A stretch of DNA of 64,000 bases from Pseudomonas azotoformans (GTDB taxonomy: Bacteria > Pseudomonadota > Gammaproteobacteria > Pseudomonadales > Pseudomonadaceae): positions 248,001 to 312,000 of the forward strand of contig NZ_LT629702.1 in assembly GCF_900103345.1 (NCBI RefSeq), read 5' to 3'. How positions within the stretch are numbered: the first letter of the stretch is position 1; the number at the start of each line of letters is the position of its first letter. Position numbers and translations under genes: made by a program. The notes beneath the pieces were generated by a model. The model was given only the letters and a program-made list of their open reading frames with translations. It was not told the origin of the DNA and did not search any database. Below, one piece after another: positions 1 to 64,000 of the stretch.

Positions 1-1575
1 CCCCCCGGTCAACAGTGCTGGGTCCTGTCGGTAGTTGCCCATGTAAGCGAAGCCGATCGCGCACCAGCGCTTTAGCCGTGCCACCTCCTCGCAGGTGTCA
101 GCCGGTAGACCCAGCGCGTGAGCCATCACCCGCACCGGCAGTGCTGCGGTGAAGTCGGCGATGAGGTCTACCTGGGCCCGGCCATGCATGCGTGCCAGCA
201 GGTCAGTGGTGACCGAGATGATGGATACCTCAAGCGCGGCAAGGGCTTGATTGCGAAACGATGGGCTGAGCAGGGCACGGTGCTGAGCGTGTTCACAGCC
301 GTCCATCGCCACGAGAGTGTGCCCCAGCAGCGGCCCAATCTGCCAGGCGTAGTTATTGTTGCTGGCTTGCGGATGCGTCAGTGCGGCTTTGACATCCACA
401 TACCGGCTGACCAGCCATACGTCCGTGGGCTCGTCGTAGGTGATCGGCAGAGTGGTACGTAAACGTTCATACAAAGGATAGGGGTCGATTTCGAACTGTC
501 TGGATTTCAGTGTTGGTGGCGTGAGTGTCAGGTCCACTGTCCGGTTGCCCTGAGTTGTAGTGCCGGTGGTGTGCAGGTGGTAGCGAGAAACGGTCTGGTG
601 CCAGTCACCCGCTGCCCGGACAACATGTCGCAGCCGGTCCGGCTCGGTTGCGGCGGATGGCAGGTGATTGGCTGGCCGAGTGGCGACAGCCGTGAACGCC
701 GCGACCGCGTTGACCACCATCTGATGTGCAGATTCGATCGCGGCAGGCCATTCCATGCCAGCGGTGTCCGCCAGTATCGATACCAGGTTGAAGTGCTCAC
801 CACACACCACATCTTTGGCAATCGAATGGATATCGTTCGTCCAGGCAATGATATCGGCACTGTGTTCGCGCAGTGTGTCCCACCATTCGACGTCCGCTGA
901 ATGCTGGTATGGGTCGAGCGTTTCGGCGGCATCTATCAGATCAAAAAAGAACAGTGCGCCGAACGAATCTCGGCGCAATGGCAGATATTCGGCCAGCGTG
1001 AGCACCGTGTCGGTTTCGCGCATTCGCACCAGCCTTACCTGGGCGCGCAGATGTCGGATCAGGTGCCGTGCAAGCCGTTGCCGCCAACCGTCGTTACCCC
1101 AGTGTCTGGTTCGCGGCCACAGATCGTTGGCCAGGACAGTCAGCATCGGATCATCAAAACGGCTCATTTCACTGAAGGGATGCGTGCCATCGTTCTCGGT
1201 CACTGCCTGCACTGCGGTGACGAACCGCTCCAATGCACCGTTTTCCGCCCAGGGCCCGTCATCAATCCGATCATCCAGCGTGAGCGCCCACAGATACCAG
1301 CACACCAGCGTCTCGGCTCGGTGTGTGGGGGCTTGTCCGCACAACGCCATCCCCAATTCGAGCAGCGGCGTGGTGCTTAACCGATGCGCACCGCGTCGAC
1401 CGATCAAGCCATGTTGCTGTGCCCAAGCGAGAGCATGAGCCTTCAACTGATCGTTGTCGGAACGTGGCGGCGGATCGGCAAAAGGCAGCCGAATCTCTGG
1501 AAGGATCAGTGAGGTCGGAGGTGAATGACGGCCGTGGCGGACACGGGGGCCACCTTCGAGGTGTACCGTTTGCAT
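1..1575 (-). CDS. Terpene synthase-cytochrome P450 fusion protein (3' end outside window)
   Basis: One uninterrupted frame of 525 codons runs from ATG 1575 to the window edge. Residues about 1-345 are a class I terpene synthase: aspartate-rich motif DDRIDD at 101-106, RR near 195 in LPLRRDSFG (diphosphate sensor), Mg-binding motif NDIHSIAKD at 247-255, and a C-terminal SRY pair. Residues from about 355 are a bacterial P450 N-terminus: IDPYPLYERL at about 363, WLVSRYVDV, and the C-helix haem-propionate motif EHAQHR followed by LLSPSF. The haem cysteine would lie beyond the window. Family knowledge: the first domain cyclises a prenyl diphosphate and the P450 oxidises the product. AAGG lies 9 bases before the ATG. 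In the third Mg motif the usual final Glu is Asp. The product is unknown. The single-frame fusion is seen directly; function is inferred from motifs. Confidence 0.9.
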   Translation of the reverse strand, partial: MQTVHLEGGPRVRHGRHSPPTSLILPEIRLPFADPPPRSDNDQLKAHALAWAQQHGLIGRRGAHRLSTTPLLELGMALCGQAPTHRAETLVCWYLWALTLDDRIDDGPWAENGALERFVTAVQAVTENDGTHPFSEMSRFDDPMLTVLANDLWPRTRHWGNDGWRQRLARHLIRHLRAQVRLVRMRETDTVLTLAEYLPLRRDSFGALFFFDLIDAAETLDPYQHSADVEWWDTLREHSADIIAWTNDIHSIAKDVVCGEHFNLVSILADTAGMEWPAAIESAHQMVVNAVAAFTAVATRPANHLPSAATEPDRLRHVVRAAGDWHQTVSRYHLHTTGTTTQGNRTVDLTLTPPTLKSRQFEIDPYPLYERLRTTLPITYDEPTDVWLVSRYVDVKAALTHPQASNNNYAWQIGPLLGHTLVAMDGCEHAQHRALLSPSFRNQALAALEVSIISVTTDLLARMHGRAQVDLIADFTAALPVRVMAHALGLPADTCEEVARLKRWCAIGFAYMGNYRQDPALLTGG

Positions 1576-1936
1576 GGTGCTCTACCTTGAATCAAGTTTT
1601 TATAAGGAACATTTGACGTCAGCACCCGAGCGGTTCCGTTTTCTGCAAAATGGAAGGCTTGGAGGGTGTTTCTGAGCAATTGGAGCGGTCAGTGCGCGTT
1701 TGGGGGGATCGTTCATTGGCGGGGGGTGTAAGGCGTTCGAGATTGAGCCATGGCCTGGAGTATCAGCCATAGAACGTACCTGTGTTGTATATGCAAAAAA
1801 CTCCATTGTTTGGCCAACCCGGCTATTCAGACCGGCTGACTTTACTGAAGGACGAAACGCTTAAATGTAGGAGTTAACTGTGGTCAGCACAGGAAACGCC
1901 TCGCATAACGGGCATAAAACGCAACCCCGGAGCTTT
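1576..1936. other. Intergenic region without a recognisable gene
   Basis: About 360 bases lie between the start of the terpene synthase-P450 gene and the hairpin behind the CBS gene. The stretch is AT-richer than its neighbours and presumably carries the promoter of the leftward fusion gene. A 68-codon minus-strand frame at 1600-1806 has no family resemblance and is not called. I see no RNA gene or clear operator. Confidence 0.6.
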
Positions 1937-1977
1937 CGGTATGTATACCGCATGTGCCACCTTGTTGCGGCACATGC
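1937..1977 (-). terminator. Palindrome and hairpin behind the CBS-domain gene
   Basis: A 9-bp inverted repeat, GCATGTGCC (1950-1958) and GGCACATGC (1969-1977), lies 12 bases past the stop of the minus-strand CBS gene. A second palindrome, CGGTAT-GT-ATACCG (1937-1950), abuts it. There is no T-run, so termination is likely but not certain; the second palindrome could be an operator. Confidence 0.5.
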
Positions 1978-1988
1978 CTTCGCGGTCT

Positions 1989-2429
1989 CTACTCGCCGCG
2001 AATGTACTGCTCCAGCTGCTTGATCAGGTCAGCCTGGTCGGCAATGGCTTCCTTGACTAGGTCGCCAATGGACAGCAGGCCCAGTAGCTTGCCGTCTTCG
2101 ACCACGGGCAGGTGGCGCAGGTGGCTGTCGGTCATGATGTTCATGCACTCATCGACCTTTTTGTGGGTGTCGACGGTGATAACCGGAGAACTCATCACCT
2201 CATGGACCTTGGTGGTGACCGACGACAGGCCCTTGAGCATGATCTTACGGGCGTAATCGCGCTCGCTGATGATCCCGACCACCACGCCATCCTGGACCAC
2301 CGGCAAGGCCCCGACGTTTTTTTCCGACATCCGGACCAGTGCTTCAAACACAGTGTGGTCATGTTTGATGACATGGACTTCCTGGTTTTTCTGGTCCTTG
2401 GCTTTGAGCACTTCTGCAACGGTTTTCAT
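1989..2429 (-). CDS. CBS-domain pair protein
   Basis: A 146-residue protein made almost only of two CBS motifs, at about 12-70 and 78-138. Typical signatures are GALPVVQDGVVVGIISERD in the first and LRHLPVVEDGKLLGLLSIGD in the second. Stand-alone CBS pairs bind adenosyl nucleotides (AMP, ATP, NAD or SAM) and act as cytosolic energy or redox sensors for partners that cannot be told from sequence. The start is placed at ATG 2429 because GGAG lies 8 bases upstream; an in-frame GTG at 2438 would overlap that ribosome site. The gene appears monocistronic with its own terminator-like hairpin. Confidence 0.85.
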   Translation of the reverse strand: MKTVAEVLKAKDQKNQEVHVIKHDHTVFEALVRMSEKNVGALPVVQDGVVVGIISERDYARKIMLKGLSSVTTKVHEVMSSPVITVDTHKKVDECMNIMTDSHLRHLPVVEDGKLLGLLSIGDLVKEAIADQADLIKQLEQYIRGE

Positions 2430-2560
2430 GGCGGCCACTCCGGTGTTGTTGTTGGTTAGTCAGGGTCCCACTACAGAATCCTAGACCGGCCACCGCGCTG
2501 CAAGGTCCAAAGCGGCGCTAAACCCGTCGAAAAACGTCATTCACCGGTTTTTTTCGGTGT

Positions 2561-4510
2561 TTACCCCGCATTTGTCGGTTTTTTGGCCCGCTTGGGGCTG
2601 GCTGCCGTCTTGCGTGGTGCGCTTTTGCGTTTCTTTTTCCATGGCGTGGCACCTCGGCCTGCCGGGCTGGCGGGACCGGTGATGGTCATGCGCATGCCAT
2701 TGCAGCGGGCGACCTGCTTGCTCATCCAGGCCGCCTGTTTGGCGACGAAGTCTTCCAGGCTCATTTCGCCGCTTTGCACCATGTCCAGGGCCTGCTCCCA
2801 GATGGCGGTGGTGCCTGGGTCGGCGATGGCCCGGGGCACGGCGTCGATCAGGCTGAATGCCGCCGGAGTGGCTGATAGCGCCTTGCCGTTCTTCACCAGG
2901 TAACCACGGTCCAGCAGCCCCTGGATGATGCCGGCGCGGGTGGCTTCGGTGCCGATGCCGGTGGTGTCCTTGAGCTTTTGCTTGAGCAGCGGGTCTTCGA
3001 CCAGCTTGGCGACATTCTTCATCGCCTTGATCAGGTCACCTTCGGTAAAGGGTTTGAGCGGTTGGGTCCACAGGTCCTTGAGGTTGACCTTGGCCACTGC
3101 ATAGTCCTGGCCTTGCACCAATGGCGGCAGCGCTTGCGGAGCCGGTGCTTCACGTCCCTTGGCCGGCGCCAGGGCTTCGGGCAGGGCGCGTTTCCAGCCC
3201 GGTTCGATGACCACTTTGCCCACCGCGCGCAATGCCTGGCCCGCACAGTCGAAATCCGCCTGGGTGCGATCGTACTCATGGTTGGGCAGGAACTGCGCCA
3301 GGTAGCGCGCGCGAATCAGGGTGTAGACCGCCCGGTGCTTGCCAGTGAGTTGTCCCACATCCTTGCCGGCGCCGGTAGGGATGATGCCGTGGTGGGCACT
3401 GACCTTGGCGTCGTTCCACGCCCGCGAGCGTCGCTGGGCATCGATATGTGGCATCAGCTCGTTCACCGTGGTATCCGCACGCCCCAACGCAGCCAGGATC
3501 TTCGGCGCGTCAGGGTGCTGGCTCATTGGTAGATAGCCGCAATCACTGCGCGGGTAGGTGATGACTTTATGGGTTTCATACAGCGACTGGGCGATATCCA
3601 GGGTTTCCTGGGCGCCGAGGCCGAGCTTCCTGGAACAGATTTCCTGCAGGGTGCCCAGGTCGAAGGGCAGGGGCGCCACTTCGCGGATGCGCTCAGTGCG
3701 CAGCTTCACCAGCCGGGCGGTGGCGGCGTTGGTCATGGCGTCGGCCGCATCCCGCGCCAACTGCGGGTTGAGGCAGCGACCCTGGTCGTCACAGGCGTCC
3801 TCGGCCGCGCGCCATTGGGCGGTGAACGTCATGCCCTCGTGGCGCAGGTCGACATCGATGGCCCAGTAAGCCACCGGCACAAAGTCGGCGATGCTGCGAT
3901 CGCGGTCCACCACCAGGCGCAGGGTTGGCGTTTGCACTCGGCCTACGGGCAACACGCCCTGGTAACCGGATTGGCGCCCGAGCAAGGTGAACAGGCGGCT
4001 CATGTTCATGCCAATCAGCCAGTCGGCGCGGGAGCGACCCAGGGCCGAGTGATACAGGCTGAAGGTCTCCGCGCCCGGTTTTAGCGCCCCGAGGGCCTTG
4101 CGGATCGAGGCATCATCCAGCGCCGACAGCCACAGCCGCTGGATCGGCCCACGGTACCGGCAATGCTCCACCAGTTCGCGGGCGATCATCTCGCCTTCAC
4201 GGTCGGCGTCGGTGGCGATCACCAGCTCCTGGGCTTCCCCCAGCAGGCGCTTGACCGCCTTGAACTGGCTGGCGGTCTTGGGCTTGACGCGCATCTTCCA
4301 TTTTTCCGGGACGATGGGCAGGTCGGCCAGTACCCAGCGCTTGTACTTTTCGTCGTAGGCATCCGGCGGGGCGGTTTCCAGTAGGTGGCCGATGCACCAG
4401 GTGACCGTGACCCCATTGCCCAGCCAGCACCCGTCGCCACGGCGGCTGGCGCCGAGCACGGCCGCGATGTCCTTGGCCTGGGAGGGTTTTTCACAGAGGT
4501 ACAGCCGCAT
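2561..4510 (-). CDS. topB: DNA topoisomerase III
   Basis: Type IA topoisomerase of 649 residues that decatenates and relaxes negatively supercoiled DNA. The TOPRIM domain is at the N-terminus (MRLYLCEKPSQAKDI, then the Mg-binding ATDADREGE). The active-site tyrosine lies in KVITYPRSDCGYLP at about residue 320. The GIGTEATRAGII motif near residue 520 is typical of the fold. The tail from about 620 is very Lys/Arg-rich, as in TopB. The start is placed at ATG 4510 because the family begins MRL; a GTG three codons upstream is the alternative. No strong ribosome-binding site is visible. The gene stands alone. Confidence 0.95.
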   Translation of the reverse strand: MRLYLCEKPSQAKDIAAVLGASRRGDGCWLGNGVTVTWCIGHLLETAPPDAYDEKYKRWVLADLPIVPEKWKMRVKPKTASQFKAVKRLLGEAQELVIATDADREGEMIARELVEHCRYRGPIQRLWLSALDDASIRKALGALKPGAETFSLYHSALGRSRADWLIGMNMSRLFTLLGRQSGYQGVLPVGRVQTPTLRLVVDRDRSIADFVPVAYWAIDVDLRHEGMTFTAQWRAAEDACDDQGRCLNPQLARDAADAMTNAATARLVKLRTERIREVAPLPFDLGTLQEICSRKLGLGAQETLDIAQSLYETHKVITYPRSDCGYLPMSQHPDAPKILAALGRADTTVNELMPHIDAQRRSRAWNDAKVSAHHGIIPTGAGKDVGQLTGKHRAVYTLIRARYLAQFLPNHEYDRTQADFDCAGQALRAVGKVVIEPGWKRALPEALAPAKGREAPAPQALPPLVQGQDYAVAKVNLKDLWTQPLKPFTEGDLIKAMKNVAKLVEDPLLKQKLKDTTGIGTEATRAGIIQGLLDRGYLVKNGKALSATPAAFSLIDAVPRAIADPGTTAIWEQALDMVQSGEMSLEDFVAKQAAWMSKQVARCNGMRMTITGPASPAGRGATPWKKKRKSAPRKTAASPKRAKKPTNAG

Positions 4511-4621
4511 GGTCGTCACATCAGATCGGGTTGATGCTGTGCAGGATGCTCAGTCAGCGCGCATTGATCAACCATTATCTGTATGGATGTACAGCAATTT
4601 ATGTAGGCGCCTGAAGGCACA

Positions 4622-4709
4622 GGTGGGAGGGGGCTTGCCCCCGATTGCAGAGTGTCAGTCAAAAATCCTCGACTGATACACCGCTATCGGGGGCAAGCCC
4701 CCTCCCACA
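4622..4709. repeat. Inverted pair of REP elements (REPIN-like)
   Basis: Two copies of a palindromic core, GTGGGAGGGGGCTTGCCCCC at 4623-4642 and its inverse ending at 4708, flank about 40 bases. The core is the common Pseudomonas extragenic palindrome. The pair sits between topB and the MHS transporter and would form a long cruciform or RNA hairpin at the end of the transporter transcript. Confidence 0.85.
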
Positions 4710-4737
4710 GGGGATCTTCTGTGCTCAGGAGATCGGA

Positions 4738-6360
4738 TTAGTTGTTATCGATATCCACGTGACGGGTCTCTTTAAGGCACACCATCCCCACGATCAAACT
4801 CACCCCGGTCACCACCACCGGGTACCACAGGCCGTAGAAGATATCGCCTGTGTACACCACCAGGGCAAACGACACGGTCGGCAGGAACCCGCCAAACCAG
4901 CCATTGCCGATGTGGTAGGGCAAGGACATCGAGGTGTAGCGGATACGCGTCGGGAACAGCTCCACCATCAACGCCGCCAGCGGGCCGTAGCACATTGCGG
5001 CGATCAGGATCAGCGCCACGATCAGCACCACCACCATGGTCTTGTTGACCTGGGCCACATCCGCCGAAGACGGGTAGCCGGCCAGGGTCACCGCGCCACG
5101 CAGGGCTTTTTCGTCAAAACCGTCGATACGCACTTCGCCCACGCTCACCTGCACCGGGCTGCCGGCGGGTGCGGCGGCGCTGCTGTAAGGCAGGCCTTGC
5201 TTGACCAGGAAGGTCTTGACCTTGTCGCACGGGCTGTCAAATTTCGCCTTGCCCACCGGGTCGAACTGGAAGGTGCAGGTGGCCGGGTCGGCCATCACGG
5301 TGATCGGCGCCTGGTTGCTCGCCTGGTCCATCGCCGGGTTGGTGTAGTGCGCCAGGCTCTTGAAGATCGGGAAGTACAGCACGGTGGCCAGCAGCAGGCC
5401 GAGCATCAGCACCGGCTTGCGCCCGACCTTGTCCGACAGCCAGCCGAAGAAGATGAAGAATGGTGCGCCGATCACCACGCTGATGATCAACAGCATGTTG
5501 GCCAGGGCCGGGTCCATTTTCAGGAATTGCGTGAGGAAGAACAGCACATAGAACTGCGCTGCGTAGAAGGTCACTGCTTGCCCGCCGTTGATGCTGAACA
5601 AGGCGATCAGCACCACCTTGAGGTTTTCCCATTTGCCGAAGGACTCGCGGATCGGCGATTTGCTGGCCTTGCCTTCCTCTTTCATCTTCAGGAACGCGGG
5701 CGACTCGTGCAGGCTCATGCGGATCCAGGTGGAAATGCCCAGCAGCACGATGGAGAACAGGAACGGAATGCGCCAGCCCCACACTTCGAACTGGTCACCG
5801 GTGAAGTAACGGCAGGCCAGCACCACCAGCAGCGACAGCAGCAGGCCGATGGTCGCGGTGGATTGAATCCAACTGGTGTGGAAGCCGCGTTTGCCGGCCG
5901 GTGCGTGCTCGGCCACGTAGGTTGCCGCGCCGCCGTATTCGCCACCCAGCGCCAGGCCTTGCAGCATGCGCAGCACGATCAGGATGATCGGCGCGGCGAT
6001 ACCGATGCTGGCATAGGTCGGCAGCAAGCCGACACAGAAGGTCGCCACGCCCATCAGAATGATGGTCACCAAAAAGGTGTACTTGCGCCCGATCATGTCG
6101 CCCAACCGGCCAAACACCAGCGCACCGAAGGGGCGCACCACAAAGCCGGCGGCAAAGGCCATCAAGGCGAAGATGAAGGCCGTAGTGTCGTTGACCCCGG
6201 CGAAGAACTGCTTGCTGATCACCGCCGCCAGGGCGCCGTAGAGGAAAAAGTCATACCACTCGAACACCGTCCCCAGGGACGAGGCGAAGATGACCTTCTT
6301 TGAGTCGTTGCTGGTGCTCGCGTCGATTGACGAGCCCAGGGGTTGAGCATGTTCTGACAT
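4738..6360 (-). CDS. MHS-family (MFS) metabolite:proton symporter
   Basis: A 540-residue inner-membrane transporter of the metabolite:H+ symporter branch of the MFS. The N-terminal motif FEWYDFFLYGALAAVI at about 35 and the loop motifs GRLGDMIGRK (about 100) and GWLSDKVGRKPVL (about 315) are diagnostic. Twelve hydrophobic segments are evident. Between the last helices sits an unusually long, charged, cysteine-containing insert of about 110 residues (around 355-465), likely periplasmic. Start ATG 6360 has GAGG 8 bases upstream; the longer frame to 6432 lacks support. The substrate is unknown. The neighbouring GMC oxidoreductase in the same orientation, about 130 bases upstream, may process the imported compound. 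Confidence 0.85.
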   Translation of the reverse strand: MSEHAQPLGSSIDASTSNDSKKVIFASSLGTVFEWYDFFLYGALAAVISKQFFAGVNDTTAFIFALMAFAAGFVVRPFGALVFGRLGDMIGRKYTFLVTIILMGVATFCVGLLPTYASIGIAAPIILIVLRMLQGLALGGEYGGAATYVAEHAPAGKRGFHTSWIQSTATIGLLLSLLVVLACRYFTGDQFEVWGWRIPFLFSIVLLGISTWIRMSLHESPAFLKMKEEGKASKSPIRESFGKWENLKVVLIALFSINGGQAVTFYAAQFYVLFFLTQFLKMDPALANMLLIISVVIGAPFFIFFGWLSDKVGRKPVLMLGLLLATVLYFPIFKSLAHYTNPAMDQASNQAPITVMADPATCTFQFDPVGKAKFDSPCDKVKTFLVKQGLPYSSAAAPAGSPVQVSVGEVRIDGFDEKALRGAVTLAGYPSSADVAQVNKTMVVVLIVALILIAAMCYGPLAALMVELFPTRIRYTSMSLPYHIGNGWFGGFLPTVSFALVVYTGDIFYGLWYPVVVTGVSLIVGMVCLKETRHVDIDNN

Positions 6361-6437
6361 CGGGTAGCCCTCACAGTGATTATTTATTGTTGTTCCACTG
6401 TCGGCGCCAGGTTCGGCGCCGCTATTTCTCAATTCCT

Positions 6438-6555
6438 TTGTAGGCGCGAGGCGGGCGGCAAGCCCTTGCTCGCAAAAATCGTCAACGATTACGCGGGAAA
6501 CCCGGATGACTGCGGCGCCTTTGCGTTTTTCGCGAGCAAGCTCGCTCCTACAGTA
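6438..6555. repeat. Inverted REP pair overlapping a coding end
   Basis: A left arm TAGGCGCGAGGCGGGCGGCA (from about 6440, imperfect) and a right arm CGCGAGCAAGCTCGCTCCTA (6531-6550) are inverted REP elements about 60 bases apart. The right arm lies inside the 3' end of the GMC oxidoreductase gene and encodes part of its C-terminal tail. Confidence 0.8.
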
Positions 6556-8156
6556 GTCGGCGAAAGGATCAGCTGCGCGGCCTTCTCCGCGATCATCAGC
6601 GTAGGTGAACAGGTATTGCCGGACGTAATACGCGGCATGATCGACGCATCGGCGATGCGTAAACCTGGCACGCCGTGCACCCGCAGTTGGGCGTCGACCA
6701 CCGCGTCTTTATCGTTGCCCATGCGGCAGGTGCCGACCGGGTGGAAGATCGTCGTACCGATGCGCGCGGCGGCTTCGTGCAATTGCTCTTCGGTTTGCAG
6801 CGAATCGCCCGGCAGATACTCCACCGGTTTGAACTGGCTCAGGGCGGGTGCGGCGACGATGCGACGGGTCAGGCGGATGGCGTCGGCGGCCACGCGCAGG
6901 TCTTGCGGATGGCTGAGGTAGTTGGGGCGGATCAGCGGTGCGTCCGCCGGGTTGGCCGAACGGATGTCGATGCGCCCGCGACTTTGCGGGCGCAAGTCGC
7001 AGACCGACGCGGTAAACGCCGGGAAGGGATGTAGTGGCTCGCCAAAGCGTTCAAGCGACAACGGCTGCACGTGGTATTCCAGGTTGGCCGAGGTCTGTTC
7101 CGGACCCGAGCGTGCAAACGCACCCAGTTGGCTGGGCGCCATCGACAACGGGCCGCTGCGGTCGTACAGGTAGCGCAGGCCCATGCCCATCTTGCCCCAC
7201 AGGGTGCCAGCGATCTGGTTGAGGGTGCGGGCGTTTTCCAGTTTGTAGATCAGCCGCAGTTGCAGGTGGTCCTGGAGGTTGCCGCCGACGCCGGGCAGCT
7301 CGTGCAATACATTGATGCCCAACGGTTTGAGCACATTCGAAGGGCCAATTCCCGAGCGTTGCAGGATGCCCGGCGAACCGACGGAACCGGCGCACAGCAC
7401 AATCTCCTGGCGCGCTTTCCAACTCATTTGCTGGCCCTGCTGACGCCCGACCACTTGGGAGGCACGGCCGTTTTCCAGCAGCACGCGGTCTACTTCCACT
7501 TCGGTCAGCACGGTGAGGTTGGGCCGTTGGCGCACAGGCTTGAGAAACGCCTTGGCCGCGTTCCAGCGCACCCCGGCCTTCTGGTTGACCTGAAAGTAGC
7601 CGCAGCCTTCGTTATCGCCCTGGTTGAAATCGTTGATGTTGGCGATGCCGCTCTGCGCCGCCGCATCGCGGAACGCATCGAGGATCGGCCAGTGCAGGCG
7701 CTGTTGCTCGACCCGCCATTCACCGCCGTCGCTGTGAAATTCCGAGCCGCCGGCAAAGTGGTTTTCGCTCTGCTTGAACAGCGGCAACACGTCCTTCCAC
7801 GCCCAACCTTCATTCCCCGCAGCGGCCCAGCCGTCGTAATCCTGGGCCTGGCCACGCATGTAGATCATGCCGTTGATGGACGAGCAGCCGCCCAGCACCT
7901 TGCCCCGTGGATAACTCAGTGCACGGCCTTGCAGGCTTTCCTGGGCTTCGGTCTTGAAGCACCAGTCGGTGCGTGGGTTGCCGATGCAGAACAGGTAGCC
8001 GACGGGGATGTGGATCCAGGGGTAGTTGTCGCGGCCACCGGCTTCGAGCAGCAGCACGCGGTGGGCGGGGTTGGCGGACAGTCGATTGGCCAGCAGGCAG
8101 CCCGCGGGGCCGGCGCCTACGACGATGTAATCGTATTCAGCAGTTGCAATGGGCAT
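6489..8156 (-). CDS. GMC-family FAD oxidoreductase (choline/alcohol dehydrogenase-like)
   Basis: A 555-residue flavoprotein. The N-terminal Rossmann motif is VVGAGPAGCLLANRL (about 11-25), GMC signature 1 is YPRGKVLGGCSSINGMIYMR (about 81-100), and the catalytic His and Asn lie in IFHPVGTCRMG (about 463) and SGNTCSPTLMIAEKAA near 515. It probably oxidises an alcohol to an aldehyde; the substrate is undetermined. A LysR gene is divergently transcribed 130 bases away and is the likely regulator. The last about 23 residues, beginning PTTVGASLLAKN, are encoded by an inserted REP element, so the ancestral C-terminus probably ended near AAQLIL. Confidence 0.9.
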   Translation of the reverse strand: MPIATAEYDYIVVGAGPAGCLLANRLSANPAHRVLLLEAGGRDNYPWIHIPVGYLFCIGNPRTDWCFKTEAQESLQGRALSYPRGKVLGGCSSINGMIYMRGQAQDYDGWAAAGNEGWAWKDVLPLFKQSENHFAGGSEFHSDGGEWRVEQQRLHWPILDAFRDAAAQSGIANINDFNQGDNEGCGYFQVNQKAGVRWNAAKAFLKPVRQRPNLTVLTEVEVDRVLLENGRASQVVGRQQGQQMSWKARQEIVLCAGSVGSPGILQRSGIGPSNVLKPLGINVLHELPGVGGNLQDHLQLRLIYKLENARTLNQIAGTLWGKMGMGLRYLYDRSGPLSMAPSQLGAFARSGPEQTSANLEYHVQPLSLERFGEPLHPFPAFTASVCDLRPQSRGRIDIRSANPADAPLIRPNYLSHPQDLRVAADAIRLTRRIVAAPALSQFKPVEYLPGDSLQTEEQLHEAAARIGTTIFHPVGTCRMGNDKDAVVDAQLRVHGVPGLRIADASIMPRITSGNTCSPTLMIAEKAAQLILSPTTVGASLLAKNAKAPQSSGFPA

Positions 8157-8197
8157 CTGAAGGTCTCGCTTGTTTTTCTTATTGGCCCCATCCTAGT

Positions 8198-8232
8198 TGT
8201 TAGTTTTCGTCTTAAAAATGTTAGTTTTTGCC
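8198..8232. promoter_or_regulatory. Direct repeat in the GMC/LysR divergent promoter
   Basis: TGTTAGTTTTCGTC (8198-8211) and TGTTAGTTTTTGCC (8219-8232) repeat with a 21-bp period, two helical turns, midway between the divergent GMC oxidoreductase and LysR genes. The placement fits LysR tetramer sites; direct rather than inverted symmetry is unusual for a LysR box. The AT-rich flanks may hold both promoters. Confidence 0.45.
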
Positions 8233-8286
8233 CAGCTGCTGTGCGTTTTTAAACAGCGCAGCCCAGGGATAGGCAATGGAGGCGTC

Positions 8287-9180
8287 ATGTTCGACTGGAA
8301 CGACCTGCGGTACTTTCTTGAATTGCAGCGCAGCGGCCGCCTGCTGACCGCCGCGCAACGCTTGAAAACCACCCACGCCACCGTCGCCCGGCATATCGAA
8401 GCCATCGAGAAAAGCCTCGGCACCGCGCTGTTCGTGCAGCATGCCCAGGGCTACGAACTGACCCCCGCCGGCGAAGCCTTGCTCAAGCATGCCGAAGCCA
8501 TGGAAAACGTCGCGCTGCTGGCCGAAGACGAACTGACTCATTCTGCTGCGCCCCTGGGCAAGATCCGCCTCGGTGTGGCCGAAGGCCTTGGCGTGATGTT
8601 CCTCGCCAGCCGCATGGGCGGGCTGTTCGAGCGCTACCCCGGTCTGGAAGTGGAACTGGTGGCGGTGCCACGCTTTGTCAGCATCCTCAATCGCGAAGCG
8701 GAGATCAGCATCCACCTCGAACGGCCGAGCGTTGATCAACTGGTCACGCGCAAACTCACCGACTACCGCCTGGCCCTCTATGCCAGCCGCGCCTACCTGG
8801 CGCGCAACCCGCCGATTGAAAAGCGCGAAGACCTCGCGGCACACGCGTGGATCGATTACGTCGACGACCTGCTGTTCAGCCAGGAACTCAAATTCCTCAG
8901 CAGCTTCTGCCGCAACCCCAAGGTGGTGTTCCACAGCACCAGCGTGATCGCCCAGCACCAGGCGGCGCGCTCCGGGTTGGGCATCGCGGTGTTGCCGTGC
9001 TTCATGGCCGCCGGCGACCCGGACCTGGTGCCGTTGCTGCCGGGGGAGGGGATCCAGCGCAGCTACTGGATCAGCTCGCGCCGTGAATTGCACAAGTCGG
9101 TGCGGCTGCGGGTGTTATGGGATTACGTGGTGGAGTTGTGCGCGCGGGAGCAAGGCTTGTTGCTGGGCGAAGCCAACTGA
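8287..9180 (+). CDS. LysR-family transcriptional regulator
   Basis: A 297-residue regulator. The winged helix-turn-helix is at residues 3-62 (FDWNDLRYFLELQRSGRLL, then ATVARHIEAIEKSLGTALF). The substrate-binding domain spans about 90-295. Start ATG 8287 follows GGAGG at 8278-8282; in-frame codons upstream lack a ribosome site. The DNA-binding helix ends TTHATVARHIE rather than the more common QPAVSRQIK, as in the subfamily with broadly acting single-gene regulators. It is expected to control the divergent GMC oxidoreductase gene and itself. Confidence 0.9.
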   Translation: MFDWNDLRYFLELQRSGRLLTAAQRLKTTHATVARHIEAIEKSLGTALFVQHAQGYELTPAGEALLKHAEAMENVALLAEDELTHSAAPLGKIRLGVAEGLGVMFLASRMGGLFERYPGLEVELVAVPRFVSILNREAEISIHLERPSVDQLVTRKLTDYRLALYASRAYLARNPPIEKREDLAAHAWIDYVDDLLFSQELKFLSSFCRNPKVVFHSTSVIAQHQAARSGLGIAVLPCFMAAGDPDLVPLLPGEGIQRSYWISSRRELHKSVRLRVLWDYVVELCAREQGLLLGEAN

Positions 9181-9217
9181 CGAAACCGGATCAATACTGT
9201 GGGAGCACCGGACCCCG

Positions 9218-10315
9218 TCAGGCACGCAACTCAAACTCGGCACTGCCCAGTCGTTCCCCATTCACCAACACATGCACCACATGCCGGCCTGAGTAATGCT
9301 TGCGGGTGGTCATGTCGCGAATGTGCTGTTCGCGCCGAAGGTGCTGCTGCTCCCCGGCACCGAGGCTGAACCCCTTGAGCTTGAATACCTTGTTCGCACT
9401 GTGGCCGGCGCTTTTCACATAGTCGATGGCGTAGTCCACCATCAGTTTCTGTGGCGCTGTGGCGGTGGATTCCAGGGTGAAGGACAGGTTGATCCGCTCA
9501 CCCAGGTTGATCACCGCCGGCGTCACTTTCAGATGGTGGAGCTTTACTTCGGCCCTGGCCCCGGCGCCCATGATCGTCAGCGCGCGCGTGTTGCCTTGCT
9601 TGATCAGGCTCCGCAGGGCGTGGCGGGCAATCCAGGCGGTATGAGGGTTATCGAGGTCCCAGCCTTCGATCAGGCTGAGTACCCAGTCCGGGTGGTCCTT
9701 GGTGATGTCGTTGAGGTGGTTGGCCACCGATTTGCGCACGTACAGGCTGCTGTCGGCCTTGAGGTTGTCGAGGATCGACGCGCACAGTTCCGGGTTGGCC
9801 TGCACCTCGGCCAGGCGGAATGACCAGGGCAAGCGCGGCCGCGAACCTTCGCTGGCGAGGCGACGCACGTGTTCGTTGGCATCCAGCGACCAGGCTTGCA
9901 TCACCACTAGGGTGCGCGGGAAGTCGTGCAGCAAAAAGTGGCGGATAGCGAATTCGGCGGAGCCAAAGGTCGTGAAGTACTTGAGTGCGGCCATTGAACG
10001 CTTGAAATCATCCCGTCCGTAACTCGCCACGAAGTGCGGCAGGAACAGGCTGACAAACGCGCTGTTCAAGCGCGGGGCCAACGCATAAAGCACCTTGAGG
10101 GTTTGCGGGTAGTCCAGCGGGATCACCGCATGCAGGCTCTCGCTGACCCGCGCCATGCGCTGCAGCACCGACAGCTCGGCCAGCCCTGCCTTGGCGTGCT
10201 TGAGAAAGCCCTTGGCGTCGAACGCCGGGTACACCGCCGTCATCTCGTCGGCGATGTGTTGCAGGCGTTCAACGTTGAAAATTTCCTTGAGGGCCGGGGC
10301 GCTTTGGTCGGTCAT
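9218..10315 (-). CDS. alkC: DNA alkylation repair glycosylase AlkC
   Basis: A 365-residue HEAT-repeat DNA glycosylase. Residues about 30-245 are helical repeats, with the conserved SEGSRPRLPWSFRLAEVQ segment near 155. Residues about 260-365 form a beta-rich Ig-like domain (for example VINLGERINLSFTLESTATA). AlkC excises 3-methyladenine and 3-methylcytosine without base flipping; the Ig-like extension is known for the Pseudomonas form. It is the last gene of a minus-strand run, 20 bases behind the glutamine-synthetase-like gene, so it may be co-transcribed although unrelated in function. Confidence 0.85.
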   Translation of the reverse strand: MTDQSAPALKEIFNVERLQHIADEMTAVYPAFDAKGFLKHAKAGLAELSVLQRMARVSESLHAVIPLDYPQTLKVLYALAPRLNSAFVSLFLPHFVASYGRDDFKRSMAALKYFTTFGSAEFAIRHFLLHDFPRTLVVMQAWSLDANEHVRRLASEGSRPRLPWSFRLAEVQANPELCASILDNLKADSSLYVRKSVANHLNDITKDHPDWVLSLIEGWDLDNPHTAWIARHALRSLIKQGNTRALTIMGAGARAEVKLHHLKVTPAVINLGERINLSFTLESTATAPQKLMVDYAIDYVKSAGHSANKVFKLKGFSLGAGEQQHLRREQHIRDMTTRKHYSGRHVVHVLVNGERLGSAEFELRA

Positions 10316-10335
10316 CGGTGATTCCGTAGGTGATG

Positions 10336-11682
10336 TCAGAGAAACCAGCGATATTCCCGCGCATGGATCTCTTGCTGGAAGGCCAGGTGGTCCTGGCGTT
10401 TGTTTTCGCAGTACACGTCGACAAATTCGGCGCCCAGCTTATCGCGCAATACCGCGTGATGCTGCATGGCACGCACGGCGTCGAGCATTTCCAGGGGGAA
10501 GTCGCTGCCGCTGCTGCGGTCTTCATTCAGGGGGGCGATGGGTTCGCGCTTGGCCTCAAGACCGTGTTCCAGGCCGACCAGGATCGCCGCTAGCACCAGG
10601 TACGGGTTGGCGTCTGCGCTGGCCAGGCGATGCTCGATACGCAGGTTGCGCGGGTCGGATTCGGGGATGCGCACGCACGCGTCGCGGTCTTCAAAGCCCC
10701 AGCTGGCGCGGGTGGCGGCGTTGACCGTGCCGCCCAGGCGCCGGAAGGCATTGTGGTTGGGGGAGAAGATCGGCATGCAGTGCGGCAGCAATTCCAGGCA
10801 GCCGGCCACGGCATGGCGCAGGGGTTGCTGCTGGTGTGCCGCCAGCAAATTGTTACCCGCGCCGTCGTACAGGCTGACATGCACATGCATGCCGCTGCCG
10901 GGGTATTGCAGGTAGGGCTTGGCCATGAAGCTGGCGCGGTAACCGTGTTTCAACGCGACGCCACGGGTGCTGCGGCAGAACAGGGCGGCCCAGTCGGCGG
11001 CACGCATCCCATCGTCGAGGTGGCCGAAGTTGATTTCGAACTGGCCGGGGCCGATCTCGGCGGTGATCACGGTGATATCGATGCCCTGGTCCTTGGCGGT
11101 TTGCGCCATGTCATCGAGCACTTCGCTGAAGCGCGACAGCCGTTCGATATGCAGGTTGGGCTGGTCGTCGGCGTCATCGCTCAGCGGGTCGCGGGCAAAT
11201 TGCGGCAGGCCGTTGTCGAGTTTCTTGTCGAACAGGTAGAACTCCAGTTCGAACGCCACCACCGGGTGAATGCCCTTGTGCTGCAAGCGCTCCAGCACCT
11301 TGGCCAGCACCTCGCGGGGTTCGAATTCGATGGGCGCTTCGGTGCCGTCCGAGGTGATCAGCATCTGGCCCAGCGGCTGCGACTCCCAGCTCACCGGCTT
11401 GAGCGTGCCCGGCACCAGGCGGCGATTGGCATCCGGGTCGCCGTCGTTGAAGCAGTAGTCGCCAATTTTGAACAACCCGCCCTGAACCCCCAGCAACACC
11501 GCGTTCTGCGGCAGCTTCAACGGGCTGCCGGCGGCGACTTTTTCCAGCATCTCGATGGGGTAGCGCTTGCCGTAGAAGTGCCCGGGAATGTCCAGGGCGA
11601 TCAGGTCGACATAACGCACGTCCGGGTGGTTCTGGCGAAAGGTCCGTACTTCGGCCAGTAACGTGGAGGCATGGCTTTTCAC
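10336..11682 (-). CDS. Glutamine-synthetase-family enzyme, gamma-glutamylpolyamine synthetase-like
   Basis: A 448-residue protein of the glutamine synthetase superfamily. Metal and ATP ligands are visible in VVAFELEFYLF (about 145), AEIGPGQFEINFGHLDDG (about 220), GSGMHVHVSL (about 272) and NPYLVLAAILVGLEHG (about 385). Non-housekeeping members such as PuuA and SpuI ligate glutamate to putrescine or other amines, starting polyamine catabolism. The adenylylation loop tyrosine of true GlnA is not seen. Start GTG 11682 has AGGAG 8-9 bases upstream. Its upstream neighbour is an XRE-cupin regulator of the PuuR type, which supports a polyamine role. The exact amine is not known. Confidence 0.8.
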   Translation of the reverse strand: MKSHASTLLAEVRTFRQNHPDVRYVDLIALDIPGHFYGKRYPIEMLEKVAAGSPLKLPQNAVLLGVQGGLFKIGDYCFNDGDPDANRRLVPGTLKPVSWESQPLGQMLITSDGTEAPIEFEPREVLAKVLERLQHKGIHPVVAFELEFYLFDKKLDNGLPQFARDPLSDDADDQPNLHIERLSRFSEVLDDMAQTAKDQGIDITVITAEIGPGQFEINFGHLDDGMRAADWAALFCRSTRGVALKHGYRASFMAKPYLQYPGSGMHVHVSLYDGAGNNLLAAHQQQPLRHAVAGCLELLPHCMPIFSPNHNAFRRLGGTVNAATRASWGFEDRDACVRIPESDPRNLRIEHRLASADANPYLVLAAILVGLEHGLEAKREPIAPLNEDRSSGSDFPLEMLDAVRAMQHHAVLRDKLGAEFVDVYCENKRQDHLAFQQEIHAREYRWFL

Positions 11683-11693
11683 GGGTGTTGCTC

Positions 11694-12275
11694 CTAGTTG
11701 TAAACCCACAACACGCGGGCGGGCAGGTCGGTCAGGTTGGCGTAGCGGCAGTGGGCGAAACTGGCCAGGTGGAAGCTGTCGCCGGGGCCGAGGGTGACTG
11801 AGCCGTCTTCACCCTCCACCCACAACGTCAACTCGCCCTCCAGCACAAAACCGGCTTGTTCGGCGCGGTCGCTCATGGTCTGTTCACCGCTGTTGGCACC
11901 GGGGGCCAGCAGGCTGTCGAGCATCGAGAAGGCGCCGTTCATGCTGGGTGACACGAGGATGTCGGTGATGCCATTGGCGTAATACACCGTACGCCGCTCG
12001 TTGGGGCGGGTGATCCAATCCACGGCCTTGGGTTTGGGCTGGCTGTAGAAGTACGTAGTGGGCACGTCGAGGGCGTGGCTGATGGCGGTCAAGTCGGCCA
12101 CGGTCGGGCGCGACAGGCCGCGTTCGACCTGAGACAGGAAGCCCACCGAGCGCTCGATTTTCTGCGCGAGCTGGGCGAGGGTGAGCTTCTTGTGCTTGCG
12201 CAGGTCATGGATCAGCGCGGCGAGGGTGGCGAGTTCTTCTTGGGGTGTCATGAAATTTATGTCGAATAATTTCAT
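11694..12275 (-). CDS. XRE-cupin transcriptional regulator (PuuR-like)
   Basis: A 193-residue repressor-type protein: helix-turn-helix at about 18-72 (LTLAQLAQKIERSVGFLSQV, then STPTVAD-type contacts as SRPTVADLTAIS) and a C-terminal cupin at about 115-190 (FVLEGELTLWVEGEDGSVTL, GPGDSFHL). PuuR-type proteins sense polyamines and repress their catabolic genes, fitting the gamma-glutamylpolyamine-synthetase-like gene 11 bases downstream. ATG 12275 and ATG 12251 are both possible starts; neither has a good Shine-Dalgarno sequence. Repeated ATGAAAT boxes cover both starts and suggest autorepression. Confidence 0.85.
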   Translation of the reverse strand: MKLFDINFMTPQEELATLAALIHDLRKHKKLTLAQLAQKIERSVGFLSQVERGLSRPTVADLTAISHALDVPTTYFYSQPKPKAVDWITRPNERRTVYYANGITDILVSPSMNGAFSMLDSLLAPGANSGEQTMSDRAEQAGFVLEGELTLWVEGEDGSVTLGPGDSFHLASFAHCRYANLTDLPARVLWVYN

Positions 12276-12300
12276 GAAAAACTACAGGAATTATTTCATG
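12248..12300. promoter_or_regulatory. Cluster of ATGAAATAATT-type inverted boxes
   Basis: CATGAAAT (12249-12256) faces ATTTCATG (12269-12276), and another ATTATTTCATG follows at 12290-12300. Together they give three related half-sites over and upstream of the XRE-cupin gene start, the expected place for an autoregulatory operator. Assignment to this regulator is inference from position. Confidence 0.45.
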
Positions 12301-12333
12301 CAGGCAATCGGCACCTTCGCCATGGCATTGGCC

Positions 12334-15300
12334 TCAGGGTCGGAAGATAAAGGGTTTCACGCCCCAGGTGCCTGTCAGTTCTACGCCGCCGACCAACAGC
12401 AGCAGGTTCCCCTCGTCGCGCGCTTGAATCAGTGCGTCGCGCAGGGCATACCGCTGCCCCTCCAGGTTGGCCGGCGTGGGTGCTTGAGGGTTGTACTGTT
12501 TGGCGGACAGCTTCGGGGAGTGGGTCTTGCGCAATGTCAGCCAATACCAGGTCGGTCGGTCTGGGCGCCGAAAGATCAACTCGGTGCTGTACCGCGAGTC
12601 GAAGACTTCGTAGTGGCTGTCTGTCAGCAGTTCGCGCATCAGCGTTTTGATGTTGATTTGGGTGGGGCGCTCCAACAGGTTTGAAACCAGGACGGGACGT
12701 ACCCCGGTCGTGTCGAACCGTATGAGGTTGAACTCATTTGAAACCCCCAATGACCACTCGAACGGCCCTGGCCCTCTCGGCAAGGTGGGCAGCAGTGCCA
12801 ACGGATCGTTCGCGATCAGGGAGTGCTGCCGGGTCAGTGTGCCGACAGCGCCCCGGGCCCATTCCGTCCAGTCCTGAAGGGTATTGAGCACATGCGCAAA
12901 GCCTTTTGCGGTCAGCCCGGATGGGTTCGCTGTGTTGAACAGGCTTGCGCCAACCTGGGCGCGGGCGCGTGGGTCGAAGCGGGGGAACATGCGGTTCATG
13001 TGTGTGGCAATCGACAAGGGCAGCGGCGGCTGCGGGTGGATGAGCCAGGTATCCAGGTGAGCGTTGTATTCCACGAGCCTGGGCTGTTCAAACGGCGTAT
13101 TCGCGACGACGTGTTCGAATTGCGCGAATGTCGAGTGAGGCTGGTCCGCCGACACGATGGCGGTTCTCGCGCCTTGTGTGGCGAATACGCTATCGCCTGG
13201 CAGAATCGCGTAATAACGACCGTCGATCTTGATGTAGTCCTGCAACGCCTGGCTCGGCATGGCGTGGCTTCGGCGCCAGACGCCCGGGCGGCCCGGGACA
13301 GGGTTCATCATCTGCGGCGCAAAGGCCTGCCCCCAATCCACAAAACGTTCGGCGTCGCTGCGCGCAGGGCGCCGAGCCGGCAGGGCTGGCCTGCTTGGCC
13401 CGGGCGCTGGGTCGATGGCGGTGACGGTTTGCGCACCCGGCAGGTCTGCGCCCTGCAATCGAGCCCAGAAGCGATTCTGGGTGGTTTGCAGGTATGCAAA
13501 GCTCACATCGAGCTGGTCTGGCGCCCGGCTCAGGCGGAACACCAGGGACATCTGGTGTTCAAGGTTATTGAACGCGGGGAAATTGAAGGATTCAAACACC
13601 CGCCGAGCCTGTTGCAGGTCCAGGTGCGGGAAAAGGTCCATCAACGCGATTTCCGGCCCGCTTGGCGGCGTGCCACCGAACAGCCCGATGAGTGGCGAGC
13701 GGATCTCCCAGGCGCCTTGAACCGTGCGGTAGAGCGGCTCGCCCGGGTACGCACTGGGTGCGCGCCGTGGGTCCTTGAGTCGCCAGACCTGACGATCGTG
13801 ATCCCTGCGGATCGAATACCAGCGGCCATTCTCCTGCAGGAAATGCCGAGGCGCCTCGAAGGCCCCGGGCGTCGCCGTATCCTGTACGTAGATCTGCTGG
13901 TCTTCCCATCCTGCCAGCGGCTTGACGCCCGTGGGCTTGCTGCGCAACGCCAGCTTCGGGTTGAGTTTGGGGCCGGTTGCGATACCTCTGCTTGCCGAAC
14001 GCGCGCCGCCGATGGCGCCGTCGATCACCGCGCCCACCATTTCACCCAGGGCCCGCACAATGTATTGGGCGGCGGCGGTGCGGTCGCCGAGTTGGGCGGC
14101 TTCCACGGCATTGATGATGGACAGGATGCTTCTGGACAGGCCGATCGGCAGCATGACCTTGACCGGGAGGAACAACGTGGCGAAGTCCAGTGCCGCGGTG
14201 ACGAGGGTGGCGGCGCTTTCGAGGTTGGCTTCCTGGGTGCTGGTCGATTGCGCATTGGCATCGTTGATCACGGCAGACGCTTCGGCCTGGTAAGCCTCTT
14301 CCAGGAAGTGATCGGCGATACGGCTCAAGGCGATGACCGTTTCATTGGCCCCCCCTTTGAGCAGGTTGTGGATGCGCGGGCGGGCATTGAGTTCCACGCG
14401 GGCAGTCAGGTAGTCACGCCAGGCGCTGTGGTTGATGAAGTCGCGGTGCATGGCCGACGCGTCGGGGTATTCGTGGAACAGCCGACCGTTGGCGGTGCCG
14501 GGGGTATACACCACCAGGGAGGCGACGCTGTGGGACGCGGTTGCAAACACCAGCACCCCGCGCACGCGTTCACCGCGCAGTTTCAGGCTGCTGACGATGA
14601 TGCGGTGCTCTTCGACGGTGGGGCGTTTATCGTCATCCGTGGGGCCGGCGAGGGCACTCATCACCCAGTTGTAGCCGCGGTCGAGTCGGTCCGGCAGGAA
14701 GTCGCCGGCGATTTTGGCTTCGATGGCGTCCACCCGCAGTTGCAAGGCCATGAGTCGGGCGTAGCGATCCTGGTCGGCGTGCGCCTCGCTGGAGCTGACC
14801 AGGCGCGTCTTGAGGAATTGCTCGTAGCTGTCACCGATATTGACCTTGCGTACCAGCTCCTTGACTTGCGCCACCGTCAGCGCGGTATAGGGCGCCTGGT
14901 CTTTATCGGTCAGCCAGGCGAAGTTTGTGAAGTTGAGATCCAGCCATTCGATGTTTTCCAGCGCCAATGCGGTCAGGGTCAGCGTGCGCGTGGTGTAGAC
15001 CGGCGTGCCTGTCACCGGCGGTTGCGGCTTGCCGCCGACCACATAGCTGCCGGTGGGGCGGGCGGCGTAGGTTTTGGTGTGGATGATGAGGGTGTCCGGG
15101 TCGGTCACCACGCCGTAGTCGTCCTCCAGCTGCCTGCGCAACTGCTCATTGCTGTAGGACAGTACGGCGGCGGGGTCGCTGAACTGGGACAGGGAGGGCA
15201 GCCCCTCGGGCATCGACAGCCGTTGCAGCTCATCGGCGTAACCTTGTACGGCGCTTGACCAGCGTTGCTGGTCTTCGGGGCTTGCGTGCTTGAGAAACTG

Positions 15301-16560
15301 CTGGAGCTGGCGCCGCAGTTTTTTCTGATGACGGGCGACCAGGACCCCACTGGCATCAAAGGCACGGGTCAGATCGGTGACCCGGTCGAGGCTTGCCGGC
15401 AATTGTCGTGGGGCCAGGCCGTGGGGCTGACGCTGGTAGTGCGCAATCATCCAGGTGAAGTCTGCCTGTGCCCGTTCATGCAAGCCGTGCAGGCTATCGC
15501 TGAAGACCGACTCCAGCCGTTCGAGGTAGCGAAATTGGTCGCCTTCGGGTTGCTGCTGGTGAAACGCCAGGCCGCTGGCACGATCGTTGTGGCTCATCAG
15601 GGCCAGGATGTCGCCGAACTCGACGGCGCTGTTGAGTCGCCGATGCAATTCACGGTCAAGGCCGGCCAACGAGTCGAAGGCTTCGAAGCCGCTGGTCGGG
15701 AGGTACAACAGCACATTGCCGACATTGGCCTGGGGGGCGATGTCACGCACTTGCAGCGGTTTTTCCTCACCTTCGAAGCGCACCTGGGCGTCGTCCGGGT
15801 CTCGGGCAGTGAGCACGAATGCCCCGTACAGCGGGATATCCCGCGACAGTTTGTCCTTGACCGCCACGCCCAATGCGCAGGGTCGGTAGCCGTTCAAGGC
15901 GCGTCGGGAGGCCGCATCCGGGTAGCGCATGACACGCAGGAGCAGCAGCTCGCTCGACACATCGAGCAAGCCGTCGATCTTCAGCAGTTCGGCTTCGGCC
16001 CTCATCAGATCCAGGCGCTTCTCGGCCAGCCACTGTTTGCAGGTGCGGGTATCGTTGGTGTCGATGGGCGCGCCCCAGAACTGTTCGACCTGGGTGTTGA
16101 AGCGCGCCGCCAGGGTGCTTGCCAGCGTATCGAGAAAACCGTCGAAGGCCTGCGGGGTGAGTGCCAGTGCCGAGCCGTCGTCCCGACCGTCGCAGGTCAG
16201 GTGAAAGCGGGTAGCGTGCTTGGCGTAGTCGGCGGAGTGCTGCGTGACCAATCGTTCCACTGCGGCCTCCATGAGTGTCGGCAGCAACGGGTTCAACGCT
16301 TGAGCCGGCTCGGAAGGGGGCGCGTCTGCCGGGTTGATCTTGAGGTAGGTCCTGGTCAGGTCGAGGGGCGTGGGCAGCGTGTTGAACGCCTGGTTGAACG
16401 CATCCTGCACACAGCTGAAAAACGTGGGTTGCCCCTGCAACAGCTGCCTGATTTCGCTGTTCAGGGTCTGGATCCGCTGGACCAGGCGGCTTTCGCGGCG
16501 GTTGTCGCGCGCGTTCAACGTGGTGATCATCGGGGTCGATAGAGCGTTGCCGTATCGCAT
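12334..16560 (-). CDS. Very large DUF6543 (dermonecrotic-toxin-like) protein
   Basis: A protein of about 1408 residues resembling the DUF6543 family, large toxin-like proteins frequent in Pseudomonas. No classical signal peptide is present. The N-terminal 700 residues are helical and charged. A hydrophobic stretch at about 785-865 (LDFATLFLPVKVMLPIGLSR, IVRALGEMVGAVIDGAIGGA) could be a membrane-insertion segment as in translocating toxins. A Pro-rich linker near 1040 (GPSRPALPARRPARS) precedes a C-terminal part of aromatic-rich segments such as DIYVQD-like WEDQQIYVQD. The start is placed at ATG 16560, with AGGT about 9 bases upstream; ATG 16593 is the alternative. Enzymatic activity, secretion route and target are unknown. 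No obvious immunity gene adjoins it. Confidence 0.75.
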   Translation of the reverse strand: MRYGNALSTPMITTLNARDNRRESRLVQRIQTLNSEIRQLLQGQPTFFSCVQDAFNQAFNTLPTPLDLTRTYLKINPADAPPSEPAQALNPLLPTLMEAAVERLVTQHSADYAKHATRFHLTCDGRDDGSALALTPQAFDGFLDTLASTLAARFNTQVEQFWGAPIDTNDTRTCKQWLAEKRLDLMRAEAELLKIDGLLDVSSELLLLRVMRYPDAASRRALNGYRPCALGVAVKDKLSRDIPLYGAFVLTARDPDDAQVRFEGEEKPLQVRDIAPQANVGNVLLYLPTSGFEAFDSLAGLDRELHRRLNSAVEFGDILALMSHNDRASGLAFHQQQPEGDQFRYLERLESVFSDSLHGLHERAQADFTWMIAHYQRQPHGLAPRQLPASLDRVTDLTRAFDASGVLVARHQKKLRRQLQQFLKHASPEDQQRWSSAVQGYADELQRLSMPEGLPSLSQFSDPAAVLSYSNEQLRRQLEDDYGVVTDPDTLIIHTKTYAARPTGSYVVGGKPQPPVTGTPVYTTRTLTLTALALENIEWLDLNFTNFAWLTDKDQAPYTALTVAQVKELVRKVNIGDSYEQFLKTRLVSSSEAHADQDRYARLMALQLRVDAIEAKIAGDFLPDRLDRGYNWVMSALAGPTDDDKRPTVEEHRIIVSSLKLRGERVRGVLVFATASHSVASLVVYTPGTANGRLFHEYPDASAMHRDFINHSAWRDYLTARVELNARPRIHNLLKGGANETVIALSRIADHFLEEAYQAEASAVINDANAQSTSTQEANLESAATLVTAALDFATLFLPVKVMLPIGLSRSILSIINAVEAAQLGDRTAAAQYIVRALGEMVGAVIDGAIGGARSASRGIATGPKLNPKLALRSKPTGVKPLAGWEDQQIYVQDTATPGAFEAPRHFLQENGRWYSIRRDHDRQVWRLKDPRRAPSAYPGEPLYRTVQGAWEIRSPLIGLFGGTPPSGPEIALMDLFPHLDLQQARRVFESFNFPAFNNLEHQMSLVFRLSRAPDQLDVSFAYLQTTQNRFWARLQGADLPGAQTVTAIDPAPGPSRPALPARRPARSDAERFVDWGQAFAPQMMNPVPGRPGVWRRSHAMPSQALQDYIKIDGRYYAILPGDSVFATQGARTAIVSADQPHSTFAQFEHVVANTPFEQPRLVEYNAHLDTWLIHPQPPLPLSIATHMNRMFPRFDPRARAQVGASLFNTANPSGLTAKGFAHVLNTLQDWTEWARGAVGTLTRQHSLIANDPLALLPTLPRGPGPFEWSLGVSNEFNLIRFDTTGVRPVLVSNLLERPTQINIKTLMRELLTDSHYEVFDSRYSTELIFRRPDRPTWYWLTLRKTHSPKLSAKQYNPQAPTPANLEGQRYALRDALIQARDEGNLLLLVGGVELTGTWGVKPFIFRP

Positions 16561-16734
16561 GTCATTTACCTGCAAAATAAGGTGAATGGTCATGGTGCTG
16601 CGGGTGCGGGCTGCGTGTGCGCTATCCCGTTAATACGTTGAAGGGTGGCGTGTGCGGTGTTTGTGATTGCGGCTGAATGTTTGCGTGCCGCAGCGGTCCG
16701 AACCTGGGTACGCATCATTCATTGAGGAACACCC

Positions 16735-17043
16735 ATGACATCAAGATCCCTGTTCGCCTCCCTGCTGGTCGCCGCGAGCCTGTCCACCGCCAGCTTTATC
16801 GTGCACGCCGGTGATACGCCCCAGGAGACGGTAAAGCCTTCCAGCATCAACACCCGTGACCTGAAGGAAGGTGACCGCGCCCCGGATATCCTGATGCGCA
16901 AGGAGTCGGCCGTCAGCGACTGGAAAAAGCGCGGTCTCAAACAGCCTGAAGAAGACAGCCAATGGGCACGGGTGGGCGACCGTTTCGTGCTGCTCAAGAC
17001 CACCAACGGCACCATTCTCGAGATCACCCCCGTCAAGAAATGA
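16735..17043 (+). CDS. Small periplasmic RcnB-like protein
   Basis: A 102-residue protein with a Sec signal peptide ending near AHG-type site IVHAGD (residues 1-26). The C-terminal half, WARVGDRFVLLKTTNGTILE, resembles the RcnB/YohN family of small periplasmic proteins, first linked to nickel and cobalt homeostasis but common in Pseudomonas without a known metal role. ATTGAGGAACACCC precedes the ATG 16735. It is divergent from the DUF6543 gene and 77 bases ahead of an MFS gene. The family assignment is moderately sure; the function is open. Confidence 0.7.
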   Translation: MTSRSLFASLLVAASLSTASFIVHAGDTPQETVKPSSINTRDLKEGDRAPDILMRKESAVSDWKKRGLKQPEEDSQWARVGDRFVLLKTTNGTILEITPVKK

Positions 17044-17120
17044 CCTTGCATTTAGGCCCTGTTCCTGAGTTAAGGTAGCCGGCTATAAAGGCCGCGTTAC
17101 CTTCAAGGAAAGAGAGCAGG

Positions 17121-18314
17121 ATGCTTGCCACAATAAGAAACTACCCCCGCACCGTTAACCTGTTGCTGTCCTCGACGTTGCTGCTCACGCTGGCCAAGGC
17201 CATCACCTTTCCGTACCTGGTGATTTACCTCACCCGCCATTTCGCCCTCGACATTACCCAGGTCGGCCTGGTGATCGGCAGTTCATTGATCGTCGGCTCG
17301 CTGCTCAGCGTGTATGGCGGGTTTCTGGTTGATCGTATCCACAGCTACCGGCTGTTGCTGGCCCTCACCTTGCTGTTTCTACTGGGCTTTGTCGGCATGG
17401 TGCTCGCGGGGAATATCTGGACCTTCTACACCTGCCTGATCCTGATCAACCTGGCTCATGCCGTGATCGATATCGCGGCCAAAGCCGGCTTTGCCAGCCT
17501 GTTGCCCGAGGACGCGCGCAGCGAAGTGTTTTCCATCAAGTACACCCTGACCAATATCGGCTATGCCGTGGGCCCGGCGTTTGGCGCGGTGGTGGCCAAG
17601 GTGGAAATCAGCTTGCCATTTGTGCTGTCGGCGCTGTTGGGGCTGGGGTTTTTCCTGCTGTATTGGCGTTGGGGTGATCGTACGCTGGCGACTGTCGATA
17701 CCACGCAAAAGCCAGTGCCGTTTCTCGCCGTTGGCCGGGTGCTGTTGAAGGATCGTCGCCTTGTCTGCTTCACCCTCGGCGGTGTGCTCAGTGCTGTGGT
17801 GTTCGGTCAGTTCACCGCGTGGCTGTCGCAATACCTGGTGACCACCACCACCGCCGACTACACCTACACCGTGGTCAGCGCCGTGCTGGTGACCAACGCG
17901 GTGTTGGTGATCGCCTTGCAGTACGTGATCGGCCGGCGCATTTCGCACCGCTACCTGGGCCAATGGTTGATCGCCGGCCTGGGCATGTTCATGTTGGGGC
18001 TCATCGGTTTCGCGCTGTCCACCAGCGTGCTGTGGTGGGTGCTGGCAATGGCGGTGTTCACCGTGGGGGAGATCATTGTGTTCCCGGCCGAATACATGTT
18101 TATCGACCGGATCGCCCCGGACCACTTGCGCGGCATGTATTACGGGGCGCAGAACCTGTCCAACCTGGGCGCGGCGCTGGGGCCGGTGCTGTGCGGGCTG
18201 GTGCTGGCCAGCCTGCCGGCCCATTACATGTTCTGGATGCTGGGGGCGTTTATCGTCGCGGGCGGGGTGTTCTACTTCATTGGGGCGTCGTTGAAGGCAA
18301 GTCATCCAGCGTGA
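17121..18314 (+). CDS. MFS transporter (YdeE/MdtH-like)
   Basis: A 397-residue, 12-helix major facilitator. It begins with a short cytosolic tail and helix LLLSSTLLLTLAKAITFPYL. The loop after helix 2 reads GGFLVDRIHSYRLLL, a weak form of the GxLaDrxGrr motif, and a second half begins near residue 205. The overall layout is that of drug or peptide efflux proteins such as E. coli YdeE and MdtH. The substrate is unknown. Its last 38 bases overlap the convergent DUF1652 gene. Confidence 0.8.
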   Translation: MLATIRNYPRTVNLLLSSTLLLTLAKAITFPYLVIYLTRHFALDITQVGLVIGSSLIVGSLLSVYGGFLVDRIHSYRLLLALTLLFLLGFVGMVLAGNIWTFYTCLILINLAHAVIDIAAKAGFASLLPEDARSEVFSIKYTLTNIGYAVGPAFGAVVAKVEISLPFVLSALLGLGFFLLYWRWGDRTLATVDTTQKPVPFLAVGRVLLKDRRLVCFTLGGVLSAVVFGQFTAWLSQYLVTTTTADYTYTVVSAVLVTNAVLVIALQYVIGRRISHRYLGQWLIAGLGMFMLGLIGFALSTSVLWWVLAMAVFTVGEIIVFPAEYMFIDRIAPDHLRGMYYGAQNLSNLGAALGPVLCGLVLASLPAHYMFWMLGAFIVAGGVFYFIGASLKASHPA

Positions 18315-18549
18315 GCTGGCCCATGGTGTTGCTTTGCAATTCGTAGCGCAGCTCATCCACCATCTTTTCCACTTCTTGCGGGGTCTGCAGCCGGTTGGTG
18401 CTGATCCCGGTGACGACCAAATCGACCCGGCCGGTTTCGGCGTCGTAGACCTTGAGGGTCAGGGACGCATCGCGGCACAGGGTGAACTCGCAGGTCAGCG
18501 GCGACAGGCCTTCTTCGATGCAGTTTCGCAGTTGGGCGAGGGTAAACAT
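18277..18549 (-). CDS. DUF1652 protein
   Basis: A 90-residue protein of the Pseudomonas DUF1652 family: FTLAQLRNCIEEGLSPLTC at the start and LRYELQ near the end are typical. The function is unknown. Start ATG 18549 has AAGGAA 7 bases upstream; an ATG at 18567 lacks one. Its 3' end overlaps the end of the convergent MFS gene by 38 bases, so the two transcripts are antisense to each other there. Confidence 0.8.
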   Translation of the reverse strand: MFTLAQLRNCIEEGLSPLTCEFTLCRDASLTLKVYDAETGRVDLVVTGISTNRLQTPQEVEKMVDELRYELQSNTMGQLTLDDLPSTTPQ

Positions 18550-18651
18550 GCAGGTTCCTTCAGGCATCAGGTTCGATACCGAGAAGGTTATTGATTAGCC
18601 CTCCCTGCAATAAGGCGAATTCGCACTAGGTGTACTAGTGCATTTGCACTG

Positions 18652-20148
18652 TCATGGCTTGTTTTTGACCCGCAATTCCCCGGCGAACAGCCCGCGTTCA
18701 CGGGCCCAGACGATCGCCGCGCTGCGGCTGTGCACCCCCAGTTTGGAGTACACCGTGGCCACATGATTGCGCACGGTGTTGGGCGCCAGCTTCAGGCGCA
18801 AAGCGATCTCCTTATCGGCCAGCCCCTCGCATATCAGGCCCAGCACATCGCGCTCGCGGGCGGTGAGGTCGGTGAAGGCCACGTTCGACTGGCTGGCGCT
18901 GTTGACGCTCTTGGCGTTGGCCAGTTTTTCAATGAGGGTCTGGCTGAACCACGAAGCGTCCTGCATCACTTCCTCGATGGCCGCCACCAGTTCCAGCTCC
19001 GAGCGTTTGCGTTCGGTGATGTTCATCATCACCAGCAGGTAGCAGGGCACGTCCTGGATGATGACGGTGTCGGCGGAGACCACGCAGTCGATCACCTCGT
19101 TGCCTTTCTTGCGCACCTTGAGGTCCTGGCCGTCGAGGTTGCCGGCTTTTTCCAGGCGGGCGAACAGCTGCGCGCCGGCCTGGGGGCTGTCGATAAAGTC
19201 GATGTCCTCGATCGACTTGCCAATCAACTCTTCACTGGTATAACCGGTGATGCTCATGAAGGCTTCGTTGACGTCCACCACCTGGTGGTTGCCGGCGTTG
19301 CACACCAGGGTCGGCACCGGGGTCAGGCGGAAGGATTTGGCGAAACGTTCCTCACTCTGGCGCAGGGCGATTTCGGCTTTACGCCGTGGCTCCAGGTCCA
19401 TGAAGGAAAACAGCATGCAGTCCTCTTCGTTCATGTCCAGCGGCTGGCCGGCGACGATCACCAGCTTGCTGCCGCCTTCGGGCAGCCGCAGTTCGGCCTG
19501 CATCTGCGGGATGGTCGCGCCTTCGCCCAGGCGCTGGATGGCCAGGTCCTTGCGTTCGGCCTGTTCCAGCACATCCAGTTCATACACGGATTTGCCGATG
19601 ACCTGGTCGCGGTTGTAGCCGGTCATCTCCAGGAAACCCTGGTTGACCTTGATATAACGCAAGTCGCTCAGGCGACAGATCACCGCCGGTGCCGGGTTGG
19701 CGTTGAAGGTTTTTTCGAAGCGCTGTTCGGCGCTGGCCCATTCGGTGGCGTCGCTGAGGATCAGCACCAGCAATTCCGCTTCACCGCGGGAGTCAGTGAT
19801 TACCAGGCTGCGCAGGCGGTGCACCCAGGTTTTTTCTTCATCGGCGGTGGGGGTGACTTCCACCACCACATCGCTGAACTCATCGCCTGCGGCGGCCCGG
19901 GCCAGCGGGTAGTTGTCCGCCTGCACCGGGTGGTTGTTGCGATAGCGCAGGGCAAAGCGCTCGGCATATTGCTGCCCGTTGGCCCCCAGCCCCATCACGT
20001 CACCCACGCCGTGCATGGTCAGTGCGGCCTCATTGGCCCACAGGATGGTTTGATCGACCTCGGCCAGGATCACGCCGTCGGACAGCCCGGAGATGATCTG
20101 CTGCAACTGGCGGCGGTTGGTTTCCTTGGCAAGCACATCCTGGGTCAT
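18652..20148 (-). CDS. Multi-PAS LuxR-type transcriptional regulator
   Basis: A 498-residue cytosolic regulator with three tandem PAS domains (about 15-120, 137-245, 262-370) and a C-terminal LuxR/FixJ helix-turn-helix at about 432-492 (LTARERDVLGLICEGLADKE, then LKLAPNTVRNHVATVYSKLG). PAS signatures include YIKVNQGFLEMTGYNRDQVI and VVDVNEAFMSITGYTSEELI. There are no transmembrane, kinase or receiver parts, so the PAS domains probably sense a ligand or redox state directly. Start ATG 20148 follows AGGAG by 6 bases; the upstream frame to 20253 is not supported. The gene is isolated; targets are unknown. Confidence 0.85.
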   Translation of the reverse strand: MTQDVLAKETNRRQLQQIISGLSDGVILAEVDQTILWANEAALTMHGVGDVMGLGANGQQYAERFALRYRNNHPVQADNYPLARAAAGDEFSDVVVEVTPTADEEKTWVHRLRSLVITDSRGEAELLVLILSDATEWASAEQRFEKTFNANPAPAVICRLSDLRYIKVNQGFLEMTGYNRDQVIGKSVYELDVLEQAERKDLAIQRLGEGATIPQMQAELRLPEGGSKLVIVAGQPLDMNEEDCMLFSFMDLEPRRKAEIALRQSEERFAKSFRLTPVPTLVCNAGNHQVVDVNEAFMSITGYTSEELIGKSIEDIDFIDSPQAGAQLFARLEKAGNLDGQDLKVRKKGNEVIDCVVSADTVIIQDVPCYLLVMMNITERKRSELELVAAIEEVMQDASWFSQTLIEKLANAKSVNSASQSNVAFTDLTARERDVLGLICEGLADKEIALRLKLAPNTVRNHVATVYSKLGVHSRSAAIVWARERGLFAGELRVKNKP

Positions 20149-20318
20149 GGGTTCTCCTGGGTTCGGCATATGGGAGTACGACACCTGGGGCTCAGGATAG
20201 TGCGGATGCATTACTGGGGCACTGGCATTGAACGGGCTGGGGTGAGCCACCACTCGGCATCCCGCGCAGTGGGCGCGTAGAATGCCGCACTTTTACGCAT
20301 ATCTCGCAAAGGTGCCCC

Positions 20319-20939
20319 GTGAGCGCAGGCAAAGCCGTCGGACTGTTGTTACTCACCTCCCTGCTGGCGGCGTGCGGCACCTCGCCGCCACGCACGCCCA
20401 ATGACCTGTGCGGCATCTTCCGCGAAAAGGACGATTGGTACGACGCAGCCAAAGTCACGCAAAAACGCTGGGGCGTGCCGATCCAGGTGCCGTTCGCCAT
20501 CATGTATCAGGAGTCCGGCTTCCACCAGGACGCCCTGGCCCCGCGCAAATACCTGCTGTGGATCATCCCCTGGGGCCGCGTCTCCACCGCCGCCGGCTAC
20601 GCCCAGGCCAAGGACGAGGTGTGGAACGACTACCGCAAGAGCACCGGCCGCAGCGGCGCCAGTCGCCAGGACTTCGACGATGCCATCGACTTTGTCGGCT
20701 GGTACATGGACAAGACCTACACCGTCAACGGCGTGTACAAATACGATGCCTACGGCCAGTACCTGAACTACCACGAAGGCTGGGGCGGCTATCGCCAGCG
20801 CACCTACGCCGCCAAGGCCTGGCTGCCGCCGGTGGCCAGCAAGGTACAGGCGCGGTCGCAGCTGTATGCGGCGCAATATGCGCGGTGCAAGGATGATTTG
20901 GGGCGGGGGTTTTGGAGTCGGTTTTGGCGGTGGCTATGA
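20319..20939 (+). CDS. Lysozyme-like/transglycosylase-fold lipoprotein
   Basis: A 206-residue protein that starts at GTG 20319 (AAAGGTG upstream). The signal peptide ends with lipobox LLAAC at residues 15-19, so it is an outer-membrane or inner-membrane lipoprotein. The segment VPFAIMYQESGFHQDALAPR (about 57-76) carries the catalytic-type Glu of soluble lytic transglycosylase-like folds. GYAQAKDEVWNDYRKSTG and VGWYMDKT follow, as in uncharacterised transglycosylase SLT lipoproteins of Pseudomonas. It probably trims or binds peptidoglycan. Confidence 0.75.
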   Translation: MSAGKAVGLLLLTSLLAACGTSPPRTPNDLCGIFREKDDWYDAAKVTQKRWGVPIQVPFAIMYQESGFHQDALAPRKYLLWIIPWGRVSTAAGYAQAKDEVWNDYRKSTGRSGASRQDFDDAIDFVGWYMDKTYTVNGVYKYDAYGQYLNYHEGWGGYRQRTYAAKAWLPPVASKVQARSQLYAAQYARCKDDLGRGFWSRFWRWL

Positions 20940-20975
20940 GAACCGCAGTGGTAGTGTTGGGTGTGTCTCCTTCTC

Positions 20976-21863
20976 TCAGCGTGGGAGTGCCGGGTGCTGG
21001 GTGTAGCCAAGCATCTGATCATAGATATCAGCGCGCCGATCCCTTTGCAGGTCATTGAGATTGTTCCAGATCGGTGCGCTGCGCGCGCTGCTGAGGTCGA
21101 TATCGGCAAACAGAATCTCCTGGCCGTTCGCCGACGCCACCTTGCCGATGGGCCAACCATTGGTCCCGGCAATCAATGAGCAACCGAGATAACGGGCATC
21201 ACGCTCTTCACCAATTCGACTGGCTGCTGCGATAAACACGTTATTGACGTGCGCTGCGGTCATCGTCAGGTAAGACGCCATGCACTTGCCGGCCTCATCA
21301 AATAACGGGGGAGGGGTCCATACCCAGTTGTTCAGGCTACAAATGATATCGGCGCCTTGCTGGCTGAGAATGCGCGGTACCTCGGGAAACCAGATGTCCC
21401 AGCAGATCAGCATGCCGATACGTCCAATGGGAGTATCAAAGACAGGGAAACCTGTGTTCCCAGGGGTGAACCATAGTTTTTCCAAGTTCCAGAGGTGCGC
21501 TTTGCGGTACTTGCCGATAAAGCCGTCCGGGCCTATCAGGACGCTGGTGTTGAACAATTGCATGCCGTCTAGTTCGCTAACGCCCGCAGCCAGATACACA
21601 CGATGCCGGGAAGCAAATTCGATCCATACCTGCACGCTTCTTCCGTTCGGAACAATTTCGGCATGGTCAAAGGCATCTTGGCGATTGGCAAAGAAGTAAC
21701 CGCAATTTGAAAGTTCTGGAAGCACGATCAGTGTGGCGCCGCCGTTGGCCGCTTCAGTTGCGAGCGCAAGGCTGTGCTGCAGGTTAGCGGTGCGGTGCTG
21801 CGTTCCTACCTGGGGATCAAACTGCACGACAGAAACGCGGACAGGGCTGATAGCTGGGTTCAT
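20976..21863 (-). CDS. Carbon-nitrogen hydrolase (nitrilase superfamily)
   Basis: A 295-residue cytosolic amidase-type enzyme with the Glu-Lys-Cys triad: E50 in VLPELSNCG, K121 in GKYRKAHLW and C154 in MLICWDIWFPE. The HLWNLEKLWFTPGN region and overall length resemble N-carbamoyl-putrescine amidase or aliphatic amidase branches more than true nitrilases. The natural substrate cannot be deduced. The neighbours are unrelated (a convergent lipoprotein gene and the DUF3077-like gene upstream). Confidence 0.85.
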   Translation of the reverse strand: MNPAISPVRVSVVQFDPQVGTQHRTANLQHSLALATEAANGGATLIVLPELSNCGYFFANRQDAFDHAEIVPNGRSVQVWIEFASRHRVYLAAGVSELDGMQLFNTSVLIGPDGFIGKYRKAHLWNLEKLWFTPGNTGFPVFDTPIGRIGMLICWDIWFPEVPRILSQQGADIICSLNNWVWTPPPLFDEAGKCMASYLTMTAAHVNNVFIAAASRIGEERDARYLGCSLIAGTNGWPIGKVASANGQEILFADIDLSSARSAPIWNNLNDLQRDRRADIYDQMLGYTQHPALPR

Positions 21864-21975
21864 TGCAGAAGACTCTTATGGGGACTGCTCTACATAAGAG
21901 GTGATAGGGCGGCAAGGCGTAAATCAGGTGCTTCCGTTTAGGTTGTCAGTTGGCGCCTGCCAATCGCAAGCGCTT

Positions 21976-22010
21976 AGTTACGGCAAGAAGCAAGGCTTCT
22001 TGCCGTAACT
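21976..22010 (-). terminator. Perfect 16-bp hairpin behind the DUF3077-like gene
   Basis: AGTTACGGCAAGAAGC (21976-21991) is followed after three bases by its exact complement to 22010. It lies 4 bases past the stop of the minus-strand DUF3077-like gene, so it very likely ends that transcript, although no T-run follows. Confidence 0.7.
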
Positions 22011-22013
22011 CAT

Positions 22014-22259
22014 TCAAATCGGCTGCATACACTCCAGCGACCGATCCACCATCACACTGGCCATGTCCACCAAGTGCATGACCGACAGCACCAATGTGCG
22101 TGACGTTCCGTCCAGTTGCTCCCCTGCCGTCTGCGCAGCAACGGCGGCACAACGCAACACGCTGCTGGCATGGGCCAGGGCGTCTTCGAAGCTGAGGTCG
22201 GGGGTGGTGGTGAAGAATTTCAGGTCTGGGGCGGGTGGTGCGGGGACAAGGTTTTCCAT
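22014..22259 (-). CDS. DUF3077/DUF6124-like small protein
   Basis: An 81-residue protein: a Pro-rich start, then SFEDALAHASSVLRCAAVA and SRTLVLSVMHLVDMASVMVD, the amphipathic helical pattern of the DUF3077/DUF6124 proteins that occur in many copies in Pseudomonas. The function is unknown. Its transcript probably starts in or beyond the composite inverted-repeat element that lies directly upstream (22272-22500) and ends at the strong hairpin directly downstream. Confidence 0.7.
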   Translation of the reverse strand: MENLVPAPPAPDLKFFTTTPDLSFEDALAHASSVLRCAAVAAQTAGEQLDGTSRTLVLSVMHLVDMASVMVDRSLECMQPI

Positions 22260-22271
22260 TTTGAAGCTCCT

Positions 22272-22500
22272 CTAGTCATAAGGAGCCGCCACGACCGCTG
22301 CTAAACGGTGGAAGGGTGGCGGCCACACGCAGGTTAGCAGACCGGTGACTAGGAACCCGGTGCACCCGAGGGTGCCCTGCGCATGGCCACCATGAAGCGC
22401 GGGCCAAAAAAACGCCCGCAAAAGGTGGCGCTTTGCGCCTAGTCACATCAACGGGCTGCTAAACCCGGTCACTGAATTGGCAGTGACCGGCGAAGACTAG
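22272..22500. repeat. Composite inverted-repeat element, possible structured RNA
   Basis: Four copies of one hexamer in alternating orientation mark two units: CTAGTC 22272-22277 with GACTAG 22347-22352, and CTAGTC 22439-22444 with GACTAG 22495-22500. Each unit contains GCTGCTAAAC (22297-22306 and 22456-22465 region). Unit 1 has an inverted GTTAGCAGACCGG and an 8-bp stem, GCCGCCAC 22285-22292 with GTGGCGGC 22316-22323. Unit 2 has a perfect 10-bp stem, CCGGTCACTG 22465-22474 with CAGTGACCGG 22481-22490. A GCGGGC/GCCCGC stem (22399-22404, 22414-22419) lies between. It could be the 5' leader of the minus-strand DUF3077-like gene or an independent RNA or mobile repeat. Confidence 0.55.
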
Positions 22501-22698
22501 CCACGTGATTTGAGCGGCGCAAGCGGTTGGGATTCTCTCGGAAACGTCCTGCGAGTTAAAGGGAAATGTCACTGTTTCGACTCGTGTGGATGCCCCCCCA
22601 TTCTGTGCAGAAACAATCGGCAAGCTGGTAAAAAGCCGGTAAGCCTCAAATAATGAATCGGCTGGATGGCCCACAAGAATTTACCCAGAGGAGAAACA

Positions 22699-22977
22699 AT
22701 GAAGTTTCCTGTGGTAGTACATAAAGACACGGCCTCAGACTACTGCGTGACCGCCCCTGACGTTCCGGGGTGTTTCTCAGCGGGCAGGTCTTTTCCCGAA
22801 GCGCTGGGTAACGTCCGTGAAGCCTTGGCGTTGCACTTTGAAGGGTTGATTACCGATCAAGAAAAGCTTCCGCAAGCTTCAGCGATTGATGTCCACCTGA
22901 ATAATCCTGATTTTGCCGGTGGTTTCTGGGCGATAGTCGACCTGGATTTAACGTCCTATCTGCGAAAAACAGCATAA
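22699..22977 (+). CDS. HicB-family antitoxin-like protein, no HicA partner seen
   Basis: A 92-residue protein. The N-terminal partial RNase-H-like fold is typical of HicB: MKFPVVVHKDTASDYCVTAP then DVPGCFSAGRSFPEALGNVR and EALALHFEG. HicB normally neutralises the HicA mRNA interferase encoded next to it. Here no HicA-like frame is present in the 200 bases upstream, and the FKBP gene follows, so it is an orphan. Start ATG 22699 follows GAGGAG. The C-terminus is short, with no clear DNA-binding domain. Confidence 0.8.
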   Translation: MKFPVVVHKDTASDYCVTAPDVPGCFSAGRSFPEALGNVREALALHFEGLITDQEKLPQASAIDVHLNNPDFAGGFWAIVDLDLTSYLRKTA

Positions 22978-23006
22978 GCAAATACCTTGTATCCAACGAG
23001 CCCCCT

Positions 23007-23351
23007 ATGAACAACGAAGAACTCCAGATCACCGACATCCGCCCCGGCACCGGCAAGGCCGTGGTCAAGGGCGCGCTGATCACCACCCAATACACCGGCA
23101 CCCTTGAAGACGGCACGGTGTTCGATTCGTCCTGGCAGCGCGGCAAGCCGTTCCAGTGTGTGATCGGTACCGGGCGTGTGATCAAGGGCTGGGACTTGGG
23201 CTTGATGGGCATGCAGGTCGGCGGTGTGCGGACCTTGTTCGTGCCGGCGCATCTGGCCTATGGCGAGCGGTCGATGGGCGCGCATATCAAACCCAACAGC
23301 AACCTGCGTTTTGAGATTGAGTTGTTGGAAGTACTGACGCGGGACGATTGA
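23007..23351 (+). CDS. FKBP-type peptidyl-prolyl isomerase
   Basis: A 114-residue single-domain FKBP. Hallmarks are VKGALITTQYTGTLEDGTVF, FDSSWQRGKPFQCVIGTGRV, VIKGWDLGLMGMQVGG and LAYGERSMG. It lacks a signal peptide, so it is cytosolic. It catalyses proline cis-trans isomerisation in protein folding. It lies 29 bases after the HicB-like gene and 12 bases before a GNAT gene. Confidence 0.92.
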   Translation: MNNEELQITDIRPGTGKAVVKGALITTQYTGTLEDGTVFDSSWQRGKPFQCVIGTGRVIKGWDLGLMGMQVGGVRTLFVPAHLAYGERSMGAHIKPNSNLRFEIELLEVLTRDD

Positions 23352-23363
23352 GGGCGGCTGAAC

Positions 23364-23966
23364 ATGGACGTTAATTCACACGAGTTGCCGGCGTGTTCCG
23401 TCGAGGGCCTTCAGGTCGTTGAGCTGGGTGATCGCGATGAGGTCGAGTTGCAGCGGTTTTTTGAGCGGGCGCCGGATTACTTCATAGCGGTCAACGGCGA
23501 ACCGGCCACTGCGACCGAAGCGCATGAGGAATTGCAGGGACAGTTGCCCGCAGGGTGGGCGTGCAGTCGGATGTATTGGCTGGGTTACCGCGATCTGGAA
23601 AACCAGCTGGTGGCGGTGGTGAACATTGCGGCGGACTTGCTGGCTGTTGGTGTTTGGCATATCGGGCTGTTGCTGTTGGACGCACGCTTGCATGGCACTG
23701 GGTTGGCGCAGCGGCTGCACGCTGATCATGAGGCTTGGGCTGCGGGCAACGGCGCTCAATGGCTGCGTTTGACGGTAGTCATCGGCAATGCCAAGGCCGA
23801 ACGTTTCTGGCCAAAGCTTGGCTATGTGCAGGTGCGCACCCGCGAAGGGATCACGATGGGGCGTCAGGTGAACAGCGTTTCGATTCAGGTCAAGGCCCTG
23901 ACAGGTGGGCAGGTGGGTGATTACCTGACGTTGGTGCCGCGAGATCTAGTGGATGCACCTTCCTGA
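23364..23966 (+). CDS. GNAT-family N-acetyltransferase
   Basis: A 200-residue protein with a GNAT fold at about 20-165. The acetyl-CoA loop region appears as LLLLDARLHGTGLAQRLHAD and the C-terminal core as LRLTVVIGNAKAERFWPKLG, matching the usual N-x-x-A-x-x-F-x-x-x-G-F pattern. The last 30 residues are an extension. The substrate is unknown. It starts 12 bases after the FKBP gene and may be translated from the same mRNA. Confidence 0.8.
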   Translation: MDVNSHELPACSVEGLQVVELGDRDEVELQRFFERAPDYFIAVNGEPATATEAHEELQGQLPAGWACSRMYWLGYRDLENQLVAVVNIAADLLAVGVWHIGLLLLDARLHGTGLAQRLHADHEAWAAGNGAQWLRLTVVIGNAKAERFWPKLGYVQVRTREGITMGRQVNSVSIQVKALTGGQVGDYLTLVPRDLVDAPS

Positions 23967-23989
23967 ACCCTCCCTGAAGAATCCTCTTA

Positions 23990-24387
23990 TTCACCATACG
24001 GAAACTTTCCTACGGTTTACTCTCCCATCATCGGGGCGTAAGCTTCGCGCGTTTTCATCAATAGCGGAGACCCTCAGTGGGTACTTGTTCGAGTGACAGT
24101 AGTCGGCCGGTTTCGGTAACCGGCACAGGCTTGGCAAGGTAACGCGCATTTTTCCGATGCCGTTGTCTCGCCACTAAAAGCGAGAAGCGGCATCCCGGCA
24201 GCGGCCAGTCCTGGCACCTGCCCGAATCCCTCTCATCGACGCTGACCAGCACCCGGCTTACCTCGGGATGCTACGGACGCGCCTGCCCTTTGCGGTAGGC
24301 GGGCCAGGGTGGCTGTTCCTGTAAAAAGGGTGCGGCGCACACGGCGGTACCTGCACGACGGTTTTTTCCTCGCGCAGGAGTAACACC
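23990..24387 (+). promoter_or_regulatory. Long structured leader of mgtA
   Basis: About 400 bases without a conventional gene precede mgtA. Several strong hairpins are visible: GCCGGTT-tcggt-AACCGGC near 24102-24124, and a two-tier stem near 24158-24196 in which GATGCCG pairs with CGGCATC around an inner CTCGC/GCGAG. A later G+C-rich helix involves CGCCTGCC and GGTAGGCG (about 24280-24300). Known mgtA genes are controlled by Mg-responsive leaders. I recognise no catalogued riboswitch consensus here. A short reading frame lies inside (24268-24324). Confidence 0.5.
24268..24324 (+). CDS. Possible 18-codon leader peptide upstream of mgtA
   Basis: ATG 24268 to TAA 24324 encodes MLRTRLPFAVGGPGWLFL. 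It overlaps one arm of the CGCCTGCC/GGTAGGCG helix, so its translation could alter leader folding, as for the MgtL peptide of enterobacteria. Only two prolines are present and the ribosome-binding site is weak, so coding is uncertain. Confidence 0.3.
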   Translation: MLRTRLPFAVGGPGWLFL

Positions 24388-27093
24388 ATGAACCTCACTC
24401 TGCTCAAAGAGTTCTTCGCCGGCTTCCTGCGGACCCGGCACATCGCCCGGCATTTCCGCCGCCTGGCAATGCTCGAAACCGTGACCGACGCCAGCGTCAG
24501 CCGCGAAGTGCCGCCGACCCTGGCGCAAACCCTGGTGGTCTCGGCCAACAGCAGTGCCGTGCAATTGCTCGGCACCCTGGGCAGCCACGCCGAGGGGTTG
24601 AACACTCAGGAGGCCGACGCCCTGCGCGTGCAATACGGCCTCAACGAAGTCGAGCATGAGCAGCCGCTGCCTTGGTGGGTGCACCTGTGGCACTGCTACA
24701 AGAACCCGTTCAACCTGCTGCTGACCCTGCTGGCGGTGATCTCCTGGCTGACCGAAGACATGAAGGCCGCCACCGTGATTTTCTCCATGGTGGTGCTGTC
24801 GACGCTGCTGCGCTTCTGGCAGGAAGCCAAGTCCAACAAGGCTGCCGATGCCTTGAAAGCCATGGTGAGCAACACCGCCACCGTGCTGCGCCGTGAGGAG
24901 GCCAAGCGCATCGAATTGCCGATCAAGCAATTGGTGCCGGGTGACCTGATTTTCCTGTCTGCCGGTGACATGATCCCCGCCGATTGCCGTGTGCTCAGTG
25001 CCAAGGACCTGTTCGTCAGCCAGGCGGCGATGACCGGCGAATCGATGCCGGTTGAAAAGTTCGCCCAGCAGCAGGACGCCAACACCCGCAACCCGCTGGA
25101 CCTGGAGAACATCCTGTTCATGGGCACCAACGTGGTGTCCGGCGCTGCGACGGCGGTGATCCTGACCACCGGCAACAGCACCTATTTTGGCGCGCTGGCC
25201 CAACGTGTGACTGCCACAGACCGTGCAACCACTTCGTTCCAGCACGGCGTCAACAAGGTCAGCTGGTTGCTCATCCGCTTCATGTTCGTGATGGCGCCGC
25301 TGGTGCTGTTCATCAACGGCTTCACCAAGGGTGACTGGACCGAAGCGCTGCTGTTCGCGTTGTCGATTGCCGTGGGGCTGACCCCGGAAATGCTACCGAT
25401 GATCGTGACGTCCACCCTTGCTAAAGGCGCGGTGTTTCTGTCGCGCAAGAAAGTCATCGTCAAGCGCCTGGACGCGATCCAGAACTTTGGCGCCATGGAC
25501 GTGCTGTGCACCGACAAGACCGGCACCCTGACCCAGGACAAGATCTTCCTGGCCCGCCATGTGGACGTGTGGGGCGAAGAGTCCGATGACGTGCTGGAAA
25601 TGGCCTACCTCAACAGCTATTACCAGACAGGCCTGAAAAACCTGCTGGATGTGGCGGTGCTGGAGCACGTGGAGGTGCATCGCGAGCTGAAGGTCGGCAC
25701 CGCGTTCCAGAAAATTGATGAGATCCCATTCGACTTCAATCGCCGCCGCATGTCGGTGGTGGTCGCCGAGCAGGGTCAACCGCACCTGCTGATCTGCAAG
25801 GGCGCCGTGGAGGAAATCCTCTCGGTGTGCAACAACGTGCGCCATGGCGAGACCAACGAGGCGCTGACTGAAGAGTTGCTGGCGCGCATTCGTCAGGTGA
25901 CGGCAGCGTTCAACGAAGAAGGCCTGCGCGTGGTCGCCGTAGCTGCACAGCCGATGGCGCCGGGGCGTGACACCTACAGCCTGGCGGATGAGAACAACCT
26001 TACGCTGATCGGCTACGTTGCCTTCCTCGACCCACCGAAGGAAAGCACCGCGCCTGCGCTCAAGGCTCTCAAGGCCCACGGCGTCGCCGTGAAAGTGCTC
26101 ACCGGTGACAACGAACTGGTCACCGCCAAGATCTGCCGCGAAGTGGGCCTGGAGCAACAAGGCCTGCTGATGGGCAACGACATCGAGGACATGACCGACG
26201 CCGAACTGGCCAAGGCGGTGGAAACCACCAATGTGTTCGCCAAGCTGACGCCAAGCCACAAGGAGCGCATCGTGCGCCTGCTCAAGGCTAATGGGCATGT
26301 GGTGGGCTTCATGGGCGATGGCATCAACGATGCGCCGGCACTGCGTACTGCCGACATCGGCATTTCGGTGGACAGCGCGGTGGATATCGCCAAGGAGGCC
26401 GCTGACATCATCCTGTTGGAAAAGAGCCTGATGATCCTGGAGGAGGGCGTGCTGGAAGGCCGGCGCACCTTCGCCAACATGCTCAAGTACATCAAGATGA
26501 CCGCCAGCTCCAACTTCGGCAATGTGTTCTCAGTGCTGGTGGCGAGTGCATTTATCCCGTTCCTGCCGATGCTGCCGATGCACCTGCTGGTGCAGAACCT
26601 GCTGTATGACATTTCGCAGATTGCGATCCCGTTCGATAACGTCGATGACGAGATGCTCAGCAAACCACAGCGCTGGCAACCGGGAGATGTCGGCCGTTTC
26701 ATGCTGTTTTTCGGGCCGATCAGCTCGATCTTTGACATCACCACGTTCGCACTCATGTGGTATGTCTTCGATGCCAACACCCCCGACCACCAGACCCTGT
26801 TCCAGTCCGGCTGGTTCGTGGTGGGGCTGCTGACCCAGACGCTGATCGTGCACATGATCCGTACCCCGAAGATCCCGTTCCTGCAAAGCCGTGCGGCGAT
26901 GCCGTTGATGGTGATGACGGGCGTCATCATGGCGGTGGGGATTTTCCTGCCGATGGGGCCACTGGCGCATTACTTCAAATTGCAGGCGCTGCCGTCGCTG
27001 TACTTTGTGTTCCTGCCGGTGATCCTGCTGGCATACATGGCGCTGACCCAGGCGGTGAAGGGGTACTACATCCGTAAGTTTGGCTGGCAATGA
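24388..27093 (+). CDS. mgtA: Magnesium-translocating P-type ATPase
   Basis: A 901-residue P3B-type ATPase that imports Mg2+ into the cytosol. Visible motifs: TGES in the actuator domain (AAMTGESMPVEK), the phosphorylated Asp D376 in CTDKTGTLTQD, KGAVEEIL and the nucleotide-binding region, TGDNELVTAKICREVGL, and GDGINDAPALRTADIGISVD at about 648. Ten transmembrane helices are expected; the pair ahead of the P domain contains GLTPEMLPMI, typical of MgtA/MgtB. AGGAG lies 9 bases upstream of ATG 24388. mgtC follows 16 bases downstream, forming an operon likely induced by low magnesium. Confidence 0.95.
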   Translation: MNLTLLKEFFAGFLRTRHIARHFRRLAMLETVTDASVSREVPPTLAQTLVVSANSSAVQLLGTLGSHAEGLNTQEADALRVQYGLNEVEHEQPLPWWVHLWHCYKNPFNLLLTLLAVISWLTEDMKAATVIFSMVVLSTLLRFWQEAKSNKAADALKAMVSNTATVLRREEAKRIELPIKQLVPGDLIFLSAGDMIPADCRVLSAKDLFVSQAAMTGESMPVEKFAQQQDANTRNPLDLENILFMGTNVVSGAATAVILTTGNSTYFGALAQRVTATDRATTSFQHGVNKVSWLLIRFMFVMAPLVLFINGFTKGDWTEALLFALSIAVGLTPEMLPMIVTSTLAKGAVFLSRKKVIVKRLDAIQNFGAMDVLCTDKTGTLTQDKIFLARHVDVWGEESDDVLEMAYLNSYYQTGLKNLLDVAVLEHVEVHRELKVGTAFQKIDEIPFDFNRRRMSVVVAEQGQPHLLICKGAVEEILSVCNNVRHGETNEALTEELLARIRQVTAAFNEEGLRVVAVAAQPMAPGRDTYSLADENNLTLIGYVAFLDPPKESTAPALKALKAHGVAVKVLTGDNELVTAKICREVGLEQQGLLMGNDIEDMTDAELAKAVETTNVFAKLTPSHKERIVRLLKANGHVVGFMGDGINDAPALRTADIGISVDSAVDIAKEAADIILLEKSLMILEEGVLEGRRTFANMLKYIKMTASSNFGNVFSVLVASAFIPFLPMLPMHLLVQNLLYDISQIAIPFDNVDDEMLSKPQRWQPGDVGRFMLFFGPISSIFDITTFALMWYVFDANTPDHQTLFQSGWFVVGLLTQTLIVHMIRTPKIPFLQSRAAMPLMVMTGVIMAVGIFLPMGPLAHYFKLQALPSLYFVFLPVILLAYMALTQAVKGYYIRKFGWQ

Positions 27094-27109
27094 ACAGGGA
27101 AGATTTCCT

Positions 27110-27826
27110 ATGCAAGCAATCAACAACATCAACCTCGAATCCCTGGTCGACACCCTGGTCAGCCTCACCGCAGCTTTTATCCTGGGTGGCCTTATCGGTT
27201 TCGAGCGTCAGTACCGCCAGCGCACGGCAGGTCTGCGCACCAATGTGCTGGTGGCGGTGGGCGCGGCGATCTTCGTCGACATGGCCAGCCGCCTGGGCGG
27301 CGCGGAAGGCGCGGTGCGGGTAGTGGCCTATGTGGTGTCGGGCATCGGCTTTCTCGGTGCAGGCGTGATCATGCGCGAAGAGGGCAATGTGCGCGGGCTC
27401 AACACGGCTGCCACCCTCTGGGCCTCGGCGGCGGTGGGCGCTTGCGCCGGCGCCGACCTGGTCCTCGAAGCGCTGCTGGGCACGCTGTTCATACTCGCGG
27501 CCAACACCTTGCTGCGGCCGATCGTCAATAACATCAACCGTCAGCCGCTGGACGTGGTGTCGGCGGAAGTCACCAACATCCTGTATGTGATTGCCCGGCG
27601 TACTCAGCAGAAGGCCGTATTGGCCTTGCTGGAGGCCGAGCTGGCGCGTTGTAACTACCCCGCCAGCGACGTTGACGTGCGGCCTTTTGGCACGGAAGAA
27701 GTGGAAATCGAAGCCACCCTGGCCGTGACCTCGGTAGACGGTGATGAGCTGGACGCCCTGGTGGCGCGAATTTCGATGTCGACCCTGGTGGTGCAGGCGT
27801 TCTGGAGCCCCAGTACCACCGAGTAG
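27110..27826 (+). CDS. mgtC: MgtC/SapB-family protein
   Basis: A 238-residue inner-membrane protein. Residues 1-140 are the MgtC domain with its signature GGLIGFERQYRQRTAGLRTN and the helices VVSGIGFLGAGVIM and AATLWASAAVGACAGADL. Residues about 150-238 form the cytosolic ACT-like domain. MgtC proteins support growth in low magnesium and survival in macrophages and modulate the F-ATPase. Start ATG 27110 follows AGGGAAG. Location directly behind mgtA matches the classical pairing. Confidence 0.92.
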   Translation: MQAINNINLESLVDTLVSLTAAFILGGLIGFERQYRQRTAGLRTNVLVAVGAAIFVDMASRLGGAEGAVRVVAYVVSGIGFLGAGVIMREEGNVRGLNTAATLWASAAVGACAGADLVLEALLGTLFILAANTLLRPIVNNINRQPLDVVSAEVTNILYVIARRTQQKAVLALLEAELARCNYPASDVDVRPFGTEEVEIEATLAVTSVDGDELDALVARISMSTLVVQAFWSPSTTE

Positions 27827-28127
27827 TCCCCGGCTGTCAGGCCTTGCCTTGTGTAAAGCTGGCTATGCTGTGACAAGGAAAAGTCCTACAAGCATTAGAG
27901 ACTATCCCTTCATTTGAGCGGACACGCCGTTGTTAAGGTTGCGCGCTTGCGTTTGCCCAGGAAGCAGGGCGCAGCTCTACGTGTATACCGTGTTCTATCA
28001 AAAGGAGGGGTCTGTACTGCCTGGAGTGTCACGCAGAGTAATCAGTACCGTTTGTCGGAACTGTTACTTTTCACAGGTAGATAGGTCCCGTGTGATATGT
28101 AAGCGTACTGATCCCTCGGGGAGTCTT
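27827..28127. other. Intergenic region ahead of the BvgA/BvgS-like pair
   Basis: About 300 bases with no supported gene. It should hold the mgtC terminator and the promoter of the response regulator gene. A frame open from 27930 merges with the regulator gene but has no start signal of its own. I find no clear hairpin followed by a T-run. Confidence 0.5.
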
Positions 28128-28754
28128 ATGAGCAAAGCTTTAATTGTGGACGATCACCCTTTTATCCGCGCCACCGTGAAGTACCTGTTGAAACAGGAAG
28201 GCTTCGTTGAAATATTTGAAGCGGGCAACGGCGCTGACGCCATGCAGATTGCTCGTCAGGAACGCCCGGATCTGGTTATCCTCGATCTGGCAATGCCAAA
28301 ACTTGGCGGGCTGGAGGTGATCAGTCGGATCAAGGCGCTGGAACTGCCTTGCAAGATCCTGGTACTGACCTCGTACCTGGCGGTGTTCTTTTCCACCCGC
28401 TGCATGCGCGCCGGGGCCATGGGCTTTGTGGCCAAGACTGGTGAGCTGGATGAGTTGCAAAAGGCAATCAGAGCAATCCGCTCCGGTTACAGTTGCTTTC
28501 CCAGTCTGCCCACCAGTTCAGTGCGCCGCGACGATTTGCAGACCACCGAACAGGAGTTGGTGGAGGCGCTGTCCGACCGTGAGTTGACGGTACTGCAAAA
28601 ACTGGCGCTGGGCCTGGGCAACAAGGAAATCGCCGAGGATATGCTGTTGAGCCACAAGACCATCAGCACCTACAAGACCCGCCTCAAAGAGAAGTTGCGC
28701 ATGTCCTCGGTGGTGCACCTGTCCAAGTTTGCCCAGCGCAATCATCTGATCTGA
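28128..28754 (+). CDS. BvgA/NarL-type response regulator
   Basis: A 208-residue regulator with a receiver domain at 1-120 (ALIVDDHPFIR acidic pocket, phosphoacceptor D53 in LVILDLAMP, K near 104 in FVAKTGEL) and a LuxR helix-turn-helix at about 145-205 (LSDRELTVLQKLALGLGNKE, LSHKTISTYKTRLKEKL). Start ATG 28128 follows GGGGAG. One base separates it from the downstream hybrid kinase gene, the expected partner of a BvgS-type phosphorelay. Target genes are unknown. Confidence 0.92.
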   Translation: MSKALIVDDHPFIRATVKYLLKQEGFVEIFEAGNGADAMQIARQERPDLVILDLAMPKLGGLEVISRIKALELPCKILVLTSYLAVFFSTRCMRAGAMGFVAKTGELDELQKAIRAIRSGYSCFPSLPTSSVRRDDLQTTEQELVEALSDRELTVLQKLALGLGNKEIAEDMLLSHKTISTYKTRLKEKLRMSSVVHLSKFAQRNHLI

Positions 28755-28755
28755 A

Positions 28756-31700
28756 ATGACCACCTCCCGGCTGGTGAGATTCACGGCCATCCTGCTGATG
28801 GGGCTGTTGCCCTGTGCAGCGATGGCCCTGGACGAGCCACATGCCCTTCGATTGCTCGGACATTCCACCCTCGAACACCCAACAGTAGAACTGGATGACA
28901 GCGAATGGCGGTGGTTGCGCGAGCGCCGCAGTTTGTTGATGGGCGTGTCGGCTCCCGACTACGCACCGTTCGACCTGAGCAACGATAACGATTTTGAAGG
29001 CATCACGGCTGACTATGCAGGGCTGATCAGCCTGATCTTGAATGTACCTATCGAGGTTCGGCGCTACGACACTCGGGACGAAGTGATCGAGGCGCTCAAG
29101 CTGGGCGAGGTGGACCTGGTGGGGTCGGCCAATGGTTATGAAGCAGCCGACAAGGCATTGGTACTGTCGCGTTCTTACGCCAATGATCAACCCGTGCTGG
29201 TGACCCGCACGGGTGAAAGCCATTCCTTGAGCGTCGACCTGGCCGGCAAGCGAGTGGCGATGCTCTACCACTATATGCAACCCGCCGCTGTCCAGGCCTT
29301 TTACCCCCAGGCGCAACTGTTGCTGTTCGGCTCGACCCATCAGGCCATCGGTGCCATGGCCTTCGGCCAGGCGGATGTCTACTTGGGCGATGCCATCAGC
29401 GCGCGCTATCTGATCAACAAGAACCACCTCAATAACGTGCGCATGGCGGACTTTTCCGCGCTGGAGGTCAACCCGTTCGGGTTCGCTTTCACTGCAGACA
29501 ACCAGCGCCTGTTGAAGATCGTCAATGCCGCGCTGGCCGTTATCCCGGCCGGCCAGCAGATGGAAATCCTGCGCCGTTGGAGTGCCGGCGGCAGTGGTTT
29601 GCTGGAGGCTGACCGGTTGCGCTTGAGTGCCAGCGAGCAGCGGTGGCTGGAGAGGCATCCTCGGGTGAGAGTGGCGGTACTGGACAAGTTCGTCCCGCTG
29701 TCATTTTTCAATGAGCAAGGGCAGTTCGTGGGGCTGAGTGACGAGGTATTGTCGCGGATCAGCTTGCGTACGGGCTTGAAGTTCGAAGTGGTGCAGGGCA
29801 GTTCGCTGCCTCGGCAAGTCGACGAGGTCAGCACCGGCCAAATGGACATGCTGGCGGTGATCACGCCCAGTGTCGAGCGTTCCGAAAAGGTGCGCTTTAC
29901 CCGGCCATACCTGTCCAATCCCTATGTGCTGGTGGCGCGCTCCGGCGACGAGCGTCTGCTGACCCTGGAGGACATGCCTGGCAAACGCCTGGCGTTCATT
30001 GGTGGCAACAGCCTCGCTGCGCAGATCGCCCGGGACTATCCAGGGATCGAGTTTGTCGACGTCGAGAACCCGGAGCAGGCCATGGAATGGGTGGCCAAGG
30101 GCAGTGTCGACGCGACCGTCATTTCGTTGATCAGCGCACGCTACATGATCACGCGCAACTATCGCGATCGGTTGCGTATCACCAGCACTGTGGGTACGGA
30201 ACCGGCGCGGATTGCCTTCGGCGTCAACCGCAGCCAGTTGGAGTTGTATTCGATCCTTGAGAAGGCGTTGTTGAGTATTACGCCTGAAGAAATGGACGAA
30301 CTGACCAACCATTGGCGCAGTGAAATCATTATTGAAGACAGCTACTGGGTCAGTCATCGCAACGTGATTCTCCAGGGGTTTGGCCTGGCCGCGCTGTTGT
30401 TGCTGGTCACCCTGGGTTGGGTGTTCTACCTGCGTAACCTGATTCGCAAGCGTGCCCAGGCCGAACGCGCCTTGAGCGACCAGATGCGGTTTATGAGCGT
30501 GCTGATCGACGGCACGCCTCACCCGATTTACGTGCGCGACCGCCAGGGGCGCTTGATGGCGTGCAACAACGCGTACCTTGACGTGTTCGGCTTCAAGCTG
30601 GAGGACGTGATCGGCAAGACCGTTGTGGAGACCGATACGGGCAACCCGCCCCAGGCCCAGTCGTTCCATGCCGACTACCTGGACTTGATGGCGCGCGGTG
30701 AGCCGCAGATTCACGACCGGGTGCTGAAGGTGCCCGGTGGCGGTGTGCTGACGATTTACCAGTGGATGCTGCCGTACCGTGATAGCAACGGTAACGTGGT
30801 GGGCATGATTGCCGGTTGGGTGGATGTGAGCGAACGTCAACGCCTGTTGGGCGAACTTCGGGAAGCCAAGGAAGACGCGGACGCCGCCAACCGTGCCAAG
30901 ACCACGTTCCTGGCGACGATGAGTCATGAGATCCGAACGCCGATGAACGCAGTGATCGGCATGATTGAACTGGCGCAGAAAAACGCCGAGCAGGGGCATG
31001 TCGATCGAGATGCGCTGGAAGTGGCATCGATGGCTTCGCGCAGTTTGCTGGAGCTGATCGGCGATATCCTGGACATTGCGCGAATCGAAACCGGCCACCT
31101 GTCCCTGACTCTGGAGCCGGCCAACCTGCACGAGCTGTTGGCTTCTGTCGCGCGGGTGTTCGAAGGGCTGGCGCGGGATAAAGGCCTGTCGCTGCGCGTA
31201 GAGCTCGACCCGATGATCGACCGACTGGTACTGATCGATCCGTTGCGATTCAAGCAAGTGGTGTCGAACCTGTTAGGCAATGCGATCAAATTTACTCACT
31301 CCGGCCAGATACGCCTGGAGGCCCAGGCCGCATCGGTGTTGGCCGGTGAACATTTGAACCTGCGGCTTTGCGTGGAAGATACGGGGATTGGCATCAGTGC
31401 CGAAGATCAGCAGCGTTTGTTCAACCCGTTTATCCAGGGCAGCAATAACGAGCAGCCAGCGCGTAGCGGTTCGGGCCTGGGGTTGGTGATCAGCCGTAAC
31501 CTGTGCGAGATGATGGGCGGCCAACTGCACCTGAGTAGCGTGCTGGGGAAGGGGACGCGGGTGGATGTGACACTGGCACTGGCGTTGACCACGGCAGCAC
31601 CGGCTTCCTCATCTGTCCCCTGTGTTCCTGCCACGCAGGCATTGAAACTTCTGGTAGTCGATGACTATCCGGCCAACCGCTTGCTGCTGGCTCGACAGTT

Positions 31701-32370
31701 GACTTTCCTGGGGCATCAAATCGTTACGGCCGAGGACGGCGCCGAGGGCTTTGCATGTTGGCAAGCCGGGCATTTTGACGGGGTGATCACTGACAGCAAT
31801 ATGCCCGTCATGGACGGCTACACGTTGGCGCGTGATATTCGTGCCGAGGAACGGCAACGCGGCTTGGTGCCCTGCCTTCTGCTGGGGTTCACCGCCAACG
31901 CCCAGCCGGAGGAGGTCGAGCGCTGTCGGCAGGCCGGCATGGACGGTTGCCTGTTCAAGCCGACGGGGCTTGACGATCTACGTGCGGCCTTGGCATCGCG
32001 CACGACCAGCGTGGCAACGGATGAGGGCAAGGCAGACTTTGATTTAAGCTCGCTGGCGATGCTGACAGGCGACGACACTGCCGCACTCAACGAGTTGCTC
32101 GCGCCGTTGCTCAGTAGTCTTGCAGAGGACCAGCGGGTGCTGTCGGCCCTGCAGGACCCTGCAGATTTCGGCAAGCTGTATGACCTGGCCCATCGTGTCA
32201 AAGGTGTCGCGCGCATGGTCAAGGCCCAGGCGCTGATCGCCTGTTGCGACGCTTTGGAGGGCGTGTGCGAAAGGCGCGACCGCGATGCAGTGGAGGATGC
32301 TGTTGCGGCATTGGGTGCGGCTATCGATGGTTTGCATCATAGCCTGACTCAGTATTGCAAGCAGGCTTGA
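28756..32370 (+). CDS. BvgS-like unorthodox hybrid sensor histidine kinase
   Basis: A 1204-residue inner-membrane kinase. Order of parts: signal peptide (1-25), two periplasmic SBP_bac_3 Venus-flytrap domains (about 55-270 and 290-515), a transmembrane helix (about 535-560), PAS (about 575-695), HisKA with H724 in TMSHEIRTPMNAVIGM, HATPase (NLLGNAIKF, VEDTGIGI, GSGLGLVIS), receiver with D1013 in VITDSNMPVMDGY, and HPt with H1146 in DLAHRVKGVARM. All four phosphotransfer residues are present, so a His-Asp-His-Asp relay to the adjacent regulator is expected. The flytrap pair suggests amino-acid-like or other small ligands. Confidence 0.95.
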   Translation: MTTSRLVRFTAILLMGLLPCAAMALDEPHALRLLGHSTLEHPTVELDDSEWRWLRERRSLLMGVSAPDYAPFDLSNDNDFEGITADYAGLISLILNVPIEVRRYDTRDEVIEALKLGEVDLVGSANGYEAADKALVLSRSYANDQPVLVTRTGESHSLSVDLAGKRVAMLYHYMQPAAVQAFYPQAQLLLFGSTHQAIGAMAFGQADVYLGDAISARYLINKNHLNNVRMADFSALEVNPFGFAFTADNQRLLKIVNAALAVIPAGQQMEILRRWSAGGSGLLEADRLRLSASEQRWLERHPRVRVAVLDKFVPLSFFNEQGQFVGLSDEVLSRISLRTGLKFEVVQGSSLPRQVDEVSTGQMDMLAVITPSVERSEKVRFTRPYLSNPYVLVARSGDERLLTLEDMPGKRLAFIGGNSLAAQIARDYPGIEFVDVENPEQAMEWVAKGSVDATVISLISARYMITRNYRDRLRITSTVGTEPARIAFGVNRSQLELYSILEKALLSITPEEMDELTNHWRSEIIIEDSYWVSHRNVILQGFGLAALLLLVTLGWVFYLRNLIRKRAQAERALSDQMRFMSVLIDGTPHPIYVRDRQGRLMACNNAYLDVFGFKLEDVIGKTVVETDTGNPPQAQSFHADYLDLMARGEPQIHDRVLKVPGGGVLTIYQWMLPYRDSNGNVVGMIAGWVDVSERQRLLGELREAKEDADAANRAKTTFLATMSHEIRTPMNAVIGMIELAQKNAEQGHVDRDALEVASMASRSLLELIGDILDIARIETGHLSLTLEPANLHELLASVARVFEGLARDKGLSLRVELDPMIDRLVLIDPLRFKQVVSNLLGNAIKFTHSGQIRLEAQAASVLAGEHLNLRLCVEDTGIGISAEDQQRLFNPFIQGSNNEQPARSGSGLGLVISRNLCEMMGGQLHLSSVLGKGTRVDVTLALALTTAAPASSSVPCVPATQALKLLVVDDYPANRLLLARQLTFLGHQIVTAEDGAEGFACWQAGHFDGVITDSNMPVMDGYTLARDIRAEERQRGLVPCLLLGFTANAQPEEVERCRQAGMDGCLFKPTGLDDLRAALASRTTSVATDEGKADFDLSSLAMLTGDDTAALNELLAPLLSSLAEDQRVLSALQDPADFGKLYDLAHRVKGVARMVKAQALIACCDALEGVCERRDRDAVEDAVAALGAAIDGLHHSLTQYCKQA

Positions 32371-32504
32371 CCTAGGCGGCTCTCCACTCGGTTGATTTGA
32401 GAGAACTCCTACATCAAACGGGAACAAGCCTGATTTTGTCGTCGGCATATGTCTGGAAAATGGGCCTCGCTCACTGACGAGCACTGCCTGCCCAGGGGTT
32501 CGCC

Positions 32505-32927
32505 ATGCCAAACAAAGCACTGACTGTCCTGATTGCCGATGAGCAACACCTGCAACGCCTTTATATCGAAAAAATGCTCAACCAGTTGGGTTATCACCGG
32601 ATCGTACCGGTGCAGACCTTCGAAGAGGTCCAACTGCTCACTGCCATCCCGGCGCAACCGTTCGATGTACTGATCATCAACGCTGGCCTGGCGATCCACA
32701 CCTGCGGTCCTCAACCCCAGGCGCATCATGTGCTGGTCTACGATCACCTGGATCTGGGCCTGTCCGCCGACGCAACGCCGACGGTGCTGGTGAGGCTGCC
32801 CGGCGTGCCGGACAGCGTCAACCTCGAACACTTCATGGATATAATCGACCCACCCGCGGCCGCCTCAGGCCTGCGCGTACTGCCTTGGCTGCGAGAGTTA
32901 TCCCGCACGCCTGTGGCTGGGGTTTAG
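32505..32927 (+). CDS. Degenerate (pseudo-)receiver-domain protein
   Basis: A 140-residue protein resembling a stand-alone receiver at its N-terminus ([20 protein letters not shown], then the helix and strand pattern to [11 protein letters not shown]). The expected phosphoacceptor Asp at the end of strand 3 is Asn in LIINAG, and the second acidic residue of the pocket is Glu. No output domain follows. It lies 135 bases after the BvgS-like gene in the same orientation and might act as a phosphorylation-independent modulator of that relay. Its stop overlaps the stop of the convergent aldo/keto reductase gene. Confidence 0.65.
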
Positions 32928-33739
32928 TCCCACTGGGGGGCGATGCCCTTGGGGCTGGTCAGGCGATGGCTGCGCTCCAGCTCGGCAATCTGCGCCAGGT
33001 CGGCAGGGCTCAAGGTCAGCTGCATGGCCTTGAGGTTGCTTTGCAGGTTGGCGCGCTTGGTCGACGATGGGATGACTGCGTAACCCAGTTGCATCGCCCA
33101 GGCCAGTGTCACTTGCGCCGGGGTCGCCTGATGGCGCTCGGCGATTTGCTGGATCACCGGGTCCTTGAGCACTTCGCCGTAGGCCAGGGTCATGTAGGAC
33201 GTGATCTGGATACCGTTGGCGGTGGCAAAATCCACGACCTTGCGGTTTTGCAGGTAGGGGTGCAACTCGATCTGGTTGGTGGCGATATTCTCCGCACCTA
33301 CCGCCGCAATCGCTTGTTTCATCAGGTCGACGGTGAAGTTGGAAATGCCGATCTGGCGGGTCAGACCCAGACGCTTGGCCTCCAGCAACTGGCCCATGAA
33401 CTCGGCGACAGGCACCTGGTCCTCCGGTGAGGGCCAGTGGATCAGAGTCAAGTCCAGATAGTCGGTTTTCAGTTTGCGCAGGCTCTCGCGCAGGCTTGGA
33501 ATCAACAGGCCTTCGGCAAAGTTGGCGATCCAGATCTTGCTGGTGATGAACAGCTCATCGCGTGCTATGCCGCTGTCGGCAATGGCCTGGCCGACGTCGG
33601 CTTCGTTCTCGTAGATTTGCGCGGTGTCGATGACGCGGTAGCCCAGCTCGAGGCCGGTGCTGACGGAATCGATCACCACCTGGCCTTGCAGACGAAAGGT
33701 GCCGAGGCCAAAGGCCGGAACGTTTTGCTTGGTGGACAT
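32924..33739 (-). CDS. dkgB: Aldo/keto reductase, DkgB-like
   Basis: A 271-residue NADPH-dependent reductase with the tetrad Asp-Tyr-Lys-His: [15 protein letters not shown] (Asp, Tyr), LFITSKIW (Lys) and [10 protein letters not shown] (His). The cofactor end motif is [14 protein letters not shown] near 225. DkgB-type enzymes reduce 2,5-diketo-D-gluconate and methylglyoxal-like aldehydes. Start ATG 33739 follows AGGAG by 7 bases; the frame to 33766 has no ribosome site. Confidence 0.88.
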
Positions 33740-33926
33740 CAGTAACTCCTGAAGGGGGGTGAACAATGGAGTCGAGTATCCGCCCGTCGTTCCTTCGGAA
33801 AAACCGTCGAATTCGAAAAGGACTCTTTACCGCAGATCACGAATCTACTGGGGCTGGATGGGTGTCGCCGGGCTATCGCGACTGATGTAGAGTCGTGCTG
33901 CCTACTCAACCCAAGGAAATCGCCGC

Positions 33927-34565
33927 ATGACCCAGGAATCCCGTTTTTCCCGGATGGACCCGGAAGTGCGCAAGGCCAATCTGGTCCAGGCCACGCTCAC
34001 CTGTCTCAAGCGTGATGGTTTCCAGGGCGCGTCGATTCGCAAGATCAGTGCCGAGGCCGGGGTGTCGGTGGGGCTGATCAGCCATCACTATTCGGGCAAG
34101 GATGAGCTGGTGGCCGAGGCCTATCGCACCATCACCGACCAGGTCATGAGCCTGTTGCGTGCGACCATGGCCAAGGCGCCGCCGAACCCTCGGGAGCGCC
34201 TGTCGGCGTTGTTCCGGGGCTCGTTTTCCGCCGAATTGCTCGACCCGCACCTGCTGGACGCGTGGCTGGTGTTCTGGGGAGCGGTAAAGACCGCACCGGC
34301 GATCAACCTGGCGCACGAGCATTCCTACGGCGAGTACCGCACCATCATGCGCTCGGCCCTGACCGACATGGCCAGGGAGGAGGGCTGGAAGCACTTTGAC
34401 GCCGACCTCGCCGCCATCGGCCTGAGCGCATTGCTCGATGGGTTGTGGCTGGAGTCGGGGCTCAACCCCGGCACGTTTACGCCCGAACAGGGCATCCAAA
34501 TCTGCGAAGCCTGGGTGGATGGCCTGCAGGCGGGCGGTCGCCAGCGTTATCAGCTCAAACCCTGA
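33927..34565 (+). CDS. TetR-family regulator (BetI-like)
   Basis: A 212-residue repressor with a TetR helix-turn-helix at about 15-60 (KISAEAGVSVGLISHHYSGK) and a C-terminal ligand domain at about 85-205 resembling BetI (LDAWLVFWGAV, LSALLDGLWLESGL). AAGGAA lies 7-10 bases before ATG 33927. It sits 150 bases ahead of a five-gene acyl-CoA operon in the same orientation, and a palindrome between them is the probable binding site. The effector may be an acyl-CoA or related metabolite (inference). Confidence 0.88.
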   Translation: MTQESRFSRMDPEVRKANLVQATLTCLKRDGFQGASIRKISAEAGVSVGLISHHYSGKDELVAEAYRTITDQVMSLLRATMAKAPPNPRERLSALFRGSFSAELLDPHLLDAWLVFWGAVKTAPAINLAHEHSYGEYRTIMRSALTDMAREEGWKHFDADLAAIGLSALLDGLWLESGLNPGTFTPEQGIQICEAWVDGLQAGGRQRYQLKP

Positions 34566-34648
34566 GCCTGCTCCAGCCGCCTGAACGCAAGGTTCAGGCA
34601 GGCGGTTTTCCCTTCTGAAAAAATTTGCAGTTTGCTGATTGCCTTCTT

Positions 34649-34666
34649 ACTGAACACTTGTTTAGT
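34649..34666. promoter_or_regulatory. Palindromic operator ahead of the acyl-CoA operon
   Basis: ACTGAACA-ct-TGTTTAGT is an 18-base near-perfect palindrome (7 of 8 arm positions match), 50 bases upstream of the first structural gene and just after the TetR gene. Its form and position fit a TetR-family operator; assignment to the adjacent regulator is inferred. Confidence 0.6.
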
Positions 34667-34716
34667 ATCGCTTCATGTCGCACCCCTCAGGCCAAATAAA
34701 ACAATTCGAGGAAGCC

Positions 34717-35508
34717 ATGACTGCCGATTCGCCCGTGCTCATTCATGTACACGCCGGCGTTGCCTGGATCACCCTCAACCGTGGCCCGCAGCGCAATGCC
34801 CTGGACATTCCTACCCTCAAGCACTTGCACGCTTTGCTCGATGCCCTCAACACCGACGCCGCTGTGCGCGTGGTGGTATTGACCGGCAACGGTCGCAGTT
34901 TCTGCGCCGGTGCCGACCTGGCCGAGTGGGCGGATGCCGAAGCTCGCGGTGCCCTCGAGTCCTACGGCTGGACCGAAACCGCCCATGCGCTGATGACGCG
35001 CCTGCACACCCTCGATAAACCTGCGATTGCCGCGATCAACGGAACCGCCGTCGGCGCGGGCATGGACCTGGCCTTATGCTGCGACCTGCGCATAGCGGCC
35101 CAATCGGCGCGCTTCAAGGCCGGTTACACCAGCATGGCCTATTCGCCGGACGCGGGCGCCAGTTGGCACTTGCCACGCTTGATTGGCAGCGAACAGGCCA
35201 AGCGCCTGCTGTTCCTCGACGAGCTGTGGAGTGCCGAGCGCGCCCTGGCAACTGGCCTGGTCGGCGAAGTCGTTGCCGATGATCAGCTCAATGCCCACAC
35301 CACCGAACTCGCCGCACGCCTGGCCAACGGCCCGACGTTCGCCTTCGCCCAGACCAAGACGCTGATCCGTGAAGGCGCCGGGCGCAGCCTGCCCGAACAG
35401 TTACAGGCCGAACTGGCTGCCGGCCTGTTGTGCGGGCGCAGTGCCGATGGCGCCGAGGCCTTGCGCGCGTCCATGGAAAAACGCCCGCCGACTTTTTGCG
35501 GCCAGTAA
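34717..35508 (+). CDS. Enoyl-CoA hydratase/isomerase family protein
   Basis: A 263-residue crotonase-fold enzyme. The CoA-binding and oxyanion-hole segments are RNALDIPTL and GRSFCAGADLAEW (about 62-74), and NGTAVGAGMDLALCCDLRIA follows. The second active-site loop reads YSPDAGASWHLPRLIG, with Asp where classical hydratases have Glu, as in PaaG-type isomerases. Start ATG 34717 follows GAGGAAG; an upstream ATG at 34675 lies too close to the operator and lacks a site. It is the first gene of an acyl-CoA operon. The exact reaction is unknown. Confidence 0.88.
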   Translation: MTADSPVLIHVHAGVAWITLNRGPQRNALDIPTLKHLHALLDALNTDAAVRVVVLTGNGRSFCAGADLAEWADAEARGALESYGWTETAHALMTRLHTLDKPAIAAINGTAVGAGMDLALCCDLRIAAQSARFKAGYTSMAYSPDAGASWHLPRLIGSEQAKRLLFLDELWSAERALATGLVGEVVADDQLNAHTTELAARLANGPTFAFAQTKTLIREGAGRSLPEQLQAELAAGLLCGRSADGAEALRASMEKRPPTFCGQ

Positions 35509-35535
35509 CCCCACTTCCTCCGAGCAGGTAGCGCC

Positions 35536-36696
35536 ATGCATTTCCAACTCAGCCAAGAACAAGACATGTTGGTGGACGCGGTACGCAGTTTTGTTGCCAA
35601 GGAATTGTTGCCCCATGAGGCGGCGGTGGACCGTGCCGATGAGGTCTCCCCCGAGCTGGCCGCGCAGATCCGTGACAAGGCCATCGCTGCCGGCTTCTAT
35701 GCGTTCAACATGCCGCAGGAGGTGGGGGGCGGCGGCCTGGACTACCTGTCCCAGGCCCTGATCGAGCGGGAGTTGTCCAAGGTCTCGTGGGCGCTGCATG
35801 TGTTTGTCGCGCGCCCATCCAAGATTCTCATGGCGTGTACGGGCTCGCAGATTGGCGACTACCTGCTGCCGTGTGTGCAGGGCAAGAAGATCGACTGCTT
35901 TGCACTGACCGAACCCGGCGCCGGTTCCGACGCCAATGCCATCAAGACCCGCGCCGTGCGCCGTGGCGATGACTTCGTGATCAACGGTAGCAAGCACTTC
36001 ATCAGCCATGCCGGGCACGCCGATTTCGCCATCGTGTTTGCGGTCACCGATACCTACGAACACAACGGTCGCCAGCGCAACGCCGTGACGTCGTTCCTGG
36101 TGGATCGTGGCACGCCCGGCATGACCATCCGCCGCGGCCCCAAGTGCGTGAGCAACCGGGGTTATCACACCTATGAAATGTTCTTCGACGACTGCCGCGT
36201 CCCCGCTTCCAAGGTACTGGGCGAAGTGGGCAAGGGCTGGGACGTGGCCAACGCCTGGCTCACCGCCGGTCGTGTGATGGTGGCCGCCAACTGCGTCGGC
36301 CAGGCCCAGCGTGCATTGGATGTGTCGCTGCAATGGGCGGCGGACCGCAAGCAGTTCGGCCAGCCCATCGGCACCTATCAAGGCGTGAGCTTCAAGCTGG
36401 CGGACATGGCCACGCAGATCCGCGCAGCAGAACTGCTGACCCTGCACACCGCCTGGAAGATGGACCAGGGCAGCATGACCGATGGCGAGGCCGGCATGGC
36501 CAAGCTGTTTGCCAGTGAAACCCTGGGCAAGGTCGCCGACGAGGCGGTGCAGATCTTCGGCGGCATGGGCCTGATGGATGAAGGGCCGGTGGAACGTATC
36601 TGGCGCAACGCGCGGATCGAGCGGATCTGGGAAGGTACCTCGGAAATCCAGCGCCATATCATCGCTCGTGAACTGTTGCGGCCGCTGTTGCGCTGA
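35536..36696 (+). CDS. Acyl-CoA dehydrogenase
   Basis: A 386-residue FAD enzyme that oxidises an acyl-CoA to the 2-enoyl-CoA. Signatures: CFALTEPGAGSDANAI (about 130-145), QFGQPIGTYQGVSFKLADMA, QIFGGMGLMDEGPVERIWRN, and the catalytic-Glu segment IWEGTSEIQRHIIARELL near the C-terminus. It lies 27 bases after the enoyl-CoA hydratase gene, so the two probably act in sequence on one CoA ester. Confidence 0.93.
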   Translation: MHFQLSQEQDMLVDAVRSFVAKELLPHEAAVDRADEVSPELAAQIRDKAIAAGFYAFNMPQEVGGGGLDYLSQALIERELSKVSWALHVFVARPSKILMACTGSQIGDYLLPCVQGKKIDCFALTEPGAGSDANAIKTRAVRRGDDFVINGSKHFISHAGHADFAIVFAVTDTYEHNGRQRNAVTSFLVDRGTPGMTIRRGPKCVSNRGYHTYEMFFDDCRVPASKVLGEVGKGWDVANAWLTAGRVMVAANCVGQAQRALDVSLQWAADRKQFGQPIGTYQGVSFKLADMATQIRAAELLTLHTAWKMDQGSMTDGEAGMAKLFASETLGKVADEAVQIFGGMGLMDEGPVERIWRNARIERIWEGTSEIQRHIIARELLRPLLR

Positions 36697-36713
36697 TGGC
36701 GCGGAGAACGCTT

Positions 36714-38822
36714 ATGTCCCAGGCTAATCGCGACAACCTCAAGCGCCTGTTGGCGCCCCGGCACCTGGCTTTCGTCGGCGGCCGCAGCATGGCCCGTGCG
36801 CTCAAGCGTTGCGCCGAAGGTGGTTTTATCGGGCCGATGTGGCTGGTCAACCCGCAGCATGACAGCCTCGATGGCATCCCCTGTGTACGCCGCGTGGCGG
36901 ATTTACCCTGCGGGCCGGACGCGGTGTTCATCGCCACCAACCGCGAACTTACACTGACTTGCGTCGGCGAACTCTCGGCTATCGGTACCGGCGGCGCCAT
37001 TTGCTACGCCTCAGGGTTTGCCGAGACCGGGGCCGATGGCGCCGTTCTGCAACAGCAATTACTAGATGCAGCGGGTGAGATGGCCGTGCTTGGCCCCAAC
37101 TGCTACGGCCTGCTGGACTACCTGCACAACGCTGCGCTGTGGCCGGTGGCCCATGGCGGCAAGACGGTGGAGAAGGGCGTGGCGGTGCTGACCCAGAGTG
37201 GCAACTTCGCCTACAACCTGTCGATGAGCGACCGTTCACTGCCGGTGGCCTACATGGCATCAGTGGGTAACCAGGCGCAGTTGGGCGTTGCCGAACTGAT
37301 GGAGGTGCTGCTCGATGAACCGCGCGTCACCGCCATCGGCCTGCATCTGGAAGGGTTGAAGAATGTGCCGGGGTTTGCCCGCGCCGCCCACAAGGCCCTG
37401 GAAAAAGGCATTCCGATCATCGCGCTGAAAACCGGCGTGTCGCAGATCGGCGCCGAGCTGGCCTTGAGTCACACCAGTTCGCTGTCCGGCTCCGATGCGC
37501 TGTACGACAGCCTGTTTGCACGCTTGGGCGTGATCCGCGTGAGCGGGCCGGTGAGTTTTGTCGAAACCCTCAAAGCGGCGGCATGCGGCAACCTTCCTGC
37601 GGGTAACCGCCTGATCGCGCTGGCCTGTTCTGGTGGCGATGCGGGGCTGATTGCCGACTATGCCGAGCGCAACCATCTGGCCTTGCCAGCGCTCGATGCA
37701 GGCCAGCGCTGTGAACTGGCGCAGGTGCTGCCCAGCTACGCCAACCTGGTCAACCCGCTGGATTTCACCACGGCCATCTGGGGCAACCGTGAGGCCCTCG
37801 GCGCCATGCTCGACAGCGCCCTGCGCACTGAGGCCGATGCCGCGCTGTTGGTGTTGGATTACCCGGCCGAGTCCACGGGTGAGCGCAAGGAGTGCGACCT
37901 GCTGCTGGAGCTGTTTTGCAGTGCGCTTGGCCGGCATGGCAAGACCGGGTTTGTCACCTCGGCCTTTCCCGAGTTGCTGCCGGCCCATGCCCGCGAGCGC
38001 CTGCATGCCCAAGGCATCGCGGCGCTGCAAGGCGTGGAAGACGCACTGGCGGCGTGGGGGCGGATTGCCGGTTACCAGAGCAATCGCCGCGAGCTGCTGG
38101 AGCGCGGCGAATCAATCCTCGAACCGCTGTGCCCGAAGGCTCTGCAAGGCAGCGGCGAGGCCCTCGACGAGTGGGCTTCCAAACAAGCCTTGCGCGCGTT
38201 CGGCCTGACCACGCCAACCGGAGTGTTGAGTACTCCGGCCAGGGCGATCAGTGATGCCGCGGTGGTTGGTTATCCCTTGGTGCTCAAGGCGGTCAGCGCG
38301 CAGTTGCCGCATAAAACCGAAGCCGGTGCGGTGGTGCTGAACCTGCAAAACGGTATGGCGCTGACCGCTGCACTTGAGCAGATGCGCGAGCACATCGCCG
38401 CTTATGCGCCGAATGTCGCGTTCGATCAACTGCTACTGGAGTCGATGGCTGCGCCACCTTTGGCGGAGTTGATCGTGGGCATCCAGCGTGAAAACGAGTT
38501 TGGCCTGGCACTGGTCATCGGTGCCGGTGGCATCCTGGTGGAGCTGCTCAAGGACAGCCGCAGCCTGCTGTTGCCCACCACCGACAGTGCCATTTGCAAT
38601 GCGTTACTCAGCCTGCGCAGCGCCCCGTTGCTGCAAGGTTTTCGCGGCCGTGACGCGGCGGATATGCAGGCATTGGTCGCGGCCATTCGGGCGGTGGCCG
38701 ACTACGCCTGCGCCAACGCGGGGCAGTTGCTGGAGCTGGATGTGAACCCATTGTTGGTCAGTGCCCAGGGCGCTACGGCGGTCGACGCATTGATACGTCT
38801 AGGAGATGAGCATGCACGATAA
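36714..38822 (+). CDS. ADP-forming acyl-CoA synthetase (single-chain ACD family)
   Basis: A 702-residue fusion of the alpha and beta parts of NDP-forming acyl-CoA synthetases. Order: CoA-binding Rossmann domain (about 10-135, FVGGRSMARALKRCAEGGFI), succinyl-CoA synthetase-like flavodoxin domains with SHTSSLSGSD near 255 in the phospho-His loop region, and an ATP-grasp domain from about 480 (YPLVLKAVSAQLPHKTEAGA, ELIVGIQRENEFGLALVIGA). It activates a carboxylic acid as its CoA ester. Start ATG 36714 follows GGAG; the ATG at 36696 overlapping the previous stop is the alternative. Its end overlaps the next gene by 11 bases. Confidence 0.88.
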   Translation: MSQANRDNLKRLLAPRHLAFVGGRSMARALKRCAEGGFIGPMWLVNPQHDSLDGIPCVRRVADLPCGPDAVFIATNRELTLTCVGELSAIGTGGAICYASGFAETGADGAVLQQQLLDAAGEMAVLGPNCYGLLDYLHNAALWPVAHGGKTVEKGVAVLTQSGNFAYNLSMSDRSLPVAYMASVGNQAQLGVAELMEVLLDEPRVTAIGLHLEGLKNVPGFARAAHKALEKGIPIIALKTGVSQIGAELALSHTSSLSGSDALYDSLFARLGVIRVSGPVSFVETLKAAACGNLPAGNRLIALACSGGDAGLIADYAERNHLALPALDAGQRCELAQVLPSYANLVNPLDFTTAIWGNREALGAMLDSALRTEADAALLVLDYPAESTGERKECDLLLELFCSALGRHGKTGFVTSAFPELLPAHARERLHAQGIAALQGVEDALAAWGRIAGYQSNRRELLERGESILEPLCPKALQGSGEALDEWASKQALRAFGLTTPTGVLSTPARAISDAAVVGYPLVLKAVSAQLPHKTEAGAVVLNLQNGMALTAALEQMREHIAAYAPNVAFDQLLLESMAAPPLAELIVGIQRENEFGLALVIGAGGILVELLKDSRSLLLPTTDSAICNALLSLRSAPLLQGFRGRDAADMQALVAAIRAVADYACANAGQLLELDVNPLLVSAQGATAVDALIRLGDEHAR

Positions 38823-40419
38823 CGCGATGACCGGTGGCCAGGCCCTGGTGCGGTTGCTGGCCAATTATGGGGTGGATACCGTGTTCGGCATTCCTGGTGT
38901 GCATACACTGGAGCTGTATCGCGGCCTGCCCGGCAGCGGCATTCGCCATGTGCTCACGCGCCACGAGCAAGGCGCCGGTTTCATGGCCGACGGGTATGCG
39001 CGGGTCAGCGGCAAGCCGGGGGTGTGCTTTGTGATCACTGGGCCCGGTGTGACCAATGCCGCCACCGCAATCGGCCAGGCGTATGCCGACTCGATTCCGC
39101 TGCTGGTTATCTCCAGCGTCAACCACACCGCCAGCCTTGGCAAGGGCTGGGGCAGCCTGCACGAAACCCAGGACCAGCGGGCGATCACCGCGCCGATCAC
39201 GGCGTTTTCGGCGGTCGCACTCAGCGCCGAGGATCTGCCCGAACTGATCGCCCGCGCCTATGCGGTGTTCGACAGCGAGCGACCCCGCCCGGTGCACATC
39301 TCGGTGCCGCTGGACGTGTTGGCGGCGCCGATCAAGCGGGACTGGAGCGATGAAGTGGTGCGCCGCCCCGGTCGCGGCGTGCCGTCTGCGCAAGCCTTGG
39401 ACCAGGCGGTGGCCAAGCTCGCAGCGGCCCAGCGGCCCATGATTATCGCCGGGGGCGGTGCACTGGCGGCAGGCGAGGCGTTGCAGCGTTTGAGTACGCA
39501 GTTGGCTGCGCCGTTTTTCACCAGCGTGGCCGGCAAAGGGTTGCTGCCGCTCGATCACCCGTTGAATGCCGGTGCCACCCTGTGCGTCGAGCCTGGCTGG
39601 CAACTGATCAGCGAGGCCGATGTGGTGCTGGCGGTGGGCACGGAAATGGCCGATACCGATTATTGGCGCGAGCGTCTGCCCCTCAACGCCGAGCTGCTGC
39701 GGGTGGATATCGACCCGCGCAAGTTCAATGATTTCTACCCCTGTGCCGTGGCGCTGCGCGGCGATGCCAACCAGACGGTGCTGGCGTTGCTGGAGCGTTT
39801 GCCAACCGTGTCAGCTGACGCGCAGACGGCGACCAAGAAGGTCGCGGCATTGCTCCAGGCCGTTGAGCGGGGACACGGCCCGTTGCAGTCCACCCACCAA
39901 GCGATTCTTGACCGCATCGAAGCCGAACTGCCCGCCAATGCGTTCATCAGCAGCGACATGACCCAACTGGCCTACACCGGCAACTACACCTACCGCAGCC
40001 GCGCACCGCGCAGCTGGCTGCACCCCACCGGCTACGGCACCTTGGGTTACGGCCTGCCGGCGGGCATCGGTGCCAAGTTCGGCGCGCCGCAGCGGCCGGG
40101 CCTGGTGCTGGTTGGCGACGGTGGGTTTCTCTACACCGCCCAGGAACTGGCCACCGCCGTGGAGGAATTGGACAGCCCGCTGGTGGTGCTGTTGTGGAAC
40201 AACGACGCACTTGGCCAGATCCGCGACGATATGCTCAACCTCGACATCGAGCCTATTGGCGTACTGCCGCGCAACCCCGACTTTGCGCTGTTCGCCCAGG
40301 CGTTCGGCTGCACCGTAAACCAACCCCACAATCTGGATGAATTGCAGACGGACCTGCGCAACGCTTTCCAACGCAATGGCGTGACCCTGATCGAGCTGAA
40401 ACAGGCCTGCGCTGTTTGA
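38812..40419 (+). CDS. Thiamine-diphosphate 2-oxoacid decarboxylase (AruI-like)
   Basis: A 535-residue ThDP enzyme of the acetolactate-synthase-like family. The N-terminal Pyr domain has FGIPGVHTLELYRG and the catalytic Glu in LTRHEQGAGFMADGYAR (about 48). The PP domain has GDGGFLYTAQELATAVE with NNDALGQIRDDM, the Mg-ThDP binding motif, near 440-470. It resembles AruI, 5-guanidino-2-oxopentanoate decarboxylase of arginine transaminase catabolism, but the arginine genes are not nearby, so the substrate may be another 2-oxoacid. Start ATG 38812 follows AGGAG; it overlaps the synthetase gene. Confidence 0.82.
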   Translation: MHDNAMTGGQALVRLLANYGVDTVFGIPGVHTLELYRGLPGSGIRHVLTRHEQGAGFMADGYARVSGKPGVCFVITGPGVTNAATAIGQAYADSIPLLVISSVNHTASLGKGWGSLHETQDQRAITAPITAFSAVALSAEDLPELIARAYAVFDSERPRPVHISVPLDVLAAPIKRDWSDEVVRRPGRGVPSAQALDQAVAKLAAAQRPMIIAGGGALAAGEALQRLSTQLAAPFFTSVAGKGLLPLDHPLNAGATLCVEPGWQLISEADVVLAVGTEMADTDYWRERLPLNAELLRVDIDPRKFNDFYPCAVALRGDANQTVLALLERLPTVSADAQTATKKVAALLQAVERGHGPLQSTHQAILDRIEAELPANAFISSDMTQLAYTGNYTYRSRAPRSWLHPTGYGTLGYGLPAGIGAKFGAPQRPGLVLVGDGGFLYTAQELATAVEELDSPLVVLLWNNDALGQIRDDMLNLDIEPIGVLPRNPDFALFAQAFGCTVNQPHNLDELQTDLRNAFQRNGVTLIELKQACAV

Positions 40420-40428
40420 GGAACTCCC

Positions 40429-41127
40429 ATGAAGGTTTTGATTGTTCACGCCCATCCCGAGCCGCAGTCGTTCACGGCGGCCCTACGTGATCAAGCGATC
40501 GCCACGCTGCAAGGCCAGGGGCACAGCGTCAAGGTCAGTGATTTGTACGCCATGCAGTGGAATCCGGTGGCGTCGGCGGCGGATTTTTCCACGCGGGAAA
40601 ACCCCGATTACCTGGTGTATGCCCTGGAGCAACGCCTGGGGGTGAAGAAACAGTCGATAGCGGCGGATATCCAGGGGGAGCTGGACAAGCTGTTGTGGGC
40701 CGATCTGTTGATCCTCAACTTTCCGATCTTCTGGTTCTCGGCACCGGCCATGCTCAAAGGTTGGATTGACCGCGTGCTGGTGTCGGGCGTGTGTTATGGC
40801 GGCAAGCGCTTTTACGATCAGGGCGGGCTGGCCGGTAAGCGGGCGCTGGTCACCGTGACCCTGGGCGGGCGCGAGCATATGTTCGGCGAGGGCGCGATTC
40901 ATGGGCCGCTGGAGGACATGTTGCGACCGATCCTGCGCGGCACGCTGGCGTATGTGGGCTATGAGGTACTGGCGCCGTTTGTGGCGTGGCATGTGCCGTA
41001 TATCAGTGCCGAGGCGCGGCAGGATTTCCTGGTGGAGTATGAGCGGCGGCTGCAAGGGCTGGCGCATGAACAGCCCTTGGTGTTTCCGAAACTTGAGCAA
41101 TTTGATGAGGCGCTGTACCCGCTGTAG
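40429..41127 (+). CDS. NAD(P)H dehydrogenase (quinone), flavodoxin-like
   Basis: A 232-residue FMN/FAD oxidoreductase of the KefF/MdaB/NQO1 family. It begins with KVLIVHAHPEPQSFTAALRD, and has LLILNFPIFWFSAPAMLKGW (about 92-111) and VTVTLGGREHMF as flavin-site segments. Such enzymes reduce quinones or similar acceptors by two electrons. It is the last gene of the operon, 9 bases after the decarboxylase, and may protect from or recycle a reactive carbonyl or quinone produced there (inference). Confidence 0.88.
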   Translation: MKVLIVHAHPEPQSFTAALRDQAIATLQGQGHSVKVSDLYAMQWNPVASAADFSTRENPDYLVYALEQRLGVKKQSIAADIQGELDKLLWADLLILNFPIFWFSAPAMLKGWIDRVLVSGVCYGGKRFYDQGGLAGKRALVTVTLGGREHMFGEGAIHGPLEDMLRPILRGTLAYVGYEVLAPFVAWHVPYISAEARQDFLVEYERRLQGLAHEQPLVFPKLEQFDEALYPL

Positions 41128-41142
41128 CAGCGCCCTGGTCGT

Positions 41143-42213
41143 TCAGCCTTGTGCGCGCAAACGCTCGGCAGCGCTACGCAACAACTGCTCGGTGGCATCC
41201 CAGCCCAGGCAGCCATCGGTCACCGACACGCCGTACTTCATCGATGCGCTCAACGGCTGGCAGCCTTCGAACAGGTGGCTTTCAAGCATCATGCCGATCA
41301 GCGACGTGTCGCCCTGCAAGCGCTGCTCCAGCACGTCGTTGAACACTGCCGGCTGACGCAGTGGGTCCTTGCCGCTGTTGGCATGGCTGCAATCGACCAT
41401 GATCCGCGCCGCCACCTTGGACTTGGCCAGGTCGTGTTTCACCTGCGCCACGCTTTGCGCATCGTAGTTCGGCCCACGGTGACCGCCACGCAGTACCAGG
41501 TGGGTGTCGGGGTTGCCCGGGGTCTGGATGATCGCCGGGTGGCCCTGGCTGTCGACGCCGAAGTGACGGTGCGGGTGGCACGCCGAGCGCATCGCGTCGC
41601 AGGCAATCGCCACGCCGCCGTCGGTGCCGTTCTTGAAGCCTACGGGCATGCCCAGGCCACTGGCCATTTCGCGGTGGATCTGCGATTCGGTGGTGCGTGC
41701 GCCAATCGCGACCCAACTGAGCAGGTCATCGAAGTAGCCGGCTGCCATGGGTTGCAGCAGCTCGGTGGCGACCGGCAGGCCCAGGCGCAGCATTTCGCGC
41801 ATCAGTTCGCGGGACAGGTTGAGGCCGGCGGCCATGTCGTCGCTACCGTCCAGGTGCGGGTCGTAGGCCAGGCCTTTCCAGCCGATGGTGGTGCGCGGTT
41901 TTTCGACGTAGGCGCGGATCACCAGCAGCACCTGGTCGCTGACGTCGAGTGCGAGCTTCCTCAGGTTGCGGGCGTATTCCATGGCCGACTCCGGGTCGTG
42001 GATCGAGCACGGGCCGACGATCACCAGCAAACGTGAATCCTGGCCATTGAGGATGGCGCGCACGGCGTGGCGATGGGCGTGGACTTGTTCAGTGAGGAAC
42101 GGGCTAAGCGGCAGCTTGAGCTTTAAATCAAGCGCGCTGGGCAAGCGCTGGGTCAGGGCTTCATTGGCGCTGGTCAGGGCAGAAACGGGCAGAGCGGCGG
42201 TGGCAGAGTTCAT
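41143..42213 (-). CDS. 3-deoxy-7-phosphoheptulonate (DAHP) synthase, class I
   Basis: A 356-residue enzyme condensing phosphoenolpyruvate with erythrose 4-phosphate, the first step of the shikimate pathway. Motifs: LLVIVGPCSIHDPESAMEYA (about 62-81), RAYVEKPRTTIGWKGL, GARTTESQIHREMASGL, VGFKNGTDGGVAIA, LRGGHRGPNY and MVDCSHANSGKD, all typical of AroF/AroG/AroH. Start ATG 42213 has AGGAAG 8 bases upstream; TTG 42219 is an alternative. Two aromatic-rich leader peptides and a strong terminator precede the gene, so expression is probably attenuated by aromatic amino acids. Which amino acid inhibits the enzyme cannot be told. Confidence 0.95.
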   Translation of the reverse strand: MNSATAALPVSALTSANEALTQRLPSALDLKLKLPLSPFLTEQVHAHRHAVRAILNGQDSRLLVIVGPCSIHDPESAMEYARNLRKLALDVSDQVLLVIRAYVEKPRTTIGWKGLAYDPHLDGSDDMAAGLNLSRELMREMLRLGLPVATELLQPMAAGYFDDLLSWVAIGARTTESQIHREMASGLGMPVGFKNGTDGGVAIACDAMRSACHPHRHFGVDSQGHPAIIQTPGNPDTHLVLRGGHRGPNYDAQSVAQVKHDLAKSKVAARIMVDCSHANSGKDPLRQPAVFNDVLEQRLQGDTSLIGMMLESHLFEGCQPLSASMKYGVSVTDGCLGWDATEQLLRSAAERLRAQG

Positions 42214-42261
42214 ATTCAAGGCTTCCTGGACAAGCGGCGGGCGGTTCCCGCGCGCCTGGCC

Positions 42262-42414
42262 CTACTGGGGTGTTCGACAATGGGCCGTATTGGCTGAGTG
42301 TGTTGGCTTGCCACCCATAGGTGACCGATCGGAGGCGGCAGGCTGTCCCGAGCGGAGCTGGCTAAATCGCCATGCGGTGGAAGTGTCGTAGCGGTAATAA
42401 GTGGCGTAGTTCAT
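42262..42414 (-). CDS. Tyr-rich leader peptide upstream of the DAHP synthase gene
   Basis: A 50-codon frame starts at ATG 42414 with AAAGGAC upstream and ends at TAG 42262, 48 bases before the enzyme gene. Four of its first nine residues are tyrosine (MNYATYYRYDTSTAWRF). The rest is unremarkable and contains the sequence leading to a GCGGG/CCCGC helix. The tyrosine run suggests that ribosome stalling under tyrosine limitation controls downstream translation or folding. Coding is inferred from start signal and composition. Confidence 0.5.
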   Translation of the reverse strand: MNYATYYRYDTSTAWRFSQLRSGQPAASDRSPMGGKPTHSANTAHCRTPQ

Positions 42415-42452
42415 GTCGTGAGTCCTTTAAGTGTTCGTCAAAAAATAGTGGG

Positions 42453-42495
42453 GCCTGAAAAACAAAACCCCCGGTCGGGGAGCCGACCGGGGGTT
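42453..42495 (-). terminator. Attenuator-like terminator in the DAHP synthase leader
   Basis: A perfect 13-bp stem with a 4-base loop (42466-42478 with 42483-42495, arms AACCCCCGGTCGG and complement). On the minus strand it is followed by TTTTGTTTTT. It lies 52 bases after the stop of the 44-residue aromatic leader peptide and upstream of the enzyme gene in the same transcript, the layout of a transcription attenuator. GGGGT in the spacer could pair with ACCCC of the first arm as an antiterminator. Confidence 0.85.
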
Positions 42496-42546
42496 TGGAT
42501 TTCTCTGGTAGGCGACCCCTTGAGTAGTGGGCGCCGATTTCAGGTA

Positions 42547-42681
42547 TCAGGCGCGCCAGTGGCTAAACCAATACCCAAAATAAAAGCTGACCAGTGCGCT
42601 CGAACCGTTCACACGGGTAGCCGATACCGAGCGCGGGGCGCTGGCAGCAGGGCAAACCTGAGGGATGGTGAGTTGCAACAT
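42547..42681 (-). CDS. Aromatic leader peptide (attenuation) of the DAHP synthase gene
   Basis: ATG 42681 with GGAG 8 bases upstream to TGA 42547 encodes 44 residues. Near the end it reads SFYFGYWFSHWRA: seven Phe, Tyr or Trp codons in ten. Such clustering is the hallmark of leader peptides that let ribosome stalling report shortage of the named amino acids. The terminator at 42466-42495 lies just downstream. Control by Phe, Tyr and Trp together would suit the first enzyme of their common pathway. The position, start signal and terminator are seen; the mechanism is inferred from trp and phe operon precedents. Confidence 0.8.
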   Translation of the reverse strand: MLQLTIPQVCPAASAPRSVSATRVNGSSALVSFYFGYWFSHWRA

Positions 42682-42820
42682 GGTGTGTCTCCAAATGATG
42701 GGGGGAGCTTACTAGAGGCATGCAGGAGGATTCAATCAGTAATTTCTATTGCGCGGGGGTACTGACCGCTATCGACCGCGATATGCTTGTCACACCTTGG
42801 ATGATTGCTTGGACGCGACC

Positions 42821-43570
42821 ATGACTGCCCTGACCCTTGCTGCTGCTCAATCTGTTTCCATCGCGGGCGACGTGCCGGCCAATATCGAGCGGCACTTGGC
42901 CCTCATGCACGCGGCGGTCGAACATGGCGTGCACGTGCTGGTGTTTCCTGAACTCTCGTTGACCGGCTATGAACCGTCGCTGGCGGCCAAATTGGCGATT
43001 GTTCCCGAGGACGTGGTGTTGGTGCCGCTGCGCGAAATGGCACGGGAATTGGGCTTGACCGCGGTGGTCGGCATGCCGATCCGCCTGGCACCTGGGGCAG
43101 GTGTGCTGATCGCTGCGCTGGTGTTGGGGGCCGATGGTTCTCTTGCGGTGTACACCAAGCAGCATCTGCATCCTGGCGAAGAAGCGGCGTTTGTCCCGGG
43201 GCAGGGTGGTGCGGCGCTCGACATTGGCGATGACCGAATTGCGCTGGCGGTGTGCGCGGATTTCTCCCACGCCAGTCACCCGCGCCAGGCGGCTGAGGCG
43301 GGCGCTACTGTCTACGCCTCCGGTGTGTTGATCAGCGAAGGCGGCTATGCAACAGACAGCGCGTTGCTCCAGGGCTATGCGGCCGAACATCGCCTGTTGG
43401 TGTTGATGGCCAACCATGGCGGGCCATCGGGTGGCTATGTATGTGCCGGTCGCAGCGCCATTTGGGCCGCCGATGGCCGTTTACTGGCCGCCGCTGCGGG
43501 CCTGGGTGAGGCGTTGGTGATCGCCCGCCGCGAGGGTGCGGCGTGGGCTGGTCAAGTGGTCGCGCTGTAA
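42821..43570 (+). CDS. Carbon-nitrogen hydrolase (nitrilase superfamily)
   Basis: A 249-residue amidase-type enzyme with triad E44 (VFPELSLTGYEP), K113 (VYTKQHLHPGEE) and C145 (LAVCADFSHASHP). The length is short for the family but the fold elements are complete. The substrate is unknown. Start ATG 42821 is chosen because the family begins with LTLAAAQ a few residues in; the frame is open further upstream without a ribosome site. A GNAT gene follows immediately, the stop and start codons being adjacent. Confidence 0.85.
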   Translation: MTALTLAAAQSVSIAGDVPANIERHLALMHAAVEHGVHVLVFPELSLTGYEPSLAAKLAIVPEDVVLVPLREMARELGLTAVVGMPIRLAPGAGVLIAALVLGADGSLAVYTKQHLHPGEEAAFVPGQGGAALDIGDDRIALAVCADFSHASHPRQAAEAGATVYASGVLISEGGYATDSALLQGYAAEHRLLVLMANHGGPSGGYVCAGRSAIWAADGRLLAAAAGLGEALVIARREGAAWAGQVVAL

Positions 43571-44002
43571 ATGGCGTTTCACCTGCGCGCCGCGGCGGAC
43601 CAGGACTTGCCGTTCGCCCGAACCCTGACCTTCGAGGCCATGAGTCGCTATTACCTGCAATACGACCTGGTATGGTCCAACGAGGGCTTTGATGTCGCCT
43701 GGGCGGGCCGCGAAAACTGGCTGATCTGCAACGACGAGGCCGTGCTGGGTTTTATCAGCCTGAGCCGCGACAGCCGGGCGCTCTACATCCGTGAGTTGCA
43801 TATGCTCGCGGCGTGCCGCAGGCAGGGCGCGGGCAGTTGGGTATTGCAGCAGATGGCACTCAAGGCCCAGGCGTTGGGGTTGCTGCGTCTGACCGTGTTC
43901 AAGACCAACCCGGCCCGCAGGCTCTATCAGCGCATGGGATTTAGCATTGTCGGTGAGGAAGACTGCTTCTGGCGCATGGAACGTATCTGTCCATCAAGCT
44001 AA
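43571..44002 (+). CDS. GNAT-family N-acetyltransferase
   Basis: A 143-residue GNAT. The acetyl-CoA region is LHMLAACRRQGAGSWVLQQM (about 77-96, R-x-x-G-x-G type) and the C-terminal motif is VFKTNPARRLYQRMGFSIVG. It begins at the base after the hydrolase stop codon and is therefore translationally coupled to it. The substrate is unknown. Confidence 0.85.
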   Translation: MAFHLRAAADQDLPFARTLTFEAMSRYYLQYDLVWSNEGFDVAWAGRENWLICNDEAVLGFISLSRDSRALYIRELHMLAACRRQGAGSWVLQQMALKAQALGLLRLTVFKTNPARRLYQRMGFSIVGEEDCFWRMERICPSS

Positions 44003-44038
44003 ACCATGCGCTCAATCCTAATAAGCGCATACTGGTTT

Positions 44039-44278
44039 TCAGGAGACGACTTCCTGACCTATGTTTTGGTCATCAGCCTCAGAAAGGATGACCCCTTCTT
44101 TCATGCCCAGAAGGACCGCTACCTTATGGGCCTCTCCACGCCGTCCCTTTTTGCGCCCCGCGAGCACTTGATAGGTGGTTGCCGGATCAACGCCATGTTC
44201 ACGGGCGAACGCTTGAACTGACTTTCCTTGATGTTCCAGCCAAGCCTTGGCTTGTGCGGCAGTGCGGATTCCGGGCAT
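44039..44278 (-). CDS. Phage-type small DNA-binding regulator
   Basis: A 79-residue protein, MPGIRTAAQAKAWLEHQGKS at the start and then FAREHGVDPATTYQVLAGRK and RRGEAHKVAVLLG. This is the pattern of small helix-turn-helix proteins found in Mu-like and other prophage regulatory regions of Pseudomonas and Burkholderia. It is divergent from an XRE regulator 82 bases away, as a Cro/CI-type pair, although no other phage genes are adjacent. Confidence 0.7.
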   Translation of the reverse strand: MPGIRTAAQAKAWLEHQGKSVQAFAREHGVDPATTYQVLAGRKKGRRGEAHKVAVLLGMKEGVILSEADDQNIGQEVVS

Positions 44279-44360
44279 AGTTCAAAACCGTTCAAGTTTG
44301 TTTAACAACGAGATGAGTGTGTCACCTCTTGGGGTGTGCCAAATAGGATCATGCATCCAA

Positions 44361-44726
44361 ATGAGTGGAATCGGTTCGCGTTTGAGGCAAGAAAGGGAGC
44401 GACTTGGGCTGTCGCAAAAAGTGTTTGGTGAAATTGGAGGCGTTGAAGCCAACGCACAAGGTAAATACGAAAGTGGAGGGCGGGCGCCTAAAGCAGACTA
44501 CTTGTCGCGTGTCGCCGAAAAAGGTGTGGACGTGTTGTACGTATTGACCGGTATTGCCACCCCCATTCAACTGGATAACCTGAGCCAGATTGAAGAAAAG
44601 GTACTGGGTGACTACCGCGCAATGTTCAAGGAAGACCAGGCTGCGATCCGCCGCTTGACGTCTACCCTGGCCGAACATTCAGCTTCGCTGAATGGAAAAC
44701 CCAAGCCGCAGCCCCAGGATTCCTGA
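44361..44726 (+). CDS. XRE-family (CI/Cro-like) regulator
   Basis: A 121-residue protein with an N-terminal helix-turn-helix at about 5-65 (IGSRLRQERERLGLSQKVFG, then KYESGGRAPKADYLSRVAEK) and a short helical tail, lacking the LexA-like peptidase domain of full CI repressors. Such truncated forms occur beside phage-type partners. The start at ATG 44361 is uncertain because the frame is open upstream. It probably binds the region between itself and the divergent gene, where GTTCAA recurs with an 11-base period. Confidence 0.75.
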   Translation: MSGIGSRLRQERERLGLSQKVFGEIGGVEANAQGKYESGGRAPKADYLSRVAEKGVDVLYVLTGIATPIQLDNLSQIEEKVLGDYRAMFKEDQAAIRRLTSTLAEHSASLNGKPKPQPQDS

Positions 44727-44746
44727 CCTGCTGCCCAACAAATAGA

Positions 44747-44770
44747 GCCGTTCACCCTAGGGCGGACGGC
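44747..44770 (+). terminator. Hairpin behind the XRE regulator gene
   Basis: GCCGTTCACC-ctag-GGCGGACGGC forms a 10-bp stem with one mismatch, 21 bases after the stop at 44726 and followed by TTCTGTGTGTT. It probably separates the phage-type gene from gacA. Confidence 0.65.
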
Positions 44771-44877
44771 TTCTGTGTGTTCAAACTCTATATATATGAC
44801 GCTTGCAGCTAGGTCTGCGCCTTGGTTTTTTGCTAAGGTGTTCAGCAACCTATAAGACCATATCGCGAGGTGTCTGC

Positions 44878-45519
44878 TTGATTAGGGTGCTAGTAGTCGA
44901 TGACCATGATCTCGTTCGTACAGGCATTACACGAATGCTGGCTGACATCGATGGCCTGCAAGTAGTCGGCCAGGCCGAGTCCGGGGAAGAGTCCCTGATC
45001 AAGGCCCGGGAGTTGAAACCCGATGTGGTGCTGATGGACGTCAAGATGCCCGGTATCGGCGGTCTTGGCGCCACGACCAAGTTGTTGCGCAGCCACCCGG
45101 ACATCAAGGTCGTGGTGGTGACCGTGTGTGAAGAAGACCCGTTCCCGACGCGCCTGTTGCAAGCCGGTGCGGCCGGTTACCTGACCAAGGGCGCAGGCCT
45201 GGCCGAGATGGTGCAAGCCATTCGCCTGGTGTTTGCCGCGCAGCGTTACATCAGCCCGCAGATCGCCCAGCAACTGGCCATTAAATCCTTCCAGCCCACC
45301 AGCGACTCGCCGTTCGATGCGCTGTCTGAGCGGGAGATCCAGATTGCCTTGATGATCGTCGGCTGCCAGAAGGTGCAGACGATCTCCGACAAGCTGTGCC
45401 TGTCGCCCAAGACCGTCAACACCTACCGTTATCGCATTTTCGAGAAGCTCGCCATCAGCAGTGATGTTGAATTGACCCTGCTCGCGGTGCGCCACGGCAT
45501 GGTCGACGCCAGCGCCTGA
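44878..45519 (+). CDS. gacA: Global response regulator GacA
   Basis: A 213-residue NarL-type regulator, the output of the GacS phosphorelay. It activates the small RNAs of the Rsm system and thereby secondary metabolism, exoproducts and biocontrol traits. The receiver has phosphoacceptor D54 in [12 protein letters not shown] and [20 protein letters not shown]. The LuxR domain has [20 protein letters not shown] and [19 protein letters not shown]. The start is TTG 44878, with GAGG upstream, as known for fluorescent pseudomonads. uvrC begins one base after the stop. Confidence 0.97.
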
Positions 45520-45520
45520 C

Positions 45521-47344
45521 ATGAGCACACCGTTTGATCCCAGTGCCTTCCTCTCGACCTGCAGTGGCCGCCCTGGCGTGTACCGCATGTTCGACAGCGA
45601 GGCGCGCCTGCTGTATGTCGGCAAAGCCAAGAACCTGAAGAACCGCCTGGCGAGTTACTTTCGCAAGAGCGGTCTCGCACCGAAAACCGCCGCGCTGGTG
45701 GCGCGCATCGCCCAGGTCGAAACCACCATCACCGCCAATGAAACCGAAGCATTGCTGCTTGAGCAGACGCTGATCAAGGAATGGCGGCCCCCTTACAACA
45801 TTCTGCTGCGCGATGATAAGTCCTACCCCTACGTGTTTTTATCCGACGGCAACTTCCCACGCCTGAGCATTCACCGCGGCGCGAAGAAGCAGAAGGGCAA
45901 GTATTTCGGGCCCTATCCCAGCGCCGGCGCGATCCGCGAAAGCCTGAGCCTGCTGCAAAAGACCTTTTTTGTGCGCCAGTGCGAAGACAGCTTCTACAAG
46001 AACCGCACCCGGCCGTGCCTGCAATACCAGATCAAGCGCTGCAAGGCGCCCTGCGTGGGGCTGGTGGAGCCGGCCGAGTACGCCGAGGATGTGCGCCACT
46101 CGGTGATGTTTCTTGAGGGGCGCAGCAATGCCCTCACCGACGAACTCTCCGGCGCCATGGAGCAGGCCGCCAGCACCCTGGACTTCGAAAAGGCCGCTGA
46201 ACTGCGCGACCAGATCTCCCTGCTGCGCCGCGTGCAGGACCAGCAGAGCATGGAAGGCGGTACGGGTGACGTCGATGTGATCGCCGCTTTCGTCAACCCG
46301 GGCGGCGCCTGTGTGCACCTGATCAGCGTGCGTGGCGGGCGGGTACTGGGCAGCAAGAACTTCTTCCCGCAGACCGGTATCGACGAGGACGTGGCCGAGG
46401 TCATGGCGGCCTTCCTGGGCCAGTACTATGTGAGCAGCCCCGAGCGCGACCTGCCGTCGGAGCTGATCGTCAACGTGGTGCACGAAGACTTCCCCACGCT
46501 GATCGAGGCGATCCACGAACTGCGCGGCCGCGAGCTGGACATCAGCCACCGCGTACGCGGCACGCGAGCCCGTTGGCAGCAACTGGCCGTGACCAATGCC
46601 GAACAGGCCCTGGGCGCGCGCCTGGCCAATCGACAGCACGTCGCCGCACGCTTCGACGCCCTGGCCGAAGTCCTCAACCTGGACGAACCGCCGCAGCGCC
46701 TGGAGTGTTACGACATCAGCCACTCCAGCGGCGAGGCCACCGTGGCGTCCTGCGTGGTGTTCGGGCCGGAAGGGCCGATCAAAGCCGATTACCGTCGCTA
46801 CAACATCGAAGGCGTCACCGCCGGCGATGACTATGCGGCCATGCACCAGGCCCTGACCCGACGTTTCAGCAAGTTGAAGGATGGCGAGGGCAAGCTGCCG
46901 GATATCCTCTTGGTAGACGGTGGCAAGGGCCAGCTGTCCATGGCCCGCGATGTACTCAACGAACTGGCGGTGCCCGACCTGATCCTGCTCGGCGTGGCCA
47001 AGGGCGCCACGCGCAAGGCCGGGTTCGAGACGTTGTACTTGAATGATGCTGCCCATGAGTTCACCTTGAAGGGCGACTCACCGGCGCTGCACCTGATCCA
47101 GCAGATCCGCGACGAAGCCCACCGTTTCGCCATTACCGGCCACCGCGCCCGTCGTGGCAAAACCCGACGAACCTCAACCCTGGAAGGGGTGGCGGGCGTC
47201 GGGCCGACACGGCGACGCGACTTGCTTAAACATTTTGGTGGCTTGCAGGAGCTATCCCGTGCCAGCATTGACGAAATAGCCAAAGCTCCCGGTATCAGTA
47301 AAAAGCTCGCTGAGTTGATTTATGCGAATCTGCACAGCGAATAG
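45521..47344 (+). CDS. uvrC: Excinuclease ABC subunit C
   Basis: A 607-residue nuclease that makes both incisions in nucleotide excision repair. The N-terminal GIY-YIG domain shows [20 protein letters not shown], the UvrB-binding UVR motif is [18 protein letters not shown] (about 224-242), the RNase-H-like 5' nuclease core includes [12 protein letters not shown] and [11 protein letters not shown], and the helix-hairpin-helix tail is [16 protein letters not shown]. Translation is coupled to gacA. Its last codons lie in a 19-bp sequence repeated in inverted form beside pgsA, indicating a phage attachment site at the 3' end. Confidence 0.97.
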
Positions 47345-47351
47345 AATGCCT
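47333..47351 (+). repeat. Attachment-site core at the uvrC 3' end (attL-like)
   Basis: CACAGCGAATAGAATGCCT spans the last three uvrC codons, the stop and 7 bases beyond. The same 19 bases, with one mismatch that keeps the Glu codon, occur in inverted orientation at 49974-49992 beside pgsA. An integrase gene starts about 47 bases further on. This is the layout of a phage att core that restores the host gene end. Confidence 0.75.
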
Positions 47352-47397
47352 ACTTAGTGTGGCAAGAGGTCAACCCAATGATTCCGGGGCTTTGACC

Positions 47398-48443
47398 ATG
47401 ATGACCACCGCCACGCACCCTCAAAGTGTTAGAACAATGTTAGAGCTTGCGCGTCCCTATCTGTATAGGCGCCAAGGTCGTTACACACTCAGGGTCCGTC
47501 CTTTAGGCTCCAAAGAGACCCTTTCGGTCTCCCTCAAGACAACCAACAGGCAATCCGCATTGGCTACCGCTGCACACCTTCTGGGAACCCTCAGAGCCTT
47601 CCACCTCGATACACCCGACGCTACCTGGCAAGACCTCAAAGAGAACCTCTTAGACATCGCCAAAGACATCCTCAAGACTCGCTCTGTGTGGGATCAGTTT
47701 GGCGACACTCGGTTGGTCTACCGGGACGTTCGTAAAGACCTCAACGAGATATCCAGTACGGAGCCACTGAGCATTGATCAGGCCCGAGCTGTGTCCTATG
47801 GCAAACGGATAACGACTGCCGGTGAAAGACGGGACGAGGGCGATATGGGGCCTATCCTGGCAATCATCGCTGAGTTAGGTGAGGGCGAAGGGAGGAATGA
47901 TTGGAAACCGGAAATATCGGTTCCGAGTGTGGTTGAGACAGCACCAGCCAGCAAGACACTCACCTTCAAGACGCTCGCAGATACCTACTTGGAAGAACGC
48001 AAGGAGGACGTTAAGGCGTCGTCTATGCGCAGCATGAAGGCTTGTTGCGACATTCTCGTAGGGGTGCTGGGTGAGATGGACATGGCGACTCACTCAAGGG
48101 CAGACCTTGTGGGCGTCCGTGAGACATTGAAGGAAGGGCGTAAGCCCGTGACTGTTAACAAGATCGTTACTCAGATGACCACCATTCTAAATTGGGCAGT
48201 GGACAACGGTCATATCAAACAGGCTTTTGGTAAGAAGCTTCAGCTAACGAAGGGTGCTGAGAGCGGACGTATACCATTCTCTCAGGAACAGATAGCCACG
48301 TTGATAGATCACGCTAACTGCCTTCCTGCTGACGATTGGAAACGTTGGGCGTTGACCTTAGGGGTTATCAGCGGTGCGCGTATAGGTGAGATTCACCAAT
48401 TGACTACCCCGGATATCTTAGAGATTGATGGAGTATTGGTGAT
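47398..48443 (+). pseudogene. Tyrosine recombinase (phage integrase), 3' end lost
   Basis: The frame encodes the first about 349 residues of a phage-type integrase: an N-terminal arm-binding and Arg-repeat region (LYRRQGRYTLRVRPLG), a core-binding SAM-like domain (TFKTLADTYLEERKED, near 185-290) and the beginning of the catalytic domain with the first catalytic Arg in GVISGARIGEIHQLTT. The remaining catalytic residues are missing: at about 48443 the sequence switches to the reverse of another integrase gene, and the frame stops at 48489. ATG 47398 is used; ATG 47437 is possible, which would place the GTTAGA boxes at 47428-47446 at the gene start. Recombinase activity must be lost. Confidence 0.85.
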
Positions 48444-49025
48444 GGAAGCGGGGTTGAGTTCCATGCGTTCAACTTTTACCAAGGCATAGCGAAACAGTTG
48501 GTTGAACCAGGTGCGGCATTTTTCAGCCATAGTGAAGGCTTTGCGCTGCTCGATGATGCTGAGGATCGCCAACAGATCGTGGCGGGTAATGCTTTTGATA
48601 GGGCGCTCAGCCAAGGTGGGCAAAATGTCTTTTTTGAAGACCCTGAGGATTTGCGAGAGGGTGGTTTGGCGCCCTTCCTTCAGGCTCGGGCGGCGGTAGG
48701 CGATCCAGTCGTTGTAGACCGCTTGAAAGGTATGCTTTTCTTGGGCCTCGACTTCACGCAGCTGTTGCTTACGGTGTTCACACGGGTTGATGTTTTGAGC
48801 CAGCAGCTTGCGCGCTTCATCGCGATATTCACGTGCTTGTTTCAGGCTGACCGCAGGATAGCAGCCGAAGGACATTTTGACTTGCTGACCCGCCCAGTAA
48901 AAACGGAACAGCCATCGTTTTTTGCCGTTGACAGGTACCATGAGGCACAGGCCGTCAAAATCGCCGAGGGTGTAGGTTTTATCTGTAGGTCTGGCGTGCC
49001 GAATGGCCATATCTGATAGAGGCAT
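48444..49025 (-). pseudogene. P4-type integrase, 3' end lost
   Basis: The first about 194 residues of a P4-like integrase: the N-terminal domain (MPLSDMAIRHARPTDKTYTL, then GKKRWLFRFYWAGQQVKMSF) and most of the SAM-like core-binding domain (RPIKSITRHDLLAILSIIEQ, FRYALVKVERMELNPAS). The catalytic domain is gone; after LNPAS the frame runs into the opposite-strand integrase remnant and stops at 48393. ATG 49025 has AGGAG upstream. It starts 224 bases downstream of tRNA-Gly and reads away from it, the standard position of an island integrase at a tRNA attachment site. Confidence 0.85.
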
Positions 49026-49248
49026 GGTGAGCTCCTGTAAGAGAGTCAGCACCCGATGCTCGTCTGGCGACCTGAGAGGATCCAGCAACAATACGAATTT
49101 GAGTCTTTCCGAAAAAAGTACTCAAAAAGGTACTTAAACGCACTGGATTACCCTGGTTTTCAGTGGTTTTCCGCAGAAACGAAAAAAAGACGCCGAAGCG
49201 TCTATTTCGCTGATCCCAGCGCCCAGTGGACATCTGTGGATCTATGTT

Positions 49249-49324
<76 letters not shown>

Positions 49325-49387
49325 GTCTTGGTGATGCGCATTCTATAGAATTATCAGAACCGGTCAACCCCTTGATTCGAAAATGTT

Positions 49388-49948
49388 TTATTTCTTTTCA
49401 ACGGTGGTGCGCAGATGCGGCCAGGCAGCGCGCAGATACTGGAGCATGGACCACAAGGTCAGGCCGGCGGCGATGAGCAGCAAGGCGTAGCCGGTCAACA
49501 CCCAGAAGGAGAAGTCCGACGGGTTGGCCAGCAGGATCACCAGCGCAAGCATCTGTGCGGCGGTTTTCCATTTGCCCATGTTGGAGACGGCGACGTGGGC
49601 GCGGGCGCCAATTTCGGCCATCCATTCGCGCAGTGCGGACACCACGATTTCGCGGCCGATGATCACGGCGGCCGGCAGGGTCAGCCACAGGTTGCCGTGT
49701 TCCTGCACCAGCAGGACCAGGGCGACGGCGACCATGAGTTTGTCGGCCACCGGGTCGAGGAACGCGCCGAACGGCGTGCTCTGTTCCAGGCGACGGGCCA
49801 GGTAGCCGTCGAGCCAGTCGGTGGCGGCCGCGAAGGCGAATACCGAACTGGAGGCCGCATAGCTCCATTGGTACGGCAAATAAAACAACAGGATGAAAAT
49901 AGGAATAAGCAGGACGCGTAGAACGGTGATCAGATTAGGGATATTCAT
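49388..49948 (-). CDS. pgsA: CDP-diacylglycerol-glycerol-3-phosphate 3-phosphatidyltransferase
   Basis: A 186-residue integral membrane enzyme that makes phosphatidylglycerophosphate, the committed step to phosphatidylglycerol and cardiolipin. The CDP-alcohol phosphotransferase motif D-G-x2-A-R-x8-G-x3-D-x3-D appears as [10 protein letters not shown], then [10 protein letters not shown] (about 44-70). The start is ATG 49948, [16 protein letters not shown] being the usual beginning; an upstream GTG is possible. The gene is intact and normally essential. It lies on the strand opposite uvrC, inside the inverted segment, so it must use a promoter in the DNA beyond 49992. Confidence 0.95.
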
Positions 49949-49973
49949 CGGCACAACTGGCTACGAGGTGGAA

Positions 49974-49992
49974 AGGCATTCTACTCGCTGTG
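49974..49992 (-). repeat. Inverted copy of the uvrC attachment core (attR-like)
   Basis: On the minus strand this reads CACAGCGAGTAGAATGCCT, 18 of 19 bases identical to the uvrC 3' end copy at 47333-47351. It continues into TTTCCACC and pgsA, which fits the ancestral uvrC-pgsA spacer. The two copies face each other and enclose a 2.6-kb segment. Confidence 0.7.
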
Positions 49993-50397
49993 TGGGCACA
50001 AGAGGCATGGCCCAGCCATAATACGAGCATGTTTGAACGAATGTCTAACGCTGTTCTAACCCAAGTCTAACGTTCAGGCCACACGGCGACAGACCGTAAC
50101 GATACCAGAAAGGAGCGGCCTACAGAGGCGCCCATGTGCGCGATAAGGACCCCAGGCGAGGCCCCATGGGGGGGAACTGCGGGCTGACCCCTATTGAGGT
50201 GGTCATTCAGATTTTTCTGTCAGATTCTCAAAGCCACTCACTGACCACATTAAAGTGATATCACCAATTTACGAGTGCAGAATCCAACAGCTCATGGATA
50301 CTCAAGGCGTCGGAGCGGGCTCTACAAGGACCTCTTAGATCCTCGCGGCCCACCTGCCAATTAGGTGATTTACCTTTTGATATCCGGGAGAGTTGAA
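49993..50397. repeat. Phage-arm repeats and otherwise empty intergenic DNA
   Basis: Three TCTAAC-type boxes, GTCTAACG 50043-50050, GTTCTAAC 50053-50060 and GTCTAACG 50065-50072, lie 50-80 bases from the attR-like core. Two complementary boxes, GTTAGAAC 47428-47435 and GTTAGAGC 47439-47446, lie at a comparable distance from the uvrC core. They look like integrase arm sites. The remaining bases to 50397 show no supported gene; a pgsA promoter must be within or near this DNA. Confidence 0.5.
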
Positions 50398-50586
50398 ATG
50401 AGTAAATTTCTGAAATCAATGGTCTGTGTGGTTGTGTTAATGGGGTCTCTTATGGGGGCTCAGACAGCCTCAGCGGATCCCGCCCCTTGTGAACAGGGGC
50501 GCTTACTTAACATTGGGCTACTGAACGGCTTGGTTGATATTTCAATAGGCGCAGCTTATTGCGGCATTCGCATTTACTCACAATAA
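50398..50586 (+). CDS. Small exported two-cysteine peptide
   Basis: A 62-residue protein starting at ATG 50398 (GGGAGAG upstream). It has a clear Sec signal peptide: KFLKSMVCVVVLMGSLMGAQ, then cleavage after TASA at about residue 26. The mature part has 36 residues, two cysteines (in PAPCEQ and AAYCGIR) and a small-residue-rich centre (LLNIGLLNGLVDISIG). A terminator-like hairpin follows. I do not recognise a family. A small periplasmic or secreted peptide is certain only in form; a toxin, bacteriocin or phage-borne morphogenetic role is open. Confidence 0.6.
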   Translation: MSKFLKSMVCVVVLMGSLMGAQTASADPAPCEQGRLLNIGLLNGLVDISIGAAYCGIRIYSQ

Positions 50587-50605
50587 TCCAGCTAACGATA
50601 TCCAA

Positions 50606-50628
50606 GGGCGCTTTCCCGTAAGGCGCCC
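50606..50628 (+). terminator. Hairpin behind the small exported peptide gene
   Basis: GGGCGC (50606-50611) pairs with GCGCCC (50623-50628) 20 bases after the stop at 50586, followed by the pyrimidine-rich CTCTATCTCTCT. It is a plausible intrinsic terminator. Confidence 0.6.
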
Positions 50629-50855
50629 CTCTATCTCTCTCCAAGCGGTTTCTTTAAGACCCCTACGAGAATCCCGCTAAGATCACCCGTCACAGCCACC
50701 AAGTAGAACACAGACGACATCCCCAAAGGTTTCGACGAGTGGACCACCTTGAACAACTCCGAGAGACACAAGGAGTAAAGCAAGAAATCGGTATGCAATA
50801 TGTACTGATTGATGTTGAACAGCCATGTGCCTGCCTCAACGGGAAGTCCTCCTGC

Positions 50856-50879
50856 CAAGGGGCTGACTCCAGCCCCTTG
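50856..50879 (-). terminator. Hairpin behind the split transketolase operon
   Basis: CAAGGGGCT (50856-50864) pairs perfectly with AGCCCCTTG (50871-50879) across six bases, 12 bases beyond the stop of the minus-strand operon. No T-run follows. The 200 bases further left, to 50640, show no gene I can support. Confidence 0.6.
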
Positions 50880-50890
50880 CAAGTTAAATC

Positions 50891-51913
50891 CTATAACCAA
50901 CCCTTAATCTGTGCGCACACAGCCTGGGTAGAAATACCGTAGCGATCGTGCAGCGTCGGAAGCGCGCCAGCATCGAGAAACGCGTCCGGCAGCGCTATTT
51001 GCCTGAACGTCGGCGTGACCCCATTGCGCAACAGTACGGTTGCCACCGCTTCGCCCAGTCCACCAATGATGGAGTGGTTTTCTGCCGTCACTACCAGCCG
51101 TCCCGGCTTTCTGGCCTCAGCCAGGATAGTCTGTTCATCCAAAGGCTTGATGGTGGGGACGTGAAGCACAGCAACATCCACACCGTCAGCCTGAAGCTCC
51201 TTGGCAGCTTCCAGGGCGCGCATTGTCATCAAACCGGTGGAAATGATTAAAACCTCATTGCCCGTGCGCAGGGTTTTAGCTTTGCCTATCTCGAATTTAT
51301 AGCCATATTCGTCAAGCACTAGCGGTACGTTGCCACGCAGCAAACGCATGTAGACCGGACCTTGATGCGCGGCAATGGCAGGAACCGCCTGTTCGATTTC
51401 CAGGGCGTCGCAGGGGTCGACGATCATCAGGTTCGGCATGGCGCGGAAGATCGCCAAATCATCGGTTGCCTGGTGGCTGGGGCCGTATCCGGTGGTCAAG
51501 CCTGGCAGGCCGCAGACGATTTTGACGTTGAGGTTTTCCTCGGCAATTGCCATGCAGATGAAGTCATAGGCGCGGCGCGAAGCAAACACTGCATAGGTGG
51601 TCGCGAAGGGCACAAAGCCTTCCCGCGCCATGCCGGCTGCGGCGCTCATCAATAGCTGCTCAGCCATGCCCATCTGGTAGAAACGCTCCGGGTGCGCCTT
51701 GGCAAAGATGTGCAGGTCAGTGTACTTGGACAAGTCAGCGGATAAACCCACGATGTCTTGGCGCTGGTCGGCGAGTGCAGCCAATGCGTGGCCAAAGGGC
51801 GCGGATCGGGTGGCTTGGCCTTCAGCGGCAATCGACGCAATCATCGCGGAGGTGGTCAGCTTTTTCTTCACGACCGTGGGCGCCTGAGCCGATGGGTTGT
51901 TTGCAGTGCTCAT
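50891..51913 (-). CDS. Transketolase, C-terminal subunit
   Basis: A 340-residue beta part of a split transketolase, with the Pyr domain (TRSAPFGHALAALADQRQDI at about 33, catalytic-type Glu in YQMGMAEQLLMSAAAGMARE at about 78) and the C-terminal domain (VLIISTGLMTMRALEAAKEL at about 220). With the adjacent N-terminal subunit it should transfer two-carbon ketol units between sugars using ThDP. Start ATG 51913 overlaps the previous stop by 4 bases (ATGA), so translation is coupled. Residues 1-20 are a low-complexity start. Confidence 0.9.
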   Translation of the reverse strand: MSTANNPSAQAPTVVKKKLTTSAMIASIAAEGQATRSAPFGHALAALADQRQDIVGLSADLSKYTDLHIFAKAHPERFYQMGMAEQLLMSAAAGMAREGFVPFATTYAVFASRRAYDFICMAIAEENLNVKIVCGLPGLTTGYGPSHQATDDLAIFRAMPNLMIVDPCDALEIEQAVPAIAAHQGPVYMRLLRGNVPLVLDEYGYKFEIGKAKTLRTGNEVLIISTGLMTMRALEAAKELQADGVDVAVLHVPTIKPLDEQTILAEARKPGRLVVTAENHSIIGGLGEAVATVLLRNGVTPTFRQIALPDAFLDAGALPTLHDRYGISTQAVCAQIKGWL

Positions 51914-52758
51914 AGTGTTTTGCCTTCTTCGAGGTTGTTCAGGGCCACATCCCATTCATGCTCATCCACGCGGATGAAGTGGGTCTTTTCGCGGGTTTCC
52001 AGGAACGGCACGCCTTTGCCCATCTTGGTATCGCAAATGATGACGCGTGGTTGTGCGGCGGGGTGGCTGCGGGCTGCGTCAAACGCCTTGACCAGAGCGT
52101 CAAGGTCGTTGCCGTCGACCCGCTGGGTGAACCAGCCAAAGGCTTGCCAGCGGTCAACAACGGGTTCAAATGCCAGCACCTCGCTGGAGTGTCCGTCGGC
52201 TTGCTGATTGTTGACGTCGACGATGGCGATCAGGTTGTCGAGTTTCCAGTGCGAAGCTGACATGACCGCTTCCCAGGTGGAGCCCTCATTCAGCTCGCCA
52301 TCCGAGAGCAGGTTGTAAACGAAAGACTCGGATTGTTTGCGCTTCAAACCCAGGCAGGCGCCCACCGCGATGCCCAGTCCCTGGCCCAGCGAGCCACCGG
52401 TGATTTCCATGCCAGGGGTGTACGCAGCCATGCCGGACATGGGTAGGCGGCTGTCATCCGAGCCGTAGGTTTCAAGCTCATCCAGTGGGATGATTTCAGC
52501 CTCGATCAGTGCGGCATACAGCGCGATCGCGTAGTGACCGATGGACAGGTAAAAACGATCACGCTGTTCCCATTCGGGGTCTTCGGGCTTGTAGTTCAAG
52601 GCATGAAAGTACGATACGGCCAGCAAGTCGGCCGCGCCCAGCGCCTGGCCGACATAGCCTTGGCCCTGGACTTGGCCCATGCGCAAGGCATGGCGGCGAA
52701 TGTTATGGGCGCGCTGCACCAGCGTGGTGGACGACGCACGAGATAATGTGACAGTCAT
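51910..52758 (-). CDS. Transketolase, N-terminal subunit
   Basis: A 282-residue ThDP-binding alpha part. Signatures: HNIRRHALRMGQVQGQGYVG, DRFYLSIGHYAIALYAALIE, the substrate-side GGSLGQGLGIAVGACLGLK, and the Mg-ThDP motif SDGELNEGSTWEAVMSASHW with VDVNNQQADG (about 150-190). Split transketolases of this type occur in dedicated sugar-catabolic clusters (for example apulose 4-phosphate transketolase) rather than in the pentose phosphate pathway. An SDR dehydrogenase and an MFS transporter are encoded beside it. Confidence 0.9.
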   Translation of the reverse strand: MTVTLSRASSTTLVQRAHNIRRHALRMGQVQGQGYVGQALGAADLLAVSYFHALNYKPEDPEWEQRDRFYLSIGHYAIALYAALIEAEIIPLDELETYGSDDSRLPMSGMAAYTPGMEITGGSLGQGLGIAVGACLGLKRKQSESFVYNLLSDGELNEGSTWEAVMSASHWKLDNLIAIVDVNNQQADGHSSEVLAFEPVVDRWQAFGWFTQRVDGNDLDALVKAFDAARSHPAAQPRVIICDTKMGKGVPFLETREKTHFIRVDEHEWDVALNNLEEGKTL

Positions 52759-52775
52759 GGAAATTCTCCGTTAAC

Positions 52776-54077
52776 TCAACGATTGACCGAAGCGGCAGGA
52801 ATACGCAGCACCAAACAGGCACCGATGCACAGCACACCGGTAATTAGGTACATGCCGATGGCGCTCGAACCGGTCGTGGTGGTGATCCAGCCAATCAGGT
52901 AGGGCGAGCAGAACCCCGCAAGATTGGCAAAGCTGTTGATGCCGGCGATCCCCGCAGCGGCGGAGACACCCCCGAGCAGGGTGGTAGGCAGCATCCAGAA
53001 CAGTGAAGACGCCGACAGCACGCCTGCTGCTGCCAGGCACAGGCTTAACACCGACAGCATCAGGTTGCCGCCGAACAGCGCGGCCAGCGTGAGGCCCAAC
53101 GCGCCAGCAATCATTGGCCCGACCAGGTGCCAGCGGCGCTCCTGATGCTTGTCGCCGCTGCGCCCCATCAGCAGCATCGCGACGATGGCGCACAGGTAGG
53201 GGAGGCTGGTGAGCAAGCCGATGTGCATCGGGTCGGCAACCCCTGCGTTACGGATGAGCGTCGGCAACCAAAAGGTGATCGCGTACTGGCCCATGACCAC
53301 GCAAAAGTAGATGCAAGCGAGCATCCACAGGCGGCGGTCGCGCAGGAATGCCCCGACCGATGCGTGGGTGACTTTGCGGCTGTTGTCCTCGGCCAACTCT
53401 TTGCTGACCAGCGCCTTTTCTTCCTCAGTGAGCCAGGTCGCCTGGTGCACGCCATCCTTGAGGTAAGCCAGCACCATCAGGCCAACGATGACCGTGGGGA
53501 TGGCTTCAATCACGAACATCCACTGCCAGCCCGCCCAGCCATGAACGCCTGCGAACGCGGTCATGATGTAGCCTGAGAGCGGTCCGCCGATCATTCCGGA
53601 CAATGGGATGGCGATGAACCACAGCACGGTCATCTTGGCGCGGCGGTAGGAGGGGAACCAGTAAGTCAGGTAAAGCAGCAAACCCGGCGCCAGACCTGCT
53701 TCGGCGATACCCAGCAGAAAGCGCAGCGTATAGAACTGCCACGCTGTTTCTACAAAAGCGAAGAGGGCGGAAATAATGCCCCACGAAATCATGATGCGCG
53801 CGATCCAGCGCCGCGCACCGACCTTGTGGAGGATGAGGTTGCTCGGCACCTCGCAGAGGAAATAGCCCAGGAAGAACACGCCCGCGCCAAGCCCGTAAAC
53901 GGTCTCGCTCAGGGACAGGTCATTCATCATCTGCAGCTTGGCGAACCCGACGTTTACCCGGTCCAGGTAAGCGCACAGGTAGCACAACATCAAAAATGGC
54001 ATCAATCGCCAGGCAGTTTTGCGGTAAGCGCTTGAGCGCACTGTGGACACAGCGTCGAGCGTCATGGTGGTCATCAT
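52776..54077 (-). CDS. MFS transporter, anion:cation symporter family
   Basis: A 433-residue, 12-helix transporter of the ACS branch (ExuT/GudP/tartrate type): LCYLCAYLDRVNVGFAKLQM in helix 1, GYFLCEVPSNLILHKVGARR after helix 2, FLLGIAEAGLAPGLLLYLTY in helix 4. ACS carriers import sugar acids and other organic anions by proton symport. It lies 17 bases upstream of the transketolase genes in the same operon, so it probably imports the pathway substrate. Confidence 0.88.
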   Translation of the reverse strand: MMTTMTLDAVSTVRSSAYRKTAWRLMPFLMLCYLCAYLDRVNVGFAKLQMMNDLSLSETVYGLGAGVFFLGYFLCEVPSNLILHKVGARRWIARIMISWGIISALFAFVETAWQFYTLRFLLGIAEAGLAPGLLLYLTYWFPSYRRAKMTVLWFIAIPLSGMIGGPLSGYIMTAFAGVHGWAGWQWMFVIEAIPTVIVGLMVLAYLKDGVHQATWLTEEEKALVSKELAEDNSRKVTHASVGAFLRDRRLWMLACIYFCVVMGQYAITFWLPTLIRNAGVADPMHIGLLTSLPYLCAIVAMLLMGRSGDKHQERRWHLVGPMIAGALGLTLAALFGGNLMLSVLSLCLAAAGVLSASSLFWMLPTTLLGGVSAAAGIAGINSFANLAGFCSPYLIGWITTTTGSSAIGMYLITGVLCIGACLVLRIPAASVNR

Positions 54078-54160
54078 GAGGGTCTGATCTCTTGTTTTTA
54101 TAGACCGCCGGGCTTAAAGCCCGACGTATCATCGATCCAGAACTTAATGGGCAGCGCTCG

Positions 54161-54910
54161 TCAGTGGATCAACATGCCACCGTTTACATCCAGTGTGACG
54201 CCGGTGAGGTAAGAGGACAGGTCACTGGCGAGAAACAGCGCCGCATTCGCAACATCCTGCGCGGCGCCCAGCCGGCCCAGCGGGATGCCTTCGATGATCG
54301 CGTGGCGGCGGTCATCCTGCATCAAGCCGCCGGTGATGTCGGTATGAATCAAACCTGGCGCTATGGAGTTGACGCGAATGTTATCGGCGCCAAATTCGCG
54401 CGCCATGGCCTTGCCCAGCCCAAGCACCCCGGCTTTCGCCGCACTGTAGTGTGGGCCGCCGAAGATGCCGCCGCCGCGCTGGGCCGATACGGATGACATG
54501 CAGACGATGCTGCCTGTGGCCTGGGTGCGCATCAGCGGAATAACCGCCTGCGACATCAACAGCGTGCCGCGCAGGCTAACGTCCAGGACCTTGTCGTAAT
54601 CGCCCGGGCGTATGTCGAGGGTCTTGATCGGTTGCGTAATGCCGGCGTTGTTGATGAGGATGTCGATACGGCCGTAGTGCGCGACTACCTTGGCAACAGC
54701 GGCTTTGACTTGGGTTTCGTCGGCGACGTTGGCAGCCAGGCCCAGATGGCCTTCGCCGAGGGCAGATGCGGCGTCGCGTGCGGCGGATTCGTCGAGATCC
54801 AGGATCACAACGCGGGCGCCGTGTTTGGCGAAGGTAACAGCGGTTGCGCGACCGATACCACGCTCGGACGCAGCACCCGTGATAATCGCGACTTTACCTT
54901 GAAGAAGCAT
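54161..54910 (-). CDS. Short-chain dehydrogenase/reductase
   Basis: A 249-residue classical SDR: cofactor loop AIITGAASERGIGRATAVTF (about 8-27), NNAGITQP (about 86), catalytic Ser-Tyr-Lys in MSSVSAQRGG and GPHYSAAKAG (about 140-158), and INSIAPGLIHTDITGG-like ending (VNSIAPGLIHTDITGG). Asp at LDLDESAARD after strand 2 favours NAD(H). It is the first gene of the operon with the MFS and split transketolase and would oxidise or reduce the imported polyol or sugar. GlyxxxGlyxGly spacing is modified by a two-residue insertion, GAASERGIG. Confidence 0.9.
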   Translation of the reverse strand: MLLQGKVAIITGAASERGIGRATAVTFAKHGARVVILDLDESAARDAASALGEGHLGLAANVADETQVKAAVAKVVAHYGRIDILINNAGITQPIKTLDIRPGDYDKVLDVSLRGTLLMSQAVIPLMRTQATGSIVCMSSVSAQRGGGIFGGPHYSAAKAGVLGLGKAMAREFGADNIRVNSIAPGLIHTDITGGLMQDDRRHAIIEGIPLGRLGAAQDVANAALFLASDLSSYLTGVTLDVNGGMLIH

Positions 54911-55098
54911 GAGGGTTCCCTCTGATTGTTTTTATGATTCGATTCAGCGATCGATGACTCAGAGTGGTCTGCGTCGAGAGGCCGAGCAATAACGCAAACG
55001 TCACTGCTACATGAATAAAATTCAGCACTCGTCAATCCACAGCGCAAATGCTTGAATGGGGCTGCCCGTTCAACACCAAAACAATAGGCTGAATACTG

Positions 55099-56016
55099 AT
55101 GCGCCAGGACGACACGCCTTCATCCCACCTGCCACCGCTGAGAGCAATTCAAGCCTTCGAGCAAACCGCGCGGTTTGGCAACCTGGCCAGAGCGGCCGAA
55201 GTGCTCGACCTGACCCCCTCAGCGATCAGCCATCAATTGGCCAAACTGGAGGTCATGATCGGTCGACAGTTGTTTGTGCGCGCGGCACGCGGGGTGACAC
55301 TGACGCCGGTCGGCGAGCAGTATTTGAAAGACATTTCCGGCTTGTTGCAGAGCCTGGAGGTCGCCACCGAACGGGCCGCGAGTGACGTCAGCCTGGATTG
55401 CCTGCGGCTGCATTCTGCCCCCAGCTTTGGCTTGCTCTGGCTGATGCCTCGGTTGGAGTCATTTCGCATGACTAATCCGGACATTCAGATCAATTTGTCA
55501 TGCTCCTACGAGTCGCTGCACTTCAGCCAAGACAAGATCGATGTGGATATTCGTCATGGCCGGCCTAACTGGCCCAGCTACGAAGTGCGCACCGTGCGAA
55601 ACGAAAGTTTCGCCGTGCTGGCCTCGCCCAAGCTGATCGCGTGCTGCGCGGTAAAAAACGCAGCAGATCTCCTGGCGCAAGAGCTGATCCTTTCCGAAGC
55701 AACCTTGCTCAGGTGGCCTGAGTGGTTCGCCCAGCATGGCCTGGCGCGCCCCGAAAAACCCTACGCCTTGAGTTTTGACCGATCCTACATGAGCCTCGAA
55801 GCAGCGAGCCACGGCTTGGGGTTCGCCCTTGAAAGCACACTGCTGGCGCAAAAGTACCTCGCCAACGGTTCGCTGGTTGAAGTCGCCCCCGAAGCGTTGA
55901 GCTCTGCGGTCGCCGCCCACCATTTGGTGTTCCCCAAGGCTCACTCCAGTTTCCCCAGGGTCAGGCGGTTCTTGGGTTGGATGGAAGTGGAGTTAGGGCA
56001 TAGTTTCGTGTTTTAG
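55099..56016 (+). CDS. LysR-family regulator, GcvA-like
   Basis: A 305-residue regulator with the helix-turn-helix at about 10-70 (LPPLRAIQAFEQTARFGNLA, then LTPSAISHQLAKLEVMIGRQ), the beginning typical of the GcvA/AmpR branch, and an effector domain at about 95-300 (DIRHGRPNWPSYEVRTVRNE). It is divergent from the SDR-MFS-transketolase operon, separated by 188 bases that must hold both promoters, and is its probable activator. The frame begins at ATG 55099. Confidence 0.9.
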   Translation: MRQDDTPSSHLPPLRAIQAFEQTARFGNLARAAEVLDLTPSAISHQLAKLEVMIGRQLFVRAARGVTLTPVGEQYLKDISGLLQSLEVATERAASDVSLDCLRLHSAPSFGLLWLMPRLESFRMTNPDIQINLSCSYESLHFSQDKIDVDIRHGRPNWPSYEVRTVRNESFAVLASPKLIACCAVKNAADLLAQELILSEATLLRWPEWFAQHGLARPEKPYALSFDRSYMSLEAASHGLGFALESTLLAQKYLANGSLVEVAPEALSSAVAAHHLVFPKAHSSFPRVRRFLGWMEVELGHSFVF

Positions 56017-56237
56017 CCCAAAGTTTTATCCCACCGTCAGTGCTCGCGCGAGTTTGGCCACCGGTTTGTGCCCAGTCGCATGCTCGCATCAGTGGGGTGT
56101 CCAGTTCATCCAGGCTGACTTGCCGCACGATCTGCTACAACACTGTGAACACTGAATTATTGGAGAGAGTGTTAGGCATATTTGATTAGATCTCATCATA
56201 GTTAGCCAACGCTCTTGCCTCAGCTTGAGTCAAACCC

Positions 56238-56399
56238 TCAAAAACCCCGACATCCCGTTCTCGGAAACACGCCATTATCTCGACTGAGAGCTTCAGCCTG
56301 CTGCCGCCCCAGCTCGATCAGCCCTGGATCAAGCGAACCGAGGTAGCGCTGTTCGGCATTGGCCCAGGTTTCCCCGTGCCGTATGAGGTATAAATACAT
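56238..56399 (-). pseudogene. Histidine-phosphatase (phosphoglycerate mutase-like) fragment
   Basis: From ATG 56399 the frame reads MYLYLIRHGETWANAEQRYL, the N-terminal RHG catalytic motif of the histidine phosphatase family, then continues as LGSLDPGLIELGRQQAEAL before it degenerates to a stop at 56238 (about 53 residues against the usual 190-230). The rest of the gene is not recognisable in 56017-56237. It is a remnant, downstream of the N-monooxygenase operon on the same strand, and might once have belonged to it. Confidence 0.7.
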
Positions 56400-56789
56400 G
56401 AGATCCATCTCAGCGTTAAACGTGGGAACTGTATCAACTCCAAACCGCTTGGGGCTGTTTTGACGAGTCTGGTACGGAGCGCTTAAAACTGAACAGCAAG
56501 CTCTACTCAATGCCTGTTAAATACGCTTGCCCAGCAGCCAGTACCGTCGCTGCCCGACGACGCTCGGTGAACGAACTGGTTTTATCTTTCGTCCTTGATA
56601 GCCACTAGGCAGGTGTGGAAACCTCGTTTTACGTACACGTTTTATCCTGAAAATTGGCCGCTTTAGCGTTTGGACCAGCCGCCCGGGAATCAGCAGTTTG
56701 GCGACATCCCGCTATGCTGGACTTAGTCCTACCGGAAGGACCGGCGATTCCGGCTTTTCGCTGACCTGGGGCTTTTTCGTGGACCGGTA

Positions 56790-57089
56790 TCAACACGCCC
56801 ATCTGAAATCGTGAAAAGCCATCGCCTCCGGTGGCGCTGCCACTAAAGCTTCAATCCGGCGCCTTGTCGCTTGTAACGAGGCTGCGTAGCTTACCCCCAT
56901 GCCCAAAGCATCGATGATGGGGAAGATATCTTCAAGGCCGCAGTCGAGGATCAAGGTGGCTTCGCAATTGCTCGACAAGTTCGGTATTGGACAGTTCAGT
57001 GGTAAGCGATCGCGGGGTAGATCGATCAGCAGCCAACTGCGGTATTTGAAGCGCGCGCTCACGTCCTTGAGCAGATCGTTCCATTCCAT
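56790..57089 (-). CDS. Unknown protein at the end of the N-hydroxylation operon
   Basis: A 99-residue protein with no family I recognise. It begins MEWNDLLKDVSARFKYRSWL and contains LPLNCPIPNLSSNCEATLIL and DIFPIIDALGMGVSYA. It has three cysteines (one C-terminal) and no signal peptide or membrane helix. It starts 9 bases after the LysE-type gene stop, implying co-transcription. The remnant-rich DNA behind it (56400-56789) means it could itself be truncated. Confidence 0.5.
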   Translation of the reverse strand: MEWNDLLKDVSARFKYRSWLLIDLPRDRLPLNCPIPNLSSNCEATLILDCGLEDIFPIIDALGMGVSYAASLQATRRRIEALVAAPPEAMAFHDFRWAC

Positions 57090-57098
57090 GACACGGCC

Positions 57099-57722
57099 TC
57101 ATCGACTGGCAATCAACACGGGAATCGCGTTGTTGAGGGAGAACGCCACCAGAAATACAGCCAATCCCACATCGATCTGGCGGGTGTATTTGAGAAACAG
57201 CGCCTTGATCGGGCCTTGGCCGAAGAGCAGCGAGACCAGGGAGTACCAGATGACTTCCAAGGTAGAGCACAACATCACCACCAGTACCTTTTCGAGGTCG
57301 GTACGTGGCGAAGAAAGAAAGCCGGCGTAGATGCTGATCATGAAGGCGATGGTTTTCATGTTGCTGATGTTAGTGATGACCCCCACGCGATACGCCTTGG
57401 CGAAGCTGGTGACGCCAGGTGTGGTGCTTTCTGCAGTACCGGTGTTTTTTGCCAGCACGCTTTTGATGATGCTGTAGGCGATGTACAGCAGGTACGCTGA
57501 ACCACACAGGGTGGCGACCTTGGAAAAGGCCGGGTACTCATGCAGCAATGCCGCCAGGCCCAGCAAGGAAATGGTCGAGAAGAATACGCCTACGGTGCAG
57601 ATCCCCAAGGTTGCACCAAGGCCGGTAGTGACCGACCCTAATGAAGAGAACCGGCTGACGATGATGAAATTCGGCCCGGGACTTATCACCGCCAGTATGT
57701 AAATCAATGCTGCTGTAAACAT
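57099..57722 (-). CDS. LysE/RhtB-family amino-acid exporter
   Basis: A 207-residue inner-membrane protein with six hydrophobic segments. The N-terminal signature of the family is visible as LAVISPGPNFIIVSRFSSLG (about 10-29), followed by GLGATLGICTVGVFFSTISL. Relatives export lysine, homoserine, threonine or amino-acid-like antimetabolites. Its place between an N-monooxygenase gene (51 bases upstream) and a small unknown gene makes it the likely exporter, or self-resistance pump, for the product of this operon. Confidence 0.9.
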   Translation of the reverse strand: MFTAALIYILAVISPGPNFIIVSRFSSLGSVTTGLGATLGICTVGVFFSTISLLGLAALLHEYPAFSKVATLCGSAYLLYIAYSIIKSVLAKNTGTAESTTPGVTSFAKAYRVGVITNISNMKTIAFMISIYAGFLSSPRTDLEKVLVVMLCSTLEVIWYSLVSLLFGQGPIKALFLKYTRQIDVGLAVFLVAFSLNNAIPVLIASR

Positions 57723-57773
57723 GTGACCTCCTTGTGTGAAGCAGCAGCCCGCGGGGCTGCTACCGGGGCTGAT

Positions 57774-59078
57774 TCAGGCCAATGCGTGCGCCGGAGCCTC
57801 GACCTGCGCCAACTGTGCCTCCAGGGCCGAGAGAATGTGTTCCACCCGCAACGAAATCAGGCTGAATGAACCGGCGTCCCCCAGGCCATGGGAGCTTTCG
57901 CATAGACCGTTGAGGAACACCGTGGGCAGATCATCCAAAGAGGTCAGGCTGTAATCGCGATTCACCACGAGCGCGCCGTGCGCATCGGCGCGAAACCGAC
58001 GGTGATAAGGCGCCAGTAACGGCGGATACAACTCGCCATTTTCCTTGGCGGCAATGTCCTTGAACCCGGTGGCAAGCACCAGTGCATCCAGCTCAAGGGT
58101 CGAGTGCGTGAGTTGATTGACCTCCTTGAGCGCCAACTGCACATGCCCTGAGGCATTAACCTGCGCCTGCTCGATGGCAATATTGTTGAGGATGTGGATG
58201 CGCTGCTTACCCTGCAACTTTTCCTCATGGATGCGCATGTACAGCGCATTGATCACATCTTCATCAGCCGAGCTGTAGTTGGTGCCTCGCAATTGCTTAT
58301 CCACCCGCGCCTTGGCCTCTGGCGGCAGGTTGAAGTAGTAGTCGATGAACTCCGGGAAATACACCTTGTCGCTGAACGGGCTGGTGTCCTTGAGTCGGAA
58401 ACTGAAGCTGCGGTGCAGCGAGTAGATTTCCTTGTCCGGAAACCTGGCGGTCAGGTCGAGCACAATCTCCACGGCGCTTTGGCTGGAGCCGACTACACCG
58501 ATGCGCTGCACGTTCGATGGCAACCTATTGATGCGTTCAAGGTAGTGATTAAGGTGGAACACCTGCGGGCCGGACAGGCCGTCGAAAACCGCCGGGATAT
58601 TCGCCGTGCGCCCGGTACCCAATACCAGGCTGCGCCCGTAAATGACCCGCTGATTGTTATAGGTGACCTTCCATACATGCTCGCCCTGTGATAGCAACGG
58701 CTCGACACGTTGGGCGAACGCCGAGGATTCGACACTGCCGAGAAAATGCCCGGCAACCCATTTGATGTATTGCGCATACTCGCGCCGTAGCGGGTATGTC
58801 AGCGGTAGGTTGAGGTAGTCGAACAGGCGGCCAGTTTCTTTCAGGTAATTGACGAAGCCATAGCGGCTGCGCGGGTTGCGCGGCGTGACCAGGTCCCGCA
58901 ACGGGTTGTTCTGGATGTCCGAGCCGCTGAGCAGCATTTCATCCTGCCAGTCCGGCGTTGGCTTGGCGTCCAGAAAGCGATAGGTCAGCGCAGAAGCTGA
59001 CTCTTCCAATCCTATAGCCAGCGCCAGGTTTGAGGGACCGAAACCAATACCCACGATATCGAAAACAGTGTCTGACAT
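57774..59078 (-). CDS. Flavin-dependent amine N-monooxygenase (SidA/IucD/PvdA family)
   Basis: A 434-residue FAD- and NADPH-dependent enzyme that hydroxylates the side-chain amine of diamino acids or diamines. FAD site: DIVGIGFGPSNLALAIGLEE (7-26). Substrate region: MLLSGSDIQNNPLRDLVTPR (about 48-67). NADPH site: IGVVGSSQSAVEIVLDL near 195. ATGF motif: DALVLATGFKDIA near 335. The length fits ornithine or lysine N-hydroxylases. Because a diaminobutyrate aminotransferase is encoded in the same operon, 2,4-diaminobutyrate (or its derivative) is the probable substrate (inference). Confidence 0.92.
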   Translation of the reverse strand: MSDTVFDIVGIGFGPSNLALAIGLEESASALTYRFLDAKPTPDWQDEMLLSGSDIQNNPLRDLVTPRNPRSRYGFVNYLKETGRLFDYLNLPLTYPLRREYAQYIKWVAGHFLGSVESSAFAQRVEPLLSQGEHVWKVTYNNQRVIYGRSLVLGTGRTANIPAVFDGLSGPQVFHLNHYLERINRLPSNVQRIGVVGSSQSAVEIVLDLTARFPDKEIYSLHRSFSFRLKDTSPFSDKVYFPEFIDYYFNLPPEAKARVDKQLRGTNYSSADEDVINALYMRIHEEKLQGKQRIHILNNIAIEQAQVNASGHVQLALKEVNQLTHSTLELDALVLATGFKDIAAKENGELYPPLLAPYHRRFRADAHGALVVNRDYSLTSLDDLPTVFLNGLCESSHGLGDAGSFSLISLRVEHILSALEAQLAQVEAPAHALA

Positions 59079-59088
59079 GGGAAAGCTC

Positions 59089-59556
59089 CTATCCCTGGAT
59101 TGGCTTCAATGGAAGATGGTAATAATGGTACGCGGTGTTTTCGATAAACCCGAAGCGCGTGTATAAGTTGCGTGCCTTAGGGTTGTCGTCCGCGCCTTCA
59201 ATAAATAACTGTTTGGCCCCGGTTGTCTGGGCGAACGCTTTTGCAGCATTCAATAACGCTAGGCCCACCCCCGTACTGCGTTTGGAGGCTTCGACATATA
59301 AGTCATTTAGTATCCACAGACGCTCCAGTGTGACACTTGAAAAGCTGGGGAAGAGTTGCGTAAACCCAATGACTTCATTGTTAACTTGCGCCACGATGAT
59401 TATTGACTCGCCCAGAAAGAAGCGCTGTTGAATAAATGCCAGGGAGCGGGCCAAGTCGGGTGCTTCGCCATAGAACTCGCGGTATTTGTCCAGCAACGGC
59501 GCGATGGCCGCGGCGTCGTCTAGGGACGCGTGCCGGGTGATGATCGGATCGCTCAT
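59089..59556 (-). CDS. GNAT-family N-acetyltransferase of the N-hydroxylation operon
   Basis: A 155-residue GNAT with the core FSSVTLERLWILNDLYVEAS, the acetyl-CoA loop segment KRSTGVGLALLNAAKAF (about 92-108, modified R-x-x-G-x-G) and the terminal motif DNPKARNLYTRFGFIENTAY. It differs from EctA, so ectoine synthesis is not indicated. Its start overlaps the aminotransferase stop by 4 bases and it ends 10 bases before the N-monooxygenase, so the three are tightly coupled. It may acylate the diamino acid or its hydroxylamine to a hydroxamate, or act as self-protection. Confidence 0.88.
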   Translation of the reverse strand: MSDPIITRHASLDDAAAIAPLLDKYREFYGEAPDLARSLAFIQQRFFLGESIIIVAQVNNEVIGFTQLFPSFSSVTLERLWILNDLYVEASKRSTGVGLALLNAAKAFAQTTGAKQLFIEGADDNPKARNLYTRFGFIENTAYHYYHLPLKPIQG

Positions 59557-60863
59557 GGCGCGGTCACCTCGGTAAAGGCTTGCTTGAGTATGTGCAAGCC
59601 TTGGGTGATCTGCACGGGAGTGATCGTTAACGCCGGGAGGAACTTGAGTACCTGATTGTCGATGCCGGAGGTTTCAATGATGAGCCCGCCAGCATAGGCC
59701 TGCGCTGCAATTTTTTGCGCTAGGGCCGAGTCGTCAAACTCTATGCCCCTGAAGAACCCCCTCCCTTTGAGACGGTTAGGTGCCTTGGCGGCAAAGCCTA
59801 GGGATAACTCCTGCAACCCCTGATGCAACTGTTCTGCCTTGTCCCTGAGCACCTGGGTAAAACCCGCGTTGCTCCAGTAGTGATCGATCACCGCCTTGCC
59901 CGTGACGAATGCCAGGTTGTTGCCGCGAAATGTGCCGTTGTGCTCTCCCGGCTCCCAGACATCCAGATGGGGAGCCAACAAGACGAGGGACATGGGCAAG
60001 CCATAACCGCTGATCGATTTGGATAAGGTCACGATATCCGGGGTGACACCCAGTGCTTCGAAGCTGAAGAACTCGCCGGTGCGACCACAGCCGGCCTGGA
60101 TATCGTCAATGATCAGCAGAACGTCATGCTCATGGGCGATGGCTTGCACGGCTCGTACCCAGGCGGCGGAAGCGCTGTTAACGCCGCCTTCGCCCTGCAC
60201 CGTCTCTAGTACGATAGCCGCCGGTTTGTCGACCCCGCTGCCGCTGCGCAGCATGTTGGCCAGGTACAACGAGGTGTCCACACCGTCGCCGAAGTACCGG
60301 TCATAGGGCATGAACGTCACGTTGTTCAAACTGACGCCGGCCCCTGCGCGTTTACGCGGGTTGCTGGTCAGGGCGAGGCTGCCCAGGGACATGCCATGGA
60401 ACGCGTTTGTGAACGCCACGACATTCTGGCGCCCGGTGTACTTGCGGGCCAGTTTGATGGCGGCCTCCACCGCGTTGGTGCCAGTGGGCCCGGGAAACTG
60501 CACTTTGTAGTGCAGGTTACGCGGTGCCAGGATCTGCTCTTCGAACGTTGTGAGGAAGGCTTTCTTGGCAGTGGTCTTGAAATCCAAGCCATGGGTGATG
60601 CCATTGTTACCGATGTAATCGAGCAGTGCTGCCTTCAAGACCGGGTTGTTATGCCCGTAGTTCAAGGCTCCTGCGCCACTAAAAAAATCGATGAATACCT
60701 GGCCTTGCTCACTGGTCAAGGTTGAGCCTTCGGCGGTATGGAAGGTGGCGGTGAAGTCCCGGCAGTAAGAGCGAACGTTAGATTCTTTAAGCTCGAATAT
60801 ATCCAGGGGTTGTGGCGCCGTAGGCGCAATTTTTGAAAACGAGTAATTCAGCGTAGCCGTCAT
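59553..60863 (-). CDS. Diaminobutyrate-2-oxoglutarate aminotransferase
   Basis: A 436-residue class III PLP aminotransferase. Motifs: FFSGAGALNYGHNNP (61-74), which is characteristic of the EctB/Dat branch, FPGPTGTNAVEAAIKLARK (about 123), LETVQGEGGVNSAS, IIDDIQAGCGRTGEFF, and the PLP lysine K282 in VTLSKSISGYGLP. It makes L-2,4-diaminobutyrate from aspartate semialdehyde. It is the first gene of a five-gene minus-strand operon with a GNAT, an amine N-monooxygenase, a LysE exporter and a small unknown protein. Neither ectoine nor siderophore synthetase genes are adjacent. Confidence 0.92.
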   Translation of the reverse strand: MTATLNYSFSKIAPTAPQPLDIFELKESNVRSYCRDFTATFHTAEGSTLTSEQGQVFIDFFSGAGALNYGHNNPVLKAALLDYIGNNGITHGLDFKTTAKKAFLTTFEEQILAPRNLHYKVQFPGPTGTNAVEAAIKLARKYTGRQNVVAFTNAFHGMSLGSLALTSNPRKRAGAGVSLNNVTFMPYDRYFGDGVDTSLYLANMLRSGSGVDKPAAIVLETVQGEGGVNSASAAWVRAVQAIAHEHDVLLIIDDIQAGCGRTGEFFSFEALGVTPDIVTLSKSISGYGLPMSLVLLAPHLDVWEPGEHNGTFRGNNLAFVTGKAVIDHYWSNAGFTQVLRDKAEQLHQGLQELSLGFAAKAPNRLKGRGFFRGIEFDDSALAQKIAAQAYAGGLIIETSGIDNQVLKFLPALTITPVQITQGLHILKQAFTEVTAP

Positions 60864-61317
60864 GTCAGGTACCGTTTATCAATCCATGTCAATGGACTTA
60901 CAACAGATATAGCGATTTCCCAGTGGCCATGTAGCGAATGCTGAGAAGACTTTAATCCCTTGAAGTCCGCGTGCAACTTTCATCCCGTGAAACATGACCC
61001 GCTCTGTTGGCCAGCAGGAACAATGACGTCTTTCGCTAATTAAACTAGCAGCAATTTAGGAATGAACCACTAATTATAAATTCATATGCTTATGACCCAT
61101 TTTTGGATGGTCGCGATGATAGGCATGCCTGCCACCGCCGACACCTTAGGTCAATGAGGCGGATATGCCCTCACGAATATAAATACCCTGTCGGCGCCTG
61201 TCGCAGAGGGTGCAAATCGGTACAGTCACTGCGCTGCTGTCGCTTTCGCTTGAGCAGCGAGGTGCCGAGTCGGTAGAGGTCGGCGTGGTTTTGAAGTGGG
61301 GTTGATCCGTTTTTTCA
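60864..61317. other. Promoter region of the N-hydroxylation operon; no gene seen
   Basis: About 450 bases. The right half is moderately AT-rich (near 61040-61090). TCCAT-gtca-ATGGA (60883-60896) is a small palindrome 20 bases ahead of the aminotransferase start. I see no GATAAT-type Fur box and no PvdS-type box, which argues against iron control. A plus-strand stretch ending in a TGA at about 61305 and a 63-codon minus frame at 61146-61337 show no family resemblance; they may be decayed coding sequence. Confidence 0.5.
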
Positions 61318-62634
61318 CTAGGACCGAGGAGCGTCAATCATGTAGCTCAACGTCATCCGACTCAGCGCCCGGATCCCCACCGCCAGGCTCGGGTCATCCA
61401 CCTGGAAGCCCGGCGAATGGGTAGGCCATACGTTTTTGCCCTCCAGCGCAGGCGGTGTCACGCCCATACGCATGAAAATCCCTGGAACCTGGCGGGCGTA
61501 TTCGGCGAAGTCATCGGCACCGTAAGTGCCATTGTCGATCCGCACCGGTGTGGTCGACACCTGTTGCAGCACCGGCATCAACTGGTCAACCAATGCAGTG
61601 TTGTTGTAGCCGGCGCGGTAATTGCCCGGCAGGTAGTCCACCTTGGCGGTGGCCCCCGAGGCTTCGGCGATGTGCCCGGCGGTGCGGGTCATGCGCTGCA
61701 ACACGTCCTCACGCTGTTCATCGCTGACGGTGCGAATCGAACCTTCCAGGCGCACTTCGGCGGGGATGATGTTGTGGCGGTCACCGGCTTCGATACGGCC
61801 CACCGAAATTACCGGCGCCGGCAACAGGCTGAGGTTGGATTGGCGACTGGGAATGGTCTGCCAGGCCAGGATTACCTGGGCGGCGACGGGCACAGGGTCG
61901 ATGCCGGTCCACGGGAAGGCCGCATGGGTCTGGCGGCCGATGATGCGCGCGACAAAGGTGTCGGCTGCCGCCGTGGTGCGTTGCCGGCTGAGCGTGAAAG
62001 TCCCCGCCGTCCCCGCAGTTACGTGGATGCCGAAGATCACCGCCGGCGCGGGATTTTGCAGCGCGCCGTCCTTGATCATCAATTGCGCGCCGCCTTGTTC
62101 GCCGAGCGGCGGCCCTTCTTCGGCCGGTTGGAAGATCAGCTTGAGGGTGCCCGGCAACTGGTCGCGATGGGCCGCCAACACCTCGGCAACCCCTAGCGCC
62201 ATCGCCATATGCGCATCGTGACCGCAAGCATGCATCACCCCGACGTCCTTGCCACGGCTGCGAAAGTCAGCGCCTTCATCTTTGCTGCGCACTGTCGACG
62301 CGAACGGAAGGCCGGTTGCCTCGGTGAGCGGCAGCGCGTCCAGTTCGGCGCGAATTGCGACCACCGGGCCAGGTTTGCCACCACGCAAAATGCCAATGAC
62401 ACCGGTATGCGCGATGCCGGTCTGCACCTCCAGCCCCAGTTCCCGTAGGCGTTGGGCGATGCGCTCGGCGGTGTGGAACTCGCGATTGCCCAGTTCGGGT
62501 TGTTGGTGAATCGCGTGGCGCAGCTCTATCACGCCGGGCAATGCCTGGCTGATCTGCGCGTCCAGCTCGTCCCAAGGCTCGGCGGCCGACACGGAGCCGG
62601 ACAGAAGCAGCAGGGAAATCGGTAGCTTCAACAT
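61318..62634 (-). CDS. Exported M20-family amidohydrolase
   Basis: A 438-residue metallohydrolase with an N-terminal signal peptide (LPISLLLLSGSVSAAEP, cleavage about residue 18). Metal ligands: MHACGHDAHMAMAL (about 133-146), FQPAEEGPPLGEQGG (about 168-180), FGIHVTAGT near 200, and a C-terminal NVWPTHSPGFQVDD. The family cleaves N-acyl amino acids, hippurate or IAA-amino acids; the dimerisation lid domain is present (RIIGRQTHAAFPWTGIDPV). The signal peptide puts it in the periplasm, where it would release an acid and an amino acid. It lies 9 bases after the flavoprotein gene, in one operon. Confidence 0.9.
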   Translation of the reverse strand: MLKLPISLLLLSGSVSAAEPWDELDAQISQALPGVIELRHAIHQQPELGNREFHTAERIAQRLRELGLEVQTGIAHTGVIGILRGGKPGPVVAIRAELDALPLTEATGLPFASTVRSKDEGADFRSRGKDVGVMHACGHDAHMAMALGVAEVLAAHRDQLPGTLKLIFQPAEEGPPLGEQGGAQLMIKDGALQNPAPAVIFGIHVTAGTAGTFTLSRQRTTAAADTFVARIIGRQTHAAFPWTGIDPVPVAAQVILAWQTIPSRQSNLSLLPAPVISVGRIEAGDRHNIIPAEVRLEGSIRTVSDEQREDVLQRMTRTAGHIAEASGATAKVDYLPGNYRAGYNNTALVDQLMPVLQQVSTTPVRIDNGTYGADDFAEYARQVPGIFMRMGVTPPALEGKNVWPTHSPGFQVDDPSLAVGIRALSRMTLSYMIDAPRS

Positions 62635-62643
62635 ATCCAGGGC

Positions 62644-63828
62644 TCAATAAGTAAACGCAATCGGCGGTGCTTTCGCGTTCAGCAAATAATCGCCAATCGC
62701 CTTGTACTTGTAGGCCAGGGCGTCATGGGTGGTGTGGGTGCGCGCATTGCGCCAGTGGCGGTCGAAGTTGTAGCGCGACTGGGTGGTGGCGGCGCCGCCG
62801 ACTTCATACAGGCGCTCGCACACGAAGAGCGCGGCGCGGGTTGAGGCGATCTTGGATTCGGCCACGGCAATCGAGGACTTGACCAAAATAGCTTCCAATT
62901 CCTCACCCTGCGCCAACCCCTGCAACTGTGTGCGCGCGGCCAAGTCGACCGCCCCGGCGGCTTTCTCCACCAGCGCCTCGGCGCCATGGATGCGCGCGGC
63001 CAGATCACCGAGGGTGTGCAGGATGTACGGGTCGTGGCGCGCCTGGTCCACGCCACTTTCGCGCACCGGCCGCGAGCCAGTGCGCGCCCACGCTACCGCG
63101 TCATCCAAGGCCGCCAGGCCGATGCCGACATCCAGGGCACAGTGGATCAACTGGGCACTGGCGCCGACATAGTTGCGGCGTTGATACCACTGCGCCAGCG
63201 GGATCACTTGCTCGGGGCGCACCGGCACATTTTCCAGCAGGGTGCTGCCGCTGGCGGTGACGCGCTGGCCCATGCCGTCCCAGTCATCCAGCAGCGTAAT
63301 GCCCGCAGCGTCGGCGGGCAGCATCACGTAGACCGCGTTGCCGGCTTCGTCCACCGCCTGGATTTTCAGCAGGTCGGCAAACAGGCAACCGGTGCTGTAG
63401 AACTTGCTGCCATTGAGCACCAGTTGATCGCCGCGACGCTCCAGGCGTGTGTGGATTTCACCACGAAAGGTGCCGCTGCGTTCGGCAATCGCGCCAGATG
63501 ACAACTGGCGCTCGGCAAAGGCACCGAGGTACTCGCGCTGCTGTTCGGGGTTGGCGATCAGGCGCAGGTGCTCGACCGTGGCGAAATGCGGAAACAACGC
63601 CTGGGCCACACTCGGATCGGCCTTGGCCAGGGTGATGAAAATCTGTGCCACCTGCAGTTGGCTGACATCGCCGCCGCCCAGCTCAGTGGGTACCCGGGCG
63701 GCGCCCAGGCCGGATTCGCGGATCAGGTCGAGCTGCGCGTAAGGCAGGATTCTGCCGGCGTCGCGGTCGGCGGCACCGGGTTGGATCTGCGCGGCGAGTT
63801 GGTGGGCGAGGGCAAGGTAATCAGTCAT
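62644..63828 (-). CDS. Acyl-CoA-dehydrogenase-fold flavoprotein, SfnB/DszC-like
   Basis: A 394-residue protein. Residues about 20-360 follow the acyl-CoA dehydrogenase fold (GLGAARVPTELGGGDVSQLQ at about 40, LNGSKFYSTGCLFADLLKIQ at about 138). The acyl-CoA catalytic Glu segment is missing, and the end reads YNFDRHWRNARTHTTHDALA, typical of DszC/SfnB/SoxC-type FMNH2-dependent monooxygenases in sulfur-compound use. The substrate is not known. It is flanked by an MFS gene upstream and the exported amidohydrolase downstream. Confidence 0.87.
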   Translation of the reverse strand: MTDYLALAHQLAAQIQPGAADRDAGRILPYAQLDLIRESGLGAARVPTELGGGDVSQLQVAQIFITLAKADPSVAQALFPHFATVEHLRLIANPEQQREYLGAFAERQLSSGAIAERSGTFRGEIHTRLERRGDQLVLNGSKFYSTGCLFADLLKIQAVDEAGNAVYVMLPADAAGITLLDDWDGMGQRVTASGSTLLENVPVRPEQVIPLAQWYQRRNYVGASAQLIHCALDVGIGLAALDDAVAWARTGSRPVRESGVDQARHDPYILHTLGDLAARIHGAEALVEKAAGAVDLAARTQLQGLAQGEELEAILVKSSIAVAESKIASTRAALFVCERLYEVGGAATTQSRYNFDRHWRNARTHTTHDALAYKYKAIGDYLLNAKAPPIAFTY

Positions 63829-63847
63829 GGAAAGTCCATCAAAGAGG

Positions 63848-64000
63848 TCAGGATGCGTCGCGCAGAGCGCTGCGCGGGACGCCGAGCAACAGGGTCAAGG
63901 TGCCGCAGGCCACCAGCGCCGCCACGATATAAAGCGCCAGGCTGATGCTGCCGGTGGAGGTCTTGATCGCGCCGATCATGATCGGCGTGAGCAGGCTGCT
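63848..64000 (-). CDS. MFS transporter, C-terminal end only
   Basis: The last 50 codons of a minus-strand gene that continues beyond the right edge. The sequence SSLLTPIMIGAIKTSTGSIS, then LALYIVAALVACGTLTLLLG, is the pattern of helices 11-12 of ACS-type major facilitators, ending in PRSALRDAS and TGA at 63848-63850. It precedes the SfnB-like gene by 19 bases, so the three genes probably form one operon for uptake and breakdown of an organic compound. Confidence 0.7.
   Translation of the reverse strand, partial: SSLLTPIMIGAIKTSTGSISLALYIVAALVACGTLTLLLGVPRSALRDAS

What the first reader, a model, noticed from the sequence alone, without database searches (positions are those of the whole stretch)
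56790..60863. Compact operon for an exported N-hydroxylated diaminobutyrate-type compound
Diaminobutyrate aminotransferase, GNAT, amine N-monooxygenase, LysE exporter and a small unknown protein are tightly coupled (4-base overlap, 10-, 51- and 9-base gaps). There is no NRPS or siderophore synthetase and no visible Fur box. A small amino-acid-like hydroxylamine or hydroxamate exported by LysE, an antimetabolite or signal, fits better than a siderophore. I know no described system with exactly this set.
Basis: partly seen in the sequence, partly recalled or inferred. Interest (0 to 1): 0.75.

Follow-up and report, generated by a model that had tools for sequence, protein, structure and literature searches.

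The report
N-hydroxy-diaminobutyrate operon with immunity exporter
A five-gene Pseudomonas operon appears to make and export a small toxic amino acid built on N-hydroxylated diaminobutyrate, and some related bacteria have lost the synthesis genes but kept the exporter, as if for immunity.

Summary
The five genes are real, with the stated order and gaps. The block recurs in 10 distinct Pseudomonas loci in seven chromosomal settings. The transaminase passes the EctB model, so L-diaminobutyrate (DABA) is the expected precursor. The monooxygenase is not of the ornithine type: Arg and Asp/Glu replace two ornithine contacts, and 14 of 14 Pseudomonas relatives at 46-50% identity adjoin a DABA transaminase. 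DABA N4-hydroxylation has a precedent, Apy11 (PMC11705231, passages). No siderophore gene was found at 50.9-63.8 kb, and no good Fur box. New here: 12 of 398 genomes have the LysE orthologue; six hold the whole operon, six have LysE without the synthesis genes at that locus, five of them behind the operon's own promoter. The deletions show four breakpoints, and LysE stayed under purifying selection after one. This immune-non-producer pattern favours a toxic product with LysE as exporter and immunity over a siderophore or signal. Product, toxicity and acetylation site are untested.

The parts
61075..61094 (-). Promoter core CATAAGCATATGAATTTATA with a TATAAT-like -10 overlapping its end; kept in producers and in five exporter-only loci
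   Evidence: Conserved in the upstream alignment (L055 has substitutions); single site in the own genome at up to 3 mismatches; kept upstream of LysE in L089-L093
60864..61062 (-). Highly conserved 5' leader, function unknown; the 32-nt invariant run is 61024-60993
   Evidence: 121 of 176 leader columns (from about 61037) invariant in 10 distinct loci, against 7-13% of four-fold degenerate codon sites of four operon genes; no Rfam match above chance; no covariation; fold no more stable than shuffles, z -0.06
59553..60863 (-). EctB-type diaminobutyrate--2-oxoglutarate transaminase; expected to make L-DABA
   Evidence: TIGR02407 616.8 bits over cut-off 552.2; best solved match 6rl5, DABA transaminase, E 1.9e-141
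59089..59556 (-). GNAT N-acetyltransferase, 155 aa, overlapping the transaminase gene by 4 bases; proposed to acetylate the N-hydroxylated or free DABA amine
   Evidence: PF00583; solved matches include DpA polyamine acetyltransferase, E 1.2e-22; orthologue in all 10 complete loci; not detected in L089-L093 and L106
57774..59078 (-). Flavin-dependent N-hydroxylating monooxygenase; proposed L-DABA N4-hydroxylase
   Evidence: PF13434 292.4 bits; PvdA K69->R, N254->D, L408->S, with Q64, N284, S410 kept; 14 of 14 Pseudomonas hits at 46-50% adjacent to a DABA transaminase
57741..57763 (-). Hairpin between monooxygenase and LysE, before the LysE ribosome site
   Evidence: 10 pairs in 10 loci, 3 with a change on both sides, one of these a poorly kept innermost pair
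57099..57722 (-). LysE-family exporter, 207 aa; proposed exporter and self-immunity
   Evidence: PF01810 93.6 bits; present in 6 of 6 genomes with the monooxygenase orthologue; intact in 7 of 7 loci without a complete biosynthetic set
56790..57089 (-). 99-aa protein of unknown function with conserved C-terminal F(K/R)WAC
   Evidence: 17 homologues, the four with a named organism all Pseudomonas; fastest-evolving gene of the five; lost, reduced to a remnant or frameshifted in the seven exporter-only loci

Best explanation
The operon makes and exports a small toxic amino acid derived from N4-hydroxy-L-2,4-diaminobutyrate. EctB makes L-DABA from aspartate semialdehyde and glutamate (family assignment shown; activity inferred). 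The flavin monooxygenase hydroxylates the distal nitrogen (class shown; substrate inferred from subfamily signature, linkage to DABA transaminases and the Apy11 precedent). The GNAT acetylates the product, most likely giving N4-acetyl-N4-hydroxy-DABA (inferred; site unknown). LysE pumps it out and thereby protects the cell (inferred from repeated loss of the synthesis genes with promoter and LysE kept intact). The 99-aa protein belongs to production or its control, not immunity (inferred from its loss in non-producers).
For: Conserved five-gene unit in 10 distinct loci in seven upstream settings. EctB model passed. Of the 120 homologues listed, 120 carry Arg and Ser at PvdA K69 and L408, and 101 Asp, 15 Glu, 4 Asn at N254; passages of PMC7347517 and PMC8009421 name SidA K107 and N293 as ornithine-binding. 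14 of 14 Pseudomonas hits at 46-50% lie beside a DABA-type transaminase: 8 pass the EctB model; of the other 6 the best models are DABA transaminase ones, 5 over the TIGR00709 cut-off and L067 just below, 400.9 against 401.6. Leader-DNA search, blind to LysE: 11 of 398 genomes, 6 producers and 5 without the synthesis genes there, all 11 with intact LysE. Four distinct breakpoints; three exporter-only copies share the upstream flank of four producers. After the deletion shared by G187 and G308, LysE gathered 9 synonymous and 2 non-synonymous codon changes (P 2e-4; 8e-4 with transition bias 4). The label 'exporter only' needs 5 changes on the LysE tree, at least 3 forced by well-supported branches.
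Against: No product, toxicity or transport was measured. LysE-type exporters can carry ordinary amino acids, so retention could serve another role; this LysE is most similar to homoserine/threonine exporter models (2A76, RhtC), below every cut-off. G187, one of the exporter-only genomes, also carries another DABA transaminase-monooxygenase cluster (L066), whose product LysE might serve there. Six of the seven loci were found through LysE or promoter, so loci that lost everything are invisible, and the upstream genes of L016 are unknown. The LysE tree is weakly resolved (3 of 14 inner branches starred) and exporter-only labels are no less clustered than shuffled ones. The post-deletion test rests on 11 codons of one pair.
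Confidence: 0.6

Rival explanations
1. The operon makes a hydroxamate building block for a siderophore, for example a pyoverdine variant, or is itself iron-related.
For: Siderophore pathways use the same enzyme classes: DABA transaminase (PvdH), N-hydroxylase (PvdA), acetyltransferase (recalled). The genome has another PF13434 enzyme at C1:2361528.
Against: No NRPS, NIS synthetase or TonB receptor among the neighbours scanned from 50.9 to 63.8 kb; no IucA/IucC in the genome (control rang in 2 of 14); best Fur match 11 of 19; non-ornithine signature; non-producers keep the exporter, and no receptor gene is part of the unit.
Confidence: 0.06
2. The product is a signal, nutrient store or harmless compound; LysE is kept by exporter-only strains because it exports an ordinary amino acid or another product.
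For: 2A76/RhtC-type similarity of LysE; toxicity never measured. In G336 LysE (78-79%) lacks the operon promoter, with a 26-residue remnant of the small gene after it. G187 holds a second DABA-type cluster.
Against: The orthologue is rare (12 of 398 genomes) and in 11 of 12 sits in the operon or directly behind its promoter, so it is not housekeeping; four different deletions stop short of LysE.
Confidence: 0.2
3. The N-hydroxy group is an intermediate: N-N bond formation (hydrazine or 5-aza-proline type) follows, by the 99-aa protein or an enzyme elsewhere.
For: Relatives of this monooxygenase lie with a MetRS-like protein (L064, with a cupin; L073) or an FMN_bind_2 protein (L059; L074 by annotation). 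N4-hydroxy-DABA is an Apy9 substrate and is cyclised slightly by KtzT (PMC11705231, passages).
Against: The operon has no MetRS-like, cupin or FMN_bind_2 gene; GNAT takes its place and tracks the monooxygenase beyond the complete Pseudomonas operons. The 99-aa protein has no detectable relative of that kind.
Confidence: 0.14

Closest known systems
Apy11/Apy9 of actinopyridazinone biosynthesis (Streptomyces), read in passages of PMC11705231
   Same: N4-hydroxylation of L-DABA by an N-hydroxylating monooxygenase that rejects lysine and ornithine
   Different: There the hydroxylamine feeds a hydrazine synthetase; the window operon has none, and has GNAT, LysE and a small protein instead
MetRS-cupin-lysine N6-monooxygenase systems (PMC2922099, passages)
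   Same: Monooxygenase with, in some, a GNAT or DABA transaminase
   Different: MetRS paralogue and cupin are described as invariably linked there and are missing here
Antimetabolite amino acids of Pseudomonas: AMB (PMC4357302, start of abstract in search listing) and FVG (gvg; passages of PMC8064604)
   Same: Small non-proteinogenic amino acid with LysE-type transporters
   Different: AMB uses two NRPSs and two oxygenases; for gvg the terms monooxygenase, hydroxylase and diaminobutyrate do not occur in PMC8064604
Pyoverdine PvdH/PvdA and rhizobactin RhbA/RhbE (recalled; RhbE substrate in passages of PMC7347517)
   Same: DABA transaminase plus N-hydroxylase
   Different: NRPS or NIS synthetase, receptors and Fur control (recalled); here none seen, and different active-site residues from PvdA
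Ectoine operon ectABC (recalled)
   Same: EctB and a GNAT
   Different: No ectoine synthase in the operon; monooxygenase and LysE instead

Membership tests
N-hydroxylating flavin monooxygenases (PF13434) | Family profile over cut-off | tested here: met
   292.4 bits, cut-off 21.3
L-ornithine N5-hydroxylases (PvdA, SidA, KtzI) | Lys and Asn that bind ornithine (PvdA K69, N254) | tested here: not met
   Arg and Asp in the window protein; KtzI keeps Lys and Asn in the HMMER alignment
L-DABA N4-hydroxylases (Apy11) | Turnover of L-DABA | not testable with these tools
   Indirect only: linkage to DABA transaminases
L-DABA N4-hydroxylases (Apy11) | Sequence kinship with Apy11 | not tested
   The Apy11 sequence (BDC79917) was not fetched or identified among the hits
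EctB DABA transaminase | TIGR02407 over its cut-off | tested here: met
   616.8 against 552.2 bits
Ectoine operon | Ectoine synthase EctC | tested here: inconclusive
   None in the operon; none in the genome, but the control genomes rang nowhere
Hydroxamate siderophore cluster | NRPS or NIS synthetase, receptor, Fur box close by | tested here: not met
   Scanned neighbours are transketolase halves, MFS, SDR, LysR, a phosphatase fragment, M20 hydrolase and an acyl-CoA dehydrogenase-like protein; IucA/IucC absent from the genome; Fur best 11 of 19
LysE superfamily exporters | PF01810 over cut-off | tested here: met
   93.6 against 25.6 bits
LysE superfamily exporters | A named substrate class (2A76, RhtC, LeuE, LysE, ArgO and so on) | tested here: not met
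   All six NCBIfam models below their cut-offs
Hydrazine synthetase or piperazate synthase systems | MetRS-like/cupin or FMN_bind_2 gene in the operon | tested here: not met
   No such family in the operon or the scanned neighbours
Self-immunity exporters of toxin loci | Retention of exporter after loss of synthesis | tested here: met
   7 loci with intact LysE and no complete synthesis set, 5 of them behind the operon promoter
Self-immunity exporters of toxin loci | Protection against the product | not testable with these tools
   Needs an experiment

The most novel reading that the evidence does not exclude
A previously undescribed N-hydroxy-DABA antimetabolite whose locus evolves like a bacteriocin locus: producers, and immune non-producers that arose several times by deleting the synthesis genes between a kept promoter and a kept LysE immunity exporter. 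The monooxygenase heads a wide, mostly mis-annotated subfamily (often called ornithine or lysine hydroxylase) of DABA N-hydroxylases that feeds several unexplored non-siderophore pathways, and the locus carries a new, highly constrained leader that controls production but is dispensable for immunity.
Probability: 0.45. Interest if true: 0.75.

Novelty: new variant of a known kind. Interest (0 to 1): 0.64.

Why it matters
A five-gene operon without NRPS or PKS is easy for cluster finders to miss (inference), yet the natural deletions point to a bioactive product and name its likely immunity gene. Exporter-only relatives are ready-made controls for a toxicity test. The signature also suggests that many proteins annotated as ornithine or lysine hydroxylases instead act on diaminobutyrate, which would redirect pathway prediction in Pseudomonas and beyond.

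Tried and rejected
Siderophore: rejected as the main reading (exporter-only pattern). Ectoine: no EctC in the operon; genome test inconclusive. GNAT as the immunity gene: unlikely, it is not detected in L089-L093 and L106 (unknown for L016, whose contig ends). Leader as structured RNA: not supported (only one chance-level match at E 9.5, on the other strand, 0 of 50 pairs changed on both sides, z -0.06). Leader as Rsm/Csr target: 5-6 GGA per leader, but 15% of mononucleotide shuffles reach the observed 5; undecided. Leader peptide: the 38-aa frame of the window runs to full length in 3 of 10 loci (window, L010, L013), is 31-32 aa in four, and is 14 aa or runs on without a stop in L011, L014 and L012; not supported. 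Fold of the 99-aa protein: mean pLDDT 64.5 and no PDB match at E <= 0.001; no conclusion. Kinship of the window GNAT with the Xenorhabdus cluster GNAT: 22% identity over 85 residues only. Searches at class level (369 genomes) and phylum level (398) at E <= 1e-95 rang only in the own genome and, at phylum level, in G187, which is also Pseudomonas, so relatives outside the genus come from the protein and plasmid searches. My own-PvdA row was a wrong-frame ORF and is disregarded. One search (promoter and terminator scan) found no more than shuffles give.
Full report
OBSERVATION. The window lies at 248001-312000 of a 6.73-Mb single-contig Pseudomonas genome (named loci with the closest monooxygenases are P. 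cyclaminis 96%, P. spelaei 94%). Family scans support four of the five names; the 99-aa protein matches nothing in Pfam or NCBIfam at E <= 0.1.

ONE UNIT. One search returned 8 named loci, of which 7 hold all five genes in the same order; the eighth, P. flavescens L016, is broken (below). The genus search examined 398 genomes: 302 have some homologue at E <= 1e-60, but only 6 have a monooxygenase at 81% identity or more. All 6, the own genome included, have the full block. G140 and G235 match L015 and L011 by contig coordinates, and G285 gives the same identities as L009, so I count 10 distinct complete operons. Gaps are nearly constant (-4; 9-10; 51-56; 9) and change is mostly synonymous (dN/dS 0.02-0.13 for the four large genes where computable, 0.10-0.39 for the small one; one GNAT and two small-gene pairs not computable). 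In L055 the small protein is 132 aa and differs after about residue 74. The 2.5-kb upstream flanks of these operons fall into seven groups (16 rows in nine groups with five exporter-only loci), so the unit sits in different chromosomal settings.

CHEMISTRY, FROM SEQUENCE. The transaminase passes the ectoine EctB model, so L-DABA is the expected product. The monooxygenase keeps PvdA Q64, N284 and S410 but has Arg for K69, Asp for N254 and Ser for L408. Among the 120 homologues listed (of 1180 passing E <= 1e-80, of 7997 scored) Arg and Ser are invariant and the N254 position is Asp in 101, Glu in 15, Asn in 4. Passages of two papers name SidA K107 and N293 as ornithine contacts (PMC7347517, PMC8009421). 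The 14 Pseudomonas hits at 46-50% identity all lie beside a DABA-type transaminase: 8 pass the EctB model, the other 6 match DABA transaminase models best, 5 of them over the TIGR00709 cut-off and L067 at 400.9 against 401.6. Their settings, scanned in representatives (L056, L058, L059, L060, L064) and otherwise assigned by BLAST cluster, are GST-monooxygenase-EctB-EamA; TauE-HpaB-Rieske-transaminase-monooxygenase-DAO, with an FMN_bind_2 gene in some; and a MetRS/cupin/AMP-binding cluster. Annotated plasmids show similar settings in Xenorhabdus and Mycetohabitans and a further one in Agrobacterium vitis; the Leisingera copy has a cupin but no transaminase annotated beside it, and the Azotobacter copy (36.5%) lies in an NRPS/TonB siderophore locus. 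The review PMC11705231 (passages) reports Apy11 as an L-DABA N4-hydroxylase inactive on lysine and ornithine, and KtzT slightly active on N4-hydroxy-DABA, giving 5-aza-proline. So N4-hydroxy-L-DABA is the most likely intermediate. The GNAT resembles small amine acetyltransferases (2eui, E 2.1e-25, function unnamed; DpA polyamine acetyltransferase, E 1.2e-22; HPA2, E 0.0017). By equal contig length, a proxy, 7 of the 15 monooxygenase hits at 55-61% identity (P0035-P0049) share a contig with a GNAT hit, so the GNAT belongs to this branch beyond the complete Pseudomonas operons. N4-acetyl-N4-hydroxy-DABA is my best guess; N2-acetylation is not excluded.

EXPORTER-ONLY RELATIVES. Searching 398 genus genomes with the 247-bp promoter-leader DNA, which is blind to LysE, gave 11 genomes: the 6 producers and 5 without the monooxygenase orthologue. 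In all five (G043, G157, G170, G187, G308) the promoter runs into an intact 207-aa LysE at 91-95% identity. A LysE census gave 12 of 398: the same 11 plus G336, where LysE (78-79%) lies without promoter or synthesis genes but is followed by a 26-residue remnant of the small gene. Breakpoints differ: G170 joins promoter almost directly to the LysE ribosome site; G187 and G308 share one junction inside the leader; G157 keeps part of the leader and scars of the monooxygenase; G043 keeps the whole leader, the first codons of ectB and a piece of the monooxygenase. P. flavescens L016 has a monooxygenase cut next to a transposase-like fragment (PF00665, 32.3 bits, just below its cut-off of 32.6) with a frameshift, a frameshifted small gene and an intact LysE; its contig ends there, so upstream genes are unknown. 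G157, G187 and G308 share the upstream flank of four complete operons, which points to in-place deletions. On the LysE tree exporter-only rows need 5 changes of label, at least 3 forced by well-supported branches (3 of 14 inner branches starred; shuffled labels need 5.1 on average, so the label is not clustered). Changes between G187 and G308 are taken to have arisen after their shared deletion: 9 synonymous and 2 non-synonymous codons, P 2e-4 under equal rates. So LysE alone seems useful to cells that no longer make the compound. Producers always have it (6 of 6). This is what immunity to a toxin predicts, and not what a siderophore or signal predicts. It does not prove toxicity. Against it: G187 also has another DABA-type cluster (L066) that LysE might serve.

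REGULATION. About 240 bp before ectB are conserved, and little is alignable beyond. In the 176-column leader 121 columns are invariant among 10 loci with one run of 32, while 7-13% of four-fold sites in four coding genes are invariant. No Rfam family, no covariation and no excess stability was found. Exporter-only loci kept the promoter but four of five lost most of the leader, so the leader probably serves production. The promoter core occurs once in the genome. A hairpin before LysE shows paired changes.

LITERATURE. Eight searches (open-licence PMC only) listed no paper that I recognised as describing this operon. One search served FVG. I read passages, not whole papers, of PMC11705231, PMC7347517, PMC8009421, PMC8064604, PMC2922099 and PMC3377617; other papers only as search listings.

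VERDICT. Observation confirmed; interpretation strengthened toward an exported antimetabolite and away from a signal. New variant of a known kind (small amino-acid antimetabolite loci with LysE exporters) with a DABA N-hydroxylase core and natural immune non-producers.

Noticed in passing
window 61062-60864 (- strand): Very highly conserved leader with a 32-nt invariant block; function unknown; partly overlaps a 38-aa frame that is not preserved in all loci.
   Followed up: partly
L059 6722-7300, L068, L069, L074 11370-12017: DABA transaminase plus relative of this monooxygenase plus an FMN_bind_2 (piperazate-synthase-like) gene, with HpaB, Rieske and TauE genes: a candidate 5-aza-proline or pyrazolidine pathway, also on a Mycetohabitans plasmid.
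   Followed up: partly
L056, L057, L060-L063, L065: GST-monooxygenase-EctB-EamA cluster in 7 Pseudomonas loci, 6 with a divergent AraC-type regulator (representatives scanned, the rest by BLAST cluster).
   Followed up: no
L064 and L073 (Xenorhabdus pXT29): MetRS-like, GNAT, AMP-binding, DABA transaminase and monooxygenase cluster shared between a Pseudomonas and a small Xenorhabdus plasmid; L064 also has a cupin gene.
   Followed up: partly
L071, L072 and PDB 5cqf: The 5cqf-type 'L-lysine 6-monooxygenase' has Arg at the K69 position and in L071 and L072 lies beside a fused PALP-ornithine-cyclodeaminase-like gene, suggesting 2,3-diaminopropionate rather than lysine as substrate.
   Followed up: no
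window 57089-56790: The unknown protein ends in F(K/R)WAC in 16 of 17 aligned sequences after a variable stretch; a conserved C-terminal cysteine.
   Followed up: no
window 56510-56238 (- strand): Fragment of a histidine phosphatase (38 of 194 profile positions) downstream of the operon, possibly decayed.
   Followed up: no
L076 7657-19257 (Agrobacterium vitis plasmid): EctB-monooxygenase-PLP enzyme-KASIII-MFS-iron redox enzyme-LysE-carbamoyltransferase cluster, apparently another pathway with the same start.
   Followed up: no
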